Shown here: one piece after another, positions 1-64,000 of the stretch
Position numbering within the stretch: position 1 is the first letter of the stretch
Layout of the letters: each line of letters starts with the position of its first letter
From: Malus domestica
Lineage: Eukaryota; Streptophyta; Magnoliopsida; Rosales; Rosaceae
DNA length: 64,000 nt
NCBI RefSeq assembly: GCF_042453785.1
Contig: NC_091674.1
Span: 24,320,001 to 24,384,000, forward strand
Direction: 5' to 3'
Translations under genes and position numbers: made by a program
The notes under the pieces: model-generated
The model's input: the letters and a program-made list of their open reading frames with translations, nothing else
The model's database searches: none
Told to the model about the DNA's origin: nothing

Positions 1-730
1 TTTAGTAGTTGGACATAGTCAATGATTGGTGTGTTTCTTCCACTTAGAATAAGGTCCATTGATTAAAGATTATCCGGGCAACAAGGTGAAGTAGAGCACG
101 ACTGAAAAAGATTGAAGAAAAATTATATGGATATAAAATGGGAAGCAAGGATGAATTATTGCAGATTTAGTATCTGATTTGGGTTCATGACATATCATTT
201 CGAAGAAAATGATGTCACAAGTCCAACAAGCATTATTGCCATGACGTATGGGCTATTTAGGCCATTCCGTCTTTTACTATATTTTATCGGTATTTTATGA
301 TTTTATAATATTTTTGGTATTTCTTATCAATAAACTTGAGAATTTCTCAATTCCTCGTGAGTTTTAAATGCGAGTATAGATAACTAATGCGATTGTGCAA
401 ACTTAAAAGTAAGAATCTCAATAGAACTTTAAGACCCAAGTTCTCAGAGGTTTTATATTACTTATAAAGTAAGAAAACCTATCATAATTAGCATAAATAA
501 AAGCACTCAACATGAGGAATTACACACAGAATTTGTCAAACCCTACTCTTTTTCTCTGCCGGCCCGACCTCTCTCTGTTCTCTCTCTTAATAATTAGTTT
601 CACAACAACTTATAGTATTTTATTCAATTTCTCTGCAATTTCAACCTGTATCACAAGGCAAATGAGAAAGTGGATCCAATTCATCTTCCCATCTCAACAT
701 TTCGCTACTCCAATGAGTAAGGGAAGGCAA
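1..730. other. AT-rich spacer, no gene seen
   Basis: I see no coding region, RNA gene or complete repeat here. The short open frame starting near 512 has no recognisable domain. Confidence 0.6.
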
Positions 731-891
731 CCACTAGGGGTGGTTCAATGATTGGGGATGAATTTCAGACTTGTATTTCATATGGTACGTCATAGGTTCG
801 ATTCCTGACGCTGGTGAATCGTACGATGGTGGCCAACGGAAGGTTGAAATGTCTATGTGAGCATTTCCGGCCACTGAAAAAAAATGAATTG
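731..891 (+). repeat. SINE-like, tRNA-derived element
   Basis: A possible pol III A box lies at 741-755 and a clear B box (GGTTCGATTCC) at 794-804. The spacing is close to that of tRNA-derived SINEs, and an A-rich stretch follows near 877. Target-site duplications were not clear, so the ends are approximate. Confidence 0.45.
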
Positions 892-1010
892 TCGTGTCGA
901 AATCACCAACCGACCCTTTTAAAAAAATGAATAAGAGAAGGCAAGAAAGCAAGACGATAGTGTAAACTTGTCTTATAGAAAATGTAGCTCAACCATTTAC
1001 TTTGTTCCTT

Positions 1011-1328
1011 AGGGTGCGTTTGGTACGCAGACGGGACGGAACGGGACGGGACGGGACGGGACGGGACGGAACGGAACGGGACGGGACGGGACGGAACGAA
1101 GGTGTAATTTTTGAAAAAGACATGGGGTATATTTGTCTTAAAATGGTAAAACATTGTGTTCCACAGACGTGGAACAAACCCGTTCCAGGTGGGGGAGGTG
1201 GGACGCAAAAACACCTAAAATATGTCCCGTGGAACAGCCCGTTCCACCCATTTTTGGCGCACCAAACGCGGGACGGAACGCCTCGTCCCGTTCCGTCCCG
1301 TCCCGTTCCACGTACCAAACGCACCCTA
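1011..1328. mobile_element. Foldback MITE with CGGGA pentamer arrays
   Basis: The ends form a perfect inverted repeat of 17 bases (AGGGTGCGTTTGGTACG). Just inside each end is an array of CGGGA/CGGAA pentamers, about 1029-1097 on the left and its complement about 1268-1308 on the right, so the single strand could fold into a long hairpin. The flanks read TTA and TAA but no direct target duplication is clear, so the superfamily is left open. It codes for nothing; long open frames on both strands come only from the pentamers. Confidence 0.8.
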
Positions 1329-1329
1329 A

Positions 1330-3305
1330 TATCTCTCGATGTCCTACGTAATGCTTGATGTGTGACATGGCTTACTTTAATTAGAAGGTGCTCAGATCAT
1401 ATCAGTCCTTGTCCATATTTATTTTTTATTATTTATAATCCCAGCAAACAACTGATCGTCCTGCTTGCGTATTCAAGTTGAATTACACTACGTACTCTTC
1501 TTTCCTTTTCAATTTAGGTGGCTATATATCTCATGTGTTGATTAAACTAATTCCACGATTAGTGGTGTACTAGATAAGTGGACTACGTTGTTTGTAGTCA
1601 TTAAGATCCTTAATGGCTAGGATCGGAGGACACTTAATTTTTTACACATATTTTGGCACTCATTTTATAGGGTGTACTTCATAATGTATTTCAACTATCT
1701 AATCCTCTATCTTTTAGGTATTCTCTAAAAAACATGTCTATCAAAAATCACCCAAAACGAAACCATATGACCGTTTGATTAAATGATAGTCATTTTGTGT
1801 TCTTTGAAGAGCCCTCCATTTTCTGTACTACAAATGATAGTTTAATGATTTTAGATTTATCTAATTTTTTACAAAATTAATCTATAAAATTATGAACTAA
1901 AAAATAAACGGTTCAACTTTGAAAAAAAAAATATAAAATAAGTGTCAAAATATATCTCCCAATCCCAACTCATTAAGTATAAACTTATAAAACCAAACTC
2001 AGAAAAAGAGTACACTAAATTTGTAATCCATGTGAAAAATGAGCATCACATGACACATGTGTAATCCATGTGTAATGCATGTTGCCAGTTCATCTACACG
2101 TACAAAACAATATGTTAAAAAAGATCGCATCTTTATGCCTTAGGCCACCAAAAAAAACCCTAAATTAATGCTTTAAGTTGTCAAAATGTAACCTTCACCC
2201 GTAGATTCTTTAAAAGTTTGCTAGAGCACCAACTGAACCAATGGATGCCTATTTTACACGGTATCAAAATACAATTGTGGTGGTGGTGGTGGTGACGGAA
2301 ATGACGGTAAATATGAACCGTAATTGGAGATGTCACGCAACGGTGATAGCAAAGGTAATTATGATAAACTGGTAGGTATCTTTGGATATACATCGAGAAC
2401 TCCAGCCCGATCGACGACCTTGTGCTAGGTTTGGAATTTCTGTCACTCTCTGGTCCCATGCACGGCTCTAAATTGTTTGATTCCAGTTCTAACAGAAAAT
2501 CAACAATATATATTGGTAATTGATTGATCAATAATTCCCACCCGCTTGTTTGATTTTTGGGACATCAAACGTATATATTTTATTGTTGTAAAATTGCCAA
2601 ATCACAGAAAAGGCCAATGATGAAGATGGAAGCTGCTAAAAATCAATGGGGCCGATAAGCAGCCCCATTTTAATAATTTATACACATGTGATAAGCAAGG
2701 TCGATGAGTTGAAAAAGGTTAGGTATATTAGTAAGCCCCAATGAACTGCGACCGTAACTCGGTTCTAAAGTAGTGAGATTTTTTGTCAGGTAAGTTTCGA
2801 CTCGCATGAAAGAAGTAACGATCTGGATATTGTTTCGAAGAGAAGTTTGGAGAAAAAGACATAACTGTGAAGATGCAGATTACTTACATCTTGACAGAAA
2901 GATTCTATCAAGCTTCACTAAGGAAAAACAAGGTCTTTTATCTAAAGAAATGCCTTCTGAAATATCTAATCAACATTATGATCAATAATTCAGATTTTTA
3001 ATATTATATTTTATGCACATGTATTTTGGAGGAGCTCATGTCATATGTAATTCACGTTCTCATTTACATAATTAGGGTTGTTTACTAGATTAGATATTTA
3101 ATTTTAGCGGTAATCTAGAAGGGGGACTGAGTTTATGCGTGTCAACTTCCTACTACGAAAATTTGACAAAATATATTACTTCTTGTAAATGAATAGATTT
3201 ACTACTAATATTATTCAGGTATTTTGGAATAAAATTCAACACGTGAGGGTTGCGGCATGTGGTTAAGTTAGAAAACATATTCATGCTATGTTCGAGGGAA
3301 ATGTT
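1330..3305. other. Spacer, no gene seen
   Basis: This is AT-rich DNA without a convincing gene. A short GGT repeat lies near 2278-2293. Small open frames at 2181-2531 (minus) and 2806-2988 (plus) have no known domain. Confidence 0.55.
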
Positions 3306-3306
3306 T

Positions 3307-3623
3307 GGGCTTTATAGCTAAAATGGTCCTTGTTATTATCATAACTCTTCATTTTGGTCATTGAGATTAAAAATCAATATAAGTGGTTCCTAAAATTGTC
3401 AATCATTTTTTGTTCGTCTGTGAAAAATATCTATTAAATTGAAGAAATCATCCGTTCAAAGGGAATAGTTGATTTGACAAAAATACTTTCAGTTTAATAG
3501 AAATTTCTCATAAAATGACTAAAATGATTGACAGGGGACAATCTCTATGTTCTATCGGTTTTAAATTTTAAGAATCAAAGTAAAAAGTTATGTAAATCTC
3601 AAAATCATTTTAGATAAAAAGCC
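3307..3623. mobile_element. Foldback MITE-like element
   Basis: The left end (GGCTTTATAGCTAAAATGG) and the reverse complement of the right end (GGCTTTTTATCTAAAATGA) match, and the inverted similarity runs inward with many mismatches. No coding content. The divergence of the arms suggests an old copy. Confidence 0.5.
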
Positions 3624-4088
3624 AAATATTTATATGCAGTTGAGTTGAGTCCACAAGAACTGCGGTTTTAGTAAATTAGTGACAGATAAACAATCACACG
3701 TGTAATGAAATTTCAAAAAAAACTTAAAAAATTAAAACGTGAAGGTCATAGACTCAGAGTAATTAAGCACTTCTATTAATTTTGTTTTAACTCATAAAAA
3801 AATCAACCTCAGATTTGTTTGGGATGCTATTGCTAATTTCCAATCCTCCCATCACGTTCATATCATATCTTATCAACTAACGTACTCACTTGACCAGATC
3901 ACAATCCACTCCACATAGAGCATGGAAACGACAAGAACCTAAATGAAGAAATTGAAACTCTTCAAAACATTTTAATCTTGATTAATATTCTCTATCCCTA
4001 GTGAAGCAAATCTTACAATTTGGTGTCACTCTTTAACTATAACTCTCAAAGTTAGTACTTGATAAGTAGATGACGGGTAATTTTTTAT

Positions 4089-4600
4089 GAGAGATTATAT
4101 TCACACATCCTAAATTACTTCTCTCACACCTTTTTAATTTTTTTATATTTTCTACACACTACTAACACTTAATAGTAAAATATAAAAATAAATTAAAAGG
4201 GTGTGGGAGAAGTATGTTGATGCACAAAACCAGCTTGGAACAACGTAAATCCGACCGTGAATCTGCAAGAAATGTAAATAACACAAGATGTATCGTGGTT
4301 CATCCCAAGGTTTGGGCTACATCCACACTGATATTGTATTTATCTGAGAGGTGAGGGAGAGAACCTCTGAATATGAGAGGGGATGTGAGAGGGGTGAGAA
4401 GGCTTAAGAAATGGCCTCCTTTAATTGTGAGGGTGAGGAGTCATTTTATAGAATAAAGGCTCCTCACTTATTACATATTTGCCTCTTCCTTTATTACATA
4501 ATTACACTTAAGTCCCCCGAGTATTTGTACGAGATCTAAATACGGAGGCCCTAAGTATGGTACAAACAAAGTAATTTGAGGTGTGTGGATATAATCTCCC
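4089..4600. mobile_element. Foldback MITE split by a solo LTR
   Basis: The arms at 4089-4214 and 4574-4600 are inverted copies (GAGATTATATTCACACA against GAGATTATATCCACACA). With the inserted LTR at 4215-4568 taken out, the element is nearly one palindrome of about 150 bp. The insertion order is therefore MITE first, LTR later. Confidence 0.7.
4215..4568. mobile_element. Solo LTR, LTR-retrotransposon fossil
   Basis: This is a 354-bp segment starting TG and ending CA, flanked by the 5-bp direct repeat AAGTA at 4210-4214 and 4569-4573. No internal retrotransposon region is present, so it is a solo LTR left by recombination between two LTRs. The family was not identified. Confidence 0.8.
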
Positions 4601-4752
4601 TTTTTTATAATGACCATCACACCAATAAGTGGCTAGTAAGTGATGTTATCAATTAACTCATATTACAAGCCATCCATCAACAATGTATTACTGTGAATCA
4701 TCGGTTCATAATATATTAACCATGTTGTGTTCACCTGCTCATATTATAATAT

Positions 4753-5301
4753 AGGGTAAACTGCCAATTTAGTCCCTGAATTATCACCTTAGTGAAAATT
4801 AGGTCCCTAAACTATTTTTTCAGAAAAATTAGTCCCTGAATTATAAAAATCTGCCAATTACATCCCTAATGTTATATTCGAAGCTACTATATTCAATTTT
4901 TCATCAATTTAAGTCACGTTACTTGCATGTGATACACATTGGAGGGTAGATTGGTAGTTTTTCATAAAGAAATAGTGTATGGAGTTAACTTTGGAGGAGA
5001 AGTTGGTAGTTTTTCATAAAGAAATAGTGTAAGTTAACTTTTGAGGGTAAATTAGACATTAAATTTGCAACCTATATGAAATGTTAGGCACTTACAGACG
5101 AGAAAATGATGGTATTACACTCTAAAGTGTGTCAAGTGACTTAATTTGACAAAAAATTGGTTAAAATAGCTTTGAATATAATAGTATGGATGAAATTAGC
5201 AATTTCTAATGAATTTAGGGACTTATTTTACCGAAAAAATAATTCAGGGACCTAATTTTCACTGAGGTGATAGTTCAGGGACTAAATCGGCACTTCACCC
5301 T
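4753..5301. mobile_element. MITE, 549 bp, long inverted ends
   Basis: The ends are long imperfect inverted repeats: AGGGTAAACTGCCAATTTAG against AGGGTGAAGTGCCGATTTAG, continuing for roughly 90 bases through AGTCCCTGAA and TTAGGTCCCT motifs. A 7-bp flanking repeat ATAATAT lies at 4746-4752 and 5302-5308, though AT-rich flanks make this weak evidence. A direct repeat with the core GGTAGTTTTTCATAAAGAAA lies inside, at about 4951 and 5006. No open frame. Confidence 0.75.
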
Positions 5302-6900
5302 ATAATATATGGATCTTTTTACTAAGTTCATGGCATAGTAATCATGTCGTTTACTCATATTAATACATGATAACACCACATGACGGTATGTCTGTCACTC
5401 AAAATATTTCATGAATAATGTAAAGTCCGACATAAAAAACCAAACATAATAAAGTACAACATACATTGAATTGTTTTCGATTCCACTACTAATAACATCG
5501 AGTCGTTTTGTAAAAGACCTCCTACCTATTAAGATACACAAACATTTAAACTGAAAATAATATTGATATTATAGTATTGTTGATCCCTCATGTTATCATT
5601 ATACATACTAGCCTTCATGCGCGTGCATAAGACATTTTTTTGAATCATGGCGGGCTATGTGTGACTTACACATTTTAAATGAATAATATTAGATCATGCT
5701 AGAAGAAACCCTTCATAAACCAATCAAAGTAGATGAATCCACATAATAAAATCGATCTTTCAATTTCGATCTACATTCTATTGAATTTACATTAAGAATA
5801 GAGAAAATAATATCTAATAAATAACTAAATGAATCGCATTATTGCTAGTCCATTGTGAGGTATTAATTATAAAAAAAAATTTTAAAAAAAACATTGTACA
5901 TGAAAAGGTTAAATATTAAAAATATTATTTATCACTGTATATTAAATAGTTAAACATTAAAAACACGGTTTATCACTATTTATATGACAAAAATACCCCT
6001 ACCACATTTGATGCATTATTTTGGGCTGGCTTTGAAGTTTTTTTGTTTGAGGGGCATTTCTGTCCACTTATTTTTGGTGAAGTCTGTGACCTCAAAAATC
6101 ATTGTTCAAAAGCCCTGCCGGCTTTATATTAAACATATATACATATATAGTCCCTTTATGCAAAGGGATCCCCATTTTTTGAAAAAATGGGGATTTGGTG
6201 TTCAACTTAGTTTGTAAGTCTCAATTCATAGATCATCATTGCAAAATTCATTCAATCCAAAATCATTTGCCTATTTAATTATCAAAATAAAATTTTATTG
6301 TTTTTTATATAACAAAGTATTTGTTAATTTTTTTGAACCTAATTAGATGACTTAAATATTTCTGATTTGGCTAATATTTTACAAGGATGATCTATGAAGT
6401 GCAACTTGAAAAATAATGGTCCGAATTATTAAAATTTGATGTAGTGTGGACCCTACAATTAATCCCTATTTTTATGAAAAAATAGAAATCCCTTCCCTTA
6501 TAAATTTCCTATACATACACACACACACACAAAATGAAAAATATTTCGAAATATTTTTTTAACCGTATTTAATAAACCACATACTGTTACAATTGGTGAT
6601 TATATTTTTTCAAATGATTTAAAATTATAAATACAATTATATTTTTTATATCACATTTGTATCACAATATATATAAAACTCACTTGTAGTAATGGATCTT
6701 ACTTTTTTTTAGAGAGTTGATCCAAATTTGATATAAAAAATATAATAAATTCAACCGTCAACAATCACATCATATAAATTATAAAATATAATTGAAAATA
6801 GTTTATTTGTCGTTACCTTACAAAAACCACAAAGCTGCGGTGAAATCCATATTATATTTATAACAAGTACAAGCCACACAACAAAAAAACCAAACATTCA
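5302..6900. other. AT-rich spacer upstream of MFS gene
   Basis: I see no gene. A fragment of a SINE-like family (see 61630-61764) lies near 5830-5880, and a short hairpin with arms CCCCATTTTTT/AAAAAATGGGG near 6171-6193. The last hundred or so bases hold the promoter and 5'UTR of the transporter gene. Confidence 0.5.
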
Positions 6901-7032
6901 ACACTGTTACTTTTCACATTCATCGAGATCTCAAATATCCCACACAGAATTGCTATGCAGCAGTAGATTCGGCTTCTCTGATCAACATCTGATCAGTGAT
7001 CACCGGCCGTCGCTTTCATCTGAAACTCCAAG

Positions 7033-9594
7033 ATGGTCCAACTCCATGGGAAGTTCAAGGCCTTCGTGAACAGCAGATGGCTGGTGTTTGTGTGTGCAAT
7101 GTGGATCCAATCCTTTGCAGGAATAGGGTACCTGTTTGGGAGCATATCACCTGTGATCAAGTCCACCATGGGCTACAGCCAGAGAGAGGTGGCGATTCTT
7201 GGAGTGGCCAAGGACTGGGGGGATGCCGTGGGGTTTGTGGCTGGAAGCCTGTCTGAAATATTGCCCACCTGGGGCATTTTGGTCATTGGAGCAGTCCTCA
7301 ACTTTGTTGGTTATGGCATGCTTTGGCTTATTGTCTCTCAGAGATTGCCTGCTTTGCCTCTCTGGGCGGTGAGTTAACTTGTTCAACTTCAATCCAAATC
7401 TCATCATCAAAGTCTTCTTTTGGGATCTGCTACACAGATTTTATCATAGCTCCTCTCCATATTTTTGCTAGGATTCCAGTTTTTGTTTTTATGATTGGTT
7501 TTAGATGTTCGGGACTGCTTCTGAAAGGGTTAAAAGTGTTTCTATATCATAAAAGCGCTTTCTGGAGACGTAAGGGGCCTTCCTGCTTCTTTAGGAAACA
7601 CTTCCAATTGTATTTTTAGGAAGCACTTGGATTTTTAATAAAATTTCAAACATGTTTCTAATAATAGAACTTATGACAAAAGTGCTTGTGAGTATAAGTG
7701 ATTCCTACAAGTACAGTCTTGAATGAGCCTGATATCTGATTTGGAAAGGATATACATCGACAAAATTTTCTACTGGTAAATCAAATGACTGTTCATTTTG
7801 TTGTCTTGTACTCTTTGTTGTACTGTTGAAATTCATATATTGAAATTTGCCATTTTTATCACAAAAGAAAATAACACAAAATTGAGTTTGTGTGTATTCA
7901 GTTGGCATTGTTGTAGTCTTCCTAGTGTTGTTTTTTCTTTGCATAAACTGTCATACAGATTGTATTCATGTCGAATCCGTGTAGTCTTCTGCATTTTTGT
8001 TGTGAGCAGAATTGCTAACCAGGTTTTATTTTTCATTTTCTCCTTCTGTGCAGCTCTGCATTTTTATATTTGTGGGAACAAACGGAGAGACGTTCTTCAA
8101 CACAGCAGCATTGATATCATGTGTGCAGAACTTCCCGAAAAGCCGGGGTCCTATAGTCGGGATCCTAAAAGGCTACGCCGGTTTGAGTGGCGCGATATTG
8201 ACTCAGATTTACGCAATGATCAACTCCCCTAATGAATCATCAATGCTTTTTATGATTGCAGTCGGCCCATCAATGGTTGCCATTGCTCTGATGTTCATTG
8301 TTAGGCCTGTGGGAGGCCACAAGCAAGTAAGGCCATCTGACAATTCAAGCTTCCTGTTTACTTACAGCATTTGCCTTGTTCTGGCAGCTTATATGTTGGG
8401 AGTTTTGCTTGTCGAGGATTTAGTCAACATAAGTCAACCTTTGATCACATTGTTTGCAGTTATCCTAATCATTCTCATTCTGCTTCCAATTGTGATCCCC
8501 GTCATGCTGGTTTTCTTTTCCGAGCCAACACATTCGATGCAGGAGAGCCTTCTCATTGAATCGCAGAGTGAAGAAGCTGGAAAATCTGAGCAGGACAAGA
8601 CTGAGGTCATTTTTAGTGAGGTGGAGAGTGAGGTGGAGGATGATAAGTCCCTGGAAGTGAACTCGCTTTCAGTGTCCGAAAGACAGAAGAGAATTGCTCA
8701 GCTGCAGGCTAAGCTGTTACACGCAGCTGCAGATGGAGCAGTGAGGGTTAAGAGGCGAAAAGGCCCGCGTAGAGGAGAGAATTTCACCTTGATGCAGGCA
8801 TTGGTAAAGGCAGATTTTTGGCTCATAGTATTTTCCTTATTTCTGGCTGCTGGATCTGGCTTGACAATTATTGACAACTTAGGTCAGATAACTCAGTCAC
8901 TTGGTTACAATGATTCGAGTATTTATGTTTCCATGATCAGCATTTGGAACTTTCTTGGACGCGTTGGGGGCGGTTACGTCTCTGAGATTATAATAAGGTG
9001 ACATAATGTGGAGCCATAAAATTGAGTATTTTTTTTCCTTACACACATTTCGCACGATGATTTACTAGTCCTCATGTGCATGTTTGTTCTTTTACCAGAG
9101 ATTACGCTTACCCTAGACCCGTGGCAATGGCGGTAGTTCAGGTCATCATGGCATTCGGGCTTTTCTACTATGCCATGGGATTTCCAGGGCAGATTTATGT
9201 GACAACTGTGCTGGTAGGACTTGGTTATGGTGCTCACTGGGCAATTTTACCAGCTGCAGCCTCAGAGCTCTTCGGGTTGAAGAGTTTTGGGGCCTTGTAC
9301 AATTTTCTTACAATGGCAAATCCCGCTGGTTCTCTTATATTCTCAGAAGTGATTGCTAGTGGAATATACGACCACTACGCGAAGGAACAAGCTACGCTCA
9401 GACACCAAATTTCAGGTTCAATGCTCATAAAACCCCTCCGCGATGAGGACTCACTCACTTGTGTTGGCACTATATGCTATTCCATCACTTGTGGAATACT
9501 CTCAGGACTCTGCATTGTTGCATGTGTCTTAAGTTTAATCGTTGTTTACCGGACTAGGAGGGTTTATACGCAGCTCTATGGATCGAGCACTTGA
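7033..9594 (+). CDS. Nodulin-like MFS transporter (NFD4-like)
   Basis: This gene encodes a multi-span membrane transporter of the plant nodulin-like major facilitator family; the substrate is unknown. I infer three exons, 7033-7368, 8054-8997 and 9099-9594, which join in frame to about 591 residues, the usual family length. The N-terminal 230 or so residues are the nodulin-like domain (SRWLVFVCAMWIQSFAGIGYLFG, read in part as SRWLVFVCAMW, then YLFGSISPVIKSTMGYSQ). A hydrophilic, acidic loop around residues 275-350 separates the two helix bundles, followed by the C-terminal MFS half with GLGYGAHWAILPAAASELFG. The start ATG at 7033 gives the typical MVQL..FKAFVNSRW opening. Donor sites are GTGAGT and GTGACA; acceptors are TGTGCAG and TTACCAG. 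No neighbour suggests a pathway. The family assignment is firm; the transported molecule is not predictable. Confidence 0.92.
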
Positions 9595-9600
9595 GCTGCG

Positions 9601-10555
9601 AAAGCAAAAGGGCAACTGGATACCTACGGCGATCAGCACATTGCGTCTGAAAGGCCTTTCTTCCTACGAATCCAAGTCCCCTGTGGGGATTTTTCTCTGA
9701 ACATTAAATGGAATTCTTTTCTTCTCTCTTTTACAACGGAAGAACAATTCGAAAGATTTGCAGAATATTTTTTCCGATTGATTACGATCTGCCATGAGAA
9801 ATTAATAATGTTTCAACTTCTTGATATTTATATGTAAACAACAGATGCGGTTGCAGAAAAGGTACAATCTTTGTCATGGAAATCTTTTGTTAAAACAACA
9901 TCAATAGCTTCAAAAGGCTGAGATTTCTTGAGGTTTAAGGAAAGATACCTCGAAAGTGAAGCCCATTAAGCGGCCCAAAATCCAGTAGAAGGCTAAAAAG
10001 CCCACAACGTCTGATGGGCTTGGTCTTCTGTTAGTCTAATAAGGTAATTTTCTTACATAATATGGCTAGTTTTGCTGGTTCCACGTCAGCATGAACTGGT
10101 TTTTTTGGGTCCAAATAAAATCTACATGCATGCATATCTACCGAGAGAATCTGAGGTGGCATACAGTGGATTATGTTTGCCACAAAATCTACACTGTATT
10201 TACAAACCCATTGATATATTAATTAAGTTTTAATTTAATTCAAATATATCGTTATAAGGAGCGATATTCGTGTGTCGTTTATTTAACATGCAACCTTGCG
10301 AAGCTAGTTACGGCTAATCTTTGAGCGCTCCTTTCAAATAGATGCGTTATAAATTGATCAACAACTTAAAAATGTGACTGAAAAATATAATACTTAATAT
10401 AACATCGAAGAAAATAAAATAAATTTACACAAAACATATAGTAAAACAAGATTACATGTTGATTTTCTTGTATTCCTAGTAAAATTTTCCATATTAGGTA
10501 AAAATAAATATGGGAATATAGGAAAGTTGCAACCATGTAAACCAAAAATTAGGCC
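9601..10555. other. MFS gene 3'UTR and spacer
   Basis: The first few hundred bases are likely 3'UTR. I see no further gene; the small minus-strand open frame at 10394-10684 overlaps a MITE and has no domain. Confidence 0.5.
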
Positions 10556-10560
10556 AATTG

Positions 10561-10935
10561 CAGCAATGGTCACTATATTTAATTGAGATTTCACATTTGT
10601 CCTTCTAAAATTTTTGTTTCGCTTTCTACATGGACGAAAGTGAAGTCTCAAATAAACTAGGACCATTCTTGCAAATCGGCGCAAAACTTAACCATGGTTA
10701 GGGTTTTAAAATGGCCAAGTGGGCATGATTTACAAAAATTGAAACTGCAGCGATGGTCGTTATAGTTTATTTAAGATTTCACTTTAGTATTTTTTTCGTT
10801 TCACTTTCTACAAGGTCAAAATTGAAATCTCAGGTAAACTATAGGGACCGTCGTTGCAATTTAGCCACAAATTTAACCCTAGGTAGGATTTTAACCTTTT
10901 GGCCAACCAATGGTTAGGTGGCATCATTTTACAAA
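10561..10935. mobile_element. Tandem pair of foldback MITEs
   Basis: Two related units lie head to tail with a period of about 186 bp, starting near 10561 and 10747. Each begins GCAGCAATGGTC or GCAGCGATGGTC and contains an inverted partner of its own start (GAGATTTCAC against GAAGTCTCAA, and GGACCATTCTTGCAA near the unit end). They read as two copies of one foldback element, either inserted side by side or tandemly duplicated. Confidence 0.6.
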
Positions 10936-10948
10936 AGCCGATGCTACC

Positions 10949-10990
<42 letters not shown>
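10949..10990. repeat. (TA)n(TG)n microsatellite
   Basis: A short TA run passes into about 17 TG units. It sits just upstream of, or within, the probable 5'UTR of the DnaJ-like gene. Confidence 0.95.
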
Positions 10991-10993
<3 letters not shown>

Positions 10994-11150
10994 AAAAACG
11001 TGCATGCAAAATCTCCTCAGCTATTGAAAGAATTTAACCAAATAAAAAATTGGGATTACTTGAATTTTGATCAGGGCGAACAGAGGGCGAGCATAAGAAT
11101 TTTGCGGAGAATTCATCAATGGCGTATCTGCGATCACAAAATTGAAATGG

Positions 11151-12451
11151 GTAAATTTCATCTCTCTTATATATATCTGTTTGTATATGGTTTCACTGTG
11201 GCACGTATGGAATTTTTTTTTTTTTTTTTGCCCTTTTTTCTCATAAATTCTTAGTAATGCTAGTAAATTTCTAGGGTTTTAGGCAAAGCTACTGAAATTG
11301 GGCAGGTAGAATGTGTAATTTGAACTCTTATTGGCAGCTGATTTGGATTGTTTGCATGTCTGTTTGTTTGTGCGGGTTTTGCATATTTCATCATATATCA
11401 TCAGATTTTAGTAAATTTGAGAACGGGATATTTGGTTTTTGTTCTTAAATTTTCAAATTTGGAGCTTGATTTTTCTGTTTGGATTTTAATTTTTGTTCAT
11501 TTGAAGTGTTTGATAGCTGAGATTTTACTTCTAAGAGAAATTCTCATTTGGTCTTGTGATGAATTGTGGGAAACGAAAACTTGGAATTCAGATATATACA
11601 TACACCCTGTGATCTGTCATTAGGTTTACAAGCGTTTCGCGGGAACAAAATAGGCCGTTGGGATTTTATTTTACTACCTCTTGTTGATTGGGGTCATGAT
11701 TTTTCTGATTAGTGGCTGAATGTGAAATGTGTGTGGCATTGCAATCCGTAATGTACTTTTCTTGATTAATCCTTTGTTAATTTGGAGTTCAGTGTTTAAC
11801 TTGTTGATTTTATGAGACATGATTTCCCGCGTATTTTGTTTGATCGTTGAATTGAGTATTAAAGATTTGGTAACTGATATATCTTTGGAAGATTGGATAA
11901 CTGAATGTGAAATGTGTGTGGCATACAAATTCTGTGATTCTCAATGTACTTATGGTTATTCATCCTGCATTTATTTGGAAGTTCAGCGCTTTAACTTGTT
12001 GAATTTGGTGGATACATGATTTCCCGCGTACTTTGCGTTGAATTGAGGATTCTAGATTAGGAGGTGTTAAAGATTTGGTAACTGATATATCTTAGGGACA
12101 TTCTATAACTGAATGTGAAGTTTGCGTTGCATTGCAATCATATGATTCTCAATGTACTTTTGTAATTCATCCATTGTTTATTTGGAAGTTCAGCGCTTTA
12201 ACTTGTGAAATTTTGTGGACATGTGATTTCCCGCGTATTTTGTTTGATCGTTGAATTGAGTATTCTAGATTAGGTGTTAAAAGATTCGGTAACTGATATA
12301 TTTGAGGAAGCATTCATTAGCTCTTTTTTTCTAGGTTTGTAGTCGTCTTTGATTAATCATGGCTGTACTGCTTGGGATAATCTTTGTGTATTTAATTAAT
12401 ATCTGAGTTCAATTAGTTTCCTTATTGTGGTTTTCTGTTTTCTGATTGCAG
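11151..12451 (+). other. Probable 5'UTR intron of the DnaJ-like gene
   Basis: A GTAAAT donor at 11151 and a pyrimidine-rich TGATTGCAG acceptor ending at 12451 frame a 1.3-kb non-coding stretch just ahead of the first coding exon. Long T-rich 5'UTR introns are common in plants. This is inferred from splice signals only. It holds the triplicate repeat at 11715-12305. Confidence 0.55.
11715..12305 (+). repeat. Three tandem copies of a ~200-bp unit
   Basis: Units start at about 11715, 11901 and 12109, each with CTGAATGTGAA, followed by CTCAATGTACTT, GGAAGTTCAGCGCTTTAACT, GATTTCCCGCGTA and GGTAACTGATAT. Spacing is 186 and 208 bp. The copies differ by small indels and substitutions, so the triplication is not brand new. 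Confidence 0.9.
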
Positions 12452-12621
12452 CTGCTACAATACGAAGTAACTTCTTAATGAGGTGTGGAAATATCGGGTG
12501 TTAGATAAAAACAATACCCGGGTTTATTCTTGTTCGCAACGTGGAAACGTGACGGCCTACCAATAAAAGAAGTACCAAAGGAAATAACGTGGGCAGATAC
12601 CGAGTCACCAACATCGTGAAA

Positions 12622-15324
12622 ATGGAATGTAATAAAGACGAGGCCCTCAGGGCGAAAGAGTTCGCAGAGTTGAAGTTTACAGAGCGTGATGTCTCTGGGG
12701 CTCTAAGATTTGCTTTAAAGGCCCATACCTTGTATCCCGAGCTTGATGGTCTTCCTCAACTTTTGACAACTCTTCATGTTCACACCTCCGCTCAGAAGGA
12801 AACAAATGGGGAGACCGATTACTACAAGGTCCTCAGTGCAGAACCGTTGGCTGACAAGGACACAATCCGAAAGAAATACAAGAGACTGGCACTCTCTCTC
12901 CACCCAGATAAAAATAAATCTGTAGGCGCAGACGGTGCTTTCCAAATTGTTAATGAAGCCTGGACTTTGTTGTCTGATAAAGACAAGAGATTTCTTTATG
13001 ACCAGAGGCGGAGCTTAGGATACATGCTTGAAAGAGTTCCAGATGGCAACTTTTCTGCAGCAACTAGTCAGAATGGTTTTCATACCTCCTCCAACTATAA
13101 TCATTCAAACGGAAGGGATCAGTGGAGTGCAACCTATACCGAGCATGTTACAGCAATGAGTCAGAATGGTTTCCATACCTTCTCCAACTTTAATCATTCA
13201 AACGGAAGGGATCAGAGGAGTGCTTCTTACCATAATAGAGCAACAAGTCAGAATGGTTTATATACCTCCTCCAACTACAATCATTCAAACGGAAGAGATC
13301 AGAAGAGTGCTACTCATACTGAGCATGTCACAGCAATGAGTCAGAATGATTTCCATACCTCCTCATACTATCATCATTCAAACCGAAGGGATCAGAGAAG
13401 TGCTACTCATACCAATTCTATTAGACCTCCTTCTCCACCAAAACCGACATTTTGGACTGTGTGCAGTAGTTGCAAGATGCAATTTGAGTATCTTTGGACT
13501 TATCTGAACCAATACCTTCTGTGTCACAACTGCCGTCAGCGCTTTTTAGCTTCTGAGACACCAGCCCCCAAAATGCCCAATGGTAGATCAACTCCATGGG
13601 TTTCCTACTTTCAGCGAAAGGGTTCTAGGCAGCATAACAGAACCAAGAATACATGTGCTCCAGGAAGTTCACAGACTGCTACCATTAATGTGAAGTTAGC
13701 AGGAAATTCTGGAGTTGACACATCAACAAAAAAATTTCCGGCAGGCAAAGTCTTCAAACCGGCAAGTTTTGAAAGTGGGCAATTACGAGGTTCCTGTGCT
13801 GGTCAAACTGCAAGTGACGTTCGCCCAGGATTTGGGGAACTGAAGAGAGGGCATGAAGAGGTGGTTCTAAATAAGGAGGCGCATAAGTGGAATCGTGAAG
13901 CTTGTAAGAAAACAGATGCTGCCTTAGCGTCTGGGTCTCTTGGCGCTGCTTCCAGTTCCGTACCCAAAGAGAGGCCTAAAAAGAAAAGGCATCTGAGCAG
14001 GCAAGAGATGGGAACTCAAATGGGAATAGCAAATGGAGGAGTTGCTATGAAAAGTGTATTCGGACCGTACAAGGGTAGTGTTGGTACAGGAAGGTTTGAT
14101 GTAGCTGCAGTGGATAGTGTCTTGATAGAAATGGCTAAGAAGGAAATTTCCCAGAAGCTTAAAGTGTGGAAGGAGGCTGCTGCACCGAAGACTTCATTTA
14201 CATCAAAAAATGCAGATAATAACCAGGTGAAAGAGAAGCCAAAGGAAGAAGCTGGCCTGCGTGGTGTTAAAATTAGTGTTGCAGGATGTAGGGCATTTGT
14301 GAATCCCAAGAAGTCTTTCCTTTCCAATTCTCATGTTGACACTGATGTCGAGGAAGCTAATACAGTGGCAATGACTGTTCCAGACCCTGATTTTCATGAT
14401 TTCGACAAGGATCGTACAGAAAAGTCATTTGGTAGCAACCAGGTTTGGGCTGTCTATGATGAAGATGATGGCATGCCCCGTTATTATGCCATGGTTCACA
14501 GTGTGATATCATTGAAACCATTCAAACTTAGCATGAGTTGGTTAAATTCGAAAAGTAACAACGAAATTGCTCCACTAGATTGGATTGCTTGTGGTTTTCC
14601 TAAGACTAGCGGGGAACTTCGGATAGGGAAGCATGTAGTCTATAAGAATCTTCCTTCTTTCTCACACAAGGTGGTTAGGTGGAGAAAAGGCAAAAGAGGA
14701 GTTGTCTGCATATATCCAACAAAAGGAGAAGTGTGGGCACTATATAGGAACTGGTCTGCTGTTTGGAACGAGCATACCCCAGATGACGTTATTCACAAAT
14801 ATGATATGGTGCAACTGCTTAATGATTACAATGAGGAGCAAGGTGTGACAATTATCCCACTGGTTAAAGTAGCTGGTTTCAAAACAGTGTTCCGCCAACA
14901 TTCGGACCAAAGTAAAATCATGAAAATTCCAAGGGAAGAACTCTTTCGTTTCTCTCATCAGGTCCCTTCTATCACGCTCACCGGTCATGAAGGTCACAAT
15001 GTTCCGAAGGGATGCTTGGAGCTTGATCCTGCTGCTACTCCGTCGGAACTGCTTCAGGTGGAATCAGAAGAACATGAAGATGACATGGAGGTGACAGGTG
15101 AAGGATGTAATGGTGAAGATCCAGTGGGATTGTCGAAAAGCACCAAGGAAGAGGCTGTGGTGGATAATGGCAAAGCAACTACAGAAACGGGCTTGATAGA
15201 AGAGGCTGAGAAAAAAGATTTGCAAGACATGATGAAGAGGGGGAAGGAACCCCAAGGGCCGAAGTTGCTAGTGTATAGTCGGAAACGTTTCAGGAAATAC
15301 AAAAGGAAGGGTGCTGAATGCTAA
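12622..15324 (+). CDS. J-domain protein with C-terminal DUF3444
   Basis: The protein has about 900 residues in one coding exon. The J-domain lies at about residues 65-130 with the HPD signature at 94-96, the part that in this family stimulates Hsp70 ATPase. Next come four tandem repeats of 29-31 residues at about 149-270 (SQNGFHTSSNYNHSNGRDQ type), a CxxC-x(n)-CxxC zinc-ribbon-like segment at about 280-310 (CSSC and CHNC), a low-complexity charged region, and DUF3444 at about 588-800 (QVWAVYDEDDGMPRYYA). The C-terminus is acidic then basic (KRFRKYKRKG). The start MECNKDEALRAKE is the conserved family start; an open frame continues upstream without a better ATG. Plant proteins of this layout are thought to act in the nucleus or cytosol as specialised co-chaperones; the exact role is unknown. 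The repeat block is unusual. Confidence 0.93.
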   Translation: MECNKDEALRAKEFAELKFTERDVSGALRFALKAHTLYPELDGLPQLLTTLHVHTSAQKETNGETDYYKVLSAEPLADKDTIRKKYKRLALSLHPDKNKSVGADGAFQIVNEAWTLLSDKDKRFLYDQRRSLGYMLERVPDGNFSAATSQNGFHTSSNYNHSNGRDQWSATYTEHVTAMSQNGFHTFSNFNHSNGRDQRSASYHNRATSQNGLYTSSNYNHSNGRDQKSATHTEHVTAMSQNDFHTSSYYHHSNRRDQRSATHTNSIRPPSPPKPTFWTVCSSCKMQFEYLWTYLNQYLLCHNCRQRFLASETPAPKMPNGRSTPWVSYFQRKGSRQHNRTKNTCAPGSSQTATINVKLAGNSGVDTSTKKFPAGKVFKPASFESGQLRGSCAGQTASDVRPGFGELKRGHEEVVLNKEAHKWNREACKKTDAALASGSLGAASSSVPKERPKKKRHLSRQEMGTQMGIANGGVAMKSVFGPYKGSVGTGRFDVAAVDSVLIEMAKKEISQKLKVWKEAAAPKTSFTSKNADNNQVKEKPKEEAGLRGVKISVAGCRAFVNPKKSFLSNSHVDTDVEEANTVAMTVPDPDFHDFDKDRTEKSFGSNQVWAVYDEDDGMPRYYAMVHSVISLKPFKLSMSWLNSKSNNEIAPLDWIACGFPKTSGELRIGKHVVYKNLPSFSHKVVRWRKGKRGVVCIYPTKGEVWALYRNWSAVWNEHTPDDVIHKYDMVQLLNDYNEEQGVTIIPLVKVAGFKTVFRQHSDQSKIMKIPREELFRFSHQVPSITLTGHEGHNVPKGCLELDPAATPSELLQVESEEHEDDMEVTGEGCNGEDPVGLSKSTKEEAVVDNGKATTETGLIEEAEKKDLQDMMKRGKEPQGPKLLVYSRKRFRKYKRKGAEC
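13066..13425 (+). repeat. In-frame 180-bp higher-order coding repeat
   Basis: Repeat starts (AGTCAGAATG) fall at 13066, 13159, 13246 and 13339, spaced 93, 87 and 93 bp. Units 1 and 3 carry an extra TEH(V)TAM segment that units 2 and 4 lack, so a 180-bp dimer has been duplicated. All lengths are multiples of three, keeping the frame open. Confidence 0.92.
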
Positions 15325-15635
15325 GTGATTGCAGCTTTAGTGGACTCGTCATCAACAGAAGTAGAAGACTTACAATCTCGTATCCACCTGTGGAACTGAA
15401 GGTTCATCCCCTTTTACTGCATCTTCTTCTCCAGTTGGGCAGGGCAGTTATCATGAGTTGCAAGACTGAGGTATATCGCTTTTAGTTCTCTTATCTTTAC
15501 ATTGATGGATCCACAGTTTTGTCCAAAGGCGTGCAAATGCCCTTGAGACCAGTTTCAGTTGTATTTTCAATTTGAACCACAGTTTAGGAGCTTTTACTTT
15601 CAAAGTTTTAATACCCGGGGAAGCACTCTTTTTTT

Positions 15636-15676
<41 letters not shown>

Positions 15677-16578
15677 CTTAGTTTTTGTTGTTGCAGCTGG
15701 TCGAAAATGCAGACCTCGGAGCTGCTAGATCTTTTAAATGGTATACTGAAAAATGGTTTATAGGGTTTGTTTTCTGTGTTAGACCAAACTTGGATAAACT
15801 CTTGAGCCAAAGCAGAAAGAGTAAACTGAATGAAATTTTCAGGTTCCTCATTCTACTTGCTCTTGATTGCTATTCCCATGTTTTTATCATATACTTGATT
15901 CTTGATCATATTACATTTCAGCATTTCGCATTCACTTATGAGGGATTTCGAAACCGAATCACGTTATTTGTCTTGTAAATGTTTTAGTCGGTTTCTACAG
16001 GTCTTGTGTTTTTCAATGAAAATACTAAGATTGCAGGAACCCTGGTAAAATCCCTTTGTGTTTTTCACTTCTTACATTTTGCCTGTACAATCCATAGCTT
16101 TGAGTAAATAAATGGTACTAAAAACTGAGTTGTAGAATACTAACACTAGATGAGACCATTATACATAAGGTCTTATGTTTTCGTGAGAGCTGTCCTAAGA
16201 ATGACGGAAATTTCGATAGAGCAGTTCTCACACCAGAAAACGTCGTTGGCATTGCAAATGACAAAAACATCCTTGGCGCTGCAAGTTTTTCTTTAGAAAG
16301 TTTCAGAGTGTCTTACAATACAGCAGTGCACGAAAACTGGATACGACACTCTCATTCTTGTTGTATGTATTATAATATAATACGCAGCATTGTTTTGTTT
16401 AATAATGTTTGTATAAAGTAAGAGACAGCAGACATCACATCAGTCAACTACAAAGTGTTTGCTTTTGCACATTGGCTTATAAATCTATTTTTTAATAGTC
16501 GACGGCCAGAACTGTGCAGATAGTTTTTTGAGAAATTTTTCTTTACGCCTGAAACGTGGTTTGGTACATTAATATATT
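15325..16578. other. DnaJ-like gene 3' region and spacer
   Basis: This holds the probable 3'UTR, a T homopolymer run near 15629-15676 that ends in an acceptor-like TTGTTGCAG (possible 3'UTR intron), and AATAAA-like motifs. No second gene is seen; a lysine-rich open frame on the minus strand is only the poly-T run. Confidence 0.5.
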
Positions 16579-16731
16579 TGGTGGGTTAGATGTGATATGA
16601 TATGATTAATTAAAATGAATTTGAATTCAATTTGTATTTGTTGTGTCAAAATATGAGATAGGCATGATTGAATATGATGAGCTATGAATTCACAATAGAA
16701 TATGTTATCTAACCTATCATCTAGCCCACCA
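16579..16731. mobile_element. Short TIR MITE, 153 bp
   Basis: The ends are inverted: TGGTGGGTTAGATG on the left against TGGTGGGCTAGATG (reverse complement of the right end). No coding content. It lies only 40 bp outside the Copia element. Confidence 0.65.
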
Positions 16732-16770
16732 ACTAATCCCTATTATAACAATTGGTTGGAATTTTTATTT

Positions 16771-17038
16771 TGTTGTAAGCCTATTTAATTGAGCGATCTA
16801 AGGTTTAGAGAGAGAGGGAGGTCGGCCACTTTAGAGAGAAGAGAGATTGATTTAATTGTGAGGTGTGTTTGATTCACCCCATTGTGCCTTTATTTATAGT
16901 AGTTAGAAGGGTAAATACATTTCCCTTTATGATTACAACATTTAATAGGTAATCTAATCATAATAGGAATATATAATACTTTCCCATATTCTGTAGGATT
17001 TACACAATCACATTCATATTCTAAATAGAACTGCAACA
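16771..17038 (-). repeat. Copia 3' LTR
   Basis: The 268-bp terminal repeat pairs with 25264-25533. Flanked outside by TATTT and inside by the purine tract. Confidence 0.93.
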
Positions 17039-20000
17039 CTCCCCCTTGAGTGTGTAAATACTCAACAAACCATCGCATCAGATCTTCAGCAGAGAAGGTA
17101 GAATAGTTGATGAAGTCATCGGCACAACGGATCATCGCGAGTCTCAAATTTAATTTGAAGTATGCATTTGTAAAAACTCACAAAACCTCGCTATGGTAAA
17201 ACCCAAGAAATGGGGAAAACCCATAGACTAAGGAGAAAAGTAAGAAAATATGCATAATGTCTAAAACAATCGTCAAACTAAACGAATGTAGTGAACTTAA
17301 TGGAGTATGATCATCTCAAAATGGGTGCCTCGTTAAAACCTAGTTAGGTAGCAAAAACCCAGTGGGAAAAATGCTCCTAATCGTAGGGAAAAAAAGTACA
17401 TTAAGATCATGTGAGTATGCTTCTAGATACTCCCCCTGAGTTAGACATAACTTCTTAAATAAGAGAACTACAAGCGATTTAATTCTGATAATTTACGCAT
17501 ACCGATTCCTTGGACGAGCTTCTGAAATGTAGACTTGGGCAACGACTTGGTGAAGAGATCGGCCAGGTTGTCCTGGGAACGGATTTGCTTGACTTCAATG
17601 TTCTGATGTTGCTGCTGCTGGTGTGAGTAAAAGAACTTTGGCGCTGTGTGCTTGGTGTTGTCTCCCTTGATGTATCCCTTCTTTAACTGCTCGATACATG
17701 CTGCATTGTCTTCAAAGATCGTCGAAGGAAGGTCAACGACTGATGTAAGACCACTAGTGCTTCGAATGTGTCCCATCACTTCTCTCAGCCAAAAGCATTC
17801 ACGCGATGCTTCATGTAGGGCGAGAATCTCAGCATGGTTAGATGAAGTCGCAACTAGCGTTTGCTTGGTAGACCTCCAAGAAATAGCGGTGTTTCCAACG
17901 GTAAAGACATAACCCATTTGAGAACGTGCTCTAAGTGGGTCAGACAGATATCCAGCATCTGCGTAACCAACAAGGCGAGAATCAATCCTAGATCCATAGA
18001 GGGCGACAACACTAGGAGATTTATGGGTATAGAACAAGCCCAAATCCGTAGTACCCTTGAGGTAGCGGAAAATGTCTTTGACACCATTGCAGTGCCTGCG
18101 TGTAGGCGAATTGCTGTATCTAGCCAATAGATTCACAGCGAATGAGATGTCGGGTCTAGTGCACTGAGCCAAGTACAATAAAGCACCAATTGCACTTAGG
18201 TAAGGAACTTCGGGTTCCAAAATCTCTTCCTCATCCTCCTTTGGACGGAAGGGATCTCGTTTAGCATCTAGAGTCCGAAAGATCAGGGTGTGCTGGAAGG
18301 CTTAGCTTTATCCTCATTAAAGCGACGTAACACCTTTTGGGTGTAGTTCAATTAATGTACTAAGATTCCATCTGAACAATGCTCGATCTCCAGGCCAAGG
18401 CAATATCGAGTTTTCCTAAGATCCTTCATCTCAAATTCCGATTTCAAGTGTGCAGCAATTTCCTCAAGCTATTCAGGAATACCAATGAGGTTCATGTCAT
18501 CGACATAAACTACAACAATTACAAATCCGAAATGTGACTTCTTTATGAACACGCATGGGCATAGTTCATTGTTCACATAGCCCTGACTTGTCAAATATTC
18601 ACTCAGACGGTTATACCACATCCGCCCGGATTGTTTCAATCCGTAGAGTGACCTCCTCAACCTAATTGAGAGAGTGTTCCGTGGTCTAGAACTATTTGAG
18701 CCAGTCAATGGAAGTCCTTCTGGAACTTTCATGTATATTTTCGTATCTAGATCCCCGTAGAGATACGCGGTTACCACGTCCATAAGCTGCATATTCAATT
18801 TTTCAGAAACTACCAAACTGATAAGGTAGCAGAACGTTATAACGTCCATTACGGGGGAATATGTCTCCTCGTAATCAATTCCAGGGCGTTGAGAGCAGCC
18901 TTGCGCTACGAGGCGTGCTTTGTATCGCACTATTTCATTCTTCTCATTACGCTTCCTCACGAAAACCCACTTGTAGCCAACATGCTTCACGTGTGGTGGT
19001 GTAGGGACGACAGGTCCAAACACTTTACGTTTCGTGAGCAAATCAAGTTCGACCTGGATTGCTTGTTTCCAGTTTGACTAATCGGTTCTACGTCGGCATT
19101 CATCGACGGAACGTGGTTCAATGTCATCGCTAAGCATGATGTCAATAGCTACTGAGTACGAGAATGCGTCGTTGACGATCATCTCATTCCTATTCCAAAC
19201 CTCATCCAATACTGTGTAATGGACCGAAATCTCGCGATTCTCGGGAGGCCGTCATGTTTCATCTGAAGCATCACCGTAATCTAGAATAACCTCATGCGTT
19301 GGAACGGATGAGTCAGCGATGGTCGGATTCAAACTAGGGTCACTAGTTGGTGTCATTTTCCTCTTCCGAGGTTGTGAATCCTTTGAACCAGGAGGTCTGC
19401 CACGCTTCAAGGTCGGAGCAGATGATTAGCTAACCATCAATGTACCATGCCGTGTGGAGGGTGCGGCCTCCCCAGCTTCGGGGACGGCTCGACCTTCCCA
19501 GACGGGCTATTGATGTACACGGGGTACATCTATCCTTGCAGGTGTGTTTGCAGCGGGTATATGTGATCTTGTCACCTTTGCTAGATCATTAAAAGCATCC
19601 GACATGCTTTGAGCAATGCTCTGAAGATCTATAATTCGTCGCACCTCAGTTTCAGACTGGGCAGTGCGGGGATCTAAATGAGATATAGTGGGAGCATACC
19701 ACGATAATTCGCGGCGTTCTACAGGAACGTTAGCATGCTTATCTCCCCCTAACGATGGGAAGACTGTCTCATCAAAGTGACAATCCGCAAAACATGCGGT
19801 AAAGAGATCTCCTGTCAAGGGTTCTAAGTATCGAACAATTGATGGCGAATCATAACCGACATAGATTCCATTTTTCTCTGAGGACCCATTTTGGTACGTA
19901 GCGGCGATGCTATTGGCACATAAATTGAGCACCCAAACACCCGTAAATGATTGACGTCAGGCTCGTATCCAGTGACCAACTGTAACAGTGAATGTGGTTG

Positions 20001-21852
20001 GGTAGTGATGGGCCTCAAGCGGACCAACATAGCTGCGTGCAATATTGTATAGCCCCAGGCAGATACCGGCAGTTTGGTTCTCTTAACCAAAGGTCGAGTT
20101 ATCAATTGAATGCGCTTTATGAAAGCTTATGCCAGGCCGTTTTGTGTGTGAACATGGGGCATAGGATGTTCTACATTAATCCCTACTGACATGCAATAAT
20201 CATCAAAAGTCTGTGACGTAAACTCTCCAGCATTATCCAGTCGAATCGACTTAATCGGATAATCAGGGTGGTGAGCCCTTAGCTTAATGATTTGAGCTAG
20301 GAGTTTAGCAAACGCGGCATTGCGTGTGGACAACAAGCAAACATGTAACCATCTTGTCGATGCATCAACCAACACCATAAAGTATCTAAATGGTCCGCAG
20401 GTTGGTTGGATAGGTCCACAAATGTCCCCTTGAATCCTTTGAAGAAATTTAGGAGGGTCTTGATTAATCTTTGTATGGGAAGGTTGAGTATTCAACTTCC
20501 CTAAAGAACACGTTATGCATGGCGGGACTCCAACGTGTGGATGTAACTTATGCCCGTGTGAAGATTTGAGGATACGGCGCATCATGTCACGTCTAGGATG
20601 TCCTAAACGGTCATGCCAAAGCAACAAAGTGTCCTGGAACTCAGGCATAGAGCCGGCCACACTGTGGGCCTCTATGCTACGAATGGTTGTGATGTACAAC
20701 CCACTCGGCAGACGTTCCAACTTTTCGTGAATATGCTTCTGGCCATATTCGTATGAAGTGATACAAAGAAATTCAGAACCATGATCTTCAATGGTTTCAA
20801 GATGATATTTATTATCTCGAATATCTCTAAAACTCAGCAACGTTCTTCCGGAACGTGGAGAATAGAGTGTCTCCTTAATGGTCAAGATTGTACCATTAGA
20901 CAACATGATACGTGCCTTTCCGTATCCTTCAATCAGGTTGGATGAGCCTTAGAAAGTTGTCAAATGAGCTTTCTTGGGTATGAAGTTAGTAAAATAGTGT
21001 CGTTCACGCAAAATGGTGTGCGTAGTTGCACTATCTGCCAGACAACTAACTTCCCCACTAGAGATACCTAGAAATAAATTGATTGAATTGGTCACATGCA
21101 TAAATATAAGTCCATTCATTCAATTAAGCAATTCGAGAAAATAATATCCACTCCAATAACAATCCATAATTCAAAACAAACCAAACCAAACAAATAATTC
21201 CAAATACATAGAAAAATTGTTCAAAATTAAACCATAAACCTAGCAAAATAGGGGGTAGGGGACGGCCACTCCTAGTGGTTCAGCCACTAGGGGCTACTGC
21301 CCTAAAACATGTCTAATTTAGTCTTCCATAGGTGCTAATGCCTCCTGGAAGTCTGATATCTCCATTGATGTGGTTGCATCGTCCGGATGATCCACATGTG
21401 CAAAGTTAGACTCACGATGGGAATGATACTTGGCAATAGCCTCAGGGGAAGCTCGGCATACGCGTGACCAATTATCCTTTGATCCACAACGATAGCACAT
21501 ATCCAGTTCAGTAGAAGCGGCCTGAACGGGAGCTTTGCCCTTGTTCTTGAAGTTTGGGACCTTAGGTGTGAGTGGTGGATGATGCTGGGTCGCAATTCTT
21601 CCCTTAGGTGCAGCACTCTATTGACCTTGGGCCCGTGGTTGGGTATGCCGCCCATTTCCACGACCACGATGGTTCTTTCGTCATTTATGGCTGCTAAAAT
21701 TGGTCGCATACGCTTCAGACGTAGCGTTTGAGCCAGTGGGTCAAGCTTGATGATTCCTCATCAAAAGCTGGTTCTGCTTTTCAGCAATAAGTAAAACAGA
21801 GATCAAATCCGGAAACTTGGTGAATATATGTGCCCTATATTGTTGCTGCAGG

Positions 21853-23478
21853 CAAGGAAGAAAATATCGGTAATATCGGAAATATCGGTAGTCCGAAAAC
21901 ACGGAAATATCGATGGAAATATCGGGATAATATCGATATCGATAAAAATTACATGGAAACCACGGAAATTGTAAGAAAAACTTGGAAATTTTTATTGAAA
22001 CTTTGCAGGATGTTTATTTAGTCAATTATCTATTAGTTTATCACAAAAAATTGGAAGGAAATGCATTGCATGATGGATTTAACTGATTTAAGTTGATTAT
22101 ACAGCGAGCTGGCAAACACTGTGAGTGTAGAAAATATGTAGTAATTAATGAAAAAAAGATTAAACACACCATAATCATTTATATATAATGATTTACTACA
22201 ATATTTTACACTTTATACATTGCAGGGTAAGATACATGAGTGATTTAGAATCTTGATGAAACCACCATTACTTTTTATCTTGTCAAAAGTTGTAAAAGTT
22301 GTCAAGAGTCAGAGACAGAGAGTCAGAGACAAGGTTATGAATTAAGGAAAACTAATGAAAAGGGCTTGAAAACTTTGAGTTTTAACGATAAGGACAAAAT
22401 AAATGGTAAAATGAATAGTACCAAGATTGATTTTTTAGTGTAAAAATGTGGTTTTTCATTAAAGTGAACAGTACCAGGAGTTTTTTTGTTAAAGTTCCCT
22501 ATGAATTATTTGAATGCTTTTTTTTTTTTCTCACACGCCACCACACACATACACAGAGTCAGAGACTCTCACACGCCACCACACACGCACACAGAGACAT
22601 TTATAAAATATATGTTTAATTTAAATAGGTTTAAGAATTATGTGGATCGTCGGATTGGTTGAGATTTAATCTCAACCGTCCAATCCAACTTAAGTTTTTC
22701 AGTCCTCTCCTCTCCGTCTCTCATTCTGAATCTCTTATTCACAGACACGCACACACATTCTTGAACTCTCTCAAGTCTGAACCCAATCTCATCTCTCTCA
22801 GTCTCGATTTCCCAATCTCATCTCTCTCAGTCTCGACTCCACAGTCGTCGAGATGCCATCGTCATCATCCAAGAGTCACTGCAGAAAAAAGGGGCGCCGT
22901 TGTCGTCAGAAGTAAGGAGGCGCCGTCGTCGAGACTCTTGCCTCTCCTTCTGTAGAAGTATGAAGGAGGCACCGTCGTTGTCATCCAAAAGTTGTCGACG
23001 TTGTTGTTATCCAAGAGTCGCCGCAGAAGATTTGACAACGATTCTGCATCGTATACTGAGTCCAATGGTTTCGATAGTCGCAACTCCTCTCCAGCGAAGC
23101 TCCAGGGAGCGGAAGGAACGAAGCAGTCGTAGAAAAAGCAGCCGCCGGAATGAACGATGAGATTTCTGGGTTGATTTCAAAATATAAGGTTTTATTTCGA
23201 TTTTTTTTTCTGGGTTGATTTCTAGGGTTTGTCAAGATTGGGGTTGAATCTGTTTTGATTGTTTCTTGATCTGCAATTGGAACAAGATTGGGGTTGATTT
23301 CTGGGTTAATTTCTAAAATGTCGCGATAATATCGGTAATATCGCGATATTATCGATAATATCGATAATATCGCGATATTTTGACGAAAACTTATTGGATG
23401 TGTGTGGAAATATCGGACTCCGAAAAAAACGATAATATCGGCGAAATATCGCCGATATAATCAATTTTTTATACCCTG
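21853..23478. mobile_element. Non-autonomous hAT element inside Copia gag
   Basis: The ends read CAAGG and CCCTG (reverse complement CAGGG), a hAT-like terminus, with a perfect 8-bp target duplication GCTGCAGG at 21845-21852 and 23479-23486. Both subterminal zones are packed with AATATCGG/ATATCGCG words (about 21867-21945 and 23315-23460), the kind of array hAT transposases bind. The interior has a promoter-like and 5'UTR-like CT-rich stretch, GTC-rich sequence and intron-like T-rich DNA, but no transposase. It is probably a deletion derivative that kept the 5' part of its parent. Confidence 0.85.
22345..22500. repeat. Dispersed MITE-like repeat, copy 1
   Basis: This segment (AAACTAATGAAAAGGGCTTG ... 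GTTAAAGTTCCCT) has a clear second copy at 56935-57094. Its ends are imperfect inverted repeats. It lies inside the hAT element, giving three levels of nesting. Confidence 0.7.
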
Positions 23479-23950
23479 GCTGCAGGACAATATTGGTGGC
23501 ATGGAAGGTCGAATAGGTATTCTCCAGGAGATCTAATTCGGTTAGTTCCACTTTGTAGAATTTCAACAAAGAACGGATTCTACAAACTTCAGAGTTGTAT
23601 TCATTCACGGACTTAAAATCTTGGAAGCAAAGATGCTGCCAGTCGTGTCTTGCTTCAGGCAAGTATATGTCTTTCTGGTGATTGAAACGGTCAGCCAGAG
23701 CAAGCCAGAGGGTGCGTGGGTCTTCCTCAGCGAGATACTCAGTCTGCAATGCATCATGGATGTGTCTTCGAATGAAGATCATTGTAGTAGCCTTCTGAGC
23801 TTCGTCGACAGGTTTGTCGGCAATAGGTGTCTCAATGGTGGCTCTAATACCCTTTGCAGTGAGATGGAGCTTCACGTCTTGAACCCACTTTAGATAATTT
23901 CTTCCAGAGACTTCGAGAGCGGAGAAATCGAGCTTGTTCAAGTTCGACAT

Positions 23951-25263
23951 ATCTCTAAAACAGAGGGAAAAACGTGATTAGTCATATGGTAAGCCATAGA
24001 CATATATCGTAGAACATACATGTTCTATAGACATGTATTAGTTTAATTTATGCATGAAAACTTCAGGTTTCATATGGTATGTTTTGAATGAAAACTTCAG
24101 GTTTCAAAGGCACTAATTTTGAAACTATAGGTTCAAATTAGTTTTATGAACGATTAGTTCATAATGAGAGGTTCTTGCAAGAAACACATAATGCAATATA
24201 CTAACTAAGTGTAGTGGATTTGAGTTGGCTTCGGGAACTTAAGTGTGAGAGCTTCGGTACTACGAAAGTATGTGACGGTTCAAAGTATAAAAATAAATTA
24301 TTGAATCGTTAATGTCCAAAAGTGATCTTCAGGTCAATAATTTTGGATTCATTATCAAATTAGTGGACTGCATGTCACTTTTAATTAATTCAATAAATCG
24401 GGCCATACAGGGTCGATTGTAAAAGCAAATAATATTACCATACTGGTTAAATTATTTAAAATGCTAAAATAATAGCTTGTGGGTGGAAAAATGCCCCAAA
24501 ATAATTTGGGCATGGGTGTCGTGGGTAAGGGAAGGCACGGGGTGCCTTGAGTAAAAACGACAGGGCCTAGGGTATGGTTGCAGGCCACGGGAGGGACAAA
24601 ACCCCCAGCTGTAGCAGGTTTAGGTGTTTTGGTCCAAGGGGTCACGGGGGTAAGCCCAAGGCTTGCGGGTTGGTCACGCAGGGAGCCCAGCGAAGCTGGG
24701 GCCTTGATTTTGTGGCTCAAGAGGCCCAGCCCGAGGGTTGGCTTTGTGTGCCTTGTGTGCATAAGGCGCCCAGCAGAGGGCTGGCAGGTTTTGATGCAGG
24801 CCGAGAAAGGCCATGGGCTGCAGGCCCAGCAAAGAAACCAAAATCAGGTCGAAGCCTGTTTTCCTTTTTGGCACAGGGATGGTGCGATGCACCAAATCCC
24901 ATTCCCCCTTTTTTTTTCAATTCCTTTAGGTTTTAGGAAAAACCTAATATGCTTCTAATTTAATTTTATACATTGACTCACAAATTCCACATAACAATTT
25001 AATTGTGCGATGCATGAAACAAATATATATAGTGACAAATATATGAACATATACAATATATGTATCGGAAGGAAAATATAAACATAGGGGGTTCATGCAT
25101 CATGGGCAATGTTTTCATGCTTCATGGGTCGTTTCAAATATCTTCCTTTATTTTAAGCGTACCTGAGCAACAGAAAACGAATAAGCCTTTGAATGTGGTA
25201 GATGATAGCCTCCTCCTACGATGCTTCAGTTCCTCAGCTTTTAGCAAGAGCGTGCTGATAACG
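23951..25263 (-). other. Copia leader with a GC-rich block
   Basis: About 1.3 kb lie between the 5'LTR and gag. The stretch 24480-24900 is far richer in GC than the surroundings and rich in CCCAGC/GGCCCAG words. No gene is recognised; overlapping open frames on both strands there reflect base composition. Confidence 0.6.
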
Positions 25264-25533
25264 TGTTGTAGGCCTATTTAATTGAGCGGTCTAAGGTTTA
25301 GAGAGAGAGAGGGAGGCCGGCAACTTTAGAGAGAAGAGAGATTGATTTAATTGTGATGTGTGTTTGATTCACCCCATTGTGCCTTTATTTATAGTAGTTG
25401 GAAGGGTAAATACCTTTCCCTTTATGATTACAACATTTAATAGGTAATCTAATCCTAATAGGAATATATAATACTTTCCCATATTCTCTAGGATTTACAC
25501 AATCACGTTCCTATTCTAAATAGAACTGCAACA
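25264..25533 (-). repeat. Copia 5' LTR
   Basis: The 270-bp terminal repeat matches 16771-17038 almost throughout. It contains a TATAAATAAAGGC-like promoter core on the minus strand. TATTT follows it at 25534. Confidence 0.93.
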
Positions 25534-25538
25534 TATTT

Positions 25539-26546
25539 TTATTTTTCAAATTTCTAACTAATTATATTATTACACTTAGTGTACCAAACCACGTGTCCTA
25601 CACACTGAAAAATCCCTCGTCTTTTGCCTCAAACTGATATTGATGCAATGCCATATGGAATTTGTTAAAAGAAGGGGATTTGTTTTTTATCAATAAAAAG
25701 AAAGAAGGGATCAACTTTTTCAATTGAAAAAAAAATGTGAATATATTTAATTTGTGAAATTAGAATTGGAATTTACATACACTTATATCATGCACTAATC
25801 CCTATGACATAGCTAGAATTTTCAAATAATAAGGTCATAATATCAATCAAAAAACTTTATTGGACCATTTCGTCGAGCACCTAATCGGCACCTACCAATT
25901 TCTGTCAACATATGCTAAAAGTTTATACCAATATATGTTGACAATTACTATTATTTGTAGAGGTTTGTCGAGGGTGGATGCAATATAATGTGGAGTAAAA
26001 TCAAAGATTGACAAGGCTTTTCATCTAAAGTATTTCATGAGCACTTAATGCACACAATAGAGGCACAAAAGAAGAGAGAAGAGAAAGACAATTATGATAG
26101 AATAAAATAGAAGAAGTAGGAGGATGAGGTTGTAATTTACTTTGCCTTAGCTGTTTATAAGGATCACATACAATACACAAACAAATATACATGGAGTTTT
26201 TAAAGTTGTTAGGGGTCAAGGACAACAAATAACCCCATGCTGGCTCTGCCATTGAATGCAAGCATAAGAGAGATTGACGTATGTGATAGAATGTTTTGAA
26301 GTTTTAATAATAAAAGAAGTGACTTTTGCACTCTTACTTTTTTTTCTCATAGCACATCTCTATTCATTTTTTTGTTTTTGTTTTTGAAAGTGAATAAATC
26401 AAAGAAAAATCAACGAGTATAAATAAACCAGGATGTGCAAAACAAAAAAGATCGGTGTTCGAAAATCATTTCCAAATAAAAATCCCTCTACATTGTATTT
26501 CATTTCTTCCAAGATACTAAACTCCTTTGAGCGAGACGTTTGTGTA
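25539..26546. other. AT-rich spacer
   Basis: I see no gene or complete repeat between the Copia and Harbinger elements. Confidence 0.5.
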
Positions 26547-27385
26547 TAAGAGCAAGTCTACCAAGGACATTTAGGCTGGCAACCAGCCTAAATGACATGG
26601 CGTGATCTGGGCCGTCCAATCCAGCGATCAACAGTCCACATTTTTCCGCCCAAAAAATTTATAAAAAAATTGTTAAAAATTATTCCACCTTACACCATAA
26701 AAAAATTGTTAAAAAATTTATAAAAAAATTGTTAAAAATTGTTAAAATTATTAAAAAATTATTAAAAATTGTTAAAAAATACAGAATAAACTTTTTTTCT
26801 ATAAATACCTAACCCTCATATTCCACCTTACATCACATTTCAATATTTTCAACACTTTCTACCAAAGCTTTCATATACTTTTTGTGTGAAAAAATGGTTA
26901 CGTGGAAGCTCATCGAAGATGTTACGTTGTGTGAATGCTGAGTTGAAGTCACTCATGACCTAATTGCGGGTAATGAGATGGAGTTGTGAGAAATGTGGAG
27001 TAGAATTACGGAAGCGTTTTGCGCTGTACATGGAAAAGATGCCAGAAGTAGTCAAGGTCTTCAAGGGTATTGGAAAAAACTCAACATATCCTTCACTTGT
27101 TGGAAAAACGCTCTCTCGATTGCTTCCAGTAATTTGCGTAGTGGGACAAGTTTAGTGGATCAAGTGACAATATTTTTATTTATTTATATGTATTCCACCC
27201 ACATCAATATTTTAATTTATTTATTTGTGTTACACCCACATTTTATAATATTGTCTTATCCCACGTTTTGTAGACAATACAAGCACAAGCATTCTATAAT
27301 TCGAAGAACCACGACAAATCATTCAACAAATGGGAATGTTGAGAAATTGTCAAAAATTGTCCCATATACAAAATTGTGCCAACAA

Positions 27386-28428
27386 TAGGGGTGGGCATAA
27401 AAACCGCCAAACCGCAAAACAGCATCGAACCATATGAAAAAAAAACTAAAAATAACCGTGTTGACCGGAAAAGTCAACTTTGAGTCAAAAACCGAACTGA
27501 ACCGTTCAAACCGGTTAATGTTCCGATTTCGAATGATCAAGAACCAGCCAGAACCGAACCGAATCACTTTATTAATAATAAATAAATAAATTATATATAC
27601 ACACATGCCATGGTATAATAGGTTGAAAAATTAGTTTTACCAAGTTGTAAAAGGCTGCAATTTAATAGAAGCTAGAATTTTTTTTTTTTTGTGCAACTGC
27701 ATGTTCTATCTAATATCTTATGAAAGTGTTCTAATTTTTGTGCAGTATACTGAACAAATTGACCCCTGAGAAGTTTGACATTCTCAAGGGCCAATTGATT
27801 GATTATGGAATTACCACTCCAGATATTTTAAAGGTTTGTATTAACTAAATGTCTTTGAAAACTTCTTACTCCATACTAAGCTATTACTTTCCTGCTAATG
27901 AGCTTGAGGGTTCAATTTGAATTGCAGGATGTTATCTTTCTGATATTTGATAAGGTTGTGCTGGAGCCAACCTTTTGTCTTATGTATGCACTTTTATGCT
28001 CATATCTTAATGCAATACTTCCTCCTTTCCCACCTGAGAATGTTGGTGGGAAAGAAATCACGTTTAATTTATGTTCAGGGAACTTGAAAGATCACATCAT
28101 GTAATGTTACCATTCCTCACTTTGAATATTTCTTTTTACTTGCTGCTGTTGTGTTGTATGCAACTTTATATAATCAGTTTTAGAAGATGTTTTTTTTTTT
28201 TTGTTGAAAAGTTTTAGAAGATGTATTTGAATACATGATGATTTGGTGTTCAAATAATTTAGAATTCGGAACCATAAACAGCAAGAACTGAATCGGAACC
28301 AGTGTAGACTGAACCGTAAGGTTATAGTAATAAATTTAACCAGAACCGCACCTAACCGAACCGTTTTTATTTTCCAATTTCGGTTTTGGTTCTGATTTAG
28401 GGGTGGAACCGCACCATGCCCACCCCTA
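27386..28428. mobile_element. Pack-type hAT element carrying eIF4G exons
   Basis: The ends are a perfect 13-bp inverted repeat TAGGGGTGGGCAT, flanked by a perfect 8-bp duplication GCCAACAA at 27378-27385 and 28429-28436, the hAT signature. Both subterminal zones are rich in AACCG/CGGTT words. The middle is not transposon sequence: it holds two exon-like pieces of a translation initiation factor 4G gene (see 27746-28088) with the intron between them still present. It is inserted in the Harbinger ORF1 remnant. Confidence 0.9.
27746..28088 (+). pseudogene. eIF4G MIF4G-domain gene fragment
   Basis: Exon piece A (27746-27833) reads [20 protein letters not shown] then ITTPDILK. After an intron of 94 bp with GT donor and ATTGCAG acceptor, exon piece B (27928 to about 28088) reads [20 protein letters not shown], then [16 protein letters not shown]. 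Together they match the start of the MIF4G domain of plant eIF4G/eIF(iso)4G, the scaffold of the cap-binding complex. Upstream intron sequence with a TTTGTGCAG acceptor is also kept, which shows capture of genomic DNA rather than mRNA. There is no start codon context or rest of the gene, so it is a transduplicated fragment. The parent gene is not in the window. Confidence 0.88.
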
Positions 28429-28533
28429 GCCAACAATTCAAGAAGTTGTCATGCACGACGTCCCTCTACATAGTTCGCCAAAACCAGACACGACCGCACA
28501 GGAAGAAGACACATTTGAAGAAGTGCCAAAATG

Positions 28534-29457
28534 TAGGGTTGGGTTCCGTTTTTTGCCAAAACCGAAACCGAACTGAAATTTTTGTTCGGTTCGGTTCTTT
28601 TTTTTTCGATTCTGTTTCGGTTTTTTTTTTTTTTCAAAAAATGAAAAAAATTGAAATCTTAAATTTTAACATCTCCAACACAATCATAACATATATATTC
28701 TACCTAGAATCAGAGACAATGAAAATAAACATTTAAAGTTCAACTAGAATTATAACATAAAGGTTTTTTTTTAATATTTTTTGTTTAAAGTTTAACTGTA
28801 AATAGATTTTTTTTTTAGAAAAGTAAAATTTTCTACCATTTTCTTCACACATGAACTCTTAACTATGAATAATATAAAGAGCGGGTATAGGTTGGTGGGC
28901 ATGGGTTGAATTAATTTATCACGATAGTACGTACAATGAGAGCATTATCATACCATAACCCACTTTGAACCAACGATTATGCTCTCTTTGTATGTATTAT
29001 CGATCATTTAGTAATGTAATTTACTATTTAGTTGGCATAAGTAATATCAAAAGGGAAAACACTTAATCAAAACCAATACATGATCACTACATATAACAAT
29101 AAGCAATGAAGTACTAAATAAGCATGCAAATACTTGAAGCAAGAAGCCAGATTAAACAAGAATAAGGAACTAACTGTACCGGGTCAGGAGTTAGCACCAT
29201 TTTGGTATCACTATTTTAGGTCCTGCTTTTTTATACAACTTATTCCTTGTAAATAGGAAAAGTAGCAGATGCATTTGGTACATTTCTGATTTTGGCAACA
29301 CATTGGGCTTACAAATTGGTTTTTAAAAAATAATACCCAAAACAAATAATTAAATAAATAAAATTAAAAAAAATTAATTTAATTAATTCGGTTCAGTTCG
29401 GTTCGATTTTTTCTGTTTTGGTTTTTTTCAGTTTTCGGTTTTTTGAACCCACCTCTA
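28534..29457. mobile_element. Second hAT-like element in the Harbinger nest
   Basis: The left end TAGGGTTGGGTTCC and reverse-complemented right end TAGAGGTGGGTTCA are inverted copies. The flanks CCAAAATG and CCATAAAG match at 6 of 8 positions, as expected for an older hAT target duplication. CGGTTCGGTT-type words fill both subterminal zones. No gene is seen inside. Confidence 0.75.
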
Positions 29458-29997
29458 CCATAAAGGACGCCCAAAGAAGTGCCGAAGACTCAGCCGACTT
29501 GTCGGTCCCTAAGGCCTCAAGGTAAAAAGACGGCAAAGAAACAAGGGAGTTCTTCCAAAAATGACTACACAAAACATATGGACGAACTTGCTTACCAAGG
29601 TGAACTGAACATGGCGCGGGAAGCGGCTAAAGATGAGGAAAAAGCTGCTACTATGGTAGCAATATTAGAAGCTACTGAGATACATGATGCGACGGCTGAG
29701 AGACAAAGAGAAATACTTGATCGAGAAAATGAGATGATTAGAGAAGCACTTAATCGAGAAAATGAGATGCTTAGAGAATAAATGATGGCTCAAGCAGATT
29801 GTGACATTATGAACAAACCTCTAATAGGACTGTCTCCGAATTCAAAATATTTTTGGACATCGAAAAAAAGAGACGTGGTACGAAGGAGGCGTGCAAGTGA
29901 CCCAGAAACAAGTCGAGGGGGTTCGAGCTACACAAATCCTAACAACAAAGATCCTAGCACCACATATCCTAGCTGCACAGACTTTGTATAATTTCGT

Positions 29998-30172
29998 ATT
30001 TATTTGTAGTACTTTATTTAGTTTTGTCTTAATTTTTAGTACTTTGTGTAATTTCATCTTTATTTGTAGTACGTTATGTAATTTCTTATTTATTTGTAGT
30101 ACTTTATGTAATTTTTTATTTATTTGTAATAATAAATGTAATTTCTTAAATATTTTTAGTACTTTATTTAAA
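29998..30172 (+). repeat. Tandem ~35-bp repeat between Harbinger genes
   Basis: Five to six diverged units with the core TATTTGTAGTACTTTATGTA lie between the converging ends of the two Harbinger genes. It probably belongs to the ORF1 3'UTR. Confidence 0.75.
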
Positions 30173-30298
30173 CACACCACATAAACTTAAAAGAACGCAC
30201 GAAATAAAATTACATAAACGAAACCAAATAAACTTAAAAAAACACACGAAATAAAATTACGTAAACCAAGAACTATATTCTTCCACCACAAACTCCTT

Positions 30299-33200
30299 TT
30301 AATTATCTTCATTTTGTTGCAATCTCCACTGGTGCTCAATTAAGTCACTTTGACGGGTACAATGCCAGTATGGCTCTTGCATTGAAGTGTAACGCTCAAC
30401 TATCAATTGATTATAACGTTCATCCCGTTCCAGTGGCTCGTGTTGCATGGGATCTTCGGTGCCGTCATGAGCACAATAGATATGTGTTCTTGAGTTGTTC
30501 ATTGTGTCCGGCTCGTATTCATCAACGGCATCATAATCATACTTATATTCCACAATCATGTTGTGGAGAATGATACACGTCATCATGATGGATTGAAGAG
30601 CCTCGACATCAAACATTCTGGCAGCTAACCTGACAATTGCCCAACGAGCTTGCAAGATACCAAAACAACGCTCTACATCTTTCCTACACCCCTCTTGACA
30701 TTGTGCAAAATGTTTTTCTTTTTCACTTTGTGGATGTGGCACTATTTTGACAAACGTTGTCCACCTTGGGTAAATGCCGTCTGCAAGGTAGTACTGTCTT
30801 TCGTATCTATGGCCATTGACCCAATATATGACTCTGGGTGCTTTTCCTTGCAACATTTCGTGGAAAACTGGAGATTGGACAAAGACATTTAGGTCATTTT
30901 GAGCTCCTCGAACACCAAAAAATGCATGCCAAATCCATGTATCAAATGAAGCCATCGCTTCCAAAATGATATTTTGGCTCATTTTCTGTCACCATAAGCT
31001 CCTTGCCACACACTTAGACAGTTTTTCCAGGTCCAATGCATGCAGTCTGTAATACCCTGAAATTTTTAAATATATGAATATGTGGAGGAAATCGAAAATA
31101 AATCGATTTATGATTATGAAGAATTTAATCGAGAACTTTTAAAGTTGTGTTCCCAGAAATTATAATAATCAACGTATTTGTATTATTGAGCTTTTATATG
31201 ATTTTTCAAGAATTTATAATAATTTGTGTAAGTTTAGTTTTAAATTAAACTAGTTACGAGGTTTAAAGTTTGGACCTTAATTATTTAAAATATGTAGACC
31301 TTTCGCAATCAAAATTAATACTTTTGAATAGAGCTCGACCTTACGAACGCGTAGGTGCAAACCGTTCGTGAAACGGAGTTAGAACGAAGAAGTTATTAAC
31401 GTTTAAAGTCGAGGATAAAATTGTAAATTTATCATTTCTAGAATACTCCAGATTTTTTGAGCCAAATCCGGAAGGCCACGTGTGTGGCCCAAATTAAAAG
31501 AAAAAAAAGTTAGGCGGTGGAGATGGAAGATGAAGGAAAGAAAGGAGGGAGAGAAGAGCCAATCAGGAAAAGGGGAGACAGAAGGTGACCAATAGGGAGA
31601 GAGGACTGGAAGAGGAAATGAGAGAATAGGAAATGAGAGAATAGGGGAGCGGAGGATCCACGACCCGTGTAAGGGTGACCCGACCCAGTCGGGTTTTCCT
31701 CAATTTTTCGATGAAATTTCACCATTTTTCGGCGACATTCACCAACCCAACTATTGTAAAACTCTCCATGACCTTCCCCCTTCCTATTTCACCCTAAAAA
31801 CCCTATAATTTGGCCTTGAATTTGGTAAAACCGCACCGGTGGGTGCGATGAACCCGTGCCGTTGTTTTCCCCAATTCTGAAACGATTCCATCAAATTAAT
31901 ACCACCATTAGACTCCCTTTGAGGTCTGGAATAAAGACCATTCATTGGTTGGGGCGTCGGAGTTGTTTTGGAGACGAATTAAGAACACCCAAAAATAAGG
32001 GTTCCGACGGTTCGTGGCCATTTTGAGGTGTTTCCCAACCAAATTGGCTTTGGTCGCAGGTATGAAAGTTGCTCTACTAATTGAGATCTTCATTTCTGTA
32101 ATTTTTGAGAATTTTTAGAAATAATTGAAATTTTCGGCGAGTCTGAGTGGTCGACCGCCACCCACGGCGGCGGGGGCAGCGGCGCACGACCAGGGAGCCA
32201 ACATTTGCGTTGTTATATGAATTTCATTATTTTAAGTATGTTGTTTTTGATCTAATTGTTATGGTTTAAATATTAATATGACTATGGTGTATGTGGGAGT
32301 AAATGAATAGTTTTGTATTTGGTTCGAACTTTTAAATTTTGAACTACGAAAGGCTTGATCCCTGTTGAGGGTATGTAGGCAGTCTAACGAGATGTTAGAT
32401 GCAGCCATAAAATATGTGAAGTTAAAATTAATTCTAGAATAAAGGTTACATAACGGAAATTGGTCCCTACAAAGAAATGGTACTAAATTGGAAGTTAAAT
32501 TACATGTTATGGAAAAATGAATAATGCTTATAAATTTCTTGTGGGATGAAGGATTTTATTTGGAGTTGTTAACTAATGATAATAAACTAAATAAGAGTTT
32601 TATTTTGGGCCTATCACTAATATTATTATTTCTCGAAATAAAGTAAATATTTCGGGACCGGGGCGTTACACAGTCAATGTTTCCAATCATGCCAGGGAAG
32701 CATCGCATCTCACCCTTCCTCAGCAGCCTTCGCAGGTCCCTTGGCGTGGGTGTCCATATGTACTCATTGGTATAAAGGGCTTCGACTGGGGAGCAAAACC
32801 GCATCAGGGACTCCAAAACAGTTGATTTTCCCATCCTCATTATCTCATCCACTTGATCTGCAGATACTCCATATGTAAGCATCTGCAATGCGGTAGTAAT
32901 TTTTTGTTCAGGAATAAGACCTTGAACATGAAAAACATTTTTTTTTTTTTGCACAAAGTATGAATCATGGTTGCAAATAGCACTCATGATTTTGTCAGAC
33001 AAACTTCATTGCATTCTAAAACAACGTCTAAAAACATGATCAGGGAATACATAGTTGGGGATAAAATAATCTTCCAATAGACCTTTACCTCATTTCCCCC
33101 TCTTTCTATCCAAGTTTGCAGCACGTCTGAGGTTAAATATTTGACCCACAACTTCCATAACACGGTGGGAATGTGAGGCCCTCTACCTTCTATTTTCATC

Positions 33201-33329
33201 ATCCTCGTCCTCCTCCATTGCGAAAGCCTCATCTCCACCTTCCTCGAGATTGAACAATTCCTCCTGTTGTGCCAACAATCTTTTCTGTTGCTCCTCAAAC
33301 TGTTTGGGCAATCTCCTTAAAGAAGACAT
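30299..33329 (-). pseudogene. Harbinger DDE transposase, broken
   Basis: On the minus strand the frame opens with MSSLRRLPKQFEEQQKRLLA near 33329, then an acidic stretch. From about 33002 it continues with the helix-turn-helix-like region (QMLTYGVSADQVDEIMRMGK), LLRKGEMRCFPGMIGNIDC, and after the solo LTR the DDE catalytic part resumes (AFFGVRGAQNDLNVF, ERCFGILQARWAIV, CIILHNMIVE). This is the plant transposon protein family of PIF/Harbinger. Stops and a frame change lie between the N-terminal piece and the helix-turn-helix piece, and the 1.6-kb solo LTR at 31048-32670 splits the rest just after the first catalytic aspartate (NIDC). It is not functional. Confidence 0.85.
31048..32670. mobile_element. 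Solo LTR, probably Ty3/Gypsy, in transposase
   Basis: This is a 1623-bp segment opening TGTAATACCC and closing GGGGCGTTACA, with a perfect 5-bp duplication CAGTC at 31043-31047 and 32671-32675. LTRs with these ends and this length are typical of plant Gypsy elements. No internal region is present. The assignment to Gypsy is inference from length and termini. Confidence 0.88.
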
Positions 33330-33486
33330 TGTAAGAACTCAAGATTTAAAAACGATGAAGAATGATTCTAATCTAAAAGGAAGGATTGAGTTTGGTGTGT
33401 GAATGATGATGAATGTAGGGATGTAGGGTTTATATGGACAAAAAAAAAAGGATGAGGTTCTGTACACTGTCCCATGGCACTACGTG

Positions 33487-33660
33487 ATTGGTTGAAAATC
33501 TTATCGAAATATTGGCTAAATTATTGTAAACAGATAGTGACACGTGGTGCGTCGAGATTGGTTAAAAATCTAATCGGAAATCTTGACTAAATTATTGTAA
33601 ACAGATAGTGACATGTGGCGTGACGAGATTGGTTAAAAATCCTATCCGAAATTAAAATAA
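33487..33660. repeat. Subterminal ~70-bp tandem repeats in Harbinger
   Basis: Three units start near 33487, 33556 and 33627 with GATTGGTT(A/G)AAAATC and share AAATTATTGTAAACAGATAG and GTGACACGTGG. They lie between the transposase start and the right end. Confidence 0.8.
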
Positions 33661-34268
33661 AATTTATTAGTTATAAAAAAATTAATAATATTTTAAATGG
33701 ATTGGATGCCAGCGCATTTTGTAGGAGTTGATGTCGTTTGTGCCTGTGCATTTTTAGACTTTGTGCCAGCACATTTTTTAGGGATGAAGAAGCATTTGAC
33801 CAATTTACTGTTCACGGGGTCTATCACTGTTCACTAGAGGGATTAAATGGGATGAGTATCAGCAATTTTTTTTATTTTTTAAGGATGGACTTGCTCGAAT
33901 ATCTTTTCTTTTTCTCTCGTAAAGATTCCATGTGCATTTGCCTCTGCCAAGAATAGTATATAATGTGTTCTCTTCTTACAAGAATTGAATAAGACCTATA
34001 AAATCTCGATGAACATGGAACTCGTACGTGGACGGACGTGATGAGTTAGATTCACATAATAGTATTACAAAAATATTCATTCCAAATATGTATAACTCAT
34101 AAGGTGTAGCTTTTTGGCAAGTTATATACAAAAAAAAAAAAACTCCGTCTAGGTTAACATTAATATAAATTTAAGTATTTGAATTAGTTAGTAACTGATT
34201 ACTAATCATTTTATGCATCTCTATCATACTAAGGCATCCTTTAGCTATATTTATATAAAATAAAATAA

Positions 34269-34546
34269 TGTTGTAAACTTTCCTAGTTTAAGTGTAATTG
34301 TGTAAATCTTATATTAGATTTGATTCTAGTTATCCTTTCATATTATAACTCGTATTCATTGGGGATGAATGAATATATTCTCTCCTTTTACTACTATAAA
34401 TAAAGGCAGGATTAACACACACATTCCCTTACAATTCTACAAACACATCTCTCTCAATTTCTCTACCCTTGCCGCCAGCCCTATTCTCTTTGTCAAATAA
34501 AATAGGCTACAACAATTCCCTTTGTCAAATAAAATAGGCTACAACA
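34269..34546 (+). mobile_element. Solo LTR, Copia-like, related to the 16.8-kb element
   Basis: The 278-bp segment starts TGTTGTAAAC and ends GGCTACAACA, with a 5-bp duplication AATAA at 34264-34268 and 34547-34551. It shares ATTGTGTAAATC, CTACTATAAATAAAGGCA and the closing AAATAGGCT(T)ACAACA with the minus-strand Copia LTRs, so it is a distant relative in the opposite orientation. The tail region around 34487-34590 shows short tandem duplications. Confidence 0.78.
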
Positions 34547-34591
34547 AATAAGTTAATATAATAGGCTACAACAAATAAGTTAATATAAGGT

Positions 34592-35040
34592 TCAGAGATA
34601 AAATTAAACATGAATGTTTCAAACCTAAAATTTGTCACTTACCAGAAAAACTTCCTACATATCTTATATCACTACTTCATTTCTATATTTTTCTCTACTT
34701 TTATAGAAATAATTAACCAAACGACAAAGTATTTTTGTTTGAAACTGTGGTATACGTGAATTTTTCTAGTATTGATAAAGTGGAACTTTTTATTTCTTAA
34801 AAAATTGAACAAATTAAATTAAAATAAACCTTTTTATTTTATTTTTTTATTATTTTTAAAACCGATATTATTTATATTAAGAAAAGATGTAGATTAAGAC
34901 TCACAATAAACTAGTAATGATGTGCTCTCATTTACTTTAAAAATAAATAACATTAGATCATAATATTAAACGACAAATAAACTTTTTATTGGATTCTAAA
35001 TATTTAAGGTAATTTTCCATTAAAAGAAAATCTGAGGTGG
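34592..35040. other. AT-rich spacer upstream of NF-YC
   Basis: No gene or repeat recognised; it may include distal promoter of the NF-YC gene. Confidence 0.45.
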
Positions 35041-35101
35041 TACATGCCTCTTGGAAGACAGAAAACCCCACCAATAACAGAGCATCCCTGCCTCTCTTCC
35101 T

Positions 35102-35130
35102 TTCTCTCTCCTCTCTCTCTCTCTCTCTCC
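35102..35130 (+). repeat. CT microsatellite in the NF-YC leader
   Basis: A near-pure CT tract of about 29 bases in the presumed 5'UTR, some 155 bases before the start codon. CT tracts in leaders are common in plants and sometimes affect expression. Confidence 0.8.
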
Positions 35131-35285
35131 TCACATCCATCTCCAACCCTTGAAATCCTCAAATCTCCACCACAAAAGCTCCCCAAATCAAATCTCAATC
35201 CACCCCCTCTGATCAAATCAAACCCTTCATCTTCCCTCCCCCAACCCCCTCAAAACCCACCATTTGGCTCCTCCCATCACACCAA

Positions 35286-36002
35286 ATGGACCCCAACCCC
35301 AACACTGCCACCACCGCTGCCGCCGCTGCCCCCACCCAGCAGCAACCGCAAGCCCAATCCTCCCCCTACCCAGCAACCCAATCCTCCGTCCCCGCCCCCC
35401 CATTCCACCACCTCCTCCAGCAGCAGCAGCAGCAGCTCCAGATGTTCTGGACCTTCCAGCGCCAGGAGATTGAGAGCGTCAACGACTTCAAGAACCACCA
35501 GCTCCCCCTTGCCCGCATCAAGAAGATCATGAAGGCCGACGAGGACGTCCGTATGATCTCCGCCGAGGCCCCCGTCCTCTTCGCCAAGGCCTGCGAGCTC
35601 TTCATCCTCGAGCTCACCATCCGCTCCTGGCTCCACGCGGAGGAGAACAAGCGCCGGACTCTCCAGAAAAACGACATTGCCGCCGCCATTACCCGCACCG
35701 ACATATTCGATTTCTTGGTGGATATTGTGCCCCGCGACGAGATCAAGGAGGAGGCGGTGGGTCTCGGAGGTATGGTCGGGGCGACGGCGAGTGGGGTGCC
35801 ATATTTCTATCCGCCGATGGGTCAGCCGGCTGGTGGCCCCGGGGGGATGATGATTGGGAGGCCTGCGGTGGACCCCACTGGGGTTTACGGCGTGCAGCCT
35901 CCGTCGCAGGCGTGGCAGTCGGTGTGGCAGACTGCGGCGGATGATGGGTCCTACGGGAGTGGAGGGAGCAGTGGGCAGGGCAACCTTGATGGTCAAAGGT
36001 AA
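35286..36002 (+). CDS. NF-YC: Nuclear factor Y subunit C (NF-YC)
   Basis: The 238-residue protein is the C subunit of the CCAAT-binding NF-Y complex; it pairs with NF-YB through a histone fold and then binds NF-YA or CONSTANS-like partners in the nucleus. Residues 1-50 are rich in proline, glutamine and alanine with a Q run (45-50). The histone-fold core is at about 72-150, opening with [20 protein letters not shown] and including [11 protein letters not shown]. The C-terminus is rich in glycine and glutamine. It is most like the Arabidopsis NF-YC1/4/9 group. All coding sequence is in one exon, but the last codons overlap a strong donor (CAAAG|GTAATG at 35999): splicing to 37303 would end the protein GQS-stop instead of GQR-stop, with the same length. 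The start at 35286 gives the family's MD start. Confidence 0.95.
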
Positions 36003-37302
36003 TGTGTGTTGTATCTATGTTTTGAAAAGTGGCTTCATTTCGGATAACTTTGATGATTCTTGATGTGGGAATTGTACTATTGAGTAGGGTTTTTGACATT
36101 TTCATGGCTTCATTTCGGATAAATTTAGCTTCTTTTCGGTTATGTTCTTTTTCGTTAGCGTGATTTGGGCGAAATGTTTCGTTTGTGATGTTTGAAATGG
36201 TTTCTTTGTGCGTGTCTTCTGCTTCGAATACGACTTACGAAATTTGTTTGAAAGAGCTAAATTTTATAGGTTTCGAGGCATAACTTGTCTTTGTTCCAAG
36301 AGAAGCATTTGACTGTTGTGTGATTCGGACTTATGATTTTGGAAGTTTATATTTATCTCTTCTCTTGAACCTGCGTGCTTTCATTGCTTATTAAGCAAAT
36401 GGAAATCTTGGAGTTGGTGGAGGCACTTTTATAGAATATAGAAGTTACCAAACATGAAACTTGAGACGGCAATTTTATAGTATTTCTGTTGATAATGGTT
36501 GATGTGGTGTTATGTACTCAACTTCAGTGTCTTGATGGTTTATGGATATGCTTGTTTCGGGAAAATAGGAGGAGGAGAATATGGAATAGCGGTGATTCCG
36601 CAAAGTCTATGCATGATAAAGATGTTCCTTTTACTTGTGGAATAGTGGTGATTCCAAGGGTCTTCTTGAAGGAAAAACGAAAAGACCGAACATCTTGCAT
36701 GATGTAGTTATTATCAGATGCCCTATAAGTTTAGTAGTGATTGAGGTCAAATTCCTTATGAATTTCACCTTCTATGTAATGGGGAAGAGTGGCCTTGGAC
36801 CCATTGCAGTAGTCTGTAATACTATCCAATGGTCTTCTTTATAGAATTGCTTTTTGTTTTCTGTTTCTCGAATCAACTTAAATGATGTGTACTTGCCATC
36901 CCAAATAACTGAAATTAGGCCGCTTTGCTTTTTATTGATTGATTGATTTTATCTTCCGAATGGATTGCCTTCTGCTTTTTCGTTGTCATCACTTCGCTTA
37001 CCCAGCATGGACTGCATATTACAAACCTCAGTGATCATGCATTAAAATGCCTGCATTGCAAGGTGATGGTTCAAAATGCTGGTTGAGTTTATTGTCGGTT
37101 TCAATTCCTTCTGGGATTTTAATCTAAAAAACTTCTTAGCTGTACTGTGTAAACACTGGATGCTGTGAACTACTCAGTAAAGGGGACCTTACTGATTAAC
37201 TGTATAATTTGTGATCATGCACAAAACTTTCCGAGTTGTAGGACGAAACTTTCTAACACAAAACGAATACTAATACCGACTGTTTCCAATTTCTCTATGC
37301 AG
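35999..37302 (+). other. Probable intron at the NF-YC stop codon
   Basis: A GTAATG donor at 35999 and a TTTCTCTATGCAG acceptor ending at 37302 frame 1.3 kb of T-rich, non-coding DNA. If spliced, the TGA at 37304-37306 becomes the stop; if retained, TAA at 36000-36002 is used. Small open frames inside have no domains. Confidence 0.65.
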
Positions 37303-37306
37303 TTGA

Positions 37307-38430
37307 AGAGACTAATTTGCTGATGATTTGGTGCGTGGCGGGCACGGAGGAAGGATATTGAGCTTTGGCAGATGATTTTGGAGCTGAATTAATATTATTA
37401 TTATTTTTTTCTTGTGAGGATGACATGGACCTGGTAAAACTATTGATCCAGAGCAGTTGGAGAATCACTAGCTGATCACTGCTGTGTTTAATGTTGAATG
37501 TGCAGTCTTGTATAATTTAGGCTATCTTATCTCTTGTTGCTAACTCGAATGATTGTGGGTCATTTCATATTAATCAAACCTCTTAGATTTTAGCATGTTT
37601 TGTGATTTCTATTCCTTTTTACTCCTCCCACGCTCTCTTTCTGGCTGCTTTTGGTTCTGAAATGCATGTCCGATTGTTCATCTTGATTGCCTAGCGGCAA
37701 CGAATCGAATCGTCACAGTTTGAAACATTTCGTTTGTACATGTGTCAATTTGTGATTTGCATCGAGAAAATAAAAAAACTACCTTGAAGTGTACACCAGA
37801 TTCCGTGCTCGCTTCTCATTTGCCGACGCGTCTAGTGTAAATTAACCTATGTTATGGAACAAGTGGGACAAAATTGATGCCGACTCAGAACAAATCAGTT
37901 GTCACGCCCAAAACATTTAGAAGTGACTTCCACACAATTTTTTTTCTTTCTTATTATGCACACCCACATGGGTGTTTATTTTTACTTGGATCTTTCTTTG
38001 AGTGTATAGGGGAGAAAAAAGACGTGTGGAAATCGCTTCCCGAAACTTTTCAGAGCAAATCACGAGTCATATTATGGTAACTAACAAAAGGTGGACAAAG
38101 TCCATATGATTAGAAGCTTGAAAGTTGGCCAGCAACTACTCACTGGTAGATATTGTTGTTATTCTTTTTCAGAGGTAAACTAAACAAGTTAGCAATCGCA
38201 ACGTTGCATTATGTAACAAACAAACAAGCACCTGAATAATTAAAAAGAAAATAAACCCTTTAAACCTAAGCAATACCTTTCCTTGTTCCTCACTCAATCA
38301 GCCAGCCAGCCGCCACGTGGTCTTTCAGCTTAACAGCTTCAACCATCAAATGCCCCACCACCAGACACCTCCCTACAAGGAGAGGTTGTGATGGCGGCTG
38401 CGGAGGAGCTGAAAGCAAAGAGAAACCCGA
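37307..38430. other. NF-YC 3'UTR and spacer
   Basis: The first 250 or so bases look like 3'UTR. I see no gene before the DUF579 gene. Confidence 0.5.
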
Positions 38431-38560
38431 AAAAATGCCCCCCGAAGTGCCTCATTTTTGCTCTTTCGTAGCTCCTCTCGTTCGGTTCACTTCTGCAGTC
38501 TCACCGCAAGAACAAGAGAACAAGGCTCATAGACACAACCAATCAAGAGGATCTAAAGCC

Positions 38561-39370
38561 ATGAACTTTTCCAGAACAAAACTCATCCCTTTCCTTGTTT
38601 TGATCCTTTCGATTGTTTCGGTGCTCAGACTTGTTAGAATTGCAGTAACTACTTCTCCTCCTCCTCCTCCTACTCTTGGAAAAACATGTTCTTTCCCTTT
38701 CATATGCACCAAGTTTCCGGCAGAAACAAACGCATCTGCCAACACCTCCGCCCTCAGGAAAAAGGAATACCAACTGCTGTCGAATCTCATTTCGCAGAAA
38801 GCTCCCTGCAACCTCCTCATATTCGGGCTTGAACCTCAGTACGTATCTCTCTCATCAATCAATACAGGCGGCACCACCGTCTTTCTAGAGGATGATCAAA
38901 ACAAGATAAGCACACTGAAACCAAATTCCAACACAACCAGAGTTTACAAGGTGGACTACCAGATACCTGCAAAAGAGGCTTACAAGCTGCTCCAGCATGC
39001 AAGGGGAAACCCAGATTGCAAACCGAAACTGCTTCAACAATCAAAATGTCAACTTGCATTGAAAAACCTACCGCAAGAAGTCTACGAGCTTAAATGGGAT
39101 GTGGTGGTGGTGGATGGACCGAGCGGGAACACACCAGAGGAACCGGGTAGGATGTCATCAATCTATTCTGCTAGTATGATAGCAAGAAATGCAAACATTA
39201 CGCATGTCGTTGTGCATGACGTAGATCGAATGATCGAGAAGTGGTTTTCCTGGGAGTTTCTGTGTGATGAGAACTTAGTTTCTTCAAAAGGGAGATTATG
39301 GAACTTTAGGATCACAGGCCAATTAAATTCTACAATTTTTTGCCCTGCCAAAGAGATTACGATAGAGTAA
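38561..39370 (+). CDS. DUF579 polysaccharide O-methyltransferase
   Basis: This single-exon gene encodes 269 residues of the DUF579 family, Golgi type II membrane proteins that methylate sugars of xylan or arabinogalactan with S-adenosylmethionine. Residues 9-28 form the membrane anchor, followed by a proline-rich stem. The SAM-fold motifs are CNLLIFGLEPQYVSLSSINT at about 102-121, TVFLEDD (a D/E-rich turn) and DVVVVDGPSGNTPEEPGRM, then HDVDRMIEKWFSWEFLC. The INTGGTTVFLEDD and VHDVDRMIEKWFSWEFLC forms look closer to the arabinogalactan methyltransferase branch than to glucuronoxylan methyltransferases or IRX15, but that placement is from memory. I chose the ATG at 38561 because the membrane anchor follows at once; an in-frame ATG at 38435 would add 42 residues with no signal character. 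Confidence 0.9.
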   Translation: MNFSRTKLIPFLVLILSIVSVLRLVRIAVTTSPPPPPTLGKTCSFPFICTKFPAETNASANTSALRKKEYQLLSNLISQKAPCNLLIFGLEPQYVSLSSINTGGTTVFLEDDQNKISTLKPNSNTTRVYKVDYQIPAKEAYKLLQHARGNPDCKPKLLQQSKCQLALKNLPQEVYELKWDVVVVDGPSGNTPEEPGRMSSIYSASMIARNANITHVVVHDVDRMIEKWFSWEFLCDENLVSSKGRLWNFRITGQLNSTIFCPAKEITIE

Positions 39371-40378
39371 TCTAATAGCCTTATTCATTATTTTGTCACC
39401 CTGAGGTGGAACCGTGGAAGTACAAAGAGAACAAGCTCCTTTGATCATTGAGCTTCTCCAATAGAGCAATGGTAAAATGTAGGAAAATCGGACACCAAGG
39501 CAGTTCTTCATGAACCAGCTCGGCATCGAAGATAGAAAGACAGCAATTTCAAGTTGTGAGATTGCAGTCATAAACAGAGTAGGAGCTCTTTTTATTCCTA
39601 GTAGACAGATCTCAATCAATTATTTTTATTTTCTTTGTAAATAAGAATCACTATTTGTGTGCAAATCTGTGTGTCTATGACTGGCGTGCCAAAACGTAAA
39701 GATCTGTGTGCAAATCTGCAGTTCCAGTGCAGGTCCTGCAGGATCTAATATCCATTGCCTAACGATGTCAATTCTACTAATGATGCTGTTTCAACATGAA
39801 CTAATTAAAGATGGATCTAAACATTGATGTCACCGGAAGAAATATCATTCTCACTTGCAACATGCATAAGATCTGAGGCAAAAGTTTCATTGAATATATT
39901 TGATCGGAAAAAATTCAAGTTGGGATACATTTGAGTGCCAGTCATTTGAACTTACAGCTCTATTTTGTACAGTAGCCTAATAATCAAATTCCGGCTGAAT
40001 TTCAGTTTGCTACCTGCCTGCCATCATACTGCCAGCTCCATTTGACGAGACCTACACCACAAACTCGCGGAAAAAAGTAGAGAACATGCACATTGGTTCT
40101 CCCGCCGTGTCTGTCATCGGAGCTATCGTCAACTTGGATAACCATCATGGCAAAATTATTGACTCGAATCAGTTCTCTGCATGAAGAGGGAAACAAAATA
40201 AGTGCTTGAGGCATTGGTAATTCTTGACGAGTGTGTATTGTGTTGTGTCTGCCTAAATTTTATGAACTTTATTAACAAAAACACTAAAATGAAAGCCTCC
40301 GGTCAGTTCTCTGCATGGTCTGGACTGTGATAAGTTCAGTAATCTATAATCCAAAGCAATGAAATAAAAGCCACTAAA
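39371..40378. other. Convergent 3' ends, no gene
   Basis: The 3' regions of the DUF579 gene and of the TITAN-like gene face each other here. No further coding region is recognised. Confidence 0.6.
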
Positions 40379-42665
40379 CTAATCCCTATGGAGATCAAAT
40401 GGTGGGAACTTCTTGTTTGGTGCCAGGTCATACATCTCTTGTCCTTGTAAGCATGAGGTGGAAAGCGGGTTGTAAGTGAAGAAGTCAACATGCTCAGCCA
40501 AAATGGGGGATGGGGTTACTTCTAAGAAAAATCTACTAAAACGCAAAAAAATAGCTTTAAAAATCTTGAATTCGACAACAAACTTACATGCTAAGATGGA
40601 ACATGGAACTCACCATTCGTTTGCTGATGTAAGGCTGTATCTTAATTGGCATATCCGACTGACTTTCAACCTTGGGTAAATTTTGTTTCTCCAACTCAAA
40701 TTCTTTTCTGGACTCTTTTCGGCTACCGGACTGCCAAACTCTACCAAAATTAGGGAGCCAACTGGCATCGCAGTCACTCATGACAATTTCCCCTCTTTTC
40801 TCCATCTCCATCTCCCTCTTTCTCCTTTCTGCCCAAGCTGCTCCCACACGGTTTGGGTTCAATTTCTTGGACTTCCCCGATTTATTTGACGGGGGAACAA
40901 GGCTACCTGAAACTCGTTTCAGTGGAACACTACACTGAATTTCTTCATCTGCTTGAAGCCAAGGAGGAGGTGCCCCAGTGCGCACATTTCCTCTAGCCTC
41001 TTTAGGACCCATGGACGATATTTGGGTGAGATTCTGAAAAACTGTAGAGAAATTTTAAATAAGGATCCACAGCTATAACAAATAGAAGATAACTATATCA
41101 ACCTCCTGAGCCAAGCCACCAAGATTCCAGACAGATGTATACAAGTTTTTCTACAATTCCTAAGAATTGACAGCTTATTGCTCAAATTATGCATACATTG
41201 TGCACCAGGATGATCAGCTGAACAGAAGCAGAGAGAATACTAACATATTAAAAATAAAAAATCAAAGGTTGATACCTGGAGAACTGCTCTGCTCGTTTGT
41301 CATTCTTTCATGCTGAGACCCCTCTCTCATCTACACCAAAAGTATTACTTGTTTTCCAATTTTATAGCCGTTTATTTATATGCAACCACAAGAAACAGAT
41401 GTTTTTAGTGAAGAGTGTGGATGATCAAACTTACCCTTTCATTACTGAAGTAACCATCAGCCGAGGATTTTCTACCATTAGAAACCAAAGAATGTTGGTT
41501 ACTCCTGCTAACTGAGTCACGAAGTAAGCACACAGCAGAGAGCATAAAGCATGCATAAGCCATATAATTATACGGGAGGAACTTATATTAAATACAAACC
41601 ATATGGATACTAAATAAGATATCAACATCATAAAAATAGGATAAAGCGTTTGAATTTATGGAATTTGTACCAGAACTTGATCCCCCATGATAAGAAGAGG
41701 TAGCAACATCTTGCGAAAAGCAGCCAACATTTGTAACTTGAGGGAGTCCTGAATGGGATACCTGATACTCATTTGTATGATATAGTAAAGGCATAACACC
41801 ATTTGAAAAACTTGAACTACTATTATTTTCAAAAGTATCTATAATTCCGTATTTCAGTTCAGTATGGATATCATTCGATGGTCCAAATGTCGGTCCTTGA
41901 GATCCTTCACCACATGGCACAGCTTCAAGCTTCAATGAATTACACTTCTTCTCCCACTGCAGACACACAAAATAATCACCGCTCGTTAATGACTTGACTC
42001 TAAAATTGACTAGAAGTCACAATTCTAGTATCTTTTCTCAGAAGATCACATAACTGATGATTGAAACTGAAAGCATACATGTACCTTAGCAAGTTCATCT
42101 TCCGAAATTCTGAATGTATCGACACGGTCCATTCCTCCACCGTATTTCCACAAGAAATGCTTCAAATTCTTCAGATGTTCCACGTTCGCAAGGTGATTAA
42201 TTGCATTACCACTGACAATTACAAAATCACAAACAGAGCATAACTCCAATGTCATGTACATCACAATGCACAATTCAATTCCTTTCCAACAATGCAAATT
42301 GCTCAACAATTCTCCCAATTTTCTTCCACTTTCGTTTGATTTGTCGGCAAACAAACAGGAGTTAAACAGCTAATTAAAAATTGAGGACAGAAATCTTACC
42401 AGGCGAAGGAGCTATCGAGCTCGTCGATGTCGGAGTCGCAGAAAACGCACCAGAGGCGGTTGCGGGAGGCGTGTTCGGGGCGGAGAGGGATAGGGTTTTT
42501 GAGGAAGAAGCGGACATCGGAGAGCTTGGCTTGGAAGCGAGTGAGGAAGGCGGAGAGGGACTTGGTGTGGCTGGGTATGTACTTGTGGCTCGGACCTTGG
42601 TCGTGATTCAGCTTGCAAACCACGCAGTACTCGAACTCGTACCTCTTCTTCTTCTTCTCCTGCAT
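40379..42665 (-). CDS. TTL: TITAN-like zinc-finger protein
   Basis: I infer seven coding exons on the minus strand: 42665-42400, 42211-42085, 41956-41671, 41511-41435, 41330-41276, 41041-40614 and 40492-40379. They join in frame to 450 residues. The N-terminus has a C-x2-C-x9-H-x5-H finger (CVVCKLNHDQGPSHKYIPSH, residues 14-33) and a second C-x2-C...H...H unit (CVFC to HFLWKYGG). The middle is serine-rich and poorly conserved. Exon 6 carries the strongest family block (LNPNRVGAAWAERRKREME, then WLPNFGRVWQSGSRKESRKE), and the last exon ends FPPFDLHRD. In Arabidopsis TTL is needed for endosperm nuclear division and embryo development. The last acceptor (GGCTGAG|CATG) is weak, and two acceptors (CTCAG at 41512, CTACAG at 41042) were chosen to keep frame. 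Confidence 0.85.
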
Positions 42666-42677
42666 CTTTCAATTCGG

Positions 42678-42699
42678 TTTTAGGGTTAGGGTTAGGGTT
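42678..42699. promoter_or_regulatory. Telo-box tract in the TTL leader
   Basis: Three TTAGGG-type units lie 13 bases upstream of the TTL start (AACCCTAA read on the gene's strand). Telo-boxes near transcription starts mark plant genes expressed in dividing cells and can recruit Polycomb. Its role here is inferred. Confidence 0.7.
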
Positions 42700-42933
42700 C
42701 GATATGAGATCGTCCCTCTCCTCCCTCTGTTTTGTTCGGAATTTGGAGGCAAACGTTTAACAGTCGCTAACCGCCTCTACGGGACTATATTCAATTGGAA
42801 TTTTGGGGATTTAATTTTTTTAATGAATCTAGGTATTCAATAAAGATCTTAAGTAATTCTCTGAAATTTAAGGTATATTCAATTATAATTTTAAGATAGT
42901 TTATTAAAATTCTTAGAAATGTTATAACATTTC

Positions 42934-43165
42934 AGGTGTATTCAATTAGAAATTAATTTTAAAGAATTTGAGAAAGTTGGGGAATTGGAGAGATTTCGTA
43001 GTGTATTTTAAGCATCTATAAATCTCACATCTTCCCATAAGATTTCGAGGAAATTGAATCAAAATTTTATATGGAATCTCTATAAATCAATTGAATTCCA
43101 TAAAAATCCATGGATTTATAAATAAATTCATTAAAGTCTCTCCAATTCTTGATTGAATACACCCT
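42934..43165. mobile_element. MITE in the TTL upstream region
   Basis: The ends are inverted: AGGTGTATTCAATTAG on the left and AGGGTGTATTCAATCA (reverse complement of the right). The upstream motifs TATATTCAATTA and TATTCAATTGG (42780-42890) look like a second, fragmentary copy. No clear target duplication. Confidence 0.65.
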
Positions 43166-46100
43166 ACTAAAGTCGTGACAGATTCGCTAGCTCGGAGCAT
43201 CGAACTCGGACATTACAATTTTTTTTTTTGTTTATTCAGTAGCTGCAATCCGCACCCTTACCACTGGGCCACTTACTGTGGTTAAAATTCAAAAAATTAC
43301 AAGACAGGTTTTCTTTTGTGAGATAGAAACTCTCAAACAACCAGAACATCAAGATAATTGTATTTCAAACAAATCATACGACGCCATGATCTAGTAGTAG
43401 TTAATGTTTAAAATTTCTTCAATACACTCAATATTTCCATAGAAATATTAAAAAAAAAAAAATTTAAAATATGGAAATGAGGGGTGAAGTATGATGGAGA
43501 AACTCTTATGTTTAGGCTGAAATCAACAGATATTGTCAATATTTCCAAAAAATCTGTTAAATATCAAAGAAACTCTTATATTTCATCCAAACCAGTGTTT
43601 CATAACCCTAAAGTTTCATTTTAATTTTCATCGAAAACAATCGATATTTTCATAAATTTGCATAGCGAGATTTCCACCTATCCAAATATTTTAAACATTG
43701 GTAGTGGTACAGTCCAGTGATGCGATGGGGTGTGAATCACATTTTCACATGGTGTGATTGCAACAATTTGAGTCCCACCATGAACTCATGATCATGTGAA
43801 CTTTCCCACTTCAAAAGTGAGGTGCCCTTTTTTTCTTCATTTGGTCACTTGAGTTGACTCAACAACAAACAATCTTTAGGAATTCAGTTACCTAATTTCT
43901 ATCTCTATTTTGTTACATGTTGAAAGATAGGTACAAAAGTATAGGCACTACTACTCGTGGGAGTTCGAGCAGTGCACGGACTCCTCTTGAGACCTTTGAG
44001 CACTTTGAGCAATGCTCGAACTCTCCTCAAGTCATTAAAATGTTGAAAATAAAAAATATGAGCTAAAAGTCTTCAACATGTCAAGAATTAGACTGCTTTT
44101 CAAAACTTCAAAACTTGGTTCTATGATAATATCTACAACATTATTTTGTGTCACATGAACAAACAATGGTTGGTTTCGAAATTCATCTAGATTCACTTAA
44201 TGCTACAAAAGTCTTTGTCCTAACAAGAACGTCTCACTCGATGTGTAACACTAGAATCATACTAATAACAGTTGCGTATGAGCGCGTAGAAGGTGAATGA
44301 TAACCGTTATGCGTGTTAAATTAAACCTTTCCTCAAAATCTACATTCATCGACAATCGTCGTTGCGCGAGTAGATACTACAGTACTATAACAGCCATGAC
44401 TCATGGGATAAGATCATAAGAGTAAGTAAAATGTAGAGTTATATATGATTTAACACATCAATCTGCACAGAAATAAGAGCATCAAATGAACATCATAAGT
44501 GGACAATATGAAAAGACAAATGTTAGGGTTATGTTTGATGATTCAACAAGCATGATGCCCTACATATTTTATCCCCTTGCTCTTACAACTTTCTGAAAGA
44601 GTCGATGGCCCTGGTATTTGCTAGTATTTGGTATTTCTGCAGACAAGAAATCCAAAGACAAAGGCATCACCCATAACGTGGGTGGTCATATGTCAGTACT
44701 GCCTGTTATATATAGCATTAAGGTTTAAATCAATTAGGCTCCACCAGTAATAGGCACTTTTTATAATTATAGATAAGTGATACTGAGAAAGAGAGGAGTC
44801 GAATGTAAGGATTTGAAGATTTGTTCACATCGGAAAAGTTGACAATGGCGTATAGGGAGTTAATCTACCCCCCAAAATGCCAATCAATTTTGCAGCGGAA
44901 GCTCAACTTTCTTCGTTATGTCATAGCAGGTTCGCTTACATGTGAAGCTGGTGTGAAAATATGAAAAAAATTGTCCCAATATCAGAAAGTTAAGGAAACT
45001 TGTAAAGGAGGCTTATAATTGGTCTACTTCTCTTATTGTCACTTAATTTTTGAAGAAGAGCTTCAACTTCTTTTGGTGAACATAAAATCATCGGGTCCAA
45101 TATTTGAATATTCTTAACCAATTGAGCTACAATAACTTTATTTTGTTTTTGTGAACTTTCAAGAGCCATGAACTTCCATCATTGGTTTCCAACTTTTGAG
45201 CAGTGAACATCTCATGATAACAACTGTTGGGTTACTATAGTACAAGTACATTCAATTGTTTAAATAGTATTTTTCTTTTGAATATTAGTTAAGTTTTTTA
45301 TCCTTTTAACATAAGCAAATATAGAAAAAAAAAGAAAGAAAAGGAAAATCACTTAAAATAACAGCAGCAATGATAATGAAACCACTAGGCTAGTGCTCAC
45401 ATCTGCAGACCAAAAGACTGTTTTAGGGAATCATCTTTTTCGAAGAACCAACAGTGAACAAGTGAAGGGTGGTGGGTATTTCTGTCTCTGTAAATAGTTG
45501 GGGACCTAAGCAGTAAACCCAAGTTATCAAGAAGTGAAAAAAAGGGTTGCGTTACGCGGTTGGCTAACAGCGGTGTGCTCAGTTTTTGTTTTTTTTTGTT
45601 TTTATATTAGAGTTACGATAATTTTCTGTAATTCAAATAGTTTAGAATATTACGTTATTAAAACAAAACAAAACAAAACAAAAAAGGCGTGTTATCAAAT
45701 CGCAGATTAGATTCTTCACTTGGGGACGGGAAGATTCTGAAAATCAAATAAAGGATCTGCCTTGAAATAAATAGTCAAATCTTTGATTACTCTTTATTTT
45801 CTTTCTTCCCATGCCTCCTTGCACTTTTCAGAAGCACCTAATTTTTGAGAGTTTGTGATTCATTGTGCCCAATAAATTATGTCTAGCTCTTGCTCTTATT
45901 ACCTCATCCAGAATCAAAGTCACTGCATTATAGCTGCAGGCAACCATGCATATATATATATATGTGTGTGTGTGTGTCTATGTGTATGTGTGTGTGTGTG
46001 TATGTATATATCCTTAGCTGATTGATTGTATTTGTGCAGAAGCTGCTGACAAACGAAGCTAGCTAGCTCGGGAAAATACTTGTCTCCTTACATGTAACAA

Positions 46101-46962
46101 GTCATTCAAAAATCGATATGTCGGCCAAAATTTTTTCTTTTTTGTCATTGTAATGAGATATTGTTGTACAGAGTCAGTCAGATTGTGATCTACAGTTACG
46201 TTGAAATGAATCATTACGTGTAAGGAGTCGATCCGTGTTCGGTCGCTAGCGATGTTTCAGTGCTGTGATTGAAGCTTTTGCAGCAGAGTCATGACTTAGA
46301 CCAATAGAAATGCTTTTCTTTTTGTGTTGGATCGGAGACATGGGTAGTGCGTGTATGATTTGATGAACAAAAGTTAAGAGGTTGAATCCAAGTGGATGTA
46401 CAGCAACGATGTCTTGTTGCTGCTAAATTACTTGCCCCTTTTTGTTCTGATTCATTTGCCTTTCCATATCGACATCATGGTTCTGAAACTTGACCCTCTT
46501 TACGTCAGGTTTGACAATTCCCCAGCCCGATCGATCTTTCCCTGTCTTCACTTCACTTGGGTTTCAAATTTCAGTCGTGGTTAACTAATTTTGATTTGTA
46601 CATAAAATAAAAAATCTCGGAGTTAGGGTTTTGTTGCAACTTCATCTTTAGATCAACGGGAGAGGGGTTCGATCTTGAAACTCTTCGAACATTATGAAGA
46701 GATGTACCATTAAATTAAACTAAGATTGTTAGTTTGTGATTTTGCTTGCGACTTAAAAATATCGTCAAATTATGTGCCCGTCTCTTTGCACCTAAATTTG
46801 AGTTTTCTTTCTTAATTATGGTTTAAAATATCGCTTTGCGGTAGTTAAGTTAAAATATTATCTTTTAAAAATATTATTTTTAAAATATCGTCAAGTCCAG
46901 CAGGCTAGTTTGTTGTATATGTTCAGAAACTGCGAAGTCATGATAAAAGAGGACACTTATTC
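43166..46962. other. Large spacer, no gene recognised
   Basis: This 3.8-kb stretch is AT-rich with no supported coding region. Present are a GTTCGAGC/GCTCGAAC hairpin near 43963-44022, an A4C repeat near 45661-45685, and a TA/TG microsatellite at about 45951-46010. Conserved RNA genes were not recognised, but non-coding transcripts cannot be ruled out. Confidence 0.45.
45951..46010. repeat. (TA)n(TG)n microsatellite
   Basis: An alternating TA run passes into interrupted TG runs with TATG units. Confidence 0.9.
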
Positions 46963-47124
46963 TTTGCTCTGAATTCCATGCAATCTTGCCCAATCTAATG
47001 TCATGATGGTTCAGTCAGTCAAATGCAATTAGCTTAATTAAAATTTGCTCTGAATTCCATGCAATCTTGCCCAATCTAATGTCACGATGGTTCAGTCAGT
47101 CAAATGCAATTAGCTTAATTAAAA
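46963..47124. repeat. 81-bp perfect-register tandem duplication
   Basis: Two units start at 46963 and 47044 with TTTGCTCTGAATTCCATGCA. By eye they differ by one base (GTCATGATGG against GTCACGATGG), so the duplication is recent. Confidence 0.95.
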
Positions 47125-47426
47125 TTATTCTCTTTAATTAAGAAAATGATTGATGAACTGAGTAAATTTGTTTGCAGTTGGCCGAGTCAACATGCCAGAT
47201 ATGGAAGCTTAAAAAGTCAAGCTTCTTGGCATTTATAGAAGCACAAATATTGGATCCAGATTCATATTTGTATATGTAATTTTTCTGAAATTATCTTGTA
47301 GCCTCCAGATAATTAAACAACACGTAGTTCATTCGAGTTCCGCAATCATTCCAATAAATTTATCAGACAGAATTATGCAGCATATAAAGATTGTGCTTTA
47401 ATTAAGCTTCATCCAATTAGGTTTGT

Positions 47427-47660
47427 GTGACCAGAGTTTTGCTATATATTTTTTTTCTCTGGTGTACACCATCTTCGAGTTACCCGAGGGTGCAAAATAG
47501 GAGGAGAGAATTGTTCTCATATCAAACTTCAAGTGTGATCGAGTTTGGTTCGTGTAACTAGAGTTTTGCATTCTTTCCTCTCTGGTGTATACCATCTTCA
47601 GAGTTGCTCGAGGATGCGAAATAGGAGGTGAGGATTAGTCCTCGTATCAAAAGAAAAGTG
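47427..47660. repeat. Two diverged ~120-bp direct repeats
   Basis: The units share (C/T)AGAGTTTTGC, CTCTGGTGTA(C/T)ACCATCTTC, CGAG(G)ATGC/GGGTGC, AATAGGAGG and CATATC/CGTATC AAA. They differ by many substitutions, so they are older than the 81-bp duplication upstream. Confidence 0.75.
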
Positions 47661-47960
47661 TCATTCCAGTTCCCGGTTGGAATACAAATTAAACATACAT
47701 AACACATGCATAGCCCGATTCTACTCTAAATTTTACAAATTAAACATAACACATTCATCACACGAATGAACATAGTTCAAATCTCATCATGTCTCACACT
47801 TTCATTCTATCCACCAATTTGTAATTATTTTCTTTGTGTTTTCTCCAAAGAAAAATTCCACAAAATCCAATACTCAAAAGTATGATCAAGAAAGATAAAC
47901 ACAAAGATCTTCTTCTCTCTGTCTGCCGTCTCTTATCCGCTAACCAAATGGTCTCTTTTT

Positions 47961-48473
47961 TTACGGCCTAAACCTTTGCCGGCACGACTGGCAAGTGATC
48001 TCCATGCACGTCGAGTCCATCTGAAGCATTGCCTTCTCCTTCATTCTCTCGGCCTTCTCCACTTCCTCTCTCGCTCTCTCCCACATGTGCCGGGCACGCG
48101 TAAACTCCGACTGAGCCAACTCCATCTCTCTCCTTGCGAGCTCCCTCACTCGCTCCGCGTACGCCTTCTCCGTAGCCGCCAGTCTGATTTGCTCCGCCGC
48201 CTGCCATTTCAAAGACTCCATGCAACTGGCTGCCTTGGGCTTCAAGACATCAAACTCGGAAGTATTCGGATTGGCGAAGGCATAACAATCCGAGGAAGAA
48301 GGTTTGGCTGGCCTTACACTGATTGATAATTGTAGGTCAAGCTGGGAATCATTAGGCCCTTCCTGCACTGCTGACTTTGATCGACGATATCTTATGGAAG
48401 AATCCGACGGCGGAGATGTCATCCAGTGAGGAGAAGGGAGGAGCTGCAACTCCTTTTGATCATCTCCTTCCAT
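47961..48473 (-). CDS. Short IDD-related coiled-coil protein, no zinc fingers
   Basis: The 170-residue protein starts MEGDDQKELQLLPSPH. It has an LxLxL motif (LDLQLSISV, near residues 45-53), which in plants often acts as an EAR repression motif. A long charged coiled coil follows at about 88-150 (KWQAAEQIRLAATEKAYAER...), then a C-terminal cysteine cluster CMEITCQSCRQRF. The coiled coil and cysteine cluster resemble the C-terminal region of INDETERMINATE DOMAIN factors of the IDD14/15/16 (SGR5) group, but the four C2H2/C2HC zinc fingers are missing. Proteins of this type are annotated as IDD16-like in other plants. A nuclear role as a regulator binding full IDD proteins is inference. It is one exon; an ATG 26 codons upstream is less likely because the segment is cysteine- and phenylalanine-rich without family similarity. 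Confidence 0.8.
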   Translation of the reverse strand: MEGDDQKELQLLPSPHWMTSPPSDSSIRYRRSKSAVQEGPNDSQLDLQLSISVRPAKPSSSDCYAFANPNTSEFDVLKPKAASCMESLKWQAAEQIRLAATEKAYAERVRELARREMELAQSEFTRARHMWERAREEVEKAERMKEKAMLQMDSTCMEITCQSCRQRFRP

Positions 48474-48810
48474 TGGAAATAAAAAGAAGCAAATGAAGGG
48501 TTTTTTAGTACAGATATGACTGATGCAAAAACAGTTTGTGTGAGATGCCAAAAGTTGCGTGCCCTATATACACACACACGCACACACAAAACTAAAGCAA
48601 GCCCAAATTACCATCATGCCCATGTTTAACGTTAATTTCTGGATTAATAGGGTAATGGAATCAAGAGATGGTAGTCCAAGAAATTATAACAGTCTCACAT
48701 TATATTATTCAATATTAAGCATTCAAGGGAGATTAATCAATCAAAGAATGCATAATTTTTTTTTTTTATTTTTTATTTTTTTTTATCAAACGATAGATTT
48801 GTTAGATTAG

Positions 48811-48977
48811 AGGTCGCACTTGGTGCGATGGCAAGTGCCTTCGCCCATGAGCGGTAGGTCTCGGGTTCGAGACTTGGGAGCAGCCTCTCCATAAATGGGG
48901 GTAAGGCTAGCCGACATTCACCTCTCCCAGACCCTGCGTAAAGCGGGAGCCTTGTGCACTGGGTACGACCTAGATAT
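48811..48977 (+). mobile_element. Au-type SINE, apparently intact
   Basis: The body begins AGGTCGCACTTGGTGCGATG and shows the pol III A box (TGGTGCGATGGCAAG) and B box (GGTTCGAGACT), then the conserved Au stretch with CTCCATAAATGGGGGTAAGG and GCGGGAGCCTTGTGCACTGG. A perfect 14-bp target duplication ATTTGTTAGATTAG flanks it at 48797-48810 and 48978-48991. It is non-autonomous and moved by LINE machinery. Confidence 0.95.
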
Positions 48978-48991
48978 ATTTGTTAGATTAG

Positions 48992-50106
48992 GGAGCCAAC
49001 GAAATTTGAACGTGCAAAGACAGCACTTGTCTCCACCACTGTGGTAGAAAGCCACCTACAAACAAGGCATAATTAGTGCTAGTGAAGATTGAGGATATTT
49101 GACATACAATTATTTGAAAAATATTTTCTTGTCAAACTGTCTCACATGCTATATTTTAAAATTATATGCGACATTTATAACATTGACATATAGTTCGATA
49201 AATGTTTTTGTTCAAACAATCTTACATATCCAAGAAATGCTTTATGGTCAACAAATCTCACACATTTGATCATTTTGTTTGACCAATCAATATCTAATAA
49301 GAGAATGTTACTCTGCATAAATTTATGCAATAACGACCATTTACATCCCTTTGTATTTTTTTATTTGAACAAATGAGTAAATGTGTTAAGTATCACAATG
49401 GACTAACAATAATGTAATTCAAATTTATCTTCAATGAGAATCGAATATATGACATTTCACTTATAAATAAATAAAAAATATCACTACACCGTTCCCATTT
49501 AAGAACAACGAGAATCCCAGTGTTCGTTACAGAAGAGCCAACCCCCAAGTAAAAATAACGGATCACGTAATTGGGTTATGATTTGCCTTTTTTCCCTTCT
49601 ATCTTCTTTCTTCTCACTATTTAATCTCTTTGACCCTCTTTTTTTTTTTTTTTTTTTTTTTATTTATGGGACATGACTGAGGATGATGAAAGGGCGCGTA
49701 ATAATTACAGTCGCACGTGCGGTTTGGTTTTTTGGACGTAGATTCAGAGGCTTTATTGGTAGGCCCATTGTTGTCGGCCCTCTTGTACAAAAAAGGAAAA
49801 AATGATCATTTCCAGATTTTTTCCATCAAATTCTCTCGATCAATCAATCTGGATATTTAAAATTTGATTAAACGACTAAAATTATTATAATTTTTAAAAG
49901 CTCTATATTTTTAGCAGTTTGATTAAATTTCAAAAACTCAAATTGATTGATTGATTGAGATGATTTAATGGAAGGGATCCGAAGATGATCCATTTCCTAA
50001 AAAAAGCGACCCACTTTTATATCTCAACCGCTCCACGCTTCGGGCAGATTGGCACGTGAGGCTGAGGACCATGATTGGGTCTCTGATCCTGCCACTTGAG
50101 CGGTTG
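48992..50106. other. Spacer with SINE and MITE remnants
   Basis: No gene is seen. A minus-strand SINE-like remnant lies at about 49377-49480 (GATTCTCATTG and TTATTGTTAGTCCATTGTGA read on that strand). A T run is at about 49640-49661, and a foldback remnant at about 49808-49984 (see 59218-59396). Confidence 0.55.
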
Positions 50107-50275
50107 GAGATATTTTTCAGTGTAACTAGTACACAGGATAATACACCACGTGCCATTATACAAATTGTGAGATATATGTGCTAAAAAGTTAATAACTTAA
50201 AAAATAAAATTTCTCATCATTCCTATTAAAACACGTGGTATATCATTTGTGTTCCCGTCATAATTAAAAATTTCT
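50107..50275. mobile_element. MITE family copy 1
   Basis: Inverted ends carry GATATTTTTCAGTGTAAC and, on the other side, GAAATTTTTAATTATGACGG (reverse complement), each followed by a CACGTG-type word. Related copies lie at 50285-50458 and 57367-57508. Confidence 0.7.
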
Positions 50276-50284
50276 ATAGCAGTT

Positions 50285-50458
50285 GAAATTTTTTTCATTG
50301 TAATTGAAACACATGAGGTACACCACGTGTTTTTTTTATATTAGTGGTGAAAAATTATATTCTTTAAGTTATTAACTTTTTAACATACATAACACACCAT
50401 TTATATAATAACACATAATTTACCACTCCGTGTTCCGATCATATTAAAAAAATCTCTA
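50285..50458. mobile_element. MITE family copy 2
   Basis: It has the same termini (GAAATTTTTTTCATTGTAAT; GAGATTTTTTTAATATGATC) and the shared interior TTAAGTTATTAACTTTTTAA. It lies 9 bp from copy 1. Confidence 0.7.
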
Positions 50459-50887
50459 GTTGGATCAGACGGGTCCCGCCAAAGAGACATCTCTTCAACA
50501 AACATCATGTGATAGGGAGGTTCACTATAAAAACGTTGGGCATTCAGTTGAACCCACTACTTTTCTCTACTTCTCTGGATTTGAGGTGTGTTCTTTATTC
50601 CTTGATGATTTAGATAAGGTGCTGATAATAATGTGGATAATACGTCAATAACAAAACGTTAGATATATGATCATTGAATAAAATTTGTCGTTTAGTAAAA
50701 GACGAACATCTTGCAAATAAAATTTATGTAACTTGTTGGCTGCTATGGTTTTTGAGTTATTTTCTTCAATATTATGACACGTTTACTTATTGGAAAGTTG
50801 AAACAAGAGAAGTTGTGAATAAAAAAGGGAAAGAAGAAATGCATATTATCAGAAAAGGAATGCTGCAAAAAGAAGGAAAAAAGGATT

Positions 50888-50894
50888 GTTGACA

Positions 50895-50927
<33 letters not shown>

Positions 50928-50967
50928 ACCTTAATCTGGCGCCTTAGACCAACTCGGCCATATCAAC
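50888..50967 (-). tRNA. tRNA-Leu (anticodon AAG)
   Basis: On the minus strand an 80-nt class II tRNA folds cleanly. The acceptor stem GTTGATA pairs with TGTCAAC (one G-T pair), the A box is GGCCGAGTTGGTC, the anticodon stem CCAGA/TCTGG closes a loop TTAAGGT giving anticodon AAG, a long variable arm follows (GTCCGAAAGGGC), and the B box is GGTTCAAATCC. It reads CUU (and CUC by inosine) leucine codons. No intron. It looks intact. Confidence 0.96.
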
Positions 50968-51142
50968 TTCGGTGCTGGAACAAGCGAAATATATTGATAT
51001 GTACATGCCAAGAAACAGATGTACCACTTGCACGGCATTGGATTGGAGGACATGCACGTCAAAGTATAGAAATGGAAGATCAAAAGGTTTTTAGTTTTTG
51101 GTCATGGACATGACAAGTCCCACCGATAACTGAAGTTATTGG

Positions 51143-51504
51143 TAGATCTGTAAACGGGTCGGGTTTATTAGATTTGGGTCGGGTTAAACCCAACCCGTTA
51201 AGTTAACGAGTCACTTGAACTCAACTTGTTAAGCTAACGAGTCATCCGAACCCGACCCGTTTCATCCATTAACAATTTTTTTTTTTTTTTTGCATAGAGT
51301 TTATATTTTGTTGTTAAGACTTTACTGAAATTACTAAAACATCATCAATTAACTAGTGTTAACAGGTGCTAACGGATTTACCCAAAGTGACCCGTTAGTT
51401 AACGGATTAATCCGTTAACGATCCGACCCGTTAAGCATCCACGTAAATACTAATATTAACGGGTCGGGTCGGGCTAACGAGTAGGATCCAAAATGCCAGG
51501 TCTA
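51143..51504. mobile_element. hAT MITE with CGGGTCGGG arrays
   Basis: The ends are TAGATCTG and TAGACCTG (reverse complement), flanked by a perfect 8-bp duplication GTTATTGG at 51135-51142 and 51505-51512. Subterminal zones are packed with ACCCG/CGGGT and GTTAACGG words on both sides. It is 362 bp and non-coding. Confidence 0.92.
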
Positions 51505-51512
51505 GTTATTGG

Positions 51513-52622
51513 TATCCATTTGTCTCTGAGATGCTGCCATCAAAATCGAGTGGAAAGCTTGCATTACAGGGGAAAGTTGTAGGTTTTGGGGTGGACAAGG
51601 TGGGTGTGAAAGTTTGGGAGTTGGGGAAGGCTTTTGCTAAGGGTATGTGCCCCTAATCTATACTTGTCATCCTTTTGGATCTGCCCAAATTATCCCACCT
51701 CATTTGGGGTAGTGATGGAGGTCACTCAAACTTTAGGACAATGATTAATTTATCATGGCCTCCAACTAAGACCTTCATCAAGTTTTGTTCATTGGAGTGC
51801 CCACCCCACCCCAATCCCTACACCTCTTATCATGTATTTCAACCCTAAAGTACTCCTAGGGAGATAGTGGCTAGGAGGACAATCCTACGGCAAGTCAAAA
51901 GTGGGAGTGACCCTTTAAAATGTGAGCAGTAACAACAATGGTTGCAAAAGACTCGTAGTTTAAGTGATCATATTGCAATGATTTTTTTAGAAAATAATTA
52001 TGAGACTTGTCGTTTTTTAAGAATTTTTTCATTCGAAAGTTTTCAGTTAATTTATGGGTTTAGAGTTCTTCCAAATTTTCAAATCCGCCATCTTCTATCA
52101 ATCGACAAACAGTTTTAAACCTTTATGTCACGTTAAAATTTTTTTGTTTGTTTATTTATTTTTATTTATTATTATTTTTGTTTTTTTAAAAGCTAGGATT
52201 TCACATTTTAAGGCTAAGAAGCCAAACAGGAATAAGAAAGCCTACCACGAGGCATACACCATGGTAGACCAACCAAGAACAAGGTAATGAATGGGGATAC
52301 AACCAACAGACACTTCAATCAAGTAAAAGTGTCACCCCAAACACCACCACATCTAAACTAATGAGGACACGGGAGACCATCATTACACAAGACCTGAACT
52401 AACGAAGATGGGGGCCAATTTTAACAATGTTATGTTGTGGGTTATTGTTCTTTGCCCATTTTTATGTTATTTTAGGTTTAACTATGCAACCTTCTGGTTT
52501 AGGATGATTTTCAAAATGAGCCAAGAAGTTTGCAATATCTAACAATAAATTGATGACGCGTGAGTTCGAAATTCTTATATGGACTAATGTGTAAGCCATA
52601 TTTACATCATATTGACAAAGAC
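51513..52622. other. Spacer, no gene seen
   Basis: There is no supported coding region or complete repeat in this 1.1-kb stretch. Confidence 0.5.
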
Positions 52623-52769
52623 GAGAGGATTTTCTGTGTGTCGGGAACATGAACCGTTACACTAAGTTTCATAAGACAAGTGATTTGATACTTGAAAATA
52701 AATTTTCAATCACTTGTATTGGGAAGCTTGGTGTACCAGGTCATGCTCCCGACATTGAAAATTCTCTCC
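52623..52769. mobile_element. Foldback MITE, 147 bp
   Basis: The arms are inverted: GAGAGGATTTTC...GTCGGGAACATGA against GAGAGAATTTTC...GTCGGGAGCATGA, and ACAAGTGATT on both sides of the centre. It lies about 215 bp upstream of the dCMP deaminase start. Confidence 0.75.
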
Positions 52770-52985
52770 ACCACCACTTGTAAGAATACAAGTTTTTTTT
52801 TTTTTGGTAAATGAATACAAACTTTTTTTATTACTATATTCACCACCCGCTTTTTGCCGCGCGTTTCCGTTTCTTCCCCAATTATTCACCTAATTTTCCC
52901 GCTATTTCTTCTACCACCATAACTCGAAGTTGGAAATTTTCTCGGGAAGTGACAGTGCGGCGGAAGTTTCTCCCTTTCCAATTCA

Positions 52986-55900
52986 ATGAACTCCCGCGAG
53001 CTCGCCCTGGTCTCCACCGCCGCCGTTTTCGGTGCCCTGGCCTCTGCGCTCACTTGCCGTTTCTTCTTTTCAAACCCTAAGAGGCAGTCCCCCAAACTCG
53101 ATTTGTCGAAAAACGGCGTCGTTTCCAGGAAATGCTCTTCTCAGAGCCCTTTCGACCCCTCAAAGCGCGAAGGGTTAGTGTCCAAAATTCCAACTTTTCA
53201 TAAAGCCCCTTTGATTTTGGTCAGACTTCTCTATTGCAGTAATAAATATATGAGTAATTAGTTACAAATTTTTACAAAAATGGTTAATTTTCACTCGTAT
53301 TATTGTTGGGTGTTTAATTTGTAACTGTATTCTTTTGTTTTGATTGCAGATATTTATCATGGGATGATTATTTCATGGCAATTGCATTTTTATCAGCTGA
53401 AAGATCCAAAGATCCTAACAGGCAGGTCATATTTCTCTGCTTTTTCATGTATGCATGCTGATGAATTTGTGATTAAATGAGGAGGAATTAATTTGAGAAT
53501 TAGCAATGAGAGTGTTGCACATTTCTTCGATTTGTGGTCTGATAAGAACTTGGTGAGTTAGACAATATATTGATTGGTCATTGGTGCTATGTTTTGTATT
53601 TGTGGTGTATAGGTTGGAGCATGCTTGGTGAGTGAAAATGGTGTAATTCTAGGTATGGGATTCGTTGACGTGGCCTCTACATCCAAATTACGTTGAATTA
53701 TAAATTATATCGCAGTATATTGTTCAGTGATTGTATGGCTCTTGTTGTCCATTGATTATGATTTTTACGATCATTGAACTTTTGCGAATGTAGTTTCCTT
53801 TGACTTCCAGCCAATTTCTCTCTTTTCAGGAATTGGATATAATGGGTTCCCGAGAGGTTGTTCGGATGACAAGCTTCCTTGGGCAAAGGTTTGTCTACGC
53901 TATTTGATGAAATTGTACAAAGAAAAAAGAATGATTATATGATGCTATGGTCAGTACTCAGTAGTAATTGGTAAAGCTGTCCTTTCTTGTTCAGAAATCC
54001 AGAACTGGGGATCCTTTGGAGACAAAGTATCCGTAAGTGTTTGTGCTTTCTTATATTAATTTTCTGACTCGTGGTCTGCTGTTTACTCTGAACTTATTCT
54101 GAAGTTGGAATCTAATATCTGTTTTATTTCCATTGCACTAGTCAAATTTATCATCCCACCGCTATCACATCATATCCAACGCTTGCGCTTTCATTGTATA
54201 CTTGTTTCAAATCTCTGGTTATTTCTCTTAGTATTTCTGATTTCGTTTTGCAGTTATGTTTGTCATGCTGAAGTCAATGCTATCCTAAACACGAATCATG
54301 CTTCTGCTGCAGGACAGGTTACTTCTAGTTACACTTACCCATTCCCATTAACTACGAATATATCATCTCCATCTGCTGACGTAGTATTATAATGTGGATT
54401 CGAACTAAAATGTTGTCCTCGACCAACTTGACGAAATGATGACCCTGAGGGACTTTTACTTGGATATGTTTGGTAGAAACTCAAGTTGTAAAATGTGCTT
54501 AAGTTTAAATGATGGTTGACTATATTTTCTTCTTTTCCATTTTGTGGTTATTCTGTTTCGTTGCCCTCTGTGACTGAAAGTACTGTGTGAAAGCTTATTC
54601 TCTATTTCTTTGCAGAGGCTTTATGTGACCATGTTCCCCTGCAATGAGTGTGCCAAGATAATCATTCAGGTTCTTCCTATGCTTTCCTTGTGCTTGTATT
54701 TTTCTGTATATCTGAAATAACCATGCTTATGTCATTCCCACCTCCCGCCTTCCCCTCCCTTCCTAGTCCCTCTCCAACCCGCTAAAACTCTGGTCATGAG
54801 CATGTAAAGAGATGGTAATCTAGTTTTATTGCCTTAAAATTTCAAGAACCTGAGCATTTGCACGTTCAATGTGGGACGTTGCCAGTGTCTAACCAGTTTG
54901 TTTTTCCTGCCAATTGCTTCTTATTTGCAGTCAGGAGTCGCCGAAGTTATATATTTTGTGGAAAAGAGGTTAAACAATCCAGAAGTTGCCTACATTGCTT
55001 CCCATAAACTACTATCATTGGCTGGTGTGAAAGTATGTGTCTCATTCACATCTTGAACTGTTCTATTAAATTCATTTTGATTTTGCATATGCTTTTGAAA
55101 TTAGAACATTAGGCTTTTAATCTCTTCAGCTTGACGTTTCCTAGTTTTGATGAGCAGTCGCTAATAGTTTCGCTAATTTTTCCCTTTAAAACGCTAATGC
55201 GTCTACGAGGTTGCTTGTGTGAACCTCCAAAGCGTTATCCAATTGAGTCAACCTGCAAATCCTTTATCCATAACACTGTTAGAATTCATTTGTCCCACAT
55301 CGGCCAGAAGGCTTGAGAACAAGCCATTTATATAAAATTACCCCATTCTAACTAATACCGAGACCTTTTGTATTAAAACCCCACACCTGACGGATTGAGC
55401 AGGTGGCCAAGTGGGGACAGTATCGATGTTGTTGGAGTGGGCCCATGGGCCGTCTACCTGAAATTTAAGATGGTATTAGAGCCAGGGGACGGGTCCGTAC
55501 ATCCACGTGAACGGGTGGGTCCCCTTTGGCCCCGCGCAAATGGGTGAGCCCTGACTTGGCTCCACGTAGGCCAAAAGATGCCATGTGCATTGGCCCAGCG
55601 CGAACGGGTGAGCCCCGGCGGCTTGGCTCTATGTGGTTGCCGATGTGTGGAACTCCACGTGTGACCCATAAAATGGGGTCTCACGTGCGGGGGAGTGTTA
55701 GAATTCATTTGTCCCACATCGGCTAGAAGGCTTGAGAACAAGCCATTTATATAGAATTACCCCGGCCAGAAGGCTTGAGAACAAGCCATTTATATAGAAT
55801 TACCCCACTCTAACTAATACCGAGACCTTTTGTATTAAAACCCCACACCTGATGGATTGAGCAGGTGGCCAAGTGGGGATATTATCTATGTTGTTGGAGT

Positions 55901-56043
55901 TGGCCCATGGCTCGTCTACCTGAAATTTAAGAAACACAGGAGCCGAAAACTTGACTGATATCTGTGTTTTTACGTCTCAATTGCAGGTCAGGAAACATCA
56001 ACCATACCTTAACCAAATTTTAGTCAAGTTTGAGGAGCCCTAG
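52986..56043 (+). CDS. Deoxycytidylate (dCMP) deaminase
   Basis: The enzyme converts dCMP to dUMP, feeding thymidylate synthesis. I infer nine exons: 52986-53173, 53350-53425, 53613-53652, 53830-53888, 53995-54032, 54254-54317, 54616-54669, 54931-55032 and 55987-56043, joining in frame to 225 residues, the normal plant length. Zinc and catalytic motifs are complete: CHAE at residues 137-140 (H138 binds zinc, E140 shuttles protons) and PCNEC at 163-167 (C164 and C167 bind zinc). [16 protein letters not shown] (104-119) is the substrate loop typical of dCMP deaminases. Residues 5-28 are hydrophobic ([18 protein letters not shown]), an N-terminal anchor or targeting segment found in plant homologues. 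All introns have GT-AG ends. Intron 8 carries a TRIM element. The assignment is firm. Confidence 0.95.
55275..55932 (+). mobile_element. TRIM element in the deaminase's last intron
   Basis: This is a miniature LTR element of 658 bp without coding sequence. The terminal repeats are 55275-55470 and 55696-55932, both opening TGTTAGAATTC and closing AAATTTAAGA. A primer site TGGTATTAGAGCC (initiator Met tRNA type) begins at 55471, a purine tract GCGGGGGAG ends at 55695, and the 5-bp target duplication AACAC lies at 55270-55274 and 55933-55937. The second terminal repeat is longer because of a tandem duplication of about 43 bp. The repeats are otherwise very alike, so the insertion looks young. 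It sits in the sense direction of the host gene. Confidence 0.92.
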
Positions 56044-57366
56044 ATTTTGTATCGTTCGTAACCATAAACCGGTAAACGGACCTTCATGCTCGGCGTAACA
56101 CCTTTTCCCCTCCCGAGTGTAAGCATCTAGTATTTGGTTGTTGTCTCTTGAATCATGACTCACTTGTAGGCACAATGTTTGTATTCAATTCTGCACTCTG
56201 GTCTGTTGTTAAGTTCTGAACCATGGAAGAGAAAATACCGAATCATATGAACTCACGAGACCTAACAACCTATTGTGATTGTATGGAAGTGATTTTTCAA
56301 TCTTCCGATTTCAATATTTCTGCCCGAAAAATTTGGAAGATGTGGAAAGCCATTCATGTCATTTTAGGACGGATTAGAAGGGAATCAACAAGAAGATTAT
56401 TATCTACAACACTAGAAAACCCCACCGAGCTTGATAAGTCTCTATTTGTCGGTGTCTATGGTTGAACCCCGCTACATGTAACATGAAATGAGTTTGATAA
56501 GTCTCTATTTGTCGGTGTCTATGATTGAATCTTGTTGCTTGTAACATGAAATGAGTTTGATAAGTCTATTTATTGGTGTTTTTTACTGACATCGTTACCG
56601 TCGTTATCTTTGATGTACTACTCTTGATCATGTAGTTTATGATCAGTCCAGTTTTCCTTTTTTTTTTTTTTGGTTGATCATGAGCAAATGTGTAAAAAAT
56701 AATAAGAAAAAAAGAAGTTGATGGTTAGAACTCTTTCCCAAATTTGTTGACCGTAATGTGCATGGAAAGTTTGTTTCTCACGGTTTGGAATTAAGCCACA
56801 TATTCAGTGAGCCGTATACTTATTTATTTTATTGAACAAAAGTAATAAAATTTCTGACAAAAAAAAAATCAATAAAATTAACAAGATAAGGCTCATTAAA
56901 TATGTAAATCAACTCCCAACTATTAGATTTTATTTAAAGAAAAACTAATGAAAAGAATTTGAAAATTTTGAGTTTTAACGATGATGACAAAATAAAGGGT
57001 AAAAGTGAATAGTATTAGATTTGATTTTTTAGTGTAAAAATATGGTTTTTCGTTATAGTAAACAGTATCGTGAACTTTTTGTTAAAACTTCTTACAAAAA
57101 TTAAATGTGTGTGAGAAGTAAAATGGAGTGTGAATATCACACCCTTTCTTTTATTCAAAGGGTCTAGATTCAAAGAAGACTGGAGAAGAGATAATCCAAG
57201 TCTAAATTTTTTGGCGCACGTCAATCCGTCAGATCATTTTGTCCGTGCAAATTTAGTTTTCTGGACCAAAAAATCAAACCAAAACATAAGTTGGTCTAAA
57301 TCTGTTTGTTTTGTGAGCACCCAGTTAAGTTTGACTAGTGCAATTTAAGTTGAAGAGTCGCTGGAT
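56044..57366. other. Deaminase 3'UTR and repeat-bearing spacer
   Basis: After the 3'UTR come tandem units of about 65-75 bp at 56427-56580 (core TTGATAAGTCTCTATTTGTC, two full copies and one partial) and a second copy of the dispersed repeat of 22345-22500 at 56935-57094. The open frame beginning at 56223 shows no domain and I do not call it a gene. Confidence 0.55.
56935..57094. repeat. Dispersed MITE-like repeat, copy 2
   Basis: It matches 22345-22500 over its length (AAACTAATGAAAAG, GAGTTTTAACGAT, TTTTTTAGTGTAAAAAT, GTTTTTCGTTATAGT). The two copies differ by many point changes, so both are old or come from different subfamily members. Confidence 0.8.
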
Positions 57367-57508
57367 GAGAAATTTTTAATTGTGACGGGAACACGAGTGG
57401 TACATCACATATTTTTAAGTTATTAACTTTTTGACACACATATCCCATTATTTATATCAGGACAAGTGGTATATCATCTCGTATAACGATAGCACTGAAA
57501 AATCTCTC
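57367..57508. mobile_element. MITE family copy 3
   Basis: The termini GAGAAATTTTTAATTGTGAC and GAGATTTTTCAGTGCTATCG (reverse complement) and the TTAAGTTATTAACTTTTTGA interior match the pair at 50107-50458. Confidence 0.7.
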
Positions 57509-57752
57509 GTCACTAGATACCTCTCATCGGTTGGCTGGCCTACGATGAAAACGAAATTGAAAAAACAAAAGCTTAATTTTGTCAACTAAACAAAAGTTCA
57601 AAGTATGATTCCAGGGAAGAATATGGTTAATTTTGTTCAACCATTTCCAACTAATGAAACTTCACCACCTTGACATTTGATTAAAACAATCAAAACTTAA
57701 ACATGTGTTCACACGAGATTGAGTATAAGCAGGAATGGCTGCTGAATTGTTC

Positions 57753-57925
57753 AGCAGCCAAATTAAATTGTTGTATTATGACCAGGGTTGGCCAGTAAAA
57801 CATGACTAAAAGTCAATAACCTATGACCATTTCGTAATTTAGCAGCCAAGTTAAATTGTTGTATTATTACCAGGGTTGGCCAGTAAAACATGACTAAAAA
57901 TCAGTAACGTATGACCATTTCGTTT
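57753..57925. repeat. 88-bp tandem duplication
   Basis: Two units start at 57753 and 57841 with AGCAGCCAA(A/G)TTAAATTG and share ACCAGGGTTGGCCAGTAAAA. They differ at a few positions. A T-rich stretch follows to 57980. Confidence 0.9.
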
Positions 57926-58018
57926 TCATTTTTCATTTTTTATTTTCACTTTTTTCATTTTTTGTTTTCACTTCAAAACAAAAAAGGAAAATAGTTTCAG
58001 ATGAGAAAAACTTGTGTG

Positions 58019-58835
58019 GGGCTTGACTTGTCATTGGACTTCGCTGAGTGACACTACAATCCACTCAAAACTCCCTACGTGACAAGTCTTAAATATAATA
58101 TCTTATCATTCTTTTATATTTAAAATTCTCATAATTATTTTTCACTAATTAATATATTATATATATCAACCTAATGTTTCCATTTTTTTCTTTCCCCCTT
58201 TTTTTTTCCTACTTTCCCCTTTTTTTTTTTCTTCCCAAACTTCCCTCCACTTTGTTTTGTCGTTCTCTTCATTATCTCCCACTCCTTTCTCTCTCCCAGT
58301 TGTGGTTCATGCTTTTTATGAAATTCCGCACTTTTTTCTTTAGAAAATTTCTTTACTTTCTTTCCCCCTCCTCTCTCCAAATACCTTCCCCCACTGTTTC
58401 TCTCCTCTCTATAAATACCAAAGTGCACACTCCAAATTATCGAGTTAATTTTTTCATAACCTATTTGTTATCTTTCACTTTATTTTGATCCTAGTAGCTT
58501 TCTATTTTCAAGAAAGTACATCTCTGCCAAATATGATTAAGAGAAAAAAAAAACCTTTATACGCCTATATATGTGGGTTATTCATGTCAAGTTCGCATGA
58601 TGAAAGTAACTATTGTATAAAGAACGAAATGAAACTTACAGATTCTTGGTTGCTTTCCATGATAAAATTGGAGTGGATGTTGAATTTTTTTTTTTTTTTT
58701 TTGAAGGAAAGCAAGAAACAAAACTGGAAGAGAAAGAAGTGGGAGAGAGTACTGAAGACCTAAGGAAAAACAAACGTGGCGAGTTTTGAGTGGATTGTAG
58801 TGTCACTTAATGAAGTCTAGTGGCAAACCAAGCTC
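58019..58835. mobile_element. Long-TIR element, ~0.8 kb, superfamily unclear
   Basis: The 60-bp ends 58021-58080 and 58774-58833 are inverted copies without gaps, about 83 percent alike by hand count, with an identical inner block (AGTGACACTACAATCCACTC). No target duplication was found. The interior is CT-rich, with a TATAAATA at about 58410 and a small open frame at 58485-58763 without a known domain. Long ends suggest a Mutator-like derivative. Confidence 0.7.
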
Positions 58836-59217
58836 TATACAAATTTTTTTCTAGAATTTGGCTTTGAATTACATTTTTTGGTTTTGCAGTTTTTATTTTA
58901 TTAAAAACTAAAAGTATTTACCAAATAAAATTTTAATTTGTTATCCAAAAAACAAAATTTTTATTTCTATTAAGTACAATATTCCGATTCCTTACGTATT
59001 AATAATAAACACATGATAACGGTGGTTTGTAATATGTAACATCACATGATTCCTTATGTGTTAAAAAATATACTCTCCAGCATAAATTAACAAAAGTCAC
59101 CACAACTTAATCAAATCCTATTACGTCTAATTATACACCATCACACTAATACAACATATAGAATAGAACAACTCCAACTCCATATTCCTTGCGTTTTGCA
59201 TGCATGTTTTGTTGGGA

Positions 59218-59396
59218 CACAGATCTTCTCCAGATCTGAGCCTAGGGATTAATAGATTCAAACAATTGAAATTTGATTTAATGGCTACAATTATTATAAC
59301 TTTTAGAAGAGTTATCTGTTTGTAGCTGTTAGATCAAATTTCAATGGTCCGGATGTATTGATCCCTAGGCTTAGATCCAAAGAGGATTTGTGTCTG
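59218..59396. mobile_element. Foldback MITE, AT-core family
   Basis: The arms are inverted (GAGCCTAGGGATTAATA and TAAGCCTAGGGATCAATA), with CAATTGAAATTTGATTTAA and CATTGAAATTTGATCTAA further in. The core is AATTATTATAACTTTTA. Related copies are at about 49808-49984 and 61790-61957. Confidence 0.75.
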
Positions 59397-59459
59397 TTTT
59401 TGTGGGGTTAACCTATTATTATCAAGTCCAATATAGCCACTCAGTATTATATTTCTTTT

Positions 59460-59602
59460 TACTTGTAAGTAAGAAATACAAAAGATCTTAGGTTCGAATA
59501 TCGTAAATAGTGAATTCGATACCAAATTAAATTGTTTATTGTGTGCCTTAGCCAAACTTTTCCCTTCCCCAAGTATAAATTGGCAAAAAAAAAAAAAAAA
59601 AA
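59460..59602 (+). repeat. SINE-like remnant with A tail
   Basis: A B-box-like TTAGGTTCGAATATC is followed by TTTATTGTGTGCCTTAGCC, CCCCAAGTATAAATTG and a run of 18 A. It resembles the remnant at 61630-61764. Confidence 0.5.
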
Positions 59603-59740
59603 GTCCAATACAGAATACTATTTAACCCCTTTCTATATATGACACAATATACATCTGTAGTTTTTATTTTTATTTTTAACCAACAACAAAAAACATATAA
59701 AATAAAAACGCATATTTTTCTTTTCCATTATATCAATTCA

Positions 59741-60990
59741 TTAACCAACGGCCATATTGTCACCTTCTTCACCCTCCACCAGTCCCCCCAACTCCTCCAC
59801 TGCCTCACCGTCAACCGCCAGCCGCCGTTCGATCGGCTTACACTTGACTTTGTGTCGCAGCTTCCAATCCAGCGCTTGGCACCCACGCGAGCAATAATTC
59901 ACCGTCCCGCAAACCGAGCACCTCCTAAACTCGTGCGGCCTCGTCTCGGGCCGCCCGCACCCCACGTGCGAGCACAGCCTCATTCCCTGCCCCGCCATCC
60001 ACCGCCCCGACCCGAACCACTCCCTCATAAACCGGTTCGCCGGGTGGAGCTCCGGAGGCGGGACGTTGCACCCGAAGTCGCTCAGCAGCGGGCAGCTGAC
60101 CAGACCCGTCAGGCAGGCGTAGAAGTGCTGGTAATGGTGGGACCGCCACGCCGCGGAGGAGCGTAGAACGGACGCGAGCTCCCGCGCGTTGGCCTGGACA
60201 AGCAAGCGGCGTCCCTCGGTGACGTTCTGCTTGACTCCGTAACCGTCCTGGAGGCAATGGCCGAGCTCGCGAAGCGCGTCGACGTGGCCGAGGGAAGCGG
60301 CTCGAGCGCAGAGAGCCACGCCAGCGCGCAGGTCCTTATCATTCTTGGAGTAGCCGCTGCCGTTAAACTGAATCACGGCGAGCGAGTACAGCGCCAGCGC
60401 GTGGGCTCTCATGGCGGCTTTCGCCATGAGCGACACCCCGCTCCCTCGGTTTTGTAAACAGTAAAATCGGATCTGTAGCGAAAAAAGCGAAATTATTTTC
60501 CAAAAATAAAAGAAAATTACAAAAATTAAAAGAAAAGAAAATAAATAGATAAAATTAAGCGACTGACCATTCCGAGAGTGTAGGAAGCTTCGATGTTACC
60601 GGCGGTGACGCACTGTTTGAAAAACCGGTGGGCAGAATCGGACCAGTTCTTGGCCCGGATTGCAAATGCTTTTGGACCGGCCTGTGATAATACCAGAGAG
60701 TGGAGTCCTAACCGGTTCAATCTCTTACACCTATATTTTATTTTATTTTCCAAAAATTAAACCGACAAATTCATCAAGAGCAAGCAAAAAAAAGAAGAAA
60801 TCCGAGTTCACGGCGCTTACGTGAGGAGGACGTTGATGAGATCGGACGGCGAGGAAGCGGAGGAGCTGAGCTTGCAGAGGACGAAGACAACGAGATCGTC
60901 GGGCAGGCCGTCGAAGAAATCCGACTTCGCGGCTGCGTTTGATCGGCGGGAGCTTCTGAGCTTTTTTCTTTGCAGCGTCGCCGCCTCCAT
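59741..60990 (-). CDS. F-box protein with MYND zinc finger
   Basis: Three exons, 60990-60821, 60730-60568 and 60472-59741, join in frame to 354 residues. The F-box is at about residues 26-72 (FFDGLPDDLVVFVLCKL ... CKRFNRLGLH), the part that binds SKP1 in an SCF ubiquitin ligase. Sel1-like helical repeats follow (SYTLGMI, ALCARAASLGHVDALRELGH, LQDGYGVKQNVTEGRRLL), and a MYND zinc finger closes the protein at 278-322 (CSHVGC ... CSVCGTVNYCSRGCQALDW ... HKVKC), a protein-interaction domain. The order matches Arabidopsis At1g67340/At5g50450 relatives. The exons are much richer in GC than the introns and flanks. The substrate is unknown. The start at 60988-60990 gives a basic N-terminus ahead of the F-box. 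Confidence 0.92.
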
Positions 60991-61272
60991 GTTTGGCTTT
61001 CTTCTTCTTCTTCTGCAGAATCTTCACATAATCCAAGCTCTATCTTTCTCTGTGCGTATGGAAACGGTGGTTGTCTGGATGTTTGTGGGTTTTGTGAGGG
61101 TGGAGATAAAAGTCGAGAACGATGACGTCTGGACGCACTTATATACACGGGGAAGGAGGGAGACCAAACGACAAGCCAGTATGTGGGGCCCGCGAGATTG
61201 ATTTGAAGAGAATTAGTTATTAATCCTTGATTAAGTTTTCTATTTGGTTTAATTAATTTTGAGTAGTGCTAC

Positions 61273-61605
61273 TTAGGCCTGATTTGATATTAAGGTGATT
61301 CTGAAAAAAGTTGGGATCTTTTTTTGTGTTTAATAAACATTAAGCTTCAGCTTTTTTTCACAGTTTTTGGTGAAAAAAAAGCCAAAAACAAGAAGCTGCA
61401 AAACCCAGCTTTGAAAAACCAATTTTTTTTACATTTGTTTTACATAAAAGTTTACCAAACACTATGATACTGTTTTTTTTTTTTCAAAAGCATTTTTACA
61501 AAAAAGTTTACCAAACACTCTACAGCTTTATTTCACAGCCACTTATTCTCACAGCACAGCAGAAGCAGTTTTTTTTTAAAGCACAGCAATACCAAACCAG
61601 CCCTT
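61273..61605. mobile_element. hAT-like MITE, 333 bp
   Basis: The ends are inverted: TTAGGCCTGATTTGATATT and AAGGGCTGGTTTGGTATT. Flanks TAGTGCTAC and TAGTACCAC match at 7 of 9 positions. The interior has further inverted AGCTTC/CAAAAAC words. It lies upstream of the F-box gene. Confidence 0.65.
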
Positions 61606-61629
61606 AGTACCACGTCTAGTGATATTCAT

Positions 61630-61764
61630 TTCACTTATTAGTGAAAAGTCTTAGGTACTATTCTCGTCAAATATGAATTTAAACCACATTATTGCTAGCT
61701 CATTGTGAAGCTAAACACACTCCCTCCCCTTAGTATAAATAATATCGATTGTTAAAAAAAAATT
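61630..61764 (+). repeat. SINE-like remnant
   Basis: A degenerate B box (TTAGGTACTATTCTC) is followed by ACATTATTGCTAGCTCATTG, CCCTTAGTATAAATAATATC and an A run. Relatives are at 49377-49480 (minus), 59460-59602 and a fragment at 5830-5880. Confidence 0.55.
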
Positions 61765-61789
61765 AATTTTTAGTGGGAAATAAAGAAAA

Positions 61790-61957
61790 GGGATCTGATC
61801 CTCCTAATCCGCCAAATCAAGAAATCTATGTTGTTAAAATTTAATCCAACGACTACAAATAAAGACACACTTTAAAAGTTATAATAACTTCAGCAGTTAA
61901 ATTAAATTTTAACAGCACGAATCCTTGATTTAGTAGGAATATGAGAAAGGGAGCCCT
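61790..61957. mobile_element. Foldback MITE, AT-core family
   Basis: Diverged inverted arms (GGATCTGATCCTCCTAATC...TTGTTAAAATTTAATCCAAC against TGCTGTTAAAATTTAATTTAAC) with a GTTATAATAACTT core. Same family as 59218-59396. Confidence 0.55.
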
Positions 61958-63270
61958 TTCTGGAAATAAATAGGATGCTCTCTCCGGTTTTAGCGATTTG
62001 GGGTGAGACGAAAGGTCTGGTCAAAAGACTCGTTGTGGACCCCAGACTGAGCTTTAGGCCAGCCGGTGCAGGCCCCGTACAGTACGCCCTATTGTTCTGC
62101 CGAATTCACCTTGGAATTTTTTTCCCAAATTCTTTTATTTATAATTCTCCTTGGAGTTTTTAATAATTTCTAAAAAAAGATTATTACAAATTATTGAATA
62201 AGCAATGATAAAATTCATCTAAATTATAGAGATGGAAGAGCTGAAACTGAAGGAGTGGGTTAAATAGTAGAGCTCGATCCACCAAGGCATTTCACCACTA
62301 ACTAACATCACAACCGTTGGCCTTAAATTGTCATGAAAGTTAGAATTGAAAGGTTCGATGTTATTTGAATCGTTTTTTTAATACAAGTGAGCACTATATA
62401 TTTGTGTGAGGTTGTTGTAAGTAAATGTAATACGATAGCATTATTGTTACAATAACGTTTTATAATCAAAACTTAATATGTGCAAGACAATGTCGAATCT
62501 TTTGTTGTTTCTTCAAATTTTTATAATTGGTGCATTAATAATGATGTATTACATTCTCTATTATTAAATATTGTACCCTAGAAATAGATGAAAAAAAATA
62601 AAATGATAAACTCCAGGATAATCGAGTTCTTCCATCACATTTTTTAGTAACAGTAAAGGAACATGTAAGTATTATAACCAAATTCTGTAATTTATATTCA
62701 TCACTAGGATGGTCAAAACACACAATAATTAATTAGATCAAGTTGGGCACACTGGATTTTTAACATCCATTTATTTGTATAGTTAAGAAAACAAATCCGT
62801 TTTAGTTTATAGTCGAGAGAAACGTTATTCGCGTGTATTTTTTTTGTTGCAATATGAATAGACAAGATAATAATAATTTAGCATATGTTTACTCGGTGTG
62901 GGGATAAGAATGAACGGGTATAGGATAAACCATTTTCTCTGATTATCTCGTACCTTAATTTTTCAGATATAGAAGGAATACAATGGGTATGAGATATACC
63001 TACTTTTTACTATTTATTTTTTAATAAACACATGAATAAAAATAGAGTGGTGATAAACTTATCCAATCGTCTTATTTTCCCACCCATCTTTTAATAAAAA
63101 TTTAATACCAAATTTACTTTCTTGTAATATGACATATAAGACCAAAGAAAAGAAAAACCCATGCCCTATAGGTTGTCAGGTTCGTTTTTCTCCATCTTCT
63201 AGAACAACCCACCTCTCTAAATCTTCAAAAAATCAAGTCCCCTGTACCTTTGGCCATTTTAATTTGATCT
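61958..63270. other. AT-rich spacer, no gene
   Basis: No coding region, RNA gene or complete repeat recognised. Confidence 0.5.
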
Positions 63271-63457
63271 GTTTGTTTTTGTTGTTAGTACCAGCAAGCA
63301 ACCTTGAAAACTAGGATAAAGGCTTGTCTATCCACAATCCACGTACCGATTGTTGTGGGAGGTGTTTGTTTTTGTTGTTAGTACCAGCAAATAACCTTGA
63401 AAACTAGGATAAAGGCTTGTCTGTCCACAATCCACGTGCCGATTGTTGTGGGAGGTG
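63271..63457. repeat. 93-bp tandem duplication
   Basis: Two units start at 63271 and 63364 with GTTTGTTTTTGTTGTTAGTA and share ACCTTGAAAACTAGGATAAA and GATTGTTGTGGGAGGTG. They differ at about four positions by eye, so the event is fairly recent. Confidence 0.93.
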
Positions 63458-64000
63458 CAAGAAGTGGAACACGGTGTTCTCAGGGTGGGTGGCGTGCTGG
63501 AGGATGGAGAAGACACTGGGAATTGTGTAAAATGTATTGTATAGATGTGATCCTCATTGTGCACTTGATCAATTGAATTGTGTCTTTGTAGATTTTGTTT
63601 TACTCAATAAAAATAAAAATAAAAATAATTTCAATATAAAGGTTATTTTAAGAATAACAGTTGGTGGGAATATAACATTTCAAGTTTTTAACATTTTGTA
63701 GTGGGTGGGATTGTAATATGGATAGAGAAATAAGACACTGGAATGAGTCTAGTAGCACTCTAAAAATAATACTCGCAAATCTATTCTTTATAAGCAAACA
63801 CGCCTTAGTATTTTTTATACATTAAAAAGAATCAAAAGGTTAGGTTTTATCTGCAATAGTATTTTGAATAAATAAGTGGGGGAATATGTATACAACTTTA
63901 GAAAGAAAGAAAAAATTGGTGGAATCCGTCCCCATTTGTCCCAAAACGAGTTTAGGTGGGCGTCGAGACTTAATTCTAAGATTTTAATCACTTTTGGGAT
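63458..64000. other. Spacer at window end
   Basis: No gene is seen in these last 540 bases. A TAAAAA-type repeat lies near 63607-63627. Confidence 0.5.

Follow-up and report, generated by a model that had tools for sequence, protein, structure and literature searches.

How did a part of a host gene come to lie between the ends of a DNA transposon? The question is raised by a 1043-bp element of Malus domestica at positions 27386–28428 of the window (the whole stretch of 64,000 nucleotides that was analysed), for which the original prediction had claimed perfect 13-bp ends, a perfect 8-bp target duplication and, inside, two MIF4G exon pieces of eIF4G with their intron retained. The two terminal inverted repeats (TIRs), TAGGGGTGGGCAT (27386–27398, plus strand) and ATGCCCACCCCTA (28416–28428, minus strand), are each 13 bp long and complementary at 13/13 positions. 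They are immediately flanked by a perfect 8-bp target site duplication, GCCAACAA, on the left (27378–27385) and on the right (28429–28436). When the 64-kb window was scanned for perfect 13-bp inverted pairs lying 300–3000 bp apart and bordered by a perfect 8-bp duplication, this element was the sole match, and the same scan of 20 shuffled sequences (shuffled within 200-bp blocks) returned none; the boundaries originally proposed are thus confirmed.

The flanks of the element consist of a high-copy repeat. In order to reconstruct the empty site, the two flanks were joined with a single copy of the duplication and aligned to the genome (651 Mb, 19 contigs). Host-repeat paralogues spanned the empty site at all 40 places scored out of 400 candidates, with some of the alignments across the joint differing in length by 1–2 bases. 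These empty sites, together with perfect TIRs and a perfect duplication, therefore show that the insertion is real and exact. A search of window positions 26000–30000 against Rfam at gathering thresholds gave no matches. A second hAT-like element of 924 bp (28534–29457), with imperfect TIRs (TAGGGTTGGGTTC and GAACCCACCTCTA) and a duplication matching at 6/8 positions (CCAAAATG and CCATAAAG), is located ∼100 bp downstream, and an open reading frame at 30299–30982 on the minus strand resembles, by eye, a Harbinger transposase. Both hAT elements may be nested inside a Harbinger element occupying positions 26550–31000.

The outer parts of the 1043-bp element belong to a repeat family. Its 5′ arm (element positions 1–266; window 27386–27651, plus strand) carries eight subterminal AACCG motifs, and most matches to the family end at about element position 266. 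The 3′ arm (element positions 677–1043; window 28062–28428, plus strand) is a series of pieces which, in a longer relative (L054), occur in the same order but at a distance from one another. The 21-nt 5′ end of the family is present, with at most one mismatch, at no fewer than 98 genomic places, and its reversed control at none. Twenty loci and the window were scanned for paired ends and duplications; among these 21 sequences the duplication matched at 8/8 positions in eight elements, at 7/8 in two and at 6/8 in one. The other ten were the two donor loci described below and eight loci without an end pair plus duplication, one of which (L047) has both ends with flanking bases that match at only 3/8 positions. 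A 5262-bp relative (L056) possesses the same ends and an 8/8 duplication, GTAGTATT, and encodes zf-BED (PF02892), hAT-like RNase-H (PF14372) and Dimer_Tnp_hAT (PF05699) domains. Short TIRs, an 8-bp duplication and a transposase-encoding relative with identical ends place the family within the hAT superfamily. One more short element was noticed at positions 4770–5641 of locus L057: its ends are related (TAGGGATGGGCAA), and its 8-bp duplication, CTCCTCTC, is perfect.

Between the two arms lies ∼419 bp of contiguous genomic DNA of another origin, in the sense orientation. Element positions 260–682 (window ∼27645–28067) match C15:2886118–2886543 (91% identity) and C8:4131290–4131720 (87%). All of the captured features are on the plus strand. 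The alignment identifies the tail of a donor intron with its 3′ splice site (27652–27745), followed by a complete 88-nt exon that translates into 29 residues of a MIF4G domain (27746–27833), a complete 94-bp GT…AG intron (27834–27927) and the first ∼134–140 nt of the next exon (27928–28067), cut short by the right joint. Since both an intron tail and a complete intron are present, the donor was copied as genomic DNA; RNA-mediated capture was rejected because the intron is still in place. The original prediction had stated that the codons are still largely open; the exons are open in all three copies of the element that we found, and each of the three has retained the intron. In the window copy the frame runs on for 13 codons beyond the right joint into hAT sequence, where translation meets a stop codon (28102–28104, plus strand).

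A search for the parent gene, which had been suggested as a check, led to two loci that both persist in the genome. MIF4G and MA3 domains are both encoded at the C15 locus, a combination that eIF4G proper also has and that is therefore not decisive; the MIF4G piece of this locus matches solved structures of eIF4G. At the C8 locus the same two exons are encoded, the second with 97% protein identity. Open frames extend over ∼4 kb at one donor locus (L041), with putative gene limits, and more distant relatives were found at C15:11.08 Mb and C2:0.50 Mb. We take the C15 and C8 genes to be eIF(iso)4G, probably as a pair of homeologues. eIF(iso)4G is a short protein of ∼780 aa, as opposed to the long eIF4G. 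The claim of an eIF4G donor thus stands as regards a MIF4G/MA3 gene; the name should probably be amended to eIF(iso)4G, in place of eIF4G proper.

As to which of the two genes was copied, C15 fits best, and C8 is not rejected by the AU test. Among nine set trees, the best one places the donor on the C15 lineage; a C8 donor has an AU p of 0.215 and a capture before the C15/C8 split reaches 0.099 at best, IQ-TREE having flagged a poor AU fit for four of the nine. In a hand count of shared derived exon sites, three clear sites and one doubtful site unite the copies with C15 and one unites them with C8. Choosing the donor by distance alone failed: the share of bootstraps with C15 nearer was 0.28 for introns and 0.62 for all sites, the intron distances by themselves leaning to C8.

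Further copies of the element were also sought. One, at C14:16343105–16344090, is 986 bp long and is bordered by a perfect 8-bp duplication of its own, ATTACAAT; one other genomic place was found that spans its empty joint, with 79% identity. Another, at C12:22197685–22198488, has lost its 3′ end. Both have the same joints between hAT and gene sequence as the window copy. The original prediction would have fallen had the gene-like sequence continued past both duplications, or had other copies shown it to be alien to the element; it is confined to the element, and the other copies share its joints. Because two copies combine identical joints with perfect 8-bp duplications of different sequence, the loaded element must have moved at least once. 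It is, accordingly, a Pack-hAT: a non-autonomous, internally deleted member of a zf-BED hAT family that holds cellular-gene DNA between its ends, has moved as a unit and has an extant donor. We infer a single capture event from the shared joints and not from the tree of the captured sequence; in a free maximum-likelihood tree the copies group with C15 (support 91), and the three copies do not form one clade (supports 46 and 21).

Within the captured piece, K2P distances average 0.065 between copies (95% interval 0.046–0.089), 0.082 (0.059–0.110) from the copies to C15 and 0.087 from the copies to C8, C15 and C8 themselves being separated by 0.091. The capture therefore dates from roughly the time of the C15/C8 split, and the moves were not recent. 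Dating by aligning exon and intron, as had been proposed, in this way yields an age relative to that split, as ratios only, rather than an absolute date.

The joints themselves bear on the mechanism. At the left one, AAA (27649–27651, plus strand) is common to the family (TTGCAAA|G) and the donor (TTTTAAA|AGG). At the right one (28062–28067, plus strand), a 5-bp run, TTTAA, read from the alignment, is common to the donor, CATTTAAAC, and the family, AGTTTAATT. The base preceding TTTAA is G in the copies, as in the family and not as in the donor, which makes the right joint ambiguous: the switch could have occurred to the left of TTTAA, or a mutation could have introduced the G afterwards. If L056 and the donor region are joined at random, at least 3 bp are shared with a probability of 0.063 and at least 5 bp with one of 0.0066. 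Short shared runs of this kind fit template switching during gap repair or replication. We envisage that a break or gap arose inside a hAT copy and that, during its repair, template switching would have brought in part of the gene; the later moves of the loaded element would have relied on transposase that a relative, such as the 5.26-kb copy, provided in trans.

Other routes to the same arrangement have to be weighed against this one. That the hAT merely inserted beside or into an existing eIF(iso)4G pseudogene is extremely improbable: we found no evidence for it, the gene piece lies between the TIRs, the flanks are a different repeat that is empty at all the paralogous places scored, and two further copies elsewhere have identical joints. 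Alternatively, two neighbouring hAT insertions might have been re-mobilised together around a piece of the gene, by tandem insertion or by bypass of an end, a model proposed for plant Pack-TYPE elements (PMC8903248). The captured piece, however, does not abut full ends: on both sides it borders on hAT-internal sequence, at 266 bp from the 5′ terminus and ∼360 bp from the 3′ terminus. Moreover, alignment revealed no family ends at either 10-kb donor locus, and no TIR pair was found there; each locus contains one lone, unpaired TIR-like 12-mer with two mismatches, 2.5–4.8 kb from the exon. Because internal hAT sequence flanks the insert and alignment of the donor loci yields no family ends, co-mobilisation of neighbours is disfavoured, and we regard it as unlikely. 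The locus is very probably best explained as a non-autonomous Pack-hAT that acquired its cargo through an internal template switch, moved afterwards and is now a decaying passenger.

Whether the cargo does anything today is a separate matter. The original prediction had raised a small chimeric transcript or small RNAs directed at the parent gene, and one might hypothesise that such products affect the eIF(iso)4G genes, and that this is why the element is kept. The open exons of the three copies, the intact GT…AG intron and the sense orientation would all agree with this, as would the share of non-synonymous changes in two copies, which is lower than in neutral simulations from a donor-like start (L039, 5/13, P=0.015; L040, 3/8, P=0.037). 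However, some of the changes counted in these deficits were inherited from the donor lineage, itself constrained, and the deficits are for that reason not read as constraint; in the same test the window copy has 8/14 non-synonymous changes (P=0.15). When copy-specific changes are pooled over the three copies, 16 are non-synonymous and 10 synonymous, which is not below an assumed neutral share of 0.71 (P=0.196); this hand count excludes the joint base and a single synonymous change found in all three copies. Chance alone is expected to leave a frame of this length open (probability 0.71–0.83), and the frame of the window copy closes soon after the joint, at the stop codon noted above. There is no clear sign of selection on the captured exons. 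A retained function therefore seems very unlikely to us, and the element is today most likely a putative passive passenger, without function and in decay.

Thirteen element copies of the family were extracted, and four of them were found to hold fragments of three other genes. L043 contains a valyl-tRNA synthetase (ValRS) fragment, which matches the NCBIfam valine--tRNA ligase model with an E-value of 1.9e-20, a fragment match that stays far short of the whole-protein cut-off, and valyl-tRNA synthetase in the PDB with an E-value of 9.7e-10; its donor-like stretches measure 196 bp (95% identity) and 545 bp (92%). These two parts (element positions 1457–1652 and 3230–3773) are separated by ∼1.6 kb and overlap by 11 bp in the donor, which suggests a nested insertion with a duplicated target. 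L046 and L045 share an F-box/LRR-like fragment (PDB match to FBXL2, E-value 1.3e-7) that aligns with C14:5.27 Mb over 428 bp at 92% and 234 bp at 90%; the piece occurs at seven genomic places, five of which, judged by position, adjoin family ends. L055 aligns with C15:6.20 Mb over 570 bp at 90% and in smaller pieces. Its fragment, which we presume to derive from a poly(A) polymerase, gave weak matches (Pfam E-value 0.0026, sub-threshold; PDB E-value 0.82). The ValRS and F-box pieces had no match in Pfam, and the F-box and poly(A)-polymerase pieces none in NCBIfam. At the donor places of the ValRS, F-box and poly(A)-polymerase pieces the open frames are 124, 54 and 45 aa long, shorter than the matched stretches, as expected if putative introns came along.

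The interiors of nine elements contain 103 frames of at least 45 aa, ten of which, picked by eye, were profiled against Pfam; one of L050 gave a sub-threshold match to ‘Sterile’ (E-value 0.06). Among the remaining nine copies no gene fragment was identified, a result that covers the 10/103 frames compared with Pfam, the list of frames being one without four of these nine (L044, L056, L057 and L058). All four captures, that of eIF(iso)4G included, run in the direction of the transposase, as encoded in L056; with four cases, such a sense bias could be due to chance. We offer tentatively, rather than as our expectation, the view that gene capture is habitual in this hAT family, which would make it a eudicot equivalent of Pack-MULEs. 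The family would have captured genes independently four times or more (eIF(iso)4G, ValRS, F-box/LRR-like and poly(A)-polymerase-like), taking hundreds of bases, in all four cases in the sense orientation and with several of the captures multiplied, and would thereby seed putative intron-bearing exon cassettes that may be transcribed from the hAT 5′ end. Of all the results, the recurrence of captures within a single family most deserves to be pursued: should the pattern hold family-wide, hAT elements in this genome would rank with Pack-MULEs and Helitrons in shuffling exons together with introns, and a bias towards the sense orientation would become countable.

Among the literature matches listed, from a scope that mostly leaves out subscription journals, no title or abstract opening concerned this particular capture. 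The original prediction had held that gene capture is less well known for hAT elements in eudicots than for Pack-MULEs and Helitrons, and this calls for a correction: Hatvine-6, a hAT family of the eudicot grapevine, often has interiors that match genic exons and introns (PMC2528002). It resembles the present family in its 13-bp TIRs and variable length and differs in being listed with a 9-bp duplication, the likeness being one of description only. In maize, the Ds2-22 element of the Ac/Ds family is described (PMC3260210) as combining conserved hAT ends with an interior that comes from a cellular gene on another chromosome, namely two exons plus the intron separating them; gene and family are different, and the capture studied here is common to three copies. 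The Pack-hATs of maize and rice are likewise non-autonomous, with 8-nt duplications and coding DNA inside. Their acquisition of such DNA is attributed to tandem insertion and re-mobilisation in PMC8903248, whereas the structure seen here favours an internal switch. The Pack-TIRs of animal genomes likewise have short shared runs at their joints, of 1–36 bp (median 2); for these, PMC8277862 proposes gap filling or fork switching, with multicopy forms spread by transposition. The Pack-hAT reading is thus well supported, and the capture of exons with introns by hAT elements is already in print for maize and grapevine; what the present locus offers is one hAT capture with its donors, joints, three copies and source of transposase, from which the order of steps can be read.
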